Shown here piece after piece: positions 1 through 64,000 of a stretch of DNA of 64,000 bases. A model generated the notes under the pieces. The model saw nothing but the letters and a program-made list of their open reading frames with translations. It had not been told where the DNA came from and ran no database searches. The translations under genes were made by a program, and so were the position numbers. Numbering within the stretch: position 1 is the stretch's first letter; the number at the start of each line of letters is the position of its first letter. Source of the stretch: Gyromitra esculenta (Eukaryota; Ascomycota; Pezizomycetes; Pezizales; Discinaceae); NCBI GenBank assembly GCA_038503075.1, contig JBCAML010000006.1, forward strand, positions 1,550,001-1,614,000, read 5' to 3'.

Positions 1-360
1 ATCATCCACTCCACTCACACTCACATTTACACAAGAAACGCATAGCCAGATGACAATCAGACACACAAAAGGACTGTAAATTAAGATATAAGAGATCGCG
101 CCTAGCTGCAAGCAACATTTTAGAAGACAAACACAGAAAAAAACTACAAAAAAAAGATTACCCTCCCTACGCAAGTAGTTTGCATAGAAATGAATGGAAA
201 TAAAATAAACCTTCCCTCTCCGACTTGGCTTCCACTATGCATTCTCTCGTATTTTTGCTGATGAGTTTGCTGTTGAGACGTCGAGTCGTTCCGTTCTAAA
301 CCACACTGCACCCCCAACCTGGAGTATCGCAGATACGATATATACGAATTCCAAAGTACA

Positions 361-425
361 CTATTTCTTCTTGTTGACAAGCGTGACCACAACCGCAATG
401 ATGATGATAACGATGATGATAAGGA
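361..425 (-). other. Syntaxin alternative last exon C (distal)
   Basis: The acceptor is AAACAG at 426-427 on the minus strand, with a TCTAAC branch site about 25 nt upstream. It has 65 nt and enters in phase 1. It encodes an Ile/Val membrane segment and ends VVVTLVNKKK-stop (TAG at 361-363). Using it means skipping exons A and B, with an intron of 777 nt. Bases 1-360 beyond it hold no gene and may be its 3' untranslated region. Confidence 0.8.
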
Positions 426-2516
426 CTGTTTTCCATGGCAAAACAATGTTAGAAAAAACCAGAAAAAATCAGACAACCAAACACACCATGTCATGCCATC
501 ATCCATCAACGCCATCCATCCCGAAGAGCGATAGTATATCGTAGAAAGGGCGAGAGAAAAAAAATTATAAGAAAGGGTTTTAAAAAAATGAGCGTATAAA
601 AATAAAAGACTTAAGCATCATCCTCTCCCCTAGTGTCCAAATGATACAATTCCGCCAGGTATAGATATATCTCTAACCAATGGCCTAGTCGGTGAGACAT
701 GGCCATCCGATCACCACACACCCTGAACCTTCGTCACCACCAGAGCGATCACGATAATAGCAATGATGATGAGGACTAAATTGTAGCACATGCAACACAG
801 GTTTTGGTGGTTAGGATCTTTTCTTTTTGTCTCTTTCTTCGAGTAAAGAAGATTAAACAGGGGTGGGGCGAGGAAAAGGAAAGTGGGAAAAACAATCCGG
901 TCATATCCAACGAAATTTTTATGGGGGTGTCTTCATTTCTTCTGCACCTGCGTGACCACCACAGCGATCACGACGACGGCGACGATAATGAGAACTATCA
1001 TCCCACAATCCCACAGTGTAGGAATAGGGCCCTAGTTATTTTTCCGCGCGTGTAGAGCGCGATAGGGAAAAGGGATCCCAGAAATAATCGCCAAAAAAGT
1101 GAAAACTAGAATACAATCGCAAGGGCTAGGGTAATGGAAGGGAGATACCATCGAAGAATATAAAATGCAAAAACAAATAGGGAATGCTAGGGGTGAACTC
1201 ACGGACAATCAACAAGCACCACCACTTCTTGCGTCTCCTTGAGCGCGCCTTTTCTACTGCCTGACCGATCTGTTCTTGCGCCTGGTCGACATTGGTCTGG
1301 ATTTCCTCGCCACGTTGGTCGATGACTTCGACCATGGTTTCTTGCTCTTCCACGAGCTGCTCCATCTGGTTGAAGAGATCGGCGAGTTCGATTATGGTCT
1401 TCTCAATGCGTTGGATTTCATTGTGTCGAGCCTGGACTTCGCGAAGAGCTGATCGGGCTTCACCACGACGGTTGCCGGTAAGGAGCTGTGCAATTCGTTA
1501 GCTGGAGCACATCAGAATTTTTCGAAGCTTGAAGTGAAAACGCACAGCCTGTGAGAAGATTTGCGCTCCCTGGGAGTCGTTACAGGCTTCCTCAACCTCC
1601 TGCTCTGTCGCATCTGGTTTGACGATCCTGTACTGTCTTGCCATCTGCTCTTTCGACCTCTTTGAGTACGTCGCCTCCACTGATTGGTATTTCCTTAGAG
1701 TGTCCTTGAAGTTCCTGTCTAAGTTGCCGACCTGAGGGCCCTTCGTAGGATCCGAAGCCGCCTTGCCCTTCAACCTCTTGATTCTATTCGCCAAGTTCTT
1801 ATTCAGCGCTGAAGTCTCGGCCACCAAAGCGTCCAATTGGTGCTGGGTTTGCGAAGAAGTAGATTCATCGATGTCAGTGAGTGAGCGTTGATGGAGAGAT
1901 TCGATACGCGAGATGTTGGCTTTAACGGTGTCGATGCCTTCTCGGAGCTCATTGACTTCGGTGAAAAATTCCTGTTGAGAGTCTCCACCATAGCCAGGGG
2001 CTGAACCACTATCCATGTTGCCCATTTCGTAATTGTTCCCTGCACCTAACGGGGAGTACGGTTCAACTTTTAGTTTGTTTACAAAATCAACCTCCAATCG
2101 CTTCTCAACATTTTCTCTGCTTCCGCGCAACAAAAGGGGGTGTGTTCTCCTACCTGGCCCACCACTACCACTATATCCACCGCTGGCGCCATAGTTATCG
2201 TTGGGATTGTAGCTACCCTGTTGTGCGTACGGGTTACTTTGGCTGTAGCCGTTGGCAAATCATGTCAGCACCGTAGCAAAGGATAAATAATCAATCAGAT
2301 GTCCTCGGTCGCGTCGACGAGTCGCATCCCCTAGAGAGATGCGAGCCGAGAAATCGAGTCTTGGAACATCACGAGGCAAAAAAGATGGACTAGCAGTAAA
2401 ACGCACCCGTAACCACTCTAAAATTTGAGAGAAATGTTAGCTACTGGTCAAAACACGAATGTAGCTTTCCCGTTGCCGAGGGACATGGGAGATGACGATG
2501 GTAAACATACACTCAT
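361..2516 (-). CDS. Plasma-membrane syntaxin (Sso1/2-type t-SNARE) with three alternative last exons
   Basis: Qa-SNARE that pairs with SNAP-25-type and synaptobrevin partners to fuse secretory vesicles with the plasma membrane. Exons in coding order: 2511-2516 (Met-Ser only), 2407-2417 (11 nt), 2154-2242, 1546-2045, 1203-1485, then one of three last exons (933-994, 711-775 or 361-425). All phases close. The N-terminus is Gly/Ser/Tyr/Asn-rich. A helical Habc-type region follows (with FFTEVNELREGI), then the SNARE helix in exon 5 (QMEQLVEEQETMVEVIDQRG), with the ionic-layer Gln expected from the family. A basic stretch RSRRRKKWW precedes the membrane anchor, whose first residues CLLIV end exon 5. 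The isoforms are about 316-318 residues. Family assignment is strong; which last exon is used, and when, cannot be read from sequence. Confidence 0.9.
711..775 (-). other. Syntaxin alternative last exon B (middle)
   Basis: The acceptor is AATTTAG at 776-777 on the minus strand, preceded by a clear CCTAACC branch site. It has 65 nt and enters in phase 1. It encodes an Ile-rich membrane segment and ends ALVVTKVQGVW-stop. About 13 of 20 residues match exon A, so it looks like a duplicated exon, but it lacks the terminal lysine pair. Confidence 0.8.
933..994 (-). other. Syntaxin alternative last exon A (proximal)
   Basis: The acceptor is GATAG at 995-996 on the minus strand, with an ATAACTA branch-like site upstream. 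The exon has 62 nt and enters in phase 1, matching the exon 5 donor GTGAGT. It completes the membrane anchor with a Val/Ile-rich run and ends VVTQVQKK-stop (TGA at 933-935). It is the nearest of the three and probably the default form. Confidence 0.82.
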
Positions 2517-5316
2517 TTTGAAGGCGCTTTAATGCACGCGGACAAACAAATTTTTCTAAAAAAAAATCTGGGATTATTTTTCGCGTTTCCCACCAGGAGA
2601 AGAATTACACAAGGACAATGGAAGCGAGTTGCAAAGGTTTATTTGTCGAAGAAGGACGAATCAAGTTGTGACAAAAACAAGCGAGAAGGAGTGTTGGAGA
2701 AATAATATAAAAGTGTAAAAAGAAAAATAGAATTGGAAGATGAAAATATGGAGATGGGGGGTTTACTGGGAAGATGAAGTAGAAGGGGGTGCAGGAGAAG
2801 GGTCGAGGAAGGGGAACGGGGAGTAAGTAGAGGGAATGCAGGAGGTGCACGGTAGGCGTGAGTGTTGAGGTGAGGCCAACGGCTGGGAAAGACCTGGTAG
2901 TGTGGTAGAGTACGCGGACTGTGCTGCTGTTGCTGCTGCTTGGAGTTTTCTGGATGATTCAAGGGGTTGTTGTCAGTGATTCAAAACGGAGAAGACGGTG
3001 AAGGGGGAAGTTACATACGCTTCACCTTTTACATGGATCAAATCCGCTGCTGGAGGAGGAGGTCTCTGGCTGTCTGTCTGTCTGCTCGTCTGTTTGGCTG
3101 CCCTGCTGCGGCTGTCGCTGTGCACTTGTCGCCGCTGCTGCCTGCTTGTGCTTGCAGCTTTCTGGTTACCTGCTGTTCCAGTGACTGCAGGGGAAGTGTT
3201 TCACCCTGACATAAGCTCTGCTGGTTCTGCTTAACCAGCCTGGGGAAGAGTTGTCGTCAAATTTAAGGCTGTGCCCCAATGTGGCAAAATACTGCGTCTT
3301 GGCTCGACCAAAATATCCCTTCTTTTAGAATGCCTTTGCCGACCCCCGATCAGGCGACTTTTAGAGTAAGTTACACGAAATTATGACCCCGAATCACCGC
3401 AAAGGCATCTGTCGGCCCTTGCAATCCATCCCCATGTGTATTTCCCGCTTTTCCCCACTGAAATCAACAGCCAGGCAGACTCACGATTCCATCTAGGTAT
3501 CTAGCTGAACCAATTCGAGGTCGAGAACCTTTTCCACAGAATAATAGGTAAAGCAAGACAACCCAAGCCCCTAGCAGTAATATAGTCGTCGTCATCAGAT
3601 ATCTCGGAGCTCGACCCCGCAATCACTCACATTCATCTAATCAATGATGCGAATACGGTCTCAGGTCCATGGTGCCTTTTTATAGACCCTACTTCGTCAT
3701 CTCCGATTTTCGGGGCCCTAAGCGGGATCGCAGAGATGTTAAACCTTATTATTTTTATTAGGGTTGCATATCGATAATGTTCGATTCACCCTATAGGTGG
3801 GAATTGCCTGGACCAAATGCCCGGGTCTAAGTGGAGTAGTAGATGTGCATAAAGGTAATCAATCGCCTAGAGTAGGTACGTAGCCACCAAGTACGTACCG
3901 GGAGTCGTCACGTCTGAAATTCTAAAAATAAGAACATCCTATTACTGTTCTTAAAAACCTCGTATCAGTTCCGTTATTAGGCCTTGCGGAAAATCTCCCG
4001 TTGATTTTAAGTCGATCTTCATGAGTTTATTGCGTATACAGTCCTCTTGGATTTTCAAGAAATTTCGAAATCCGAAATCACATCATAAGCTAGCCTTCTC
4101 CTGTTTGCCTGTTCGCCTCAAATGACCATTTAATCATATTCCATCACTCGAGAGCCGCACAGACCTTCTATAAACCAACTATCTATGGTAGTCCAGTGCT
4201 TTACACTCAACCACCAAATCACACAGCTAGATTGAAAGGGTTCCAAGACACCCCCATTTCCCCAGCACAACAAGTTTTGTTGAAGGCGTACTTCCTAATT
4301 CATGGTCCCAGGAAGGGCTTCAGAGCAAACCCAGGAACGGAATAGTGAGCCTCGGCAGCATAAATATGGCTATTTAGAGACTGATGCCATATCTTCCTCT
4401 AGATATCATATAATTTAAGTTTTATCCCTTATTCTGTTGCGAAATTTCACTGGCTTTTAGAGCAGAGATGGTGGGTGATCAGCGTGTGCTAGGCAGGGTG
4501 GGCACATCACCCAAGCATATGAGGTATAGCCTAGGTCACAGAGCCATCCATCAGCGCTCCAGATTCACTAATACTGCCAGTGGCTTCTAATGTGGGTTGG
4601 TCGCCATCAACTGGTGCTGCCCCAGTTCCTTTTCTCGTTAAGCCCTGAATTTTGGCGCACACCTGAAATCAGACGATGGAATGCGAAGAGGACACTCAAA
4701 ATCCTACTAGATTAACTAGCTCTAGCCACAAGCGAAAGCCCTCTCTCTCTATTTCTCGGCCACCAATAGGAATCTCTATACCCGCGGACCCACTTGCCGT
4801 ACGCTAGTAAGCGCCATAGCACAATCTGGAGACTAGAGCAAGAGCGAATGAAATCGGCATGGTACGCTAACAAGCCAAGCGATAAAACTACGAAATATAA
4901 CCGGGATAATAGGTGCCAGATAAAGGATAGGGAAGCGAACTGTTGGAAAGTTGGGCTTTCGGTCCGTGTGGCTTTTGTCGAGTGATGGTATGTGATCGAT
5001 ATCATTCAAGTGACAGCCATGTTGCTTTCAAAAAGTTCAGCTAGGCACCAAAATGCCCACCCACCCACCCACATCCTATTTCTTCCATAAATCTGCTCGT
5101 CATAGATATCTACTCCTTCACTTCGGGCACAAACAGAAAAAAGGTCATGCCTACTGAAACCTATTTTTTTTTGCTTTTTAATCGCTTGTTCCTCCCCTTT
5201 CGCTTTAGATTACAACTCAAAATTTTTTACAAAAACAAAACAAAACACAAAGGGGGATCTATCGCCAGGGCCAAACATTCCATCAAATGTTTTTTTTAAA
5301 ATGTTTTTTTTTCCTT
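2517..5316. other. Gene-free stretch upstream of syntaxin
   Basis: It presumably contains the syntaxin promoter and leader. A CTG-type triplet run lies at about 2921-2942 and a TCTG run at about 3067-3083. The short reading frames here are low-complexity, lack family similarity and show no convincing splice structure. The part nearest 5316 is probably the 3' untranslated region of the purine gene. I see no RNA gene. Confidence 0.5.
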
Positions 5317-7462
5317 TTAGTGGTGGAACAACCTCGTGCCTTGCTGGACAAAAACGATTCCGCACTTCTCCGCAGCATCATAAACGTCCTTGTCGTTAAC
5401 GGAGCCTCCAGGAGCCGCGACATACTTCGCACCAGACTTGTGGGCACGGAAAATGTTATCAACGAATGGGAACTATGGCAGAAGTAGAGTTAGCCCGAAT
5501 ATTTCAGTATTTGTGTGAGGTGAAGGGGGAACTTACGAAAGCATCACTCGTTACAGAAACATCGGCTAACTTCGCCCTCCATTCTTCCCTCTCAGCTTGG
5601 GTGAATTCCTCTGGTACCTCTTCGAACACAGATTCGTAGAGCTCCCTCTCCAAGCTACCCTCTTCCTTCTTAGGGACCTGGCCAGTTACGAGCAAGTCGA
5701 TAGCATTGGATTTATCAGGCCTTTTCGCACCCTTCTTCCACTTGATCTCAAAGATCTTCGGGTGTTGTCTGAACCACCAGCTGTCGGCTTTATCACCCGC
5801 AAGTCTAGTGCAGTGAATACGGGATTGCTGACCGGCACCAAGACCAATAGTCTGTCCGTTCTTAGTGTAGCACACCGAGTTAGACTGTGTGTATTTTAGT
5901 GCGATCATACCAACCGTCAAGTCAATGACCGCCTGCTCCGGGAGGGAAAAGTCGGGGGTCGGGGTGATAATGTGGCTAAACGACTTATTCGTGATCTTAG
6001 CGTCATTACGACGCTGTGTCAACGAGATACCGTAGACCTGTCTAGTCTCCTCGGGAGCGGGCTCGTATAGAGGGTCAATCTCGAGGATGGTGTATTTACC
6101 GCCCTTCTTCTTCTTGAGGATTTCGAGAGCGGCGGGGTCGTAGCTGGGTGCGATAACACCATCGGAGACTTCCCGGTTGATGATCTTGGCTGTGATAACG
6201 TCGACGGTGTCGGACAGCGCGATCCAGTCACCGAAGGAGCTCATACGGTCGGCGCCACGGGCGCGGGCGTATGCACTGGCGAGCGGGGACTCATCGAGGT
6301 TGGCAACATCGTCAACGAAGCAGACTTTCTTCTCCTCGGGGCTAAGCTTAATACCAACGGCGGCACCAGCGGGGGAAACGTGCTTGAAGGATGCAGCAGC
6401 GGGGATGTCGAGAGACTCCTTCAACTCCTTAACGAGTTGCCAGGAGTTAAGGGCATCAAGGAGGTTAATATATCCTGGAGAGCCATTGAGCACCTTGAAC
6501 GGCAGTTGGCCGGAGGTAACGAATGCCTGAGCGGGTGCTTGGTGGGGGTTGGCACCGTAACGGAGAGGGAGCTGCTGGACACCGTCTCCGGCATAGCACT
6601 TCCTAAAGAACTCAGAAATGGCCGCATCGTAGTCGGCGGTGTGCTCAAATGCCCTGAGAGCGTATAGTTTTCGGCTTTCCTCGCTCACCTTACCCTTTCG
6701 GAGCTCCTCGAGGAAGGATGGGTATTCACTAGGATCAGAGAGAATAGTGACGCGGGAGTGGTTCTTGGCCGCAGCGCGAAGAAGGGTTACACCACCAATA
6801 TCGATTTCCTCGACAGCCTCGGCGACAGTGACGTTGATCTTGGCAATTGTATCTTTGAACGGATAGAGATTGCATACGACGTAGTCAACTTTGTCAATGT
6901 TCTGCTCAGCAAGGTCCTTCTCGTCGGATTCGAGGTTACGAGCAAGAATGCCAGCATGGACTGCAGGGTGCAGGGTCTTGACGCGGCCAGCAAGCATTTC
7001 TGGAGCATGTGTGATGCTAGAGACGTCTCTACATTATAGAATCAAGGTCAATTACAGTTCTAATCCTAATCATGGCCTTGAGGGATAAGAGATTAATGAT
7101 TGCTATTTTTGATGGGCAGATGTACTTACTCAACAGGCATGCCTGCATCTCTAATCAGTCTTGCAGTACCTCCAGATGCCAAAAGTCTAATACCCTGTTG
7201 AGTCAAACCTTTTGCAAGGTCCAGCAGTCCAGTCTTGTTATAGACGGACAGAATCGCTACGGATACCACATGTCAGAACTAAGCTTCATTCTAAAACAAT
7301 ATTTTCATTCTGGCAACACCAAACAAAACGAATGATTTTTTATGATTTCTCTCTTCCTGCCTCAGAGCAAACAGACAATTGCGAAAAAAGCGGGGAGGGA
7401 ATTAAAAAAAATCAAAGGAAAAAAGAGGACAAACCTGTCTTTTGCGCAGTAGCAGTAGACAT
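5317..7462 (-). CDS. ADE17: Bifunctional AICAR transformylase / IMP cyclohydrolase (PurH; ADE16/ADE17 family)
   Basis: Catalyses the last two steps of de novo purine synthesis: formylation of AICAR with 10-formyl-tetrahydrofolate, then cyclisation to IMP. Exons in coding order: 7435-7462, 7130-7256, 5537-7028, 5317-5472; phases close to give 600 residues, normal for the family. The N-terminal MGS-like cyclohydrolase domain is visible ([32 protein letters not shown], then [12 protein letters not shown]). The transformylase domain has [13 protein letters not shown], which carries the Lys-His pair expected at the active site, and LRYGANPHQ. The C-terminus QGTRLFHH is the canonical family end and fixes the last exon. 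The start is the first Met of a short first exon (STATAQKT). ADE16 and ADE17 cannot be told apart by sequence. Confidence 0.95.
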
Positions 7463-8916
7463 TGTCTATTATTCTTTTCGTCTTGATGACTTCCAATTCA
7501 GAGATAGTATATTCCTCCTTACCGAGGGGGCAAGAAAACAGGATCTTTAAGAGGAGAAAGGAGGGAAAAAACGGCGTAGAGATGAGATGATGTCAAGCTT
7601 CTCCCTTCTTCTTAAGTTTTATGGTGGGGCTGAGCGAGGAGGGGCACCACCACGACTAACCACCCCACTCTGCTCGCTCTTCCACACCCCACCAACCCGC
7701 GCTGTTCTCGTCAACCCTTTTTTTTTTTTGCGCCCTTGACACACTGTGTCTTGGAACATCCGTCATCGTTACCCTGCCTTTACCCATTTACATGCCAAGC
7801 ACCAGGGCTCAGGGCTTCACTAGCCCTTTTTTTTCGCCGTTCTGCCTGGGAGAAGTATTTATTCCCTGCGCCCTTCCCCCAAGACTATTTCTTCTCCATG
7901 AACAACGCAAAATATCACATCCCCCCTATTACTATACACACCTGGCGAGGCGACCCTTTGGGTGTTGCCCAGGACCTGCTTCATGTTCAAGAAGGTTCTT
8001 TATAAAACGAGAACTGGTGTAGTGGGCGGGGATGGAGAACGGTCTAAGGAGGAGCTGGTCTTGGGTGCGGTGGAGAACTCGGCTGGCTCGAAAGAGCGCA
8101 GTGTGAGATCGATCGCAATGATTGGCTGTACAATTTATACAATTTCGGATTTATCCTTGAGAGTGTTTGAGATGATTGGGATGGCCATGGGAGAGGTCGC
8201 TGGGGAGATGAGGGATGGATTGTCACCGATGGCAGTTGAGGGACATCTACATGTATCTCTTCCAATACCCCTTCTTACTGACATCGTCGATATGTATTTA
8301 AGCATTGCAATCAAATTCTTTCGCAAACCTGCAAGTAATTTTCTCGAAACTGTGGTGAACTGAAACCGATCCCTCTCGTCTATTGGGTGGATGATCTACG
8401 GTCGTGGGATATTTCTCAATTTCGTGTAGATGGGATGCTGCAGGATCCTGTTTGATCGCTACATGTGGCCACCGTTTTCTTCTGTCCTGTAATTTGCTCT
8501 ACCACTGAGGACATTGGTCACCAAATATAACAATAAATTCTCTCTGGGATATCTCATTTCAAGGAAAATTAAAACTCGAGCTCGTAACAATGAACCACGT
8601 CAAAAAAATAAATAAAACCAAAGGAGCATGTTTCATATTACAGATAGCGATGTCGCTCTGCCCGGCCATCCTCGTCATCCAATTTCTAGTTCACCTCTTT
8701 CATCTCTATGAGATGTTTTCATTTACTTGTTCAGCAAGTCACACAATAACTGAGGTGACATAACTGAGTGAACTTTTATTCGACAATTTCGCTGAGGCTC
8801 GCCTATTCGCCTGATCAGAAAAAAAATTAAAAGAACAGTATGCGCATTTCCTTCCCAGCAATTGTCCCTCTTCTCTCGAATGGACCAGATCAGCAAACCC
8901 CGAACAGTCCTCCGAA
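7463..8916. other. Gene-free stretch between SmB and the purine gene
   Basis: Both neighbours are on the minus strand, so this holds the purine gene promoter and the SmB 3' untranslated region. Frames of 70-133 residues at 7.7-8.4 kb overlap in several frames on both strands, have no family similarity and no coding bias. One TACATGTA palindrome lies at 8248-8255. Confidence 0.5.
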
Positions 8917-9783
8917 TTATCTTCCCCCAAAACCTGGTGGAGGCGGGAACCCCCCTCTTCCTCCCTGAAAGCCAGGAGGTGGTTGGAATCCTGGCGGTCC
9001 ACCACCCGGCATTCCCTGAAACCCTGGTGGTGCACCCGGGAAACCCGGCGGAGGCGGTCCTCCCATTGGCGGCGGTCCCTGGCCCAACCCAACATTCCTC
9101 ATTGGCCCCTGTAGTCCAGCTGGAGCACCCATCTGAGGTGGTAATCCACCTGGTGGAGGTCCTCCCATTCCAATAATTGGAAGTCCTCTTCCGGCTGGCC
9201 TGGAGATACCGGGTCCTGCAGCAGCAACGCCGGCACCAGAAGAACCGGCAGGAGCTGCACCTAGACGAGAGGATGGGTCCGCAGGAGGAGGAGATTCAAC
9301 GGATAAGGAGACAATGTGCATGCCACGGAGAATGATAAGGCCAAGGGTACGCTTTTCTTCTGTAATGGCTGGGGTGCCACTAGTAGGAGGGGCAGCAGAC
9401 TTGGTTGGTTTTCGCTTGATACGGCGGAATTCCTCGGTGTCTGCTAGGACAATGTTCATGTGCTGGTAAGAATGTTAGTTGCTGTTAAAGAGGAGGGATC
9501 GCAAGGAATGATGCACTTTATCAAACGCGAGAAGAGTGCCAGTGAGTTGGCGACCATCTGCCATAGTAACCCTCATGCGATAGTTAATCTACATGTCAAT
9601 CAGCATTCAACATTCTATATAAAATGTTAAGCCCCCGGAAGAGCTATCGAGGTCGGTACGTACGAGGTTCGCCTAAGTTCCGCATCAATCAGTATCTTAT
9701 TTCCCCACACCATGTCAACGAAAGCCAACTCTGAACTGGTAGGGTACGAAGAAACTCACCATTTTCCCTTGCTGTTTCGACAT
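8917..9783 (-). CDS. SMB1: Small nuclear ribonucleoprotein SmB/B'
   Basis: Core Sm protein of the heptameric ring on spliceosomal U1, U2, U4 and U5 snRNAs. Exons in coding order: 9760-9783 (MSKQQGKM), 9517-9588, 8917-9462; all junctions are phase 0 and give 213 residues. The Sm1 motif is spread over exons 2 and 3 ([32 protein letters not shown]). Sm2 follows as [17 protein letters not shown]. The tail from about residue 120 is the Pro/Gly/Met-rich PPPG region typical of SmB. The gene is divergent from ribosomal protein L11, with 386 bp between starts. The GC-rich tail produces long antisense frames, which are shadows. Confidence 0.95.
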
Positions 9784-10169
9784 CTTGAAATGCTGTTTAA
9801 GGCCTGTAGCCTAGTCCTCTCCTTTGATAGTTTAAATTGATGCGGTGAGAGTGAGGCTCTCCTGGATGTTGAGCTCGCGGGTGTTAGACTGGGATGGGAG
9901 AAGAGGTGTCGTCGATGTTGACCCTCTGTCTTGTCCACCACTAAACTGCTTTCGAACTGGTAGCCGATTACCAAGATATTATGTCAGCGATGCATTTCAA
10001 GCCCTAGCAACGGGCGTGACTGCCCCACAGCCCACAGCGAGGGTTTGTGGGCGGGATTCGGGGGGTGCAACAACAGCGGGTTATACGGAGAACGAAAAGA
10101 CGACGACGACCAACAACCAACACCAAAAGCCCCTATCAACCCCCTCACCAAACGACCAATTTCGCAGCC
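9784..10169. promoter_or_regulatory. Shared divergent promoter region, SmB / ribosomal protein L11
   Basis: These 386 bp separate the start codons of two divergent, highly expressed housekeeping genes. They must hold both promoters and leaders. No reading frame here is credible. I cannot assign individual elements. Confidence 0.5.
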
Positions 10170-11028
10170 ATGGTTAGTAATTGCAATTTCACACTCTATT
10201 TTCCTGTTTCATGCTGCTGCCACAGATGCCCATGATCGAAAAATTCGATGCTTTAAGAGCTCACCAGGCTAACTGTGGAATCGATGAGGTGTAGACCGAC
10301 GCAAAGACCAAGGATTCCAACCCCATGAGGGAGCTCCGCATTGAGAAGCTTGGTGAGCACCTGCCCAGAATCCTCATCAAAGAGTGAATCTCAGTATCTC
10401 AGACGGACACGGCTAATATGTATCTTTAGTTCTCAACATCTCCGTCGGTGAATCTGGTGATAGGCTCACCCGTGCCGCCAAGGTGCTCGAACAGCTCTCC
10501 GGTCAAACTCCTGTCTACTCCAAGGCCCGTTACACTGTCCGTACCTTTGGTATCCGTCGTAACGAAAAGATCGCTGTGCACGTCACTGTCCGCGGTCCTA
10601 AGGCCGAGGAGATCATCGAGCGTGGTCTGAAGGTCAAGGAGTACGAGCTGCGCAAGAAGAACTTCTCCGAGACCGGAAACTTTGGTTTTGGTATCTCCGA
10701 GCACATCGATTTGGGTATTAAGTACGACCCGGCTATCGGTATTTACGGAATGGACTTCTACTGCATCATGTGAGTTTTTACTTCGACACTTGGGAATGGA
10801 TGGATGGAGACTATGGGGACGAATTCGGCTCGTTATGCGGATATCCGAATGGGTTGATGGTCACTACTGTAAGGAGGGGAGCTGACATTCATTTCCCATA
10901 GGTCCCGCCCTGGTCTCCGTGTCGCCAAGCGCAGGCGATGCCAGTCGCACGTTGGTGCTTCCCACCGTATCCACCAGGCTGATACCATCAAGTGGTTCAA
11001 GGCCAAGTACGATGCCACCGTAAGGTAA
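10170..11028 (+). CDS. RPL11: 60S ribosomal protein L11 (uL5)
   Basis: Large-subunit protein of the central protuberance, contacting 5S rRNA. Exons: 10170-10172 (the ATG alone), 10295-10352, 10430-10769, 10902-11028; phases close to 175 residues, as in the family. The family motifs are [39 protein letters not shown] and [16 protein letters not shown], ending [10 protein letters not shown]. The first intron follows the start codon directly, with a GTTAGT donor and a GGCTAACTG branch site, an arrangement common in fungal ribosomal protein genes. Bases before the acceptor at 10292-10294 can also be read as protein, but skipping them restores the conserved N-terminus. Confidence 0.95.
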
Positions 11029-12718
11029 ACGGTCTCAAAATAAATAAACAAAAAATTCTTTGGTTAGCTTGGGATTTGGTGGTAGGCTGGGTTTCTTTTC
11101 ACTTCCATCATATTTTTTTTTCAGTTCTCATATGAGGGCATCTGTACCTTAAACAAAACGGGAAATATTTGGTACGAAATCCAAGCATGAGCCATCTTCT
11201 AGCTCTCATTGGAACACAGAAAGAAATTTCTAGTTCCAGATCTAACGGGGTTTCCTTCACGGGACCCTTTAGCGCTCAAGCGAGCGGGTGCATCAGTTTT
11301 CGGCTAGAGCTGCCCATTGCTCGCCGTGGTTGCACCATGGCTTCAGTCTCCATATGGATGGAAACTATTTTGCACAAGACACGAATGAAGTTGAAATATA
11401 CCTTAATAATCTTGAGATTACCGGTGGGCATTCAGAGTATATGGTACGAAAAAAGGGGATGAACTTGGTATTGTATTGCTACTGCATTTTAGCAAATGCT
11501 TGATCGATGTGGGATCGAGCCTGCTGTGTGATGAAGTTCTTCACGAGATGCAGCTGTGTTACTGCGTCTTCTAAGAAAGCGAGAGCAATTCCACCCCGTT
11601 TTTCCACAGTGTAGTAGTGAAGTTCGGTCTACAAATGATGAACACAATGCACTCGATACTGAAAAGCTCCTTCTGCGTATGCTTCTACGCGTAGTAAGGA
11701 TAGCAGAGTGCTAGCTGTAATAAGAATACGCTTTTAAAAACTCAACAAGCTAGAATTCACCATGCGGCCTGTTCAGCGTTGTGTCAAAAACAGACAGAGT
11801 TGACTCCGCGTTAGTTAAATTGTGAGAATAGGTGGAGATAGACTACCTACTGCTTATACGTAAATTCCACCCATACTTTCAGTTCGTGAGGGGTCACTAC
11901 CTACCGACAGTCAGTGTTAAATATTTAAAGGTGCGCAGAAGCTTAATCATTGCCCGATGAAGCAAAAAGATGATAGTATTTTGGCAAGGGCAGGGAATAA
12001 TTTGATATAGATAATCCTTGAAACCCCCTTGACCAAGTAGCGGGGCTTTTTAATACCTCGCTTTCCGAACTGCTTTTTTCTTCGACTTTACTCCTGGCCA
12101 GGCTATGATGACTACACGTACACGTAGCTATACTACATGTAAATACGGCCACGCGAACTGGTCGGGACACCTGGCCAGCAATGAACCTGAATACGAAGGC
12201 CCATGAGACATAAAAGTAATTACCGGGAACTGCAATTGTTATAAATCGCGATGTTGCGGCGAGATGTAAATCCCCCCGGGGGGGCGTCAGATATCTGCAT
12301 TGGGTATAAACCAACCCGATTCGTACGCTTCCCCGTTTATATGTCTCTCTAACTGCGTAAGCTCCTGCTAACACTCTCTAAGTGAAGTGGGTATATATTT
12401 TTTGCGAGTGATGCTTCATGAATACATCACCCATGGAACCATCACAAATCCGTTTAAACGGGGCACGGTATAGTTCAATCGCGCTACCATTATCCTTTCA
12501 GCTAAGAATAATTGATAAGATCGCATTCATACTAGATACATGTACTATAATAGTCTCGCAATCAGACGTTCATTCGTTAAACCCAGGGTATTTAGTGGAG
12601 CTCTAGTGACAATCCGTGAACACCCAATATAGGAAAGGGTTGTCACGTGACAAGTCGGCCGCGAGACTACATGTAATTAGATACTAAAGAATATAGATAT
12701 TCATTCGCCGTTTCTACA
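11029..12718. other. Gene-free stretch after ribosomal protein L11
   Basis: Convergent 3' ends of L11 and the M20 peptidase border this AT-rich stretch. It carries three TACATGTA palindromes (12134-12141, 12537-12544, 12668-12675) and a C6G7 block near 12273-12285. The frames at 11.2-11.5 kb and 11.9-12.4 kb have no family similarity. Confidence 0.45.
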
Positions 12719-14026
12719 TTATCGGGTCGTTAATTCCTCCGTACACAGGCCCCAAATAGGTAGCTGAGTTGAAGCAAGTGTATGTAGTACTAATTTCTTA
12801 TACCCTTCGACCGCCTCTTCGAGATCTGCGATGGTTATGGACTCATGATCACTGTGGGCAGTGCTGATTCTAGAATTGCACATATTAGAGCATTGAACTG
12901 TGAGGGAGATGAGCGAGAACTTACGATCCAGGGCCATACATATACTTCTTGTGATCGCCCATCAGGTGGGAGATATCAGTCCCATAAGATTGAGCCGCTG
13001 TCTCAAACCCTACAAACTACATCAACCACCGTAAAAAAAAAAACCAGAATATCCAACCCGTACGCACTCACCCTCAACATCATGGTTTAACACCTGCGGC
13101 CCGTATCCCCTCTCAATGTACTGGTGTTTAACCAGAAATCCTTCCAGCGCCTTATCAATCGTTTCCCTCACGTCCGCCCCATCAACTGCTAACCTCACCG
13201 CCACGCTCGCACTCGCAAACGCACTAACCACATTCGCCGCAACACCCCCATTCATAAGTCCATAGTTTAATGTCGAGTTCCCCAGCAGCTCCGACCCGGG
13301 CAGCTCCAAGCCATTAAGCATATACAGGGCGTCCACCAACCGTCTATTCGCATCGATCCCCAGCTGCGGATACCCCGAGTGTGCAGCCTTGCCATACGCC
13401 TCGAGTGTGAACTCCAGAGCGCCCTTGTGGCCGAGCGAGAGTTTATTCTCTGTCGGTTCTCCGAAAATCACCGCGCCCCAAGACAGGCCGAGATTGTTGG
13501 CCGCAAGCATACCTGCGCCGTCGACCTCCTCGCCGACAACATAGAGCAGCGATACATCGTTATCCCCAATTGCACCAGCGGCGAGCAGCTCCTCCACGGC
13601 AGTAATCTGTGCTGCCACCGAGCCCTTGGCGTCGTTGGTACCGCGGCCGGTGATGGTGCCGTTGGGGTAGCGCGTGTACGGGATATATGGGCCGACGGTG
13701 TCGATATGGGATGTGACGAGGGTGCTAGTCTTCCGGCTGGTCCCAGCGTAGGCGTAGATATTGTTGCGGCCGGGGGAGGAGGAGTCGACGGGCCGGCGTT
13801 CGACGGTGAAGGAGTGGGCTTCGAGGTAGGTTGCGAGCCAGTCACTGACGGAGGCTTCTGAGAGGGTCAGGGATGGGATTTCGCACAGCGACCTGTGGAG
13901 CTCGAGGAGGGCGGAGTTGTCTCGTGGGTTCGGAGAGTCCCCGGAGAGACGGCTTGTTCCGTGTGCTCCTGCGGACTCTGAAATGGCCGCAAGGGAAGGC
14001 ACGACAGAGAGCAATTGCAATTTCAT
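12719..14026 (-). CDS. Secreted M20-family metallopeptidase (probable carboxypeptidase)
   Basis: Zinc-dependent peptidase of the M20 (acetylornithine deacetylase/carboxypeptidase) family, probably secreted. Exons in coding order: 13072-14026, 12925-13009, 12719-12869; phases close to 396 residues. A signal peptide is likely at residues 1-19 (MKLQLLSVVPSLAAISESA). Expected metal-site residues are present: His107 in VTSHIDTVGP, Asp132 in GRGTNDAKGS, Glu166-Glu167 in VVGEEVDGAG, Glu190 in FGEPTEN, and a late His in TAHSDHESI. A dimerisation-type lid region lies between about residues 195 and 320 (KAAHSGYPQLG). The substrate cannot be read from sequence; acetylornithine deacetylase itself is unlikely because of the signal peptide. 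Confidence 0.88.
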
Positions 14027-15501
14027 GATGCTGGCGGTGATGTACAGCCTCTGCTGGGTGTTCCAAAGTACTGTAATTTAAAGAGGGCCCAGACGAAAGA
14101 AGGGGGAGATTGAGCGGATATCAGAAGCATCGCCGTGGCGGCAGAACGGCAGAGGCAGTGTTCCTGCATGTGGCCGATCCCCGCGAGGGTGCTGTAGCTG
14201 CGTGTAGAGCAGAATGCAGCTCCCAGTTCTCTCCAGGCCCCGGTGCAAGCCGAGAAGAAGTCTGTAGAGTGGCATGAACAATCCTGCAGTGCCTACATGT
14301 ATGCGCCCTAGAGTACTCTGTGTACTCCAAGAACATCTACAGAGAGCAGAACCCACAGCCAAGCACTCCCAGCTCAAGCCTGAGCACTCCACAAACAACT
14401 CCATCCCTTGATGCACGCGTGCGTGTGCGGCGTTAGGACCACCAGCCTAAAGCCCAGCCTTCCTCTTCCTGTATTCCTGTATTCGTTTATGCAGGGCGCG
14501 ATCGAGCTCAGCCCTAATGATATCATTCCCGGTATTTCTCGGCTCCGACAGGAAAACGCGCGCCAAGAGTTCCAGACATTGGAAGTACAGACAAACAGAA
14601 ACTAGAAACGTCATAACGGGAGGAAAGCCCTTGCGTTCGCACCGCTCTGTTCGCTCGTGACGACGATTCCGCCACATCACAGGATGCATCGTGCATGGAC
14701 TCGCTGGCCCCTCACTGAACCGGGTTTTCTGCAAACAGAGGAGTGGGAGGGAGGAAAGTGGAATACTGGAGTTAAATAATAATAATGGGTTCGTGGAATT
14801 TGACTTTTTTTGCAGAGATCTCTACTTGTGATGAAGTATGTATGCAGCCCGAGAGAAGAAGAGGGGGAAAAAGGGATTGAAATAGATACAGTAGAAATAT
14901 GTTCAGCGAAGGGGGGTATATCGAAAGGAGGGTATCCAATCAACTGTACAAACCAATGATAATAGTAACAAAGAAAAGAAAAAAAGTCTTCCATCCAGGT
15001 ATCCCTCAAGTCCAAATATTTCCATTCATCCGTAAAGCCCCATCACCGTAGACTCCATCGATCGTCAAAACATCCCTCCCATCCTTTTCGAACCAACTAA
15101 ACACTATACCCAACCCTTCCCAATTGCGCCAAACTAGGAAAATAAAAAAATAAAAAAACCACCAGCCCATCCATTGCCTCATACAATCTCATTGCATCCG
15201 TCCAGCCCGTCCGTCTCCATTGGTAATGATGATAACTCCCCAAATGCCCCAACCAGAAAGTAAAAGACCCCTAAGGAAATAGTAAAAATAAGCGGAAAGG
15301 GGATCCCTCTCCAGCCAAGTCGTAATGTCGTTTCGTAAAATTCGTAATCATTCATGATGCGAGATGATATAGCTATGCCGATGCGATAGCCGTACTTTGA
15401 GCGCGAAACGAAGAGGCAGTGATGAAAAAAATAAAAAGTATACAAGCGAAATTTTGTACCACAAGAAAGTCCAGAGAGAGAGGGTGTGTGTGGGTGGATT
15501 T
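14027..15501. other. Gene-free stretch upstream of the M20 peptidase
   Basis: It holds the peptidase promoter and the 3' end of the 97-residue membrane protein gene. Frames of 65-112 residues at 14.1-15.0 kb overlap on both strands and look random. A TACATGTA palindrome lies at 14294-14301. Nothing else was recognised. Confidence 0.45.
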
Positions 15502-15871
15502 CTACACCATCAATCCAGCAACAATAAAGCTGATACCGCCCACAATAACGGCCATGATTCCCGGTGTCATTGCGCGGTCTCGCGGCTCGTGCATATTGTA
15601 CATTTGTGATAATCTTAGCGAAGGTGCCGAAGAAGCTGGTCGAAAGTTAGCAATTTGGAGAAAAGGAGATGGTTGGACGGAGTGGCAGGGATTAATGAAT
15701 AAAAAACTCACTCATTCGTTTTTCACCCTGGTGAACAGGCATAGCATCACGGGCCGTGTTCTCCGCGAGTGCCTGGAAGGGGTGGCCAGCGATGACACTG
15801 GCGATCGCGAGTAGGAGGAGCATGAATGCGAAGGAGGTACGCAGTGTGAGGAGTTGGTTGAGGTTGAACAT
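15502..15871 (-). CDS. Small two-pass membrane protein of unknown function (97 aa)
   Basis: I do not recognise the family. Exons in coding order: 15712-15871 and 15502-15635, joined in phase 1 (donor GTGAGT; acceptor GACCAG with a CTAAC branch site), giving 97 residues. A hydrophobic helix lies at about residues 11-30 (TSFAFMLLLLAIASVIAG), a polar loop follows with HPFQALAENTARDAMP, and a second helix is C-terminal (PGIMAVIVGGISFIVAGLMV). This hairpin layout resembles small ER/Golgi membrane proteins such as Kish or oligosaccharyltransferase accessory subunits, but I see no diagnostic motif. The start at 15869-15871 avoids a GGT-repeat leader; an in-frame Met 51 nt upstream would add a polyproline run and is less likely. 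Confidence 0.7.
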
Positions 15872-16494
15872 GTTTGATGGTGGTGGTGGTGGTGGTGGTG
15901 GTAGGAAGTTGAGGTGAAGCAATTGGTCAAGATGGATAGGGCGTCTTTTTTTTTTGGAGGCGAGATGGAGAGGTCGTGGCGCGTTAGTTATATATCTATG
16001 GGGGAGTGGAAATATGTGATCTGAGTCGGATAGCTATGGCGAAGGAATGTGGAGGCGAGGGGGCGGTTTTTGTATGTCGGCAGGTGAGAGATGGGTAAGC
16101 AGGAGGGTGCCTGTCAGGTGTAGGTACTGTGGGCAGGCGGGAGGTGATAGGTGGTGGTGGGAGGTAGCTTTCGTAACTCCGTGCGTGTGTCTCTCCGACT
16201 TTCTGAGCTGTCCTGTCCAGGTGCCGGGCGTTCCAGGATCCCTTCTCTAGAGTAGATCCAAATGCAGGGTCCCTCGTGGTGTACGAAAAAGAAATGAGAA
16301 GGGCAGAGAATGAAGTGATATTATATGGCAAGAAGGCGTTTGCAGGCCCGAGAGTAAGTAAGTACAGAGGTGAATGTGCGGGGGGGATATAGCAGGCAAT
16401 TCGTTCAGGCGAGCATGCACTGTGGGATGGAAGGAGGAAAGACTGGTATTTTAGATATTTCACTTGACGTTTGGCATCTCTCATCAAGAACCGT

Positions 16495-16496
16495 TG

Positions 16497-16528
<32 letters not shown>

Positions 16529-16529
16529 C
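16495..16529. repeat. (CCTG)n tetranucleotide microsatellite
   Basis: About eight uninterrupted CCTG/TGCC units in noncoding DNA. Confidence 0.9.
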
Positions 16530-16594
16530 ACTTTCCTTCCTGGCTCTGACACGCGAACGCCCAGCTTCGTCACGTCACGCGCCCTGATCCTTTC

Positions 16595-16632
16595 ACTCCC
16601 ACTCCTCACTCCTCACTCCTCGCTCCTCACTC
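16595..16632. repeat. CTCCTCA-type heptamer repeat
   Basis: Four to five imperfect copies of a pyrimidine-rich heptamer (ACTCCTC) on the plus strand, noncoding. Confidence 0.75.
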
Positions 16633-17481
16633 CCTCTTCACGACAGCACTCTTGCTGTCTTGTTCCCTGGTCATGGGGAGCTGCACATCTCTGGGCGTTT
16701 GTCGGCTGTCTCTGTCTCACCTGCGCCTCGGCTTGGTGAGACGGTGGCTGCTTATTCGCCGTCATAGCTTTCCCAGTTGACTCTTTCATTCACTTCCCCA
16801 CCGCTGGAACTTTAAAAAGTTATTTTCTACAGGAAGCGCCTACAGAGGGAAATGAAACTCTTGAAATGGAGCGTTGGTAAATTGATTGCAAAAAAGAGTT
16901 TATTTTAATTATAACGGCTACCTAGCTATTTTTACTGGAGCACCGAAAATAGAGGGCGCAAATCGCGTCCCCCCTGGTCGGATTGAGGTCTAACCGTGCA
17001 TTCGGGTGTTTGATCTCCGGAAAGGTTAAAAAAATTCACGCGGGCTAGACTCCGTGATGATGCGTAACGGGGCTAGGACGATAAGAACATCACCTCACCA
17101 ATACTCACTCCACTGCGCCTAGTTCCAACAGCTAAACTACAACTCAATCCGCAGCAAATTGGCGAATACGAAAAAGAATGCCGAGGATATGTTTCAACCG
17201 TGAACAACAAAATCGTTGATATGATTTCAAATTCCTACTAGTTGGATCTTGATACAGACTATGGAGACTCTGAAACGAGACAAAAACCGTTTCGATATCG
17301 GATTGACCTGGGTCACAAACTATTGGCCACATCCTTGATCTAACATGCAAAAGCTTATGTAGAGTGCTTGCATGAAACTCTATCGCCATGCGTTTGCTCT
17401 ACCTGACTGGTCAACATGACCAAAAAAAAACTTCTTCCTGTCCCTCGGCCAAAGAAACGGGAGAAAATAAAAACTACTAGA

Positions 17482-18290
17482 TTACCCTCTCCCAACAGTC
17501 GGGTCGCTCCCAATCTCACTCTTCCTCCTAACACTTCCCCCCTTCTTTACAATATCCACCACCTCCTCCAAGCTCCTAACTACATGTCCAGGCCTCCCCA
17601 GCCCATCACTCCACCCATTACCCTCACGGTCCACCCACACCGTTCCCATGCCAGCACGGGATGCGCCAACAACATCAAACGGGTTCGCGCTAACCAAACA
17701 CACCTCACTCGGATCCAGCGCTCCGATCTCCATCTGCTGCGTTTGCACAAAATACTCATAGGTCCTAGGATCCGGTTTGTAGCGCTTGATAGCGTCGACG
17801 GAGACGTATTTTAGATCACTTAGGCCTTGTAGCGAAGATTTCGCGAATGTCAAGGCGAGGGTTTCGGGCGCGCCGTTGGAGAAGATAAGGGCGCGAGTTG
17901 ACGGGAGTGACGGAAGCGCGGCGATGAAGCCGGCGGCGTCGGGGAAGGGCTTGAGGTATGCGTAGATTAGGACCAGAGCATCGATTGCGTCTGGTGGCAG
18001 GGGGGAGGCATTTTCTTGGAGTGCGTGGATGAGGCTAAGACGGGTTACGATGTCGAAGGGTTCATATGAATCTAGAGATTTTGTTAGTTATCAGGTGTGG
18101 TAAAATGAGGAGGGGGGGATGTGCCCATGGAGTTGAGACGCCAAGTGTACTCGAGTTGGTATTTTCGCCAGGCCTGGGCGATTCTTGGAGCGGGCTCGGG
18201 GCCGACATATTGCTTGAGGACTGCGGCGATTGAAGAGGTATCTAGGAGGGTTCCGTAGAGGTCTACTGCGAGCACTTTGATTACGCCCAT
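17482..18290 (-). CDS. Haloacid dehalogenase-like hydrolase (type II 2-haloacid dehalogenase family)
   Basis: HAD-superfamily hydrolase of the L-2-haloacid dehalogenase type. Exons in coding order: 18125-18290 and 17482-18071, giving 251 residues. Motif I is VLAVDLYGTLLD with nucleophile Asp10. Motif II is ALIFSNGAPE, motif III is KRYKPDPRTYE and motif IV is SANPFDVVGASRAGM. The C-terminus matches the family (WVDREGNGWSD). The intron needs a GC donor: the exon ends ..NSMG at 18125 followed by GCACAT. This is the only junction found that keeps the conserved EYTWRLNSM / SYEPFDIVTR arrangement; the nearest GT donor would delete four conserved residues. The gene is divergent from the HNH gene. 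The natural substrate is unknown. Confidence 0.87.
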
Positions 18291-18778
18291 TGTGAAATGA
18301 TCGTAGGTGCTAGAAAACTGCAGTGATGAGCAAGACGGATGGATACTCGAGAGGATCTCTGTCTCAGTTCATGGGGGATACTAATCAGTAAATACCCCCC
18401 GTGAGCGCCATCTCATCGGATTTCTGTCGTCTCGTAAAGTAGATGCTGGAATGACGCCAACATCTCGGCGGAGAACTCCGTGGTGGGTATCGATGCACGA
18501 AACGTGGGGCAATGACTGATCCTGCCAAGAATTGGCTTTTTTGACTCTCAGCAGTCATGGTGCTTTAGCCGCAGTGAGCTCTTAATTGCTATCATAACTA
18601 TATGTTGTGGTATTATATCTGCCCTTTTGGCAGCTATATGTCTCCTTTATATTCCCCATCGCGCAATGCTGCGCCCAGGCTCTCACCGAGGAGAAGGAGA
18701 AGGCGGGCTCTGACAGGCACAGACAGTAACCATATATATAAACACATATACAACCCTTAAAACATCACACACAGCACT
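18291..18778. promoter_or_regulatory. Divergent promoter region, HAD hydrolase / HNH-type gene
   Basis: These 488 bp lie between two divergent start codons. A TATA-like stretch (CATATATATAAA) at about 18731-18742 lies 38-48 bp before the HNH gene start. No gene is seen inside. Confidence 0.45.
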
Positions 18779-19661
18779 ATGGACCCAACAGCCGACACCC
18801 CCAACTTCTCCACCCTCCGCGAATGCCTCACCGCACCCATAATCCGCAAAGCATCCCTCGCCGCCACCAAATCCTCAAAACACACAACCCCAGACACAAC
18901 CGACAACGACATCTCAGAACTCTCTGACTTCATCGACTACCTCGCAATCGAGCTCTGGCCGCTCCTCCCACCGCGGCTCCAGTCTGCAGACTACAATGCC
19001 TACCTCGAAGACCCCAAAGTCAAAGACCTCGACTCCTTCAATCTCAAAAGTGTGCCGCTGAGCTTCTCAGAGAGCCTCATTGGATATGGCCTAGTATCTG
19101 ATGACGACGATGTGCAGAAGCTGATTGTAGCGGTTATGGAGGACTATGTGGATGCCGTGTGCGCGTCGCCGCCAGTGTGGGTCGAGACTAGGGCTGAGGA
19201 GTGTGAGATCTGTGAGAGGGATGTGCCGTTGACATATCATCATTTAATACCGGTATGTTTTGCCTTTCGGAGCTGGTTAGAGGGAGGGGGTGGAAAAGAG
19301 GAGGGAGGGAGGGAGGGAGGAAGGGAGGGAGGAAGGAAGGAAGGAAGGAAGGGCTGATTTGAGGTAGAAATCTACGCATGCGAAAGTACTAAAGAGGAAG
19401 TGGCATCCGGAACATATGCTTAATAGTGTAGCATGGCTTTGCAGGTATGCGCGTCTTTGCTTTGTTTATGGATGGGCTGGATGATGGCTTAAGGGTTTGG
19501 GTAGAGCTTGCCATTCGACAGTACATCGATGCGAGCCGAACGAGACATTGGCGAAGGAGTTTTATACAGTCGAGAGACTGCTCGAACGGGATGATATCCA
19601 GAAGTGGAGGGTTTATATATCGAAGCAGAGATGGGGCGGGAGGGGGTGTAGGAAGCGGTGA
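18779..19661 (+). CDS. HNH-endonuclease-like zinc-ribbon protein (fungal, uncharacterised)
   Basis: Three exons, 18779-19252, 19368-19444 and 19505-19661, give 235 residues. The N-terminal 130 residues are acidic and helical with no recognised domain. The C-terminal part looks like an HNH/zinc-ribbon fold: CEICERDVPLTYHHLIP, then KRKWHPEHMLNSVAWLCRACHSTVHR. It has two Cys-x2-Cys knuckles, a His-His pair and an Asn about where HNH nucleases keep them. This fits the HNH motif and a widespread group of uncharacterised fungal proteins; nuclease activity is not shown. Exon 3 entry is supported by phase (AG + A) and by the ACHSTVH continuation. Intron 1 carries a purine microsatellite. Its 3' end faces Med9, 262 bp away. 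Confidence 0.83.
19298..19352. repeat. Purine-strand (GGGA/GGAA)n microsatellite in an intron
   Basis: An almost uninterrupted run of GGGA units shading into GGAA units, entirely purine on the plus strand, inside intron 1 of the HNH-type gene. Confidence 0.9.
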
Positions 19662-19923
19662 GTGATTGGTGGTAGGACAACAGATTATCATAGCTCAACA
19701 TATTATGGAGCCAGACAAGGAATACAAGGTATTGTGAAGTCGTAGAGGAGGTCTCATATACGTTGGGAACGGACTAATCCGGTAGAGATATCCAAATATA
19801 TTGATTGATAGAACGCCTTTCAATTAAACAAAAGCCAACACCTGATGAGAGCAGAAGCTCTGTAGAAAAACCCTCATACACCAAGAATTAAAAAAATAGC
19901 CCCCGAGTCTCTCCAATCCCATT

Positions 19924-20286
19924 TCACGAATCTATATCCATCTTCTCCCCTCCCCTCCTCTGCGCAGCCTCCGTTACAACCTCCATCCGTGAAACCGCAG
20001 CCATAATGCTTCTCTGGCGCTCAATCTTCTCCTCTAGCTCCCTGATCTCCTTTTTCTGCTCCTCGAGGCTACGATCCACATCTGGGAGCCCCGATACCAT
20101 TACCCGCGCGCGCTCTAGCTTCAATCTGATCCGACTGGACTCGTGCGCGACATCCTTCGGATCGAGCTCATCGTTAAACACGCGCTGCAGCAACGCGTGG
20201 AGGTCCGGCAGGAAATCGAAGGCGTTGGCGGGAAGAGACACGAGTGTATTTTCGATGGGAGGCTCAGTGGGGGCGTCGCTGGCCAT
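19924..20286 (-). CDS. MED9: Mediator complex subunit 9 (Med9/Cse2-like)
   Basis: Subunit of the middle module of Mediator, which couples activators to RNA polymerase II. It is a single exon of 120 residues, a typical fungal length. The N-terminal helix NAFDFLPDLHALLQRVFN is the Med9 signature-like part. A long charged coiled coil follows (LEEQKKEIRELEEKIERQR). No intron is needed, and the start codon is the first Met of the frame. Assignment rests on the helix pattern and length; with so small a protein another coiled-coil subunit is conceivable. It is divergent from phosphoglycerate mutase. Confidence 0.8.
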   Translation of the reverse strand: MASDAPTEPPIENTLVSLPANAFDFLPDLHALLQRVFNDELDPKDVAHESSRIRLKLERARVMVSGLPDVDRSLEEQKKEIRELEEKIERQRSIMAAVSRMEVVTEAAQRRGGEKMDIDS

Positions 20287-20787
20287 TGTGGTACCTGAGG
20301 GGATTTGAGGCGGATCTATCTATCTGCCCGTGTTTCTTTTTTGGCGGGAAGAAGCAGAAGGAAAGTGTGGATCGAGATATGGAAGGGGGGGGGGAGGGAG
20401 AAGTGGCGAAGTGACTCGGCCACTCTTGGTTGAATCGGTCCAGGGACCCGGTTTACGTAGGAGAATGCCGGAACCGTGATAAACAACCCACCCCGCCGCT
20501 AAGGGAAAAAAACACATCCCACGTTCTTCAATCTGCCCCTCATTCCGAGTTGGTATATCTTGGGAATCTCTTCTGCTGCTATTGTATTTTTTTTCCCCAC
20601 CCATCCCGCCCATCCATTCTTCTATCGATATAGATTCCGTCTTAGAATTTCTATAGAATTTCTATTTTCCTTTTGCTGCTGCTTCTGTTGTTGCGTCTTG
20701 CGATAGATAGACGGATATACCCCCAGGATTGTTCCATTGAGTTGTGAACCGGAAGAAAAAAAGGTTAAAAGCACTTAGAAAAAAAAC
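20287..20787. promoter_or_regulatory. Divergent promoter region, Med9 / phosphoglycerate mutase
   Basis: These 501 bp lie between two divergent starts. They include a G-rich run near 20383-20396 and T/CT-rich tracts close to the mutase start, as is common in strongly expressed fungal genes. No gene is seen. Confidence 0.45.
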
Positions 20788-22648
20788 ATGGTTAACGTTG
20801 ATCAAAAAGCTGTTTTGAGTAAGTCGTTTCATCCTCTAAGCTCTCCTCACACTTTTAGTAGTAAACAAGACATAGCTAACAAACCACGGGTCCACAGTCG
20901 TTATCGATGGGTGGGGCATTGGAGAGGGTGGGAAAGGTGATGCCATTACGGCCGCCAACACCCCCAACATGGACTCTTTTAGGGAGAATTCTGACGGCTA
21001 CACTACGCTTGAGGCTTCTTCCCTCGCTGTCGGGTTGCCCGAGGGTCTGATGGGTAATAGTGAAGTTGGACATTTGAACATTGGCGCTGGCCGTGTTGTC
21101 TGGCAAGATGTATGTTTGACACCTCTACCTAACACTCATCCGATAAGAGGGGGGGGGATGTTAATAGAGCTCTATCTATAGGTCGTCCGTATCGACCAGA
21201 TTGTCAAGAAGGGCGGATTCCCGAAGGTTGAGAATATCAAGGGGTCTTTTAAGCATGCTAAGGATGCTAATGGTCGTCTCCACTTGCTTGGTTTGGTCTC
21301 GGATGGTGGTGTTCACTCCCACCAGAACCATTTGTATGCGCTTCTTGAGACTGCAAAGGAAATGGAGATCCCTGAGGTGTATATTCACTTCTTTGGTGAT
21401 GGGCGTGACACCGATCCTAAGAGTGCTGTTGGGTACATGCAGGAGCTGCTTGATAAAATCAAGGAGCTGGGGATGGAGAAGACTGCAAAATTAGCGACTG
21501 CTGTAGGAAGGTATTATGCTATGGATAGAGATAAGAGGTATGTTTTTATAGATTAAGCTTGCGATTGGAAGAGAGATTAATGTGAGGTGATAGATGGGAA
21601 CGTGTTGAGATTGCGCTAAAGGGTATTATCCTTGGTGAGGGTGAAACCTCCGACGACCCAGTGGGTGCTATCAAGTCGAGATACGGAAAAGGCGAAAACG
21701 ACGAGTTCTTGAAGCCCATCATCTTCAACGGAGATTCTGCCAGAGTTAAGGGTATGTCCAGTTACTCCAAACCATATCACAGTCCATATCACTAACCATC
21801 ACTCGCAGATAACGACACCCTCTTCTTCTTCAACTATCGTTCCGACCGTGTCCGCGAAATCACCCAGCTTCTCGGTGTCGATAGCTCCCCGTTGCCCAAC
21901 TTCCCATTTCCCAAGGATATCTATATCACCACTATGACCCAATATAAAACCGACTTTCCATTCCTTGTGGCCTTCCCCCCACAGCGTATGAACGATGTCC
22001 TCGCCGAATGGCTTGCCAAGAAGGGTATTAAACAGTGCCACGTCGCCGAGACGGAGAAATACGCTCACGTTACATTCTTCTTCAACGGTGGTGTCGAAAA
22101 ACAATTCGACAACGAGGTCCGTGACATGATCTCGTCTCCCCGTGTCGCCACCTATGACCTCGAACCAAAAATGTCCGCCCACGCCGTCGCCGAGAAGCTC
22201 GCATCTCGTATCGCAGAAGGAGAATTCGAGTTCCTAATGAACAACTTTGCACCTCCCGTATGCTGCTCCCACCCCGTTATCTTCCGATCCTTACTAACAA
22301 CCACAGGATATGGTCGGCCACACCGGTGTTTATGACGCTGCTGTTCAAGCCGTTACAGCCACTGACGCTGCTATCGGTATCGTCTACGAAGCGTGCAAAA
22401 AACACAACTACATCCTCTTCATCACCGCCGACCACGGCAATGCCGAAGAGATGTTGACAGAGGAAGGCACACCGAAGACCTCGCACACAACCAACAAAGT
22501 CCCATTCATCATGGCGAATGCGCCAAAGGGGTGGAGCCTGAAGAAGGAGGATGGTGTGTTGGGTGATGTGGCGCCAACCGTGCTGGCTGCTATGGGCCTG
22601 GATCAGGCGGAAGATATGACGGGTGCGAATTTGCTGGTTAAAGCTTAG
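20788..22648 (+). CDS. gpmI: 2,3-bisphosphoglycerate-independent phosphoglycerate mutase
   Basis: Interconverts 3- and 2-phosphoglycerate in glycolysis with two metal ions (alkaline phosphatase superfamily). Exons: 20788-20818, 20898-21109, 21182-21537, 21594-21751, 21809-22257, 22307-22648; phases close to 515 residues, the usual size. The motifs are [15 protein letters not shown] (metal Asp14), [14 protein letters not shown] with the phosphoserine at Ser65, [33 protein letters not shown], and the C-terminal metal site [11 protein letters not shown]. Filamentous fungi use this enzyme type, unlike budding yeast, which uses the cofactor-dependent enzyme. Enolase, the next enzyme of the pathway, lies about 7 kb further on. 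Confidence 0.96.
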
Positions 22649-23548
22649 ATTTGGTGTTAGGTTGCTTTAGGTGTTCTTAACTTTTTTTTTATAACTTTTT
22701 CTTCTTCTTCTGGCTTTGGATTGGGTGGCGTGAAATACATATACATGGGACGAAGATCAATAAATAAATTTATGAATGGCGATGGTGCTTGTGCGATGTG
22801 GTGTGACTATGTAGACTGCTCTTCACATGTCTTGGGTGATGTGGTTACTAGCCACCTGCCACGATTAAATACTTACTACTTAGGAGAATTACAATCTTAA
22901 GAGATAATAGAGAAGATTAGGCGTAGCAGTTCTTTTGCTAGTTATCATTTCCACTCCTATATTACTTGTGCTCAACTAAAAAGTGCAATCCCCCTACTTA
23001 GTAGACTAGGTTTATGCATATATTTTATGGGATTTTGAAATACGTAATTATCATGCTTCATGAAACATGTTTTGTTTGGGTATTATGTGCTTTGTACCAT
23101 TAGCTTAAAGCTGGGTCATCTGTGGTTTAGTCTTATCATTTGTGGGTTTCCGGGACGCGTTAAAGCAATAGCGAGTGATATTTTGTGACTATTAACTCGT
23201 TTCCAGCATCTACTAGAAACACGAATAGTGACTTTAGATGTTTTAGATGCAAACATCTCATTAGGGTGGTGGATAAGATTGATAATGTTATATTGTGAAC
23301 ATATTACGCACATGTAGTAGTCGCAAGTACCGTAACCTACGGGTTGCACGTACCTATTGAATAAATAAATAATATTATCAAACATGGTAATACCATAGGA
23401 CAACATTAAGGAACTAGTACTTTATGTCAAACAGATAAATAATACATAGATAGCTAGTGAAATCAAAATAGATCCAATCCGCGATAAAGAGATTCGTTAT
23501 AGGACAAACCAAAAAGATGAGATAAGTGGACTCTTTCACCTTCACTAC
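22649..23548. other. AT-rich convergent gap
   Basis: Between the 3' ends of the mutase and the prenylcysteine-oxidase-like gene. It includes an AATAAATAAA polyadenylation-like stretch near 22760. The minus-strand frame at 23116-23406 shows no family similarity. No gene is seen. Confidence 0.5.
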
Positions 23549-25587
23549 TCAAATAATGCCTTCATACATCCCTTTCAAGTACTCTTTACGAGGCATCCCT
23601 GAAATATTCTGCCAGTCTCTGTTTTTTTCCAGTTGGTCCTCTGGGGGAGGTCTTTTCCCTCTCTTTCCCTCCTGCACCCATTCCTTAATTACTGGCCCCA
23701 CCACATTCCAGCCCATCATACTACTCATTTCCAACGAGCTGCCTAGCTCCTCGATGCCGCCAGTGTACCAGAAGTTCTTTTCGAGCAATGATTTTGCGAA
23801 TCCGTCTGTGTTTGAGGTGCGTGGATATATGTAAGGGTATGCGGATGGGAACTGTTTTTCCTGATAAGTCGCTGACACAAGCACACTACGAATAGACCAT
23901 ATAATAAACTTACCTCGTGTCTATAGATCCAAGAAACTATATCTTCTTCTCCTTGCGTTGCACCCAGAAGCTCATGTAGCGTTTTCTCCTCCATCCTCTC
24001 TGGAGAGACAATTTTGTATAAGAATTCCTCGACAATCACGCCCTGGATCAGTGTTGGGACCCGCTTCACACTCGTAACAGAGTAAAATCCAACCCGTCCA
24101 ACACCCTCCGCCCCAGTTCTTCCACCTAGCGCCTCCATTTCGTCGGCGCCTAGGGTTGTCAGGACTGTTTCTGGCACTTCACCTTTGAGGTTGAAGTAAG
24201 CCGGCGAGAGTTTACGTTGGGATTTGAAAAGCGTGATGTGGACAGAAGCGTATTCGAGTTTGGGTGGGATGTAAGTTGGGTGATCTCCTTTGATTTCAAG
24301 TCCAGTAAACTGGTACGGTGCAGCAAGGATGACGGTATCGAATTCTTGAAAATCCCAGTCATCACCCGCCTCTCCTTCAGATGCCACAACCCATCCGCCC
24401 CAGTAGGTCTGCCTCAATCCAACTGCAGTGGTATTGAGCATAACATCTGCCCGACTAGCTCTAACCATCTCTTCGAATAAAACCCAGTGCCCGCCCTCCA
24501 CAGTCATATCATCACCATTGTCCGGTGTCATCGCCATAGCAAGTCCACTGATCTGTCCTAAGTTCTGCCCAAAGCTCCGCCTCGTCCAGCTGGTCACAAG
24601 ATCTCTCTGAAAGGGGATGTTGACTCCATTATCAGATAAGAGCCGACTACCTGTCGAATGAGTCTCCTCTGTAAGCTCTAGAGCCGTAATCACAGAAGAG
24701 ATAGAGGTAAAGGGGAAAAATTTAGGAGAGTAAATTCGACGGAATTTAGATGCAATGTTGGTTACAAGAGTGTTGGTACGTTTGGGAGAGTAGCCGTAGA
24801 AGTAGAACAACTTCAAAGACAACCACCAAGAGGTAAGGAAGTTAGTAGGATGGGCTTGGCGATAGACGAAAGTTGAGCCATCGTATCTATTGGGTGAGTA
24901 AGAGTATTAGAATACTACCAAACACGTATACTTTACTCAACACATCACCCGAAAGTACGCGAGAGTAATAGAGAAGGAATGAGACTTACACTCCCCAGCG
25001 ATCTCCACTCCTTCCAGTCAAATCGGTATCCACTCTCCCGTCAAGCATCACCGGTGTCAACCCCAGTTCACTAACGGTATCAACGAGATTCTTATTCGAA
25101 GCATGAAACCCTCTCGCAGCGATCTGGACATTTTGATTATCAACTTGTATTTTGCAAGTTGATCTCCCGCCAACGTATTCGTTCTTCTCGTAAATGGTAA
25201 TGTTTACCAGAATTCCATGCTGTCTGGCAAAACGGCGAATGTTATATGCTGCCGAGGAACCTGCTGGACCAGCCCCTAATCCAAAAACAAGTAATTTAGA
25301 ATTTGTTTTTCTATAGCGGCAAGCAGTAGATAGAAGGGTTGCCTTATACCGATGATTCCGATCTTTCGGACATATGGAGGATCTCCCTGGGATGCCCAGC
25401 TTAAGTATACTATAAAGGTGGTAATCGCGCCGCAAAAAAGAGCAAAAAAGAACAAAGCAGAGAAAAGAGTAGCAAATATCCCGGACTGGGTCAAAACTGT
25501 AGGGTTTTTGGGTGTCTTCTCTCCTCGTCCATCGTTACAGGCCTTGATCAGGGGGGACCTTTCATCGTATTTTGCCGGCCCGTGCAT
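23549..25587 (-). CDS. Prenylcysteine oxidase-like FAD protein, membrane-anchored
   Basis: Flavoprotein of the prenylcysteine oxidase/lyase family, which breaks down prenylcysteines released from prenylated proteins. Exons in coding order: 25350-25587, 24990-25275, 23914-24886, 23549-23860; phases close to 602 residues. A single membrane helix lies at about residues 37-64 (LFSALFFFALFCGAITTFIV), so it is probably a type II protein with a luminal or vacuolar catalytic part. The FAD-binding Rossmann motif is formed across the first intron (RKIGIIG / AGPAGSSAAYN). IYEKNEYVGGRS follows, with the Glu expected to bind the ribose. The C-terminal half has VILAAPYQFTGLEI and ends near GWNVVGPVIKEW. 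Splicing across exon 1/2 is required to rebuild the Gly-rich loop, which supports the model. Confidence 0.88.
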
Positions 25588-27144
25588 ATTGTATTTCCGA
25601 TTATGCGGTGGAACTTTAGGGAATTTGTTTGCGTTCCTTTTAAGGAGGTTATGCCGAGTAGAATGGCGATGTCCTATGCTCTAGATCATGTATTTAAGGC
25701 CCCCCATGTGTAACATTGGGATTAGCATTAGGTAAGCGCAGTTTTATGTCAAAAATCAACAAATACTACTCACTATACTAGTACATTCCTCAATACGACA
25801 GATGCTACAACCAGCAGTGGGATAACTCCACAATAAACAAAAAAAATTCCAAAATATGTGGCTAGAAAGACTCCTAGCAAGAAAAATATATAAACGAAAC
25901 GTATGTACTTGGCATAAATCTGACCCACACTAAGATCGGTGATATCTTATTCCTAGTCATAGAGAGCATATACTCTGATTGAAATCTCTGGTCTTTTGAG
26001 TATCTTGATATGGAATAATACCACGTTATGCCCATTGTTAGGTTAGAAACAAGGAGAGGACTTTTTTCAGCCACCCAGCGAGTTGAAGGTTGCATTCTGT
26101 GATTATTAGGCACCCCGCGTACTCTAGATCTTGAATATTGAATACAACCCCTGTTCTTAGAGATGGTATATAGTGGTTGCCGTTCTGTGAGGCGATAGCA
26201 AAAATGCCGTACCCTAGCAACAGGACCAACTTCACCATGCAGACAGTACTGTAGAGCTCAAGTATAAAAATAAACAAGTGGGCAGAACTACATAAGATAT
26301 GTTTTTATCTTGAAGCATAGCTCTAAACTCTTTTGTGAGCATAGAGAGATGGCCCGTATTGCTGGAGTGCAGCATTGCCGTTGTCGCCTCATTAAACGAC
26401 TACCATCGTATCACCTACTGATTCTTCAAAAAAGCATCTACATAAGATAAAATGAACCAGATAATGTACTACATGCTATTTTCCTTGCTAGGAGTGATAT
26501 TCGTATTACCTAGTTATAATTACTTGAACTTAGCAGCCATTAACTAGAAATACTTTGCTAAGAGGTATTACCACCCGTGCATATTATAAAAATTCGATGG
26601 AACTAATTTTAGTGTCCAGTTCCTCCTACGTGTATTTCTTGCTAACAGGCTATGGATATTTGGAAAGAGGTAAATTCTTGGTATCCCGGTTGTACCAGTA
26701 TGTAGTCATAGAATGTCACCCAATTCTTATGCCGAAACCTTAGCAAGATTAGGCAGGAGGTGGTAGATTTAGAGGGAACGCTATACTTCTATGAAAGATA
26801 GGATCTAGGAGGGGTAATGTAAAATAAAGTAGTTAGAGGTATGTAGTTGCCCTCCGACCCCAAACAGTAACAGTTGGTATAACAAAGTAATATTAAGAAC
26901 CTAAGAAATCTTATCTTAACCAAGAATGAATGACCCGAGAAGAAGATCCCTGCGATTACAGTAGGATATCACTACCAAGCTAGGAAAGAGGGAAAAGAAG
27001 AAAAAGACAGTTGTGACAGCTAATTAACTCCGTTTCTCTATCCCCAGCATATTTTCTCTATACCCATACACGCAACGCGTATCGAACACGCTAATCGGCA
27101 TCTCGTTGATCTTCAACCTTTTCCATCGCCTCCCAGTTTCTCGC
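25588..27144. other. AT-rich gene-free stretch
   Basis: It holds the promoter of the prenylcysteine-oxidase-like gene and the eIF3j 3' region. Small frames at 25.9-26.7 kb are rich in rare-looking codons, overlap on both strands and match nothing I recognise. Confidence 0.45.
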
Positions 27145-28233
27145 TCACATGAAGTCGTCGCTGTATTTTCAATTAGAAAATTTATGATCTGATACTGGCT
27201 AAGAGTAGAGAGAGAAACTAAAACTTACTCATCAATGAAGGAGGCTTGATGGTAGTCAGTAGTGTCAAACTTATCAGCTTCCTTGCCCGCAGATGCCAAA
27301 GCCGTCTTCTTGACAACCTTCTTCTTCCCGCCCTTCTCCGCCGCTTTCTCCTCCTTCTGTTTCTCGTTGGCTAGTGTCGTGAGACCACTCGCCACCTTCC
27401 TGATCTGTTCCGATGGGAGCTCCTTTGATAGCTGTCTGACAAACTCCTGCAAGAACAGCGGATAATGTGCCTTCCTTGAACCCGCCGCCAACAACGGCAC
27501 CAAGGCCTCACGCAGATTTGCAAATCCATCCTTTGTATTTGGGTTAAACAGCGGGAGTGTGGTTAAATCAATATTCTTGCTCGGGTCCGCAGGATCCGCC
27601 GTAACGATTTTCTTCTCCCTGCCACTCACACCACCACCAGCGCCAATACCGACAGCACCAAACAGGTCCTCGGCGTGCTTGAGGTCGGATTCTATTTGCT
27701 GTCGTTGTTCGCGCTCGCGGCGTTCGGCAGGGGTCTCGTTCTCAATTGTTAGTCGTTCACGCTCGGCTTCCTCGGCTGCTGCCTGATTAGCAGCAGCTTT
27801 TTCTGCTATGCGCTGAGTCCTGGACTTGTGGTTCGCTGCAGCTTCGGCGGCGGCCTTCTCAGCAGCAGCCTTTTTTGCAGCCTCCTTTTTGAGCTCTTCT
27901 TCAGAGTCATCTGCAGCATCCCAAGATTCAAGAACCTAAATAGAGCTTTTTAGCAAAGGTCCTTGAAAGGGTGGCAAAGGTTTATCCAGAAATAAAGGTA
28001 GTGTTAGAGCTCTATGAGTGTAGTAAGGAAAGAAGGAAAGAAAGAAAGGACTGCATACATTTTCGTCCTCTTCCTCGTCGCCATACCTCTTCTTCGCCGC
28101 AATACGTTGGATGGGTGTGTCGTCCTCGGAGTTTTCCTCATCTGTGAAGATCAGACCTCTGTTAGTTTCCTTAAAGGAAAAAATCACAGCTTCGAGCTTC
28201 TGACTCACCCCATTTATCTGCTGGAGGCGCCAT
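27145..28233 (-). CDS. HCR1: Eukaryotic translation initiation factor 3 subunit J (Hcr1)
   Basis: Loosely bound eIF3 subunit that promotes 40S recruitment, start-site selection and ribosome recycling. Exons in coding order: 28209-28233 (MAPPADKW), 28059-28141, 27229-27935, 27145-27160; phases close to 276 residues. Exon 2 is very acidic (DEENSEDDTPIQRI). Exon 3 begins VLESWDAADDSEEE, a hallmark of the family, followed by an Ala/Lys/Glu-rich coiled coil and ETPAERRERERQQQIESD. The C-terminal helical part contains LPLFNPNTKDGFANLREAL. The last coding exon has only 16 nt and encodes the final DDFM, a typical eIF3j end that confirms the model. Confidence 0.93.
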
Positions 28234-29380
28234 GATGCTTCTATTTGCTAGTATAAAGAAGGGCTGGGAAATCACAGGGAAAGGAGTGAATCTGACAAGC
28301 GATGAGGTCTAGAGATGGAGCAGTTTTCCTTTTTTTTCCCCCGGCGTTTAGTGAATTTGAGGGAGAGGGGCAGGTGGGGTGGATGTGGCGTTTGTGGCTG
28401 TGGGTTCCTGGATAGGGAAATTGTGGCTATCCAGAAGTTTTCGTGGTGAGCTGACTAAACACACATCAAGATGCCTAAATATCACAGAGCATCAAGGCTT
28501 CCTAAACACACTTATGGTGGCAGTATAAGGTTAGTCTTGTGGGAACAGACTTAACGAAAGACTAATATCTATTTCAAATTTCCCCTGATTTTTTTGTTGC
28601 TTTCTGGGGGTGTTGGAAGGCTTGGAAGAAATTGTTCTTACAAAAGCCTAGAATCTTACATAGCAACAAGCCTCTCTCCACAAAAATATTTTCTTATACC
28701 CCAACCGCCACTTCTGCAGCTTTCAAAATTCTTATGTCCTTATGACTAGTAAAAGGGTTTTATACCCACTTCTTGAATTTATTGTGGTGTAATTATATGG
28801 TGGGGGCTATAATTTGGCTACTCTTGCTGTGATTTGCCTCGATCACGAAATTTTTTTGGGCAGTCACTTTAGATAATATCACTAAACTAATTTTTGACAT
28901 TCCTTGTATTACTTGAATAGCAGTTGTGATTGAGACTGGGTAAATTTTATCATAAATTCTCACTCGACGTTTTACGAGATAGATAACATAGCATTCATTT
29001 GTGACAATAGTTTCTATTTTAAAATTGATATAAAGATGATTCATTATATCTATTCCCATTTTCAGAAAGCGTTATATTTTGGTTTGGAAGGTGATTGTTC
29101 TGGAAAAGTACATGTACAGTGTGCATTATATTGCTCACTATAGCTACCGCCTGACCGAAAGGTCGAGCAGACCAGCATTTCACCCCAATTTAATTACGCC
29201 AGTGAATTAACCATAGCACTTGAACGGATAGTTTTTTTTATTTCTCATTCGACATGCTGATAATAAAAACAAAATGCCAATCACTCCTCCAACTAAAATA
29301 GATTTATTATTTTTTTCTCTTGAAAAATCCCTCGTATGATATCACTGTTTTTCTAGTGAAAATATTAATACGACAAGCAT
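28234..29380. other. AT-rich gene-free stretch between eIF3j and enolase
   Basis: It contains the eIF3j promoter and the enolase 3' untranslated region. A TACATGTA palindrome lies at 29109-29116. The frame at 28793-29059 (-) has no similarity and very AT-rich codons. Confidence 0.5.
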
Positions 29381-31518
<2,138 letters not shown>

Positions 31519-32602
31519 GGTGACGATGTTAATACTGATGATGATGTGTCTGTTGAAGAATTATCAATGAGCAGTTCGAAGACAAGTTTCTCTGCAAAGA
31601 GGAGTTTATAAAGAAAAACCAAGACGAGTTTTTGGGGAAAGAGGGAAATGCGGTAAATTAAAACAGCTGAGGGGAAGAGATGGAGAAAAAAAAACTATCT
31701 CAAACAGCCGCCCAATAAAAATAGCAAGGATATCAAACGTGCTTTATGCGTCTGGGCTATACTGACATAGATAAGACCCGTTTCTTTACGTAGAACAAGT
31801 ATAATTGACGCGCGGGGGGGGGCAAGATGAGGGAGTAACCAATGATGATATTTAAATTCCAATTACGTTTTCTACGTAGTACAGGTAGATAAGGGAGATG
31901 ATCGAGAATTTAAAAAGAAAAACAGACCAGACTCACATCTTTTATTTAAGAGATTTAGATCGGATTTCGTTTGCTTTTTGTCTCCCTCGTTCCTGATGCC
32001 GTTGGTGTTTGTCGATGAAGGAAAATTCAATGAGGTAATATGAGCGAGGGGTTAGTGGGGTAAACTGTTGAGTAAATCTTTTTGATTTCATCTCTCACCA
32101 TCTGCCCCTCCCTGCTGTCACGCCAAGAAAGCTAACCACGTGATTTAATCCAGAATCACTCGACTTTTTATCCAGCAGGGTTCTTGATGGGGCACGGAGT
32201 CGTAACCCAAGAACCGGGTTGTTTTGTTCCAGCGTAAGCTAGTTAACCGCAAGCATAAAAAGTGCACCTTTATCACATGTAGCTCCTAGAAGGGCAGTCT
32301 CAATCAAACACGAGTTGAATTAATTCTCGTCCTTTTACTCGTTTTTGGAAATTACTTTTTTTTGGATTTATGGATGTGATTTGCGATAATGGTCAATATT
32401 TTCTAATCAAGTACCGAAAAGCTTGTTGGACTGAAACGATGTTGGATTGAACGTTCATTCGAACATCATTCTAAAGAGAATTATTCATTCAAGTACGAAA
32501 AAGGAAATCTTAGGCCAGGTTTAAAAACACAGAAAAGAAACATAAAAAGCAAAGCGAAGTAGGGCAAGGACTATATATATAAAAAACTCGTCTATGAATA
32601 CT
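31519..32602. promoter_or_regulatory. Enolase promoter and leader region
   Basis: This gap separates the pyruvate carboxylase stop codon from the enolase start, both on the minus strand. A GTGAGT donor (complement of 31931-31936) and a CTTCAACAG acceptor near 31551 suggest a leader intron of about 385 nt. A G run lies near 31814. No gene is seen. Confidence 0.45.
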
Positions 32603-35600
32603 CTAGTGCTTCTGGAGATTGCAAATCAAGTCCTGCCCATCAACCGAATCTCCTTCCTTGACCTCGACATGCCCAACCTTGCCAGAATGTGGAGCGGAGA
32701 TAACCATTTCCTGGTGGTGTATATTAGTATTTGTAGATCAAAATCGGATTCAGACAGATTTGCATACCATCTTCATAGCGCTGAGAACCGCAAGCGGGTC
32801 ACCCTTCTTGACCTCAGAGCCCACATGAACACGGAGCTCTACAACAACACCAGCCATTGGTGCGCCGACTTGGCTTGTGTCATTGGGATCAGCTTTGGGA
32901 CGGCTCAAGTTCTCGACAGCTGTTCCAAATGTTAGTGATTTCTCAGAAATGAAAAGGTGTAGAGGAAAACTTGCATGCTTTCTTATCATCAATAGTAACT
33001 TGTCGAACTTCACCGTTCATTTCGAAAAATACTTCTCTCTGTCCAGTTTGCTCGGACAATGGTCCGACTGCCAATAACCTCAAGATCAAAGTCTTTCCCT
33101 TCTCAATCTCGACGTGGAACTCCTCATTGATGACTGGTGAAGCTAGGAAATATCTGGTAGGGAGGACACTTAAATCACCATATTTCTGTGTGAATTCCTT
33201 GTAGTCCGCAAACACCTTAGGATACATGTTGTGACTGGCAACATCGCATTCCGAAGCGAATCCCCATTTGGCCTCAAGATCTTGCTTGACCTTTACAAGG
33301 TCGACTGGTGGGAGCGACTTTCCGGGACGCTCAGTCAACTTCCTGCGTTGGTTGCGAAGAGCGTTGGTGCGAAGAGGTTCTGGGAAACCACCGTACGGCT
33401 GTCCCATGAGTCCTTCAAAAAAATCAAGAACAGATCCTGGGAAGTCAAGGGTTGCTGCTCTCTCAATAACTTCATCGTAGGTAAGCTTGTTCGACACCAT
33501 AAACTGCGCAAGATCGCCAACAACCTTTGATGTAGGAGTGACTTTAACGATATCACCGAGGAGAGCGTTAGCCTGAGTGTATGCCTTCTTGGTCTCTGCC
33601 CACAGTGTTCCTAGTCCAAGTTGGCTGGCCTGGAAGATAAGGTTGGTTAGCTGCCCACCAGGAATTTCGTGGACATAAACTTCTGGATCGGGGCCAGTCA
33701 GGCCAGCTTCGAAACAAGAGTACAACAGGCGGAGCTGAGCCCAATAACCATCGATAGCACGGATATGCGCAATATTCATATAAGGATCTTCCGTAGATCC
33801 CTCAAGAGATGCGAGCAATGCACCAACACTGGGTTGGGACGTCATGCCGGACAAACTATCAGTAGCACAGTCCACAGCATCGGCACCAGCTCTAGCACAA
33901 GCAGCCATAGAGGCAACACCAGTACCAGCAGAGTCATGGGTGTGTACGTGGATAGGAAGGTCGGGGTACTTCTTGCGGATGTTTCCAATCAAGAGAGTAG
34001 CTGCTGCTGGTTTCATGACACCAGCCATATCTTTGATACCAAGGATGTGAGTGCCCATAGCAACGATCTTATCCGCAAGACTAAGATAGTATTCAAGATT
34101 GTACTTCTTCTTAGGATTAAGCATGTCTCCGCTGTAGCAGATAGTGGCTTCAACCACACCACCGGCCTTCTTCACAGCCTTGACACCAACCTCAAGCTGT
34201 TCAAGGTCGTTCAAAGCATCAAAAACACGGAAGATATCGACACCACTCCTCTTTGCTTGATCACAGAAGTGATCAATAGCGTTATCAGGTAGTGAAGAGT
34301 ACGCAACACCATTTGCGCCACGCAGCAACATTTGGAAGGGGATATTGGGGACAAGTTTCCTTAATTTCCTCTAGTTAAAGTCAGAATAATTTCGTTCATA
34401 AACTTGGGGAGTTATAAGAATCTCACCAGCCTGTCCCAAGGATCTTCATATAAGAATCTCATAGCCACATCGAATGTAGCACCTCCCCAACACTCCAAAG
34501 CGAACGCATTTTGGTAAGCGTAGCTGGTATGCTTCGCAATATTGACCAAATCAGTCGTTCGGACCCTGGTGGCCAGAAGCGACTGGTGAGCATCACGCCA
34601 AGTGGTATCCATGATCAAAGTCCCCGGGTTCTTGCGAACTGCCTTCGCGAACGCAGCAGGACCCTCCTTGACTAAGATATTACGCCAACCAGCTTGACAG
34701 GGATACGTGACATCAATTTCCTTTCCAGCAGCGTCTTCAAGAACAGGAAGGACGATTTCTCCCTTGAATTTAGGTTCGCCGACCTGCCCTTTGATGCTGC
34801 TGCCGTTAACAGCAACATCTCCGAGATATGCCAAAAGCTTCTGGGCACGATTTTGAGACGTCATCAGGGCAAACAACTCGGGCGTGTCGTCAATGAAAGT
34901 TGTCCAGCAGTTTCCATTAATGAAGGTATCATGCGTAAGCAATGAGGCCAAGAAAGGAATGTTTGTCTTGACACCGCGGATTCTGAACTCGACAAGAGCA
35001 CGTAGCATCTTCCTCCTTGCAATCTCATATGTGGAACCATGGCAAGTACACTTGACCAACATGGAATCGTAGTGAGGGGTAATGATAGCACCAGCAAAAC
35101 CGTTACCACCATCGAGACGCACACCGTTACCACCAGCAGAGCGGTAAACCTCAATCTTACCTGTATCGGGCTGGAAACCCTTGGCGGGGTCTTCGGTAGT
35201 GACACGGCACTGGATGGCATAACCACGAGTGGAGATGCGGTCTTGTGTGAGACCAAGTTGCTCGAGAGAGGCACCAGCGGCGATCTGAATTTGAGCGGCG
35301 ACGACATCGATACCAGTGATCTCCTCAGTGATGGTGTGCTCAACCTGACTGTTCAAAAAGGTTAGTATCAAATTATTGAAAGATATAAGGTCCGTTGGGG
35401 CTTACATTCTAGGATTGATCTCAATGAAGTAATATCTGTTCTCCTGGTCGACAAGGAACTCGGCAGTACCAGCATTGCGGTAGTTCACAGACTTCGCTAG
35501 ACGAACGGCATCTTCAAGAATAGCTTCTCTGACCTCTTGAGGCAAGTCCTTCGCAGGGGCGATCTCAACCACCTTTTGATGTCTTCGCTGGACAGAGCAA

Positions 35601-36912
35601 TCACGCTCATATAGATGTACGACATTTCCGAAGTTATCTCCGAGCAACTGAACTTCGATATGCTTAGGGCGATCAAGGAAACGTTCAATGAAGACGGTTC
35701 CGTTACCGAAAGCAGACAGAGCCCTATATCATCAATCAGCATCTTACCATCTCACAACAAGTTTTCGAACTGGGAACTCACTCAGATGTTGCTCTATTGA
35801 AAGCGTCATTGATGCTATCACCCTTTCTAACGACTCTCATACCTCTCCCACCACCACCATATGCCGCCTTGATAATCACTGGGTATCCATATTTCTCGAC
35901 AAATGCTTCCGCCTCTTTTAGTTCGCTAACCGGGCCTGGGGTTCCGGGAACAACGGGAACGTTGCATTTCATCGCAAGGTTACGAGCAGAGACCTTGTCG
36001 CCCAAGCCATCAATGACCTCGGGAGTAGGACCAATGAACTAAATGAACAATGTTAGATATAAATGTTCATATGTAGGGATTAAGATTGCATACAATCATG
36101 CCAGCTTTCTCGACCTTGCGAGCAAACTCGGCGTTTTCAGAAAGGAAACCATAACCAGGATGAATCATGTTCACATCGTGAGTAACAGCGATCTTGATGA
36201 TCTCGTCAATAGCAAGGTATGCTTGAACCGGAGTGTATTGCCCCCTGGCGCCAATTGCATAGGCTTCGTCCGCCTCTGAAATCGAGTAAAACACAAGTTA
36301 GCTATGTAAGTCTTCGGAGCAGAACATAGTAGGGGAGACTCGTACTTTGACGATGCATGCTAAGACGATCTTCATGACTGTAGATCGCAACAGTAAGGAG
36401 CGAAAGTTCGTGTGCCTATAGACTACGTTAGTACGAAGTCTATTCCCCGATGCTGCTGTGAGATTAGACATGATAAGAAAGTGTAACCGTACCGTTCTGA
36501 AAATCTATAGCGCGCAAGCAGCAAATATCAGCAAACTGGTCAAGCTACTAGACTAGCCGTCAAGCCAAATCATGGAAAGCAAGATATATGTACCCGAATA
36601 GCTGCAAAAGTACGTCAGCGCTGATTTCTCGAGTTAAAATAAGGATATAAAGAAAGATTGAACATACGAATTTCACCACGATTGGCAACTTAGCACAATC
36701 CAATACATCCAGTCAGCACTTCCCATCCGATTCTCAATTTTTTTTCTCTTCCCTTAAAGCCATATCATGGAAATGAGTTACAAACCCAACAACTTGTTCA
36801 CTTGCATAATCGTGGAGTTCGCCCTTAGACGATGAACCGTCCTCACTGTCGACGAGTCTGCCGAATCCTCGAAGACGGCATTATAATCGGGGGAAGATTG
36901 ATGTTCGACCAT
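32603..36912 (-). CDS. PYC1: Pyruvate carboxylase
   Basis: Biotin enzyme making oxaloacetate from pyruvate, bicarbonate and ATP. There are twelve exons in coding order: 36786-36912, 36668-36688, 36594-36601, 36493-36504, 36346-36415, 36094-36275, 35782-36038, 35406-35723, 34427-35348, 32975-34370, 32768-32919, 32603-32710. Phases close to 1190 residues, the normal length. The biotin carboxylase domain starts at VNKLLVANRGEIPIRIFRTA, assembled from five exons, and contains [10 protein letters not shown] and [15 protein letters not shown]. The carboxyltransferase domain has [25 protein letters not shown] and [13 protein letters not shown]. The biotinyl domain has VLSAMKMEMV with biotin Lys1154. 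The next-to-last intron uses a GC donor (GCAAGT). The first 35 residues are Ser-rich; no clear mitochondrial presequence is seen, consistent with the cytosolic fungal enzyme. Confidence 0.96.
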
Positions 36913-38463
36913 TTTGCACTGCTATCTCTAGTGATTAGGTGCTTTCGAAAATGGCAGTACAAGATCCAGGAAAAACTCTGGGAGAGGGATGGATCACTGG
37001 TTCTATCCTACAGAAACCGGGAGGTGATGGGGATGTATATAGGGAAATAACCGGAGGAGAGTGGGGATGAGAAGGAAAATCAAGGAGGGGCTCGGCGGTC
37101 TGCAGTTGATGGCTTGTTTTTCTCTCTTTTTCCCGCGAGGGGTACAGTAAGACTAGAGATCAGAGCTAGGGGGAATCCACGAAACTACGATTGTGCCGCT
37201 TCTTTCTCTCTCAAAGTTGGCCGGGACGAGATTCTTGGGGGTCGTGGAGGGGCCGTGGAGGGGTAAATCGATAATGTCCCCTAATGCGGCGGGATAAAAA
37301 AAAACCAAGCCGAGTCCTTATCAGTTGCGGTTGTTCCATGTGCTCCTCCACAACCCTGTAGGGGAACTTAGCTTCTGGGTGCTGGGACATCATCCCATTG
37401 AAGGATCGAGATACCTATGTCTCGCCTTGCATGCCACAAAGCCCTCGCTCAACTTCCAGCAGTCGGGCGGTAAATGCACATGTCTCAGGTACTGCACTCT
37501 ATCTCGCCCGTCTATTGCCCCGTCTCCCAGGTCCTACCTACCCTCCTCTTCGTATCGTTACCGCGAGATGGGTCGAAACATTACGAGATTATCCAACAGC
37601 CTCGGGAATCGGGCATCGGTATCTTTCGCAATAACCGAATAAAGAGCCCTTTTTTAGTCAGGCAGCCATCTACCAAAATACCTGAGACTTTCTAAGAGTT
37701 ATCATTCGGCTTGAATAAAGCGAATTATTGTGCTCATGGTTTCCCCACGCCTCCCGCACAAATCGCAAACTGCACGGGAGATGGGTTAGATGGGCAATGC
37801 GCTAGGCATGTGGGTGGGTAGTGCGGGGGAAAAGCAATTTTTTTACCCAAGTAATTGCCGCCCCAAATGAATTTTAGACCAAGCGTTTTCGGTACCAACC
37901 CACCGTCAACATGCACTTACTTCATTTCTTTAGCCTATCGACGATCGTGGGGAAATAGTTTTCTGTAATGCTAGCTACCCTGTTACTGCAGTCCATCACG
38001 ATTTATATTATGCTTTTGGGTAACATCAAATTTCAGTAATCATCGCGTTAAAAATCTCTTCGTTACAGCAACGTTAAGGCGTAAATTTTTTGGGGCCGGC
38101 CGGGAAGAAACATGAAGCGCAAAATCTGAAGATGACAGAACAGAAACAAGATCACACAAAACTAATACTACAGGCGAGAAAAAAATTATGAGTAACCCAC
38201 ACTTAGCTATAGAGGCAATGGAAAAGAAACCCCTTAAAAGACCAAAAAAAGGAAAATTGGCATTGAATCCCCTTCCTCCCTCTTTGCACTCACACAACCC
38301 CCCCCCAATATTCTCGCATTCTCTTACATCCCATCCCGGAGAATGCTTACATTTTAGAACCCCCTCATACTTTCTCCCCCCCCAAGATTAGCAACAGAAA
38401 GACTACAGAGAAGAACGCACTCAACAACTCTGACATACTCGCTTTTTATTTCAAGACATTGAT
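36913..38463. other. Gene-free stretch upstream of pyruvate carboxylase
   Basis: It contains the pyruvate carboxylase promoter and the clathrin 3' untranslated region. Short frames at 37.3-37.7 kb and at 38.0-38.3 kb overlap on both strands and have no similarity. Confidence 0.5.
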
Positions 38464-41400
38464 CTAAAAACCTGAGTATCCGGTAGGCTGTGGCATGATC
38501 CCATTGGAGTACGGTTGGGACATGGGGCCACCAGGCCCAGCCGTGAGCATGAGTCGATTACCCATGAGGATCGGAGTGCTATCGTCAGTCTGTTGCTGGG
38601 TGACCTCCTTTGCCTTTCGCTCCTCGTTATCCTTTTCTAGAGAATCGATCTTCTTTGTCTGCTGTCTCATTGCGTTGATCATGAAGGGCTATGAAATTTA
38701 GTACTATGACTTTATGATAAGGAGGCAAAAGGAATCGTTTTACCATTGTGTAATCATTAAGGCCATAACGCCATGAAATTTCCATAACAACGTCAAGTTG
38801 AATAAGATCGTAGCATGCATAAAGCATTCCAACGTAACATTCCCGGCTACCAATATCAACGAACTAAATAACACTCAAATCAGTAACGGTAAGCGGGATC
38901 GAATCCGGGCTCGGCTTACGTAGCGAAGCAATTCCTCAACAACATCTTCTTTGCCGGACACAGCGGCGGTCTCGATGGCATCCTTAAACAATCTGTCTTG
39001 CTTAGACAAAGCGATCGACTGATTCCAGCGTTTCTGTTTTCGGTAGATGCTAGCAGCAATCTGCCTGAAAAAGACAAGCCTAAAAATCCAAATTTAGAAC
39101 CTAGCCCCTAATAAAATATACAGTCAGAACATACTCATGCTGCTCCAAACGCTGTGCGAGCTCCAGTGGATCGTAATTGTCATAATTCTCAACGGAGTCA
39201 CGGAGAGTCTTATAGTCTTCCTCCTCGATCAAAAGATCATTAATCGCATTGTTGACGACTTTGTTGTTTTGAGACTGCACACTAAGCAAAAACGGCTTGA
39301 TGAGAGGAATGTTATCCGATTTCTCGAACATACGGACCACACTAATAGAAAGTCAGATTAACCTAAGCTCACTCCTGCGATGGAGAAAACCAGTACATAC
39401 CGAGTAACATCGATACGCGCTGTAAGTACCGCTAGTAGATCAGTGAGCAGTGATGGTTGTTCTTGGAGATAGAAGTTCAGAGCGCGGTAGTAAATTTCCA
39501 AATTGGCAACCTTGACAATGATGTCCTTGAAGGATTGATGTTCCCAAGCATCCGCTGCCCTCTCCATCATAGCCAGTGCAGCGTTGTCCCACTCATCATA
39601 ACTAGATAAGTATTAATATATGCAATGAACCGATGACAAACGTTGAGTACATACTGGCAATACAGGAAGATGAGCTCAGGCCAAAGGTGAGCCTGTTCGC
39701 AAGCACGAATCATCTTAGGAATATTGATACGCCCCCAAAAGAGTTTTAGGTGCTCCATGACACGATCAGGGCGGTATTTCGATAGTGCTATGCCAAGTTC
39801 GGTAAACATTCCCTATAGGAGGGATTAGACAGCCGCTTCAATCACATAGCTAGAGATGTTTTGAGGATCAATAGATTCTTACCATGTGTGCTCTCTCCAG
39901 TCCAAGGCCAGCTTCAAGGAGGTTGATCAGCTCGTCAAAGTACCCATTTCGTTCGTACTGCTTAACAAGGTCTTGTAACTCCTCGGCGTGAACAATCAAA
40001 TTCAGGCCACAGATTTGCGCCAGACGAAATTCTTTCTTCGCCACGCAAGCTTCGTTGACTTGTTTCCATACTTTGGTGCTGTTGGCCTTGCGGGCACATT
40101 CAACAGCGTTTTGATATTCCTCAAGGAAAACAAGGGTGGTCTAGAGTCATCAGAACCTATTTATCCAAATCTCAACATAGGACTAAAGATACTTACCGCC
40201 AGTTTAGCCCAGTTAGAAATACTAGAAAAGAAGATTTTGGCTGCTTGGTGGAGACCCTCCTGATATGCCCCATCACCGACTTCTTCAATGTTGGCAACAT
40301 TAGGACCATTCAAGAAATCCTCCAATTCAGAAAGCCGATCTACCCGAGCAAGACAGAGCGCCAAAGCACTATCGACCTCAGGCTCCCTCAATGTACTACG
40401 ACACATTTGAAGGTATTTGATAAGCTCCTCATTCTTGCCGGCATGGCTAGCAATTTCGATGACTTCCGTGTGGTTCCCGGGATCCTTGGCACGGATATAA
40501 GACTCAAGAGAATCTGTAATACGAACACCGTCGAGCTGAGCTTTACCAAGGCGGCTCCAAACCTCCGGAAGATCTACCCGATCAGCATAGGCGTAAGCAC
40601 GGTCAATGCTCACAATATACTCAATGAGTACATTGATAGCTTCGCTATGCGCGTCGACCTTCTTGAAAACCTCGAAAGCCTCCTCATAAAGGCCATTTTG
40701 GATACAGATCTGGGCAACATCGGGGCCATCATAGTTGGTGAGACGGTGGATATAATCCATAACCCTAGCTTTGTCCGCCTTGACCGCAGTAAGGATTAAC
40801 AAATTTTGAAGACTGCTATTGTCGCTGAACGGGGAAGGTTCGAGAATAATTTTCTCCAGAAGTTCAATCAGCTCAGTCGGCAAGTCATTGTTTAGGAAAC
40901 ACTGCACTGCAACCGAGACGTCTTCTGGGTCAGTAGATTCTGGTACTGCGGTTGCGACAACCTGGTCCACGAGTGATCGACGATGAATGTTGTTCGGGCT
41001 CAAGACGAAGCCCCACAATTCAGCATCACGGCGTTTAACGAGATAGCGGGCTTGTTGTTTAAACATCGAGTTTTCGTTGGTAATCTTAACCAACTCAACA
41101 TCATTTTGTCCCTTCTGGTATGCAATGAATGCCAAATATGGATCCCTCTTCTCGCAATATTTACCAACCACTAATGTATCATAAAAGTCGTTCTCCTTCA
41201 GAAATTTCTCAGGATTATTGTTGCTGTCGATATAAATCTTAGCCAACGCATTGAAGACGGCAGGTTGCTGGTTTCCGCTATTCAGGGTTTCCTCAAGGAA
41301 AGGCAGCAAAAGCTTGAGACGGTTCCTTCGTTCGACTTCGGCAACAAGCTCATCAATAGGGATTGCAGAGTTCTGAACAGAGCTCAACAAGCTCTTGATA

Positions 41401-44206
41401 ATCGCCTCATCACAATCCACGTCCAATAGGCCACCAACGACTGCAGGTGTCCTTGAGGGGTTGACTCTCTGAACGTAAACCTCGATCGACTTGAACTGCT
41501 GGTTCTGGTAGAGATACAAAACCAATTCATGAATGAAGTTGTAGCGATCACAGACGATTATCAAAGGTAGCTGTTCTGTCAATTTGGCTTCCTTGAGGAA
41601 ATTTTTGACCTTTTCGGGGTTGTAAAATTTGCTGTCGCGGCAGATACGTTCCACCTCACTGAGTTGCCCACATCTAGTGGCGGCTTGAATATACTTGAAG
41701 TGAACATCGGGATCTTCGCTGAGGTTAACAACACTGCCAAGATAATAGTAAAGACCCTCAAAAGTTTTGAAGCTCTCGAAAAGTTCAATCAATCGGTGGG
41801 GCCCCAGGAGATCGGAGTACTTGGTAGCGATCTGAATGACAACTTGGAGGTTCTGGCGAATGTTCGACTGCAGCATGGCGCGCAAAGTATCCAGAGATTG
41901 TTCCAATGACATACGCCCAAAATACTCGACAACGAATTCTGGAGGTATTCCAGCGTTGTTGCAAAGGACCCGTTTAATCGCAACAGGATCGTCATAGTGT
42001 TCCAATGCCTGTGATTTCGTGTAAGCTATCACAATAATCAATATAATCAGAGAAAGGAACACCATACCCTCTGGAACAAACCAGCATTCTCACACAGCTG
42101 AGCAATCCGTTGACGATCATAGTAAGAGAACATGTTGTTCAGAAGAATTGCATCGGCCACTTGAGGAGCATTCTGCAAATTCATCTCCAGCAAACGCGTC
42201 TGCTGAGCGGCATGTTCTGGCTTATTACCATCAAGAGCGGTCAATAAGAAAGCGGTGGCTTGTTGAATCATGTTTTGAGACAAGAAAACGTCAACCACGC
42301 GATCAATATCGACCAGAGAACCCCCCTCATGGCTAGCAAGTTGGGTCGCAAATTCAGTTCCTTTCTCTGGGTTAATTCGAACAATGTTCGAAAGGAGGTT
42401 CGTATAATCCGGGCTATATCCAACTTTTTGCGCATATGGCAAGATCTTGTCAAACTGACCAGTTTCAGCAAAACACGCAACAACCCTGTGAGGGGTGTTG
42501 GAGCGTAGGAACACGCTCAACGCCAGGTTGATGTCGTGCTGCCGGACGATATCTCCTAATTCCTCTGTGCACTCCAATTTGTTCTCTTTCAACCACTTCT
42601 CTAACAGATGCTTCCTGTTCTGCGCTAGAACAGGTTTGACCAACTCGATAGTTTCATATTTATTCAAGGTCGTCTTGTCCAGCAACATACCGAAATATTG
42701 GAGAATGACCGAAAGTTGGCCAGAAGGCGCAGGAACCGCTTTAAACTGTTCTATAGTTTTTGGGGTGCGAAGGAACCCCCGAGGTGAATTTGCGGCAACC
42801 TTAGCGGCCTCGATATAGTTCTTTTGGTCCATCAGCTGTTGGAATTGTTTCTGGTAAAGGTCATCAGCACCTTTAAGGCCAGCACGAGAAGCAAGTTTGA
42901 TGGCCAAGTTTGAATTCGCGGGATTTTGCAATAGATAGTCAATGATCTGATTTTCATCAACACTGACGGATAGAACTTGGCCTTTCCTATTGACACCAAT
43001 GATACCGGATGTGGCATCATGGGGAGCGGTGATGAAGATAGTCTCACTAGAAATCCGGTTCATGAAGATACATGTCCCTGTCTCAAGGTCGTAAAGGTGG
43101 ATAAATCCGTATTTGGTGACAAGATAGATAATCGAAAATCTTGGTGAAACTTGCATGGCAACGGGAAAATCGTTCACTGCCTCAGCTGGGAAATAAACAT
43201 CGACCGCTTTCTTTTGAAATACTGGGTTGTTTGGTGGGTGATCAACTTCAACGACATGAAGCTTAGCTCCCTGAGCCGTTCGAACAGCAAAAGTAAAGAG
43301 TTTTGTGTCGCTCGGGGCCCCCTCAAGACGGATTTCAGCAAATACAGCAGCGTGGCCCTCGATTGCCTGACTGATTCCTCTGTCCCGCGAATACAGTTGC
43401 ATACTTCCAACCACGCGACCCTGTAGCTGGGAGATACCAACAACAACCATCCATTTCTCGTCGGAGTTTACGCGGTAGTTGATAATTTGGCAACTCTAGA
43501 GTAGATAATTAATTCTAATGCCCAACAAAGCTCAAACATAGGCGGCTACTTGCCTGCAGGTTCATATGCCGATCAAAGACCTTTACAGGGGTTGCCTGTG
43601 AGGGGTCCATCACATCCCAGTGATAGACACTAGAATCTGTGACCAGACCCAAGCTCTTCTCACTAATCCACTTCCAAAAGACAACATCTTCGTTCATAGT
43701 ATGCGACTTGATTTTTTCCTTAGCTTCCAGGTTGAAAATTTGGAGTGTACGTTGGGCCTTCAAGGCAATGATTTGTTTGCTCCAGTGCATGATAGCACTG
43801 TCAGCCTTGATTGTCCGTCGGGTTACGGTGTTGCCATTGTGGAGATCGACTATTACAACTTGGGCAGCAGCTTCATCACTCTTCTCACGAACACAGATGA
43901 AGTGGTCGCTTTCTAGGGTCTATACATCACGATAATGATAATTAGCCGCCCAATCTACATCGAGATAAAGTCAGAATAACCACATAGCAGCGACTTACAG
44001 TTGTATTAAATCCTATCGATGCTTGCTGTTATATTCTGTCAGTGAAAATTTCCCCAGAAATTACCGGAGGTGTGGTAGTGCGTACTTGGATATCGAGCTG
44101 TGTGAGCTGTAGTTGCAGTAAACGGTTAGTACTTTTACCCCGCAGGCAGAAAAATGATAGAGCTCACAGATAGAAGCTCCGTAAAGGTGATGGGTAAAGG
44201 CGCCAT
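38464..44206 (-). CDS. CHC1: Clathrin heavy chain
   Basis: Forms the triskelion coat for endocytosis and for TGN/endosome sorting. There are thirteen exons in coding order: 44168-44206, 44086-44106, 43999-44025, 43554-43919, 42068-43495, 40197-42008, 39883-40140, 39655-39812, 39401-39601, 39135-39341, 38920-39079, 38744-38863, 38464-38688. Phases close to 1673 residues, the normal size. The N-terminal propeller begins [19 protein letters not shown] and has [23 protein letters not shown] and SCQIINYR. The helical-repeat legs follow ([19 protein letters not shown]). The C-terminal trimerisation part includes [10 protein letters not shown] and ends PTGYSGF. Two very short exons (21 and 27 nt) lie near the start. 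The intron at 43496-43553 has a GC donor (CAG then GCAAGT). The junction at 39655 uses GTATGT, giving a YCHYDEWDN continuation. Confidence 0.96.
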
Positions 44207-47200
44207 GTTTTATTAAGACCTGGAGCGCCAAGGGCTCATCCACGTAAGGGTAAAAAGGAGGTAGAGCGATTATCGAGCAGCAAAAAGAGCACGGAGAGAT
44301 GGTAAGAAAACAATCAAATCAAATCAAAAGAAACAGAGGGTACGAGGAAGAATGTGCGGAGATGAGATGAGGGGTAAAGGAGTAACGGGAGATGGACGAA
44401 AGCGATCGTGGATAGTGGAGATGTCTTTAGTGGTGTTGACGTTGCTGAAATCCGGAGAGGTGTCGTTTGGTTCAACATCAAAAAATGGGGTCTGAACATT
44501 ACGCCCATATGCGAATTTAAGAGCACGTTCCGTCAGCTGCCTACCGTTAGGCGCTCACTACATACCGATTTCCACAATTCCACGAAAGCTGTTTTCCCCA
44601 CCCTTCTAACCCGTTCAGCCACTTCCTATCATTCTCTACGAATCCCGTTCATTTCTATTTCATCAGCGGCCCGTACCACTCGGCCCGAATTTCGATCGCA
44701 GCATTAATTAGCTATAACTTCTAACTATTCATACTTCCCAAGTACCTAACAAGCCAAAACAGGATGTGTTCAAGATTTGAATGTAATTGCAGAAGCACAG
44801 TATAACCTTTTATATAAAGCCTAAATCATAACAGACGTATTATAATTATTAGCGAACCATGATGTGGAGCAGAAGTAGGCAAAGATCAGGCTTATGGCCG
44901 GCCATAAAATCGGCCAGCCCTTGAGTGCCACAGTTGCTCGTGCCTTTTCGATATTATATATATTTGGCATTACACCGTCCTGCAAAACCCACCTACCGGT
45001 AAATTAGCACTCCTACCCCCAAGACCAGAACCGTCAGGGTCAGGATCACGTAGGGTGGCAATACCAAGTTATAAAAACTCAACCGCAATAGGATCTAGGC
45101 GAAGCTTCCTCCCACAGCAACGTTGCCAAAATAGCTAGTAAAGCTCTTCTCTAGAACTTTTGCTTGTAAATCGATTCGCAACCCTAAGCCATTCGGTGTA
45201 GCTAAGCCAAACAAGCTTTTCCCATCCCTACCCTAGAAACGAATGCGATGTTCCGAGAAACACATGGCTTCACTCACCTCGTTTGCTAATAAGTAATGTT
45301 GGTATCTGCGGCAGAGGCCTAATCCACACGTAGTACTCATTATCTTCATGCGAAACGTAAGGGCAGTTCTAAGAATGCGTCAAACATATACTAATGATGG
45401 TAAGCAGAGATGATTTTCTTACTGCGAACTTGAATCTCAAGTGTGGTGTTTTATTCTGTGATATGTATTCTTGGAGAACCTCGTGGAATCGTTAATAGCA
45501 AGTTATATTTGGTGTTTGTAAGAAATTACCCAGGGGTATATCATAATCACAGCCTCTCACTCGCTGAGGCATGCCACCTCACCAAGACTAATCTCAGATA
45601 TCATGGCCACTGACGGTTGAGGGGTAAAAAGATGGATCCCAGATTTCCCATTGAAATAACTCGGAAGCCCTTCCAGTATTACAGAAAATCGCGGATCAAA
45701 ATTCCCAGCCGTCTAAAGTGCAACCCTAGCTACCAGTAAAAATTACCATAAGCGCGAGGCCACAACCAGCAAATCGTGTTTTCCAACACCAACCCAACCA
45801 ACCCACTTAAAAACCAGAAACTTTTCGCTGCCTACTCGATCCCCAATTGCAATTGCCCCCTAAATATTAAAGGTAAGTTTTGGTATTGGTTAAAGGCAAA
45901 TTTTGCTTTGAAATAAAAATAATTTGCTACGCAGCTGATCAACGAATCGCATAAGCATGACTTAAGTTTAGAGGTGTATTTTCCAATCTCGACCCTTGGA
46001 CGCAAAGCGTGATAATTCCCCTTGCCACGTCATAACCGAGGCTCTATTAACCATAATATAATAGCAATTAAACCTCGTAGTGAATTGTAAATAGACCTAA
46101 AGATTTTCAAAGCCCCTCTATCGCTACTGTGGGTGCCTTCAAAATCCTTAGGCTTTACTCTTCTCGAAAGGTAATTTATTCAGAAATACATTTATAACTT
46201 TACTAGAATGCTCTGTGCCCCAAGGAAAATCACACGTACATGTATGTAGTATGTCAGTACATGTCCATATCAGAGGCATTGATAAAAGGCTACGTGCATG
46301 CGCAGTCAGCTTGTATTCTGAACTCACTACCACCGTGGTAGATATCACAATTTTACTCTAGGCGAGCCGAAGAAAGAAAACTGGAATTCCATGGGAAGCA
46401 AGTAAGAAATTTAACACGTATATCTGAGGGATCGATACAACTCCCTCTGAATTGCAAAATCGGTTTGTTACTTATCAGCCATCTCTGCGGTCCGAAAATA
46501 ACAGCAACTACAAGTATAAAAGTAACAATCGAAAGAGTAAGAGCGTAGTAGCTCAAAGAAATAGCACATGATGGTGTAAGAATACCGAGTGACCATTCAT
46601 GACAATAATTAGTTATTCGGACTAACGCGCACGTGGTACCCCCGAAACAGGGCTGGCTTTTCTAGGAAGCTTTACTAACTTTAGGGATTCCTAGACCTTC
46701 GTTCAACGCATATACTCTATACACGCACGTACTACATGTTTATAACCGGTCACAGCCAAGGAGCCAAGGCCTCACGACAGGTACATGTAGTCTGAGGTAA
46801 AAAAATCCCTAAATTGTGGATTGGCAAAGTTTCAGATATTTTAGACGAGATGTATGTTCCTGGGAAAAGTCTTTAGGTCTTTTGATGTAGGGTTCTAGGG
46901 CGTATGTTGATCCAGCGTACATCGCCATGACCAAAATACAGTGGAGATTCAGTCAAACTTTTACTGGGTTAAAATCGACATAGGAAATTACTAAAAATGG
47001 TGCCAAAGCCATCCATCTAAAAAAAATTGATTTTTTGAGAGTAAAAGCACATAAAACACTGCACAGAGCACTGTGAACGAGACAAAGCCCCCACCAACTG
47101 ATTTCTCCTAGAATTCGTCATAAACATGAATTCCGGGTTGAGAAATAGAACCTGCTGACATCTTACCACAGTGATCAGTGCGGTAGTTACTAAAAACAGG

Positions 47201-48231
47201 GTCGCCAACTCGGGGTGACAGTGTGTATAGTTATTTAGCTTGGGTACATTAGGTTTCAAGTCAGGTAGCTCGGAAGGCTGAAGTCCGTCGGCAGGGAGTG
47301 CTTGGAGGGCCAAACCAGCTTGGTTACATGTACATATGTAGTTTCGAGCTTGGCCTCTCAGTTCAAACATCGATAGGGATAGCTAAGCGACCATACTTCC
47401 ATATGGTGTGCTGTCAGGCCTGTTGTCGGTCTTTTCTCAGCTAGGAATTAAATCAAGGTATTTCGAGATAAGTGAATGGCAACATTCAGGCATGCTGGTG
47501 CGGCAAAGCTGTGGCTTTGTGAACGGAGCACATGCTGTCATGTCGCGACTCGCGAGCACAGGCGAGGTGCTTAAGCTACATGTATGTATGAATTCTTGAT
47601 AGAGATATAGGTACACATTGCAACCCAGAGCGAGTAGGTAGAGCTTCCAAACGATTCGGTAGAAAATGACCCGATAGATACATGTAGTTATGATTCGATC
47701 CCGTCGGTAGTTACAGCAAAGTGAACAAATAATCCTATGCAGGTCGCGTCGGGTTACGCGGAAGGAACAATAATAAAAGCACCAGCACCGCCTGGTCTGC
47801 ACGGGAAGATGGGATTGTTAGCCGTCGCGATGATTCGAGCTGTTGTGTCACCCTCTCCTTATGCAAGCTTATTGATCCGAGACACACTACTGCAGCCCAA
47901 AGTTGAGACGAGCGACCGTTCGGAACAACTACAGACTTTATCACACGAATTCGCTCCAGAACGAAATCAATGAAGTATTAGGGCTTTCTATTTCTATGAA
48001 GTATTACACCCAACATCAAAAGCCGTACCCATTACCCACCAGCCTTTCCAAGATAAAAAAAATACATCCAGGAAAACCCAAACAAAGAGAATATTATAGC
48101 AAAAACCCCCCTTAAAATTGAACACGAAGGAATTTATTTCACAAAGACGCCACCATTCGCGCCAAAAATCCTATGCCTAGACCCAGTATCGAACGCATGG
48201 TATCAATAAATCGTCAACGAAAATTGTCGAT
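44207..48231. other. 4-kb AT-rich gene-free region
   Basis: The largest empty region of the window. It includes the clathrin promoter and leader near 44.2-44.7 kb. The rest has only short overlapping frames with no family similarity. It is enriched in TACATGTA palindromes (46237, 46782, 47335, 47577, 47679). I see no terminal repeats, transposase remnant or RNA gene. Confidence 0.45.
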
Positions 48232-48563
48232 TTACAAGACCTAGAGAGTTGAATGTAAGCTTTATTTATGTTCAGGAAAATAAAGTTGGATTTGAGGGTT
48301 CCTACCAAGGCAAGACCAGCAGCGACGACGGCACCCAACATGCCACCGGAGACGGCGTTGTGGAAAGCAGCACCAGGCTCGGGGGTGCTCGAGGGAGTGG
48401 CGCTAGGGATAGTACCGTTGGTGGTGCTGCGAAAGTTAGTATCATAAATCCAGTCGTGAAAGTAATAAACCTAGACATACCTGTTACCACCAAGAGTGGA
48501 GTTCTGGGCAGCAGCGGAGGCCACAAGGGCAGCGAAGGCAACAGCGACGAAGTTGAACTGCAT
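48232..48563 (-). CDS. Small secreted GPI-anchor-type cell-wall protein (70 aa)
   Basis: Exons in coding order: 48481-48563, 48306-48426 and 48232-48240, giving 70 residues. A signal peptide is clear (MQFNFVAVAFAALVASAAA). The middle is Ser/Thr/Asn-rich with possible N-glycosylation sites (NSTL, NSTT, NGT). The end is a hydrophobic GPI-attachment-like tail (GGMLGAVVAAGLALVL), preceded by small residues suited to cleavage. The last exon has only 9 nt (Val-Leu-stop); without it the frame runs on into a less typical tail. The family is not recognised by name; the layout is that of small fungal GPI proteins. The compact gene has short introns and CTAAC branch sites. Confidence 0.78.
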
Positions 48564-51096
48564 TTTGAGAGTTTGTTTGTTTGTTAGGGCGATAATGAGC
48601 AAGGGAGGTAGATGATTCGAGTGAACGAGTGTAGAATCGAAGAACGATTGTATAGGTTAAGTAGGTAGCGAGTGTTGTGGGATGGAGAGGAAAGAAGAGG
48701 GAAGGGAGGTCGATGGAAGCCCAGTATTTATTAGCATCAATTTTGAACGGGTGCTGGGGGTTTCCGCATTGGGCAGAGTCCCAGGAGAACTCCAGAAGCC
48801 ACCATGCACACCACCACCACTCACCCACACCCCATTCAAACACACGCGGCCATCCAACCGCACACGGAAAGTGGAGTATACTTCGGGATTATCCTGAACA
48901 GCTCCACCACAGGAAAGCAATCACCCATCTTGGCAAGGAGGCTCTTCATGGTGCAGCCCCCCGTGCCTGAAATGTGGAAGCCTGATTGCCACACCCACAT
49001 AAACCCACACACAGTAAGATGGCTATGTACAGCTCCAGCCTAACTTGGGAAATCGATCTTCAGAAGCTTGAAAACCCAAGGCAAGAGGCCCAACCTCATT
49101 TACCAGGAGCGTAATTTAACTTGCCCATCAAGTTTCCATCCCCATCATCTGGAAATTTTGATCTCCTGGGGTCTTCTCGATTCGGACCAGGTAGCCTGGT
49201 CTTCATGTTAAACGTTTAGTTATCTTTCATGGTTTCCCAAAATAGAACCGAGACATGAGGACGTTAATGGCGTTGATGGCGTCTTCTTTGCTCGGGTCAA
49301 CAATCTCGCGTTACTTTATGCCGCACAGTCACACAGATATCAACAACCACAGATCAAATCCGGCAGCACTCTACGCACAACACGGGTTGCTAGAATTCTT
49401 TGTTATGAAAAACTGCGCTGGCAATGGGATAGTGATGAAGTGAGAAAAAAACTTTCCGCATGCGAATTTGTCTAATTTTTGTTTATTTCTATTGGATTTT
49501 ACGGAGGAACTCTTGAATCCTGTTTTCTTTTTTTACCGGCGCCTTTGGCCGTTGGTGATTTCATTTCTGAAAAGTTTTACAACATCTTCTCGAATCGAGA
49601 AAAAAAAAAGGAACATGGTGAGACATACAAGCAACGATCCGAAGCCCCTGCACTTTGTTATCAATATGAAGGCTGGAGCAGCGGCTTGGCAGATAAAAAT
49701 AATATATCCCTTATGGTAACGGATAGACGGCCGTTTGCGCCTGATTGGTCTAGATCCTTATCATATAGCTGCAGGTCAATGAGTTCTGCGACGCGGTTCC
49801 TAGTTGTCCCTACCCTAACCCTCGCTTCTTAGCACCGATTTATCTCATAAGTACATGTACATGTTGTTTTTGATGAAATCAACGAGGCTGTTCCCTTACC
49901 CGTTTTGTTCACATGGCACGTACAGCTCATCCGATTATTTTGCAATTTTTCTTCACATTCAGGATTTCAAATTATCCTAGCGCAGTGCTATTGACATGAA
50001 TTTTCACTAGAACTTGTCGCGCGGTAAATACAGTGCTATCTTGGCTCTTTCCTGATGAATTTGACAGGTCTTGACCCGGTACCGGTACCAGATTAGTCCT
50101 TACACGAGTTTGGTCTCGAAACGAACTATACCATATATGGACACTGAGCAAAAAGCAGTATTCGCCTGGGATACAAGGGCTATTTGATGATTTTAATGAT
50201 GGCGGCACACGTTGATCTTGCAGGATTTGTACTCTTCAAAATCTCCGCCTATTACTCCGTGAATTTATACATACATGTAATTCTCGATAGTAGCATCTGG
50301 GATTATACATGTTACAACGCACTGCTCTACTATCATGTGTGTGTGCATCTCTTACGTTTCAGCACAAAGCCGTGTTTTCCTAGGAAAACCAGGCCGGTAA
50401 AGTTGAGAAGGCAATTGTTCTCATGATTGGTAAATGTATTATATTTGGCACTAATATTTAACGTCGATTTTCACGATACTCTATTAAAAGATTAGCGCTG
50501 ATCATGACTCCATAGCGGGATCTACATAGCGGGATCTTCGTTGACACCGGGTGAGGATTTTCATCACCGCGGAAAATCTTCACACAGAAGGAGATATAAG
50601 AAGGCTGTTGTTTTCGGTAAGATGACATCAAAACAAACAAGTAGACAAAGCAAAGGGTACGTGTTGGGTCCGGATTACGTGTGCAAACAGGATTAAATAA
50701 GTATTGGGCGCAAATATGCATATTGAAAACCCACCAGCCTCCAGATTTTCTTCAAATATCGCGGAAAAACTGCTCGAAGAGGACTAGCAATAGCGGCATG
50801 AATAAGGTCGGTTCTTTCCACACTTCCAGCGTCATTTCTCGCATCGAAGATTACGATCACCAGGCACGGCTTGAGAATGAACCTTGGAACCTTCAAGCTG
50901 AAACTCAACTTTTTTGTTCGGTTAGCACGCGGATTACAACCGTTTCAAGGCGAGTGATCAGTCATGACCCCTGGATAACAACATTCCAAGGACCAAAGCG
51001 GAAAAGATGATGTTATTCACTTTCTGAAAACCCAAGCTGCAGGATTGGCTAAGCGTGTGCCTTTACTCTCCTTAAATTCGTGAGTAGCTACCTCAC
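48564..51096. other. Gene-free stretch between the GPI-type gene and the pectate lyase
   Basis: It holds the GPI-type gene promoter and the lyase 3' end. Frames of 60-117 residues on both strands (48.7-50.9 kb) are unsupported. TACATGTA lies at 49852-49859 and 50272-50279. Confidence 0.45.
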
Positions 51097-52703
51097 TTAT
51101 ACAAGCGAGTTAATATAGTTCTCAATGTTAGTATACCCATTCCCAAACGAGTAGCCCGCAGCATCGTTTACAGCTGGATTCAAGCCGTGTGCAGTCTCCC
51201 ACGCATCGGGCATGCCGTCCTAAAAGAAAAGAAAAGCATTAGCATTGGTCGTTCGTTAAGAGTTTTAATTGACATAACGGAGAATCTCTTACCTTATCGG
51301 TATCAGTGAGAGTAGTTCCGCTGGCTACAGTTCCAGCCCCCGAAAACGGAGAGGTATTCTCATTTGTCAATATTTGTCCGAGAGTTCCAAGGGATTGCAA
51401 CTCCTGGATATATCTTGTGTCTACGCTATCCCTAGCTTTGGAGGCACCAGCGCCAGAGACAATAGCTTGGAATAAGCCTGATGTCGGGTTTAACACGGTA
51501 GCGACTGTGGGATACGCATAGCGAGAAGTCACGAATTGGACAGTGGTGTATTCAGATTGTGGGATAAGTGTCGGGTTAAGCACGCCGTCTAGGTTAAGGT
51601 CTTGATAATTGTTTGCAGCATAGACGTTGAAATTCAAATTTCCGCGGGTAAATGGGGCGATAGTTGTGGATGGGCCGCTGATGAAAAGGTTGGAGACGAT
51701 GTTTGCATCTATTTAGCATAGTAAGCTTTATAGATCCCAGGTATGTCATGTCAGTGATTGCAAGGGCCATACAAGATGCGCCGTCGGAGTCTCCGAGAAT
51801 ATAACCTCCACCACCACCCCAGTTATATATGACGTTATTGATGAACTATAGATATGATTTACTTATCAAATCTATAGTTCCAAATCTTTTGGGAGCACCA
51901 ACATACCTCATTCACACCTTTGACTTTCGGGTTTCTCGTGTGATTATCGATATATAGCGAGCGAATAATACTCACGCCTCCATCGGTCTGGATCAGGCCC
52001 CCACAAGAATGAGTTTGCAGACCCATAGCAATCATCGAATTCTGGATCGTGATATTTATCGCTTCGTTTCCGTTAATGCTGAAATTCTCGTCACGACCCC
52101 AGGATACGGAAACCTATAGCATACGATTAATATCAAACTAAATACTAACTCGAGCCTTGCTGTGGGACAAATAAGAGCATCGAGGGGATGGGCGGGAAAC
52201 CTACGTGGTCAAAGATCATATCGTGGCCTTCTGCAATCCCTACCGCGTCTTTTCCACTGTCTCCGCCGCTGCCCATCCGGAAGCGGATGTACCGAACAAT
52301 CACATGGTCGGCATTCGAGAAGGAAACACCATTCCCATAAACTGTGATACCACCCTATAGACCACCATTCAATTAGTCTATAAGGTCTCAAATGTTTAGG
52401 GAGGGATATAAGTCTACTCACACCTGGCGCCGTTTGCCCAGCAATAGTCTGGCGACTCAAAAACACCAACCTAGAATCAATATTGATCACTCCGCTAACC
52501 GCAAAAACAACCGTTCTGTTCGAAACACTGATGGCATCTCTAAGTGACCCCGTGCCACTATCATTCAAGTTTGTCACGATGTATACTGGTCCTCCGCGAC
52601 CACCGGTGGACAGCGCTCCGAACCCTTCGGCACCGGGGAAGGCGACAAGAGCTTGTGCTGTGGACAAGCAGAAGGAAAGGAGTAGCGTTTTGAAGAACAT
52701 CAT
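51097..52703 (-). CDS. Secreted pectate lyase (PL1-like), apparently frameshifted
   Basis: Cleaves polygalacturonate by beta-elimination; right-handed beta-helix protein. Exons in coding order: 52422-52703, 52205-52355, 51907-52113, 51773-51845, 51293-51708, 51097-51219, about 416 residues. A signal peptide ([18 protein letters not shown]) precedes [18 protein letters not shown] and [19 protein letters not shown], typical of the family. Downstream are [24 protein letters not shown] and [14 protein letters not shown]. Exon 2 has one base too many: [12 protein letters not shown] and [12 protein letters not shown] are in different frames, separated at a T run near 52319-52322. All other junctions are clean. 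It is either a young pseudogene or a sequencing error. The C-terminus ([15 protein letters not shown]) resembles dockerin-like or calcium-loop ends seen in these lyases. Confidence 0.85.
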
Positions 52704-54896
52704 CTTTTCTATTCAAAACCAAGTGATTCCGACGAAAAAAAAAAAGATATAATAGAGGATCCCACAACTAAACTCCGAAGTTTCGACGAGTTTATATACC
52801 CCCATTATTTCTTCCCCTTGCCCTTTCTCTAGTCAAGCAAGGTGTTAAAACTCTCCAGGAGCCCAACGGTTGAAGGTTCCGCAGTTCCGGTTTGGTCGCC
52901 AATTCGTCGTATGTCAAAGAAGCATAAGACTAGAGCGCATCGCAGCTGTCTCTGGGATACCCGAAGTGTGGGGAAAGAAAAGAAGTTTGAACTTTATAAT
53001 GATCGGCATTGCCTGGTGGCGTATCGGGCTGATGGTTGCCGAGTACCTGCAGAATAATCATATGTCAGTGGTGATGATCCGGATACCGAAGCTATAGTAG
53101 AAACAAATGTATACGTGTTTGAATATTTGCTTGCCTTTGTTTGGTATTGGCAAAATAGCTGCATGCCATAAGCTTCGCATTTTCGTGAATTCCGAAATGT
53201 GGATTGGATGCGTACCACAGTACCTTTCTTTCTTTCCATACGTAGGAATTCTGGATATAAAATAGAAAACCGCGGCTGCGAATCAACGGTCTCTAGAAAC
53301 CTTGTCTATGACAACCAAACCCTACGACCTCCCAAATTCCATAACGGCCCGTACTGCCTATGGGATGTCTGGGCGACCAAGCATCAGCTACTAGGTTTGG
53401 GGTTCCACAGAGCCAGGGATATGGAGTCCAGCACAGCCAATCATCATTACTAGGCAGTGGAGCTGTTTTCAAAAAGAAAACATAACATATCTAGGTACCA
53501 TCGTGCTCATGCTGACCCAACGCCGTAGCTCACGATGTTGTAAAATATGGGACGGACGAGATCGATCGCTTGATTCTCTGCAGGCTGGCAGCACGGCCCC
53601 GTCTATATACAAGTACATGTATATACCCTTCTAGAGCCTCCCGGGTGCCCGTGGACTCGGGCTTATGTCTCTCACCAACTCCCGTCCCTGAGCCTTCCCT
53701 GTGGGCTCCCCGGACAGTACAGTCGAGTGATCCAGGGTGACTGGCACATAGGACACACATGTAGCTAAAGAAGGCCCCCTAGCAAGGATAACGCAGATGT
53801 ACGCGCCAATAGACTCTTCTCAATACCCAAATCCACCCTACAGTTGTGCTGACCCTCGCTTGATATTTAGAGTATGCTTATATTTCAAGGGGTGACAGAA
53901 TTAAAGCAATGTGCCACCCCACCCCATCCCTAACACCGACGATTTGCCGTAAGGCAATACCCTTGAGATAAGCGTAAATTTTAGTGCTTACATCAGCGCA
54001 CTACATACACTGGGGGACGAAGTACGTACCTGGTATCGCCTTGCGGGAGGCGTACCTAGGCACTAATTAAGCAAACGTACCAACTATTAAATCAGCATGC
54101 TGGACCAAGGATCTGGGGATTTTGTAGGTACGACGTACCGTACGCTTATATCCCTGGCTCATTGGTTCTCCTGCTTCGATTCGCAAAATATCATATGGAG
54201 CCATATTAAGTCGGTTTTAGGGCACTATTATTTATCCACTCATTTATGGGCCCGGGGTCTAGCTTGGGGCGTACATACGAGATCAGTGCTAATAAATATG
54301 CGTAAACCCTGAGTTTCCGCGAACGGTATGTACGTACGTATATACTCTAATCTATTGCAGTAGCAATAACCGACCAAGCTAGATCGGCGCTTCAACAACT
54401 TTGATACAACCTCCGAACATAACGTATTGTTTGCAATGAGCCATCATATACATTTACGGAATAATATCATGATATTTCTCAACTTATCAAGCGGTTGTGT
54501 GATAAGATCCCAAGATTTTTCGTACACATACCCAGCCTAAAGACTACCAACACTAACACCATGATGAGTGAAGAAAAAGAAATACAAAATACAAAATACA
54601 AACTCCACTATCGTCAAGAAAGAGAAGGAGGGAGAAACTCCCCAGCGACATCCGTATCTTTGGAATAAAAATAAATCGAAATGCAACCCAAAAGAAGAGA
54701 AAGAAACGAGAGATCAAAAAAAATAACAAGTTACACAATACCATAGTGTTAAAATAAATAATACACTCCCTAGAGAGAAGAAAAGAAAAGAAAAGAAAGT
54801 CGTCATCCCAGCGTTTTCCAGCTCAGCCGTTTCAATCCATCATAAACCGTGTCCATTACTAATTAACGCCATCAACGCAAGTGCTATTATTCCAGC
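52704..54896. other. Gene-free stretch between the pectate lyase and the lipase
   Basis: It contains the lyase promoter and the lipase 3' end. A TACATGTA palindrome lies at 53614-53621. An AAAGA-type run lies at about 54778-54799 and an AAATAC run at 54580-54600. The frames here have no similarity. Confidence 0.45.
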
Positions 54897-56101
54897 TCAA
54901 AGCTCACCCTCCACTTCTTTAAGCTGATCACACGTCACCTCATCCTCCCCATCTTTAAGATATCTAGTCCCGAACCTATCCACAGCTTCCTCCCCTCTTT
55001 CCCGCCCATATTCTGCCGCCTCCGCAATCCTGATCTTCCTCAGGAACGAATCTTCCGGCACGCACAGCCCCATCCGGTGGAAATAATCTCTATGCGCCCA
55101 AAACAGTTGCAACGCATTCGCATTCCCTTTCGCGATACAAGTGGGGTCCTCATTGCCGTTACACAGTCTTATGTCGCAGCGTGTATAAGGGAGCTGTGGC
55201 GCAGAGATATAGTACTCATATGCATGTTGGACGTACCCCCACTGAGTCAATGGCACGAGGGGAACCGGATCATGACTATGCGTAACGCGGCGGTACGTAT
55301 CCGGCGTGAACTTTCGATTGAAAAACTCCGCAAGCTCCAAATTGCCAACCTTCGGCTCACCAAACGTTGTGACGGTTGGCTTCCAGCCACGTCCTTGATA
55401 ATCGAGTCCAGCGAGCGCAGCCACAGCGCCGCCGAGAGAGTGACCCACAAGTGTCAGCGCATACTCTGGATACTGCTCTACGAGCTCAGCGACAACATGA
55501 GATATGATGAGATTGCTCTGCGACCAGCTTTCGAGGAAGCCAGCGTGCACGAAGCAGTTTTCGCATTTATCCGAGTTGGCGCTGTGGCCCTCGGAGGGGT
55601 ACGGGATGTATTCCTGCTTGTTGAAGGAGAGATCTGCGAGGGCGTTGACGATCGAGTAGGTTCCGCGGAAAGCGATGATGATGCGTGGGACAGCGGGAGG
55701 ATGGGAGAGCGCAATGTAGCCGCAGGAGTCAGAAAGGGTGAGACCAGTATTCCAGGTCTAGTTGTGTGCATTAGCGATATTCCTGTGCTGTTTCAATGGG
55801 CAGGGCGGGTATGTACCTGCTTCAGCTCAAAAGTGGGGAAGTTTTTGCAGAAGGATAGACATTCGAACGGCGGTTCAACGCCCGTGTTGAGAGAGCCAAC
55901 GCAATAGGCGATGTCCACGATCCGCGAGAGTTCTTCAAATTCATCGTAGAGATCCTGGGCTATGGGGTCGTTTTTGAGAGCCGTGGACGAGGCACCGAGG
56001 CGAATTTGAGCTGAGATTGCAGGAACCGGGCTGGGAACCGCGGAGGAGAACGGCGACAGCAGCAGAGCCAGCAGAACAAACGGAGACAGACGGCGGAGCA
56101 T
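54897..56101 (-). CDS. Secreted class 3 (Rhizomucor-type) lipase, apparently frameshifted
   Basis: Triacylglycerol lipase or feruloyl-esterase-like alpha/beta hydrolase. Exons in coding order: 55817-56101 and 54897-55758, about 382 residues. A signal peptide is present (MLRRLSPFVLLALLLSPFSS), then AQDLYDEFEELSRIVDIAYC. Exon 2 has FRGTYSIVNALADL (oxyanion region), the nucleophile elbow TLVGHSLGGAVAALAG, the catalytic Asp in HSHDPVPLVP and the catalytic His in LFWAHRDYF. Paired cysteines occur (CENCF). At the start of exon 2 the frame of TWNTGL (fixed by the splice junction) and that of TLSDSCGYIALSHPP differ by one base, near 55740. No alternative splice site found repairs this, so a +1 insertion or a sequencing error is likely. 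The gene is divergent from Spp2. Confidence 0.83.
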
Positions 56102-56429
56102 TGGGGAGACGGAGACGAAGACGAAGACGAAGACGACCTGGAGCAGCAGCAGGGGAGGAGAGAGGCATAGGGGAGAAGCCAGGAGGCGTTGCGGGGACAC
56201 GACCCAGATCTGGTGGGCGACGATGCCGCGTGACGGACATCTGTTGAGCTTCCCGTCATTTCTGGAGAAAAGTCCGGGGAAGTGTGTCACGTGCCTCCGT
56301 CGCTGCCTCTGCCAAGCCGCTGCGGAGCTCCAACTCCATCTCTTCTCCCTCCTCCACCCTCAGCTTCTCTCACCACCACCCTCCTCCACCCCAGCTCCTG
56401 TCTGCTCACTGCTCGCTGCTCGGACAGCC
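56102..56429. promoter_or_regulatory. Divergent promoter region, lipase / Spp2
   Basis: These 328 bp lie between divergent start codons. The lipase leader holds a GAAGAC-type repeat at about 56109-56142. Open frames extend across this region on both strands because it is GC-rich; they are not expected to be coding. Confidence 0.45.
56109..56142. repeat. (GAAGAC)n hexamer repeat in the lipase leader
   Basis: About five imperfect GAGACG/GAAGAC units, directly upstream of the lipase start codon. Confidence 0.75.
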
Positions 56430-57836
56430 ATGGCCTCCCCAGCCCCTACTGACACTCCCCGTCCGCCACCCTCCTTCTCCATCTCCCTCGGTCCCGCCAA
56501 ACCAAAACCCGCCCCTCGCAAACCCGCCCCTACCTTCGCCCCAAAGCGCTCCGCCGCGCATCTTGACTCAGACGACGAAGACCACCATGAAGAAGAAGAG
56601 CGCGCAAACAAAGTACAGCTGGTCACAGGCTTCGACGCAACCCGTGGCGGTGCTGTCGACCTTGACGACGCTCCAAAGAAACCCCAGGGCCCACTCGTAA
56701 TCCCGAAACTCTCCAACCGCAACTGGCGCGAGGAAGCAGAGCGCCGTCGCGGTGGCAGCGGGCAGTCAAAGAAGGCGATCTACCTCCCGCCAGAAGCACT
56801 CGCGAAGCAGAAGGGCGGATTGACGGAGGAAGACTTGGTGGAAAAAGATGTGACAGAGCAGAAATACGGACTACAGACTTTTGATAGAAAGGCTGAAGAA
56901 ACACCGGTAGAAACTGAATCGGCACCTTCTACAGATGATGCTCCCCCGCCAGTCCCGAAGACGGAGGAGGAAATCGCCCTTGCATCCCTTCTCCGAGGCG
57001 ACGCTGCAGCGCCTTCAACCCTCGTTCTTGCTCCCACCCCCGCAAGTAATGGCAATGACTGGCGCGCTGCTCGAAACGCCGTACAGAATGAAGACGCGGC
57101 ATTCAAAACCGATGTCGCCTCCCGTCCGGAAATGGCAACACTGGAGGATTACGCCGCGGTCCCCGTCGAAGAGTTCGGCGCAGCTCTCCTCCGTGGAATG
57201 GGTTGGAAGGAAGGTGACGAAGTCGGCAAGCGACGGGGTGCAGCGAGCAAGCCGCGAGTGGTTGAGAAGCGACCAGCATTCTTAGGAATAGGCGCAAAGG
57301 CGAAGGAGGAGATCCCGGAACTGGGGACATGGGGGAAGGGGGACAAAAAACGGCGGGGAAGGCAGGATACAACTTATATCCCTGTTGTAATGGTAGACAA
57401 AAAGACAGGGAAGATTGTGGACCCTGCACAAGTAGAGGCAGAGGCAGCCGCAGCGACAAACACGAATGGGAATAGCAAGGGGGAACGCGAGAGTGAGCGG
57501 GACCGCGATAGGGATTCCTCAAAGAGAGATAGATCGCGCGACCGTGGCAGCAGGAGTGAACGGAGAGACCGCGAGCGAAGCTACGATTCATCTGATCGAC
57601 GGCGCCGAGACCGAGACCGATCTCGGGATCGTGGAGGTAGAGACAGTGGCAGGGACAGAGACAGTGGTAGGGACAGAGACAGTGGTAGGGACAGAGACAG
57701 TGGTAGAGATAGAGATAGAGACAGGGATAGAGAACGGAGGGGAGGCGATGGCCGCGATAGGCGACGAGGCGACGACCGAAGAAGAGACGATAGAAAGGAT
57801 CGTGATCGTGATCGTGATCGGAGGGAAAGGCGTTAA
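56430..57836 (+). CDS. SPP2: Pre-mRNA-splicing factor Spp2 (G-patch, GPKOW-like)
   Basis: G-patch cofactor that activates the DEAH helicase Prp2 in the first catalytic step of splicing. Single exon, 468 residues. The N-terminus is Pro-rich and basic (SFSISLGPAKPKPAPRK), as in Spp2 proteins. The middle is acidic and disordered (LDSDDEDHHEEEE, YLPPEALAKQKGGLTEEDL). The G-patch-type motif is VPVEEFGAALLRGMGWKEGD at about residue 245, followed by KRRGAASKPRVVEKRPAFLGIGA. The C-terminal 110 residues are an Arg/Asp/Ser tail with an internal repeat. An in-frame upstream Met at 56223 would add a GC-rich leader without similarity, so the Met at 56430 is preferred. Confidence 0.9.
   Translation: MASPAPTDTPRPPPSFSISLGPAKPKPAPRKPAPTFAPKRSAAHLDSDDEDHHEEEERANKVQLVTGFDATRGGAVDLDDAPKKPQGPLVIPKLSNRNWREEAERRRGGSGQSKKAIYLPPEALAKQKGGLTEEDLVEKDVTEQKYGLQTFDRKAEETPVETESAPSTDDAPPPVPKTEEEIALASLLRGDAAAPSTLVLAPTPASNGNDWRAARNAVQNEDAAFKTDVASRPEMATLEDYAAVPVEEFGAALLRGMGWKEGDEVGKRRGAASKPRVVEKRPAFLGIGAKAKEEIPELGTWGKGDKKRRGRQDTTYIPVVMVDKKTGKIVDPAQVEAEAAAATNTNGNSKGERESERDRDRDSSKRDRSRDRGSRSERRDRERSYDSSDRRRRDRDRSRDRGGRDSGRDRDSGRDRDSGRDRDSGRDRDRDRDRERRGGDGRDRRRGDDRRRDDRKDRDRDRDRRERR
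57636..57707 (+). repeat. 18-nt coding tandem repeat in Spp2 (about 4 copies)
   Basis: Nearly identical copies of an 18-nt unit (GGGACAGAGACAGTGGTA) encode Gly-Arg-Asp-Arg-Asp-Ser repeats in the RD tail. Copy number probably varies between strains. Confidence 0.85.
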
Positions 57837-59724
57837 TTTGAGGTTATTTTTTTAAAAAAAAAATGTATTAGGACTATGAGCATGAGCTGTACGATATAGA
57901 TCTTTATTTTTATTTTTATTTTTTTATAAAATTGCTTGCATGTCAGCGAGGTGGGGTAGTTTGAAGGGACAGGGTTGATACCAATTTACCTGGGGGGGGG
58001 GAATGGAGAATTTGAATATTAATGGGCTATTTATTGGCTGGATCTCTGTGTTTACTTGGTTGTGTTGTAGCTATCTAGCTTCGCAGCGTCTGGGATTGAA
58101 GAGAAAGTCGAAACTTGGCGGGGGATAATACAGGAGATCGGAGGTCTGGGGTGCTTATATTCCTGCGTATCTCGAGAATAACATGTATCCTTGGTATATA
58201 CAAACCTTGCAGTAAGCAGTAAATAGTTAGAGAATCACAGAATCTCACTCGAGTGCTCGTCTCCTCAACATCCAATAAACAGCACTATCCCATCCCACAG
58301 ACATCATATTGACTTAAAACACACAAAACCAATGTAGCAACTCATTTCAGAGCTTTAATTAATATCATCGTAGGATAGTTAAAATGGGATACAACAGCGA
58401 AGATTCCCCAATTTCTATAGGATAGAAAATTCGACTCATGCTCCTTTTTCTTTTATTAACGAATATTGAGGTTAAGGTATAGTTTAATGGGAGAAGCTCT
58501 GGATTCCTAGGATAGTATCAAACCTGGTTCCCCTAAGTAAGCCAGTTCAAGTCCCCGGTTCGTGTCCGGTAGACTATGGTCTCTCCCCACCGGAGTAGAA
58601 GAACTTTTTGTTGGCCCTCCTGTACGTGCAGAAACTTGGTCAGAGTTTTTCTTTATATTTGATCACGGCGTTGTTCAGTCTCGCCCAAGGGATAAGAGAG
58701 GGGCGTGTGGGCTTCTGCGTTTTGCTCGGGTTTGGTTCCCGCGGTGGTGCTTGCGAAATGCGGCCATTTAGTCACGGCTACATGTACTTTATATCTATAC
58801 TCAATCCTTTACTCCCGCTCTACAGATCTTGCGGTGAAGTTTCCCCCGAAGGCCTCGATAATGCTGAAGAAACGCCAAGTAGCACCGGATGCTTCAAAAA
58901 TAAGTACCTGCAACAAACGAAGCACCATTTATTATTTCAAACCCGAACGATGAAGAGACGGGGCAAAATCAAAACGACTGTAAAAGCAAATGCCCAAACG
59001 TTCAGCCCATCCGTACAATGTTCTTAGGTACATATATCCAAAGGCAGAGATATCCTCAACCTCAATATCTGACTTCGTCGCAATCAACCAAAAAGACCCA
59101 TAAAAGAAAGACAGACATAACTCTCCAGATCTCCCAAATCCGTATTTCACCCAAAACTATTCCTCCTAACCTGTCTCTTTTCCATTCCAATACCATTATC
59201 ATCTCACATTAAGCATAAGGCTTTTTTTTTCGTCCATAAAAGAAACAGCAAACCGAAATCACTCCACCCCCGGTCCCCCTACAACCTCAAAAATGACATC
59301 CAAGAAGTAAATCGACAAAAATCGAATAAAAAATAAGGTGACTAAATCGGCTAGCTAGTTAGAATATATATTCCCGCTCGTTTAAAAAAAGAACGAGGGT
59401 GGAGTGACTGAATCTGGTATAAGTAAGTATATGCGTGTAAGTTTCCAGCAACCCAACCAACCACAATACAAAATCCCAACCCGGCTCGGGTGGGTCCCTA
59501 ATTAATCATAACCATCGAATCGAAATATACTTGTCACAAAAAAGAAAGAAGAAGAAAAAGAAAGTCAACCTCTGGAACAAAATTTCGTACAGCAACAAAT
59601 AAAGAAAACTTGTCATGCCCTACTTTCTCCTATCAACTCAAGTTAAATCAAGTCAAACCCTCTTTAAGCTCTGATTCCAAAATCGAATATAGCCACTCAG
59701 GGGAGGAAGAAAGTGCTACCGATC
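57837..59724. other. Convergent gap between Spp2 and the ArfGAP gene
   Basis: Both genes end here. It has an A/T-rich Spp2 3' region with TTTTTA repeats (57900-57925), a G run near 57992, and one TACATGTA (58779-58786). A tRNA-like segment near 58473-58572 was examined and rejected. Small frames at 58.5-59.2 kb have no similarity. Confidence 0.45.
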
Positions 59725-62700
59725 CTATCGTTCTAACTGCGGTGCTCTATGTAGCCTTGCTCCCGTCGAAACTCGCTTCTGCAACCTTTCCTTCTCTTTC
59801 TGCTGTCGTTCCCTCATGCTAGCCATAGCACTGCTGCTTGTCGGCATTGGCTCGTGTTTGTCGGCCGTTAAACCGGCTCCAGCACTAGTACTTGTGGTCG
59901 GTCCCGCTGGCGTCCTTTTTGCTGTTTTTGCCGCGAGATAGTTCTTTGCTGCTAGGCTTAGTTCACTATGCGGTATCGACAATGGGATTTCGCCTCCATT
60001 TTGTATTAACAGCTCGGCAAGTGGGAAAGTAGTTGGATTGATATTTGGAGATGATGCGGATGGTGATAGTTCGCTGGTTGTAGCGGAGGGCGGGTCGGCG
60101 GCGGCGAGGGCCAGGAATATTACATGGAGGGATGACGAAGGATCAATCGTGTTTGGAGACCCATGTAAAGCAAGGGCATAGAGGCCACCTGGAAGGTCGT
60201 TCTTTTTGCTTGCGGCTAGGATCGATTCGTCTGGTGACGCAAATTGCGATAGCGTTGGAGAAAGAGGTTGGACGTAGGCACGATCAACGTATTTTGAGGT
60301 GATAAACTTTAGGCGTGTTTCACGGGATGATCTGGGGTCAGGCCGTTGAGATGGGTCTAACCTGGCTTCCCAGATAGAATTGGATAGCCGGTTTCCAACT
60401 TGACAGAGAAGTTCAATCAAGTCTGGGGTGAAAGAAGTAACATCTAACGTAAGTGACCGGACTTTGGAAATATGAGTTCCAAGGGAACGGTGGAGGCCGC
60501 TGCATTCTATACATCATTTTCCTTAGCTCACGCGCTTTAAACTAGGGGCCACCAACCAAACTTACCAATGCACAAAACGATCCCCAAATTTATAGCAACC
60601 CATTCCGTCTTGACCTGGCTGCCGCAATCCGCACAACTACTATTTGTAGGGTCTGCTTCCCGTATCATCTGCAGCAACTTCTCCGGATCTTCTCCAAAAT
60701 TACTACTATTTCGCCTGGGGTTCATTGGCCTTGCGCCTACTGTGGTCCGTCTATAAACATTATTATTTGAGTTGTTGTAAGAAGTGGGATTGGAGCCATG
60801 AACGGAGTGGTGATAGTGGGGGGTTTTCCCCGTCAGCGCAGTCTGTATATTTTTGAGCTTGTCGGTTGGGCCCTCGTTGTTTTCAACGTGAGAAGTATCG
60901 AAATTCCGAACAGAGCCACTACCCTCGATAGTGCTCTTGACTGCATTATTTATGGCACTTATCCAAGTGTTCATATCTTCTTCCGAGGTCGCTTGATAGA
61001 CACGCTTATACTGCGGAGTAACGATTTCGAAACAGAACCGTCGGTCCGAATTTCTTGCTTCACGGACTGATGCCATCTTAAGATTAATGGGGTCGTTATG
61101 GAGATCTAATTTTTGTTTCCAGTTTGAATATTCGTACAGCTGCCCTCCGGCAAGAACTACCCAATACCTAGATATTCTGTCAGTAGTGGCTAGGAATTTT
61201 GTTAGAAAATATACATACTTGTGCCAAGCTTGTTTATTCAATCCCTTCGGATCAGCATGGCTCCCAGGCCTACTCAGGGCCCACAAAAGTCCCTCTTTTC
61301 TACGCTCAGATTCACCATTGGTGACACCGAGACCATTGTACTCCTTCTCTTGTAAATCTCGTATACCCTTAAATTTACTATTATTACTACTAGCGCTAGG
61401 TGAATTGCTTAGTAGTGACGGTGCAGAGTTCGTCTGGAATCCATGGCCCAGTTGTGGCGGTGACATACTGCCTTCAGGCCCAGTTTCACTTCCAGAAGAA
61501 ACTGCTCTAATACTACTCGTACCAACTCCCAATTTCTCAAAACCCTTATTGTGTCCTAGAATCTCACTTGGAGTGGATCCGTATAAAGGAGAAGTAATAG
61601 TAGGTGGTATAAACGACGGAAGATTGTCAGGTTCGAGATAATTCTTGCTGTTCTTCTCTAGAACGCGTCTTCTCTCCTCACGCTCCGTTCGTTGGACCTG
61701 GAACTCTTTTTCAGATTCCTTTACCTCGTAACTTAGAGCTTCCAATTGTGGCATAAGCTCTTGTACTCTCTTTGCAGTTGCCAGGTAGCTCTTTGCTTGG
61801 GCATCCGCAAATTTAGTAAGCTGTGAGAGAACCTCTTGCTCCTTCCTCCCACCATGAAGATCTTGCATGAAGGTACAGTAATCGAATCTCTTGAGCTCAA
61901 AGTTTTTCCGTTTACTCTGGTACTTTGTCTCGCTTTCAATCTTTTTCTTTTCTTTTGCTGAGTCGTTTCTGATTCCTAAGTATCGACTGACATAGTTGTA
62001 ATAATCTCGACTCTCTTCCTCAAAATCTTTCTTTTTAGATTCTGCTTGCTTGATGTCAATATTGTACAGTCGAGTCAGAGGATCGATTATCAGCTTCTGG
62101 AGGCTTGCTTCGTTTTGCCTTTCAAAGAGAAGAATTTCTCTATATGTCCGCTCAAAGTAGTGGTCAAGGGCCGGTTGGATCCCTACAGCATTTCCTGAGC
62201 TTGCAGCATCCCGTAGAGCTTCCATGAAAGCACTGACAGCGTCATTGCAAACAATCTGTGCCTGCCTGGCTCCCTCCGCCCGCTTCAACACCTTTTTCAT
62301 TTTGGTGCGTAAAGTTCCTGTTTTCTGCTCCAAGCTCTTGATTGTGGCTCTGAACAAAGGTCCATCTTCAGCCATCGCGCTGTCTACTGGTCGTGGGCAA
62401 TTATCCACCTTTACCGAGGGTGCGTTTGTAATCGAGAGTGCTAATGTTGAGCCATCAAATGTATCTATGAGGGGAGACGGTGGTTCGGCATCGGGCGAGT
62501 TATCATTAGCTTTGAACTCCGGAGAATTGCCAGAGACGACAGTTCGTAGCCTCGGCGGGAAACCGACAGTGAATTCCGAACCAGGAAGCGGTGAAGGAGG
62601 CCAAGTTCGTGGCGTGTCTGTAAAATGTTAGCTCTCGTTTATTGTGCATGCGAATTCCGCTGATGCTTACTCTGAACCCAAAAAGAAAATTGAGCTAAGG

Positions 62701-63499
62701 TAGATAGCTTGTGCGCTCGTTGATCATACTCTACAAACTAATGAATAGTTAGCTTTAGCTCGCCAACGAAGTTGGTGAACAATATACGCTACAAGTATTC
62801 CTCCACCCCATATTTTTCCTTTCTTCGGCGCCTTGTGGGGACCTCCACCGCCATTTAAAATCAAATTGTACAGCATTGGAACCCTCTGTCGCATAATCAC
62901 CTACTAGGTTGACATTAGGGTTTTTGTGCAAATTCGGGTCCGCGTGGAATTCTCGGGTAACGAGGTTCTCAAGATCTCGAGGGTTGGATGCTTGGGCAAA
63001 TGTTAGTCCGCTGATACTTGTCTCCGACGGAGACCCATTGCCAGAGTCCTCCCGTTGTCTTATGACGAATGTGAAGTTGAAGAAGAGCTCGTCTTCATTG
63101 CACAATTTTAGAAGTAGCGGTGTTTGAGATTGTGGATCCGGATCCTGGAATACGGTCAGTAGAGCTCGCTAACAGCTTCGATAAAGCCCCACCTGCACGA
63201 ACTCCACTAAGCTATCGTCACCAAGATCTTTCCTCGCCTGAATCTTTGTACTCGGGAATGAGTTGGGTACAATCTTTAAAACAGTCCGATTCCGCGCATT
63301 TGTAATCACCAGCGACGCAATTGACACTGCAAAAACACAAAGAAAAAGAATAGGCGATAGTCAGCTGTGTTGCGCGAAATCACACATGGGAATCCTGAGC
63401 GACAACGTGGAGAAGGAGTAACCCGGGATTCATACATCTAGATTGATCTCTTAAGTACAAAGTTGGACCATCCTCAAGCTTCCCACTCACGTTACCCAT
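59725..63499 (-). CDS. BAR-PH-ArfGAP protein (Csx2/ACAP-like Arf GTPase activator)
   Basis: Arf GTPase-activating protein likely acting in vesicle traffic at curved membranes. Exons in coding order: 63436-63499, 63193-63326, 62788-63144, 62671-62737, 61219-62617, 60566-61167, 59725-60506; phases close to 1134 residues. The N-terminal 280 residues form a fungal-specific region (ARNRTVLKIVPNSFPSTKI, FVEYDQRAHKLSTLAQFSFW). A BAR-type coiled coil spans about 285-520. A PH domain runs from about 650 to 770 (WHKYWVVLAGGQLYEY, RFCFEIVTPQYKRVYQA). The ArfGAP zinc finger is CADCG..CIECSGLHRSLG, with Cys-x2-Cys-x16-Cys-x2-Cys spacing, and carries the finger Arg in SKVRSLTLD. The tail is Ala/Ser-rich with a basic end. 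The intron at 61168-61218 has 51 nt, is stop-free and in frame. Confidence 0.93.
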
Positions 63500-64000
63500 G
63501 ATGGTGGCGACGACCGTTTTGTACCCACAAGTTCCTCCTTAACTTGGGGACTGACTTCTCTGGCGTTTGTAAGTTCCAAGTGAGGGGCAGTAGATGGGGA
63601 TGGGTGTTTCTATCGTAGTCGTAGAGGGTCGTTTAGCGGGAAGTTTACCAAAATCGACGAAGCGATGCCGAAATGTATCCAAAAGTACTGTCGGGAGAAG
63701 TCAGGATGGTTGAAGACAGCTGCAGGAAAGCGGACAGGTTGGTAATAGGTAGTGGTTGTTAGATATGCTTCTGCAGCTGTGGTGATATCGATGGGACGGA
63801 GGTCTTTTGACGTTTGGGGGACTGTGGCCGGTGGGTCACCTGCTTTCTGCCACCTCTGGGGATCCTATCGATCTGACGGGGTTGTGTGATTGTGATTGAT
63901 GGAGGGGTTCCTGTCTCGGCAAACTACGATGAGGTCCACTTTCCTTTTAATCTTCCTCGGCACGCATCCAGATGTCAAGTTCAGAATAATATAATACTAT
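63500..64000. promoter_or_regulatory. ArfGAP gene promoter region (to window edge)
   Basis: These 501 bp lie upstream of the ArfGAP start. No reading frame of note is seen and no element can be assigned. Confidence 0.4.

Follow-up and report, generated by a model that had tools for sequence, protein, structure and literature searches.

Three versions of a single secretory syntaxin, differing in the outer half of the membrane anchor and in the few residues behind it, could be made from one gene of Gyromitra esculenta. In the window, by which we mean the whole 64,000-nucleotide stretch of DNA that was analysed, an Sso-type syntaxin gene appears to have had its last exon duplicated twice in tandem, and its pre-mRNA would be spliced from the donor at 1202 to one of three acceptors, with one last exon per transcript. 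The protein would thereby receive one of three outer anchor halves, followed by a few residues that face outwards (TQVQKK, TKVQGVW or TLVNKKK). We put the probability of this reading at roughly 0.7. Its best-supported element is that these are tandem, phase-matched alternative last exons apparently kept by selection, and we infer that all three acceptors are spliced in G. esculenta. At the level of the sequence, the array itself, its common phase, its stops and the conservation of each exon's predicted product in some relatives are established. The features are as follows.

2516-361, minus strand: Sso-type (Qa) syntaxin gene, identified from its sequence, the product presumably at the plasma membrane
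1203..2516, minus strand: shared coding part in five exons (open joined translation; Pfam domains above their cut-offs)
1197..1202, minus strand: 5' splice donor common to the three last exons, GTGAGT in phase 1, carrying over one base, C
1065..1079, minus strand: the 15-mer GGGATCCCTTTTCCC of the last intron, which may regulate the choice of acceptor; found from the read-throughs of relatives
933..994, minus strand: alternative last exon A, 62 nt, ending TQVQKK and a stop; acceptor AG at 996-995
711..775, minus strand: alternative last exon B, 65 nt, ending TKVQGVW and a stop; acceptor AG at 777-776
361..425, minus strand: alternative last exon C, 65 nt, ending TLVNKKK and a stop; acceptor AG at 427-426

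The gene and its three last exons

What kind of syntaxin is this? The shared exons (2516-2511, 2417-2407, 2242-2154, 2045-1546 and 1485-1203), separated by four introns of 93, 164, 108 and 60 nt, encode a Syntaxin domain, a SNARE motif, the basic segment RRRKKWW and a first anchor half, CLLIV; RRRKKWWCLLIV and one further base close the shared part, just before the donor. A Pfam search gave 47.9 bits for PF00804 (Syntaxin, N-terminal; cut-off 26.7) and 48.1 bits for PF05739 (SNARE, C-terminal; cut-off 26.8). The closest solved structures are yeast SSO1 (9cru_K, E 1.9e-51) and SSO2 (7q83_B, E 9e-48), and the nearest named protein among the matches listed is that of Morchella sextelata, 87% identical across 92% of the query, with Tuber next; both are Pezizales, and a tree joins the M. 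sextelata protein to the window syntaxin with support 100/99. Judged by its sequence, the product is an Sso-type (Qa) syntaxin, a family that would place it at the plasma membrane, paired with Sec9 and Snc.

From donor 1202 the last intron measures 208 nt to exon A, 427 nt to B and 777 nt to C. Exon A would add LLIIVAVVVIAVVVTQVQKK, exon B LLIIIAIIVIALVVTKVQGVW and exon C LLIIIVIIIIAVVVTLVNKKK, each entered in phase 1 with the carried base C filling the codon and each closed by its own stop. A script that joined the exons gave three isoforms, all open, of 316, 317 and 317 amino acids, which agrees with the first-pass annotation in both the tandem arrangement after this donor and the description of 62-65 nt exons with a common entry phase and separate stops.

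Could such an array be an accident of hydrophobic DNA? We scored every AG followed by a same-phase frame of 50-80 nt whose first 14 residues had a mean Kyte-Doolittle hydropathy of at least 3.0. Both strands of the window hold three such sites, which are A, B and C (7 pass at >= 2.5 and 21 at >= 2.0), and 18 stretches of 10 kb from the same genome, again on both strands (180 kb, 23,053 AGs), hold none, with 5 passing at >= 2.5 and 20 at >= 2.0. Against this background we reject chance hydrophobic frames as the origin of the three exons. An explanation by chance frames or by an assembly artefact, in whose favour we found nothing, has also to contend with 11 to 15 differences between one exon and another over 48 compared bases and with an A-then-B order that recurs in the contigs of relatives, bearing out the A-B pair; we regard it as close to negligible. 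We looked for a fourth anchor exon over the 7 kb that follow C and rejected it, the region offering only two weaker frames unlike the anchors (hydropathy 2.62 and 2.46, some 4-5 kb distant).

The exons resemble one another as duplicates would. All three pairs are similar at the DNA level with p = 0.005, the lowest value possible with 200 shuffles, and five of the six flank pairs show no similarity (the upstream A-C pair is marginal, p = 0.05). The products share a motif, A-[LV]-V-V-T, and dN/dS between exons is about 0.2 (dN 0.16-0.24, dS 0.64-1.08, over only 16 codons). The earlier suggestion of exon duplication is supported, and its companion, that selection keeps the exons, is supported by this ratio together with the conservation of each product in some relatives.

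The three anchors have hydrophobic runs of equal length, with a core of 18 residues, four of them shared, of which 11 to 13 are beta-branched across the three versions (8 Val and 4 Ile in A, 4 and 7 in B, 5 and 8 in C). One might conclude from such evenness that the differences in protein are nearly neutral, and that the choice of last exon counts chiefly for the 3' end of the mRNA, in stability, localisation or polyadenylation. We think this very improbable, since distinct types of tail recur across relatives, for example Trp as the last residue in B-type rows and endings rich in Lys in C-type ones.

The acceptors of the three exons do not look alike. A branch-point-like site had been proposed for each; it is present as CTAAC 35 nt from exon B and 23 nt from exon C, but exon A has no CTRAY in the last 80 nt of its intron, only an ATAAC 41 nt away, and the intron end is rich in purines. 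A weak nearest acceptor (A) would compete with better, more distant ones (B and C), a layout that would permit regulated choice.

Anchors of relatives

The anchor table comprised 30 proteins (the top 20 and ten further ones, from 120 listed of 433 matched). Five of them (P0004, P0016, P0018, P0019 and P0020) were left out, having run into the intron or out of frame, which leaves 25 proteins whose in-frame anchor can be read. Scoring places 9 of these closest to exon B, 16 to exon C and none to exon A. The tail of exon B is identical to that of P0002, which groups with Tuber, at 20 of 21 positions, to that of Tuber indicum P0006 at 19 of 21 and to that of M. sextelata P0001 at 17 of 21; the annotated form in both M. 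sextelata and T. indicum is B-type. The tail of exon C matches P0008 at 19 of 20 positions and P0011 at 19 of 21. The first-pass annotation had named a lack of B and C in related species as part of what would refute it, and conservation of their products was found. The remaining assignments to B or C are weak, most of all in nine rows around Kalaharituber and Dactylella. Two of the proteins left out, from Tuber magnatum and Geopyxis, could carry a B-like anchor if read in the other frame, though the residues are ambiguous.

In the tree built from the shared part, where only 10 of 28 inner branches have strong support, the B-type P0010, Wilcoxina P0013 and P0015 adjoin the C-type P0012 and P0008. 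The simplest account of this neighbourhood would be an ancestor that already had both exons; exon C itself did not turn up in Tuber or in further Morchella-like DNA, which was read through out-of-frame predicted proteins. P0002, P0003, P0008, P0011 and P0012 are full-length and intronless although their contigs reach at most 1.3 to 2.2 kb, and are therefore probably transcripts. These probable transcript contigs of other species carry B-type and C-type anchors and no A-type.

For exon A we turned to gene predictions of relatives that run on through the last intron in the wrong frame and, back-translated, allow that intron to be read. Exon A with its stop was recovered in this way from P0122, P0123 and P0124 (62 nt) and from P0147 (one codon longer), all on contigs of 10 to 65 kb; the back-translation forces the stop in P0122 and P0124 and allows it in P0123 and P0147. 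P0123 and P0124 also yield exon B, in the order A then B as in the window, over its first 49 nt and short of its last 16 nt. Differences from the window in exon B fall at 2 of 32, 0 of 19 and 11 of 32 informative sites in codon positions 1, 2 and 3, so that 11 of 13 lie at the third position, a coding pattern. The corresponding counts for exon A, in three relatives (P0147 was left out because of its extra codon), are 6 of 47, 2 of 37 and 9 of 63, a weaker pattern than that of B. Remains of an exon A may be present in the last intron of two Tuber-like read-throughs, P0136 and P0158, the back-translation being too ambiguous to say more; in P0158 the AG before it seems to be lost.

Does one exon, most likely B, nevertheless give nearly all the protein, the other two being duplicates in the transcript's long 3' portion that are spliced rarely or in error? 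The B-type anchor annotated in M. sextelata would fit this, as would the weak branch region of A and the length of the introns to B and C (427 and 777 nt, against 60-164 nt for the other four). So too would the missing A-type anchors: because none of the 25 in-frame anchors is closest to A, the case for the use of A is made by conservation alone. Yet exon A has kept its frame, its stop and its hydrophobicity in four relatives, and the product of C is nearly identical to the anchor of a protein, P0008, that as a whole is only 68% identical, which would be unlikely if the exon were unused. We consider a gene dominated by B unlikely on balance and retain the reading of three alternative last exons kept by selection.

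The intronic element and RNA structure

If acceptor choice is regulated, what might regulate it? The candidate is the 15-mer GGGATCCCTTTTCCC, which begins 124 nt into the last intron. We selected by pattern 32 proteins that read into that intron and compared each with 200 permutations of itself; 11 of the 32 fit the element at p <= 0.02, where about 0.6 would be expected. Five of these are Morchella-like (P0122, P0123, P0124, P0147 and P0149) and six are more distant (P0132, P0133, P0134, P0140, P0144 and P0153). Of the 32 read-throughs, 24 are as long as the shortest match, 33 residues, a cut that was chosen afterwards. Across the genome (47.1 Mb in 23 contigs), the exact 15-mer occurs once, and 7 more sites have one mismatch, against 2 for a reversed control. 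From its place and its conservation we infer that the element may act in splice choice, helping to set which acceptor is used.

A second copy with two mismatches (GGGATCCCCTTTCCG) lies at 15293-15307 on the minus strand, the pair exceeding shuffle expectation.

Mutually exclusive splicing by docking and selector sequences was considered and rejected: the best duplex of the element reaches -20.5 kcal/mol, and the best duplexes of 60 shuffles have a median of -19.4, and its pairing with downstream sites is no better than that of shuffles. Neither the fold from the donor to the end of exon A (z -1.73, matched by 11 of 200 shuffles) nor that of 1079-996 (z -1.65, 13 of 200) is clearly unusual. The 49 nt at the element (1031-1079, minus strand) are hairpin-prone and mildly unusual (z -2.41, 4 of 200), and back-translations lead us to suspect compensatory changes in this hairpin among relatives. 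A search of the first 3 kb, element included, matched no known RNA family up to E = 1.

Anchor switching in other systems

Anchor switching by alternative last exons is already known in animal syntaxins, as the first-pass annotation had stated. According to passages of PMC4946901, the isoforms of C. elegans unc-64 have different sequences over the final 14 anchor residues, and UNC-75/CELF selects between them; exons 8a and 8b there are alternative last exons that swap part of the anchor of a plasma-membrane syntaxin, much as A, B and C would here. Only UNC-64A rescued movement in that work, which cites an opposite result from another study. The differences are that unc-64 is an animal gene for which those passages describe two such exons, where ours has three, and that, as far as can be judged, the two arrangements arose separately. 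Mammalian syntaxin-2 (epimorphin), also an animal gene, has, in the material consulted, two isoforms against our three exons. The nearest parallel in number is tropomyosin, where in TPM1, lev-11 and Tm1 three tandem homologous 3' exons swap the C-terminus (excerpts of PMC9741552); those genes, unlike ours, encode an animal coiled-coil protein and not a membrane anchor.

Among fungi, the gene belongs to the same secretory syntaxin family as Sso1/Sso2, SsoA/SsoB and nsyn1/nsyn2. In the Pezizomycotina, however, the Sso/nsyn diversity described in parts of PMC2639358 lies in separate, diverged genes, whereas here an exon would have been duplicated inside one gene. The strings "splic", "exon" and "isoform" do not occur in PMC2639358, and PMC10950013, PMC10275640 and PMC10252874 mention neither splicing nor isoforms. 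Among the titles and abstracts that searches of open-licence literature brought up, none concerned a fungal syntaxin with alternative anchors, and an earlier description is possible. A search among viral contigs produced 7 pattern matches but no relative. In the fungi surveyed in PMC6176087, the sections consulted state that exon skipping makes up less than 1% of splicing events, and mutually exclusive exons less than 0.2%, and describe alternative last exons as a common class.

By analogy with these systems, the isoforms may differ in membrane sorting or fusion behaviour, with possible effects on rafts and fusion pores. The role of the SNARE anchor has been probed with v-SNARE variants in mouse cells (PMC7239655), and an array of duplicated exons through which a t-SNARE exchanges nothing but its anchor would, if real, be a natural experiment on whether the anchor has any task beyond holding the protein in the membrane. 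It would mean, too, that animals and fungi had arrived separately at the same solution for switching an anchor. More tentatively, and with somewhat more doubt than belief, we can imagine an old, regulated anchor switch of the Pezizales, convergent with that of animal syntaxins, with B and C dating from the ancestor of Morchella, Tuber and Wilcoxina, A added in the Morchella line, the intronic element governing the choice, and a fusion machinery specific to stage or site as the outcome.

A contrast within the genome, and a point in favour of our reading, is a second, diverged secretory syntaxin on contig 5 (L017:2133-3279), 42% identical in the last part, with one uninterrupted anchor exon and a long Thr/Ala/Pro-rich tail after the anchor. 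Far from the gene, at 56001-58000 of the window, GC rises to 0.572 with an AT skew of 0.25, and there are short tandem repeats, including an 18-bp unit at 57639-57733.
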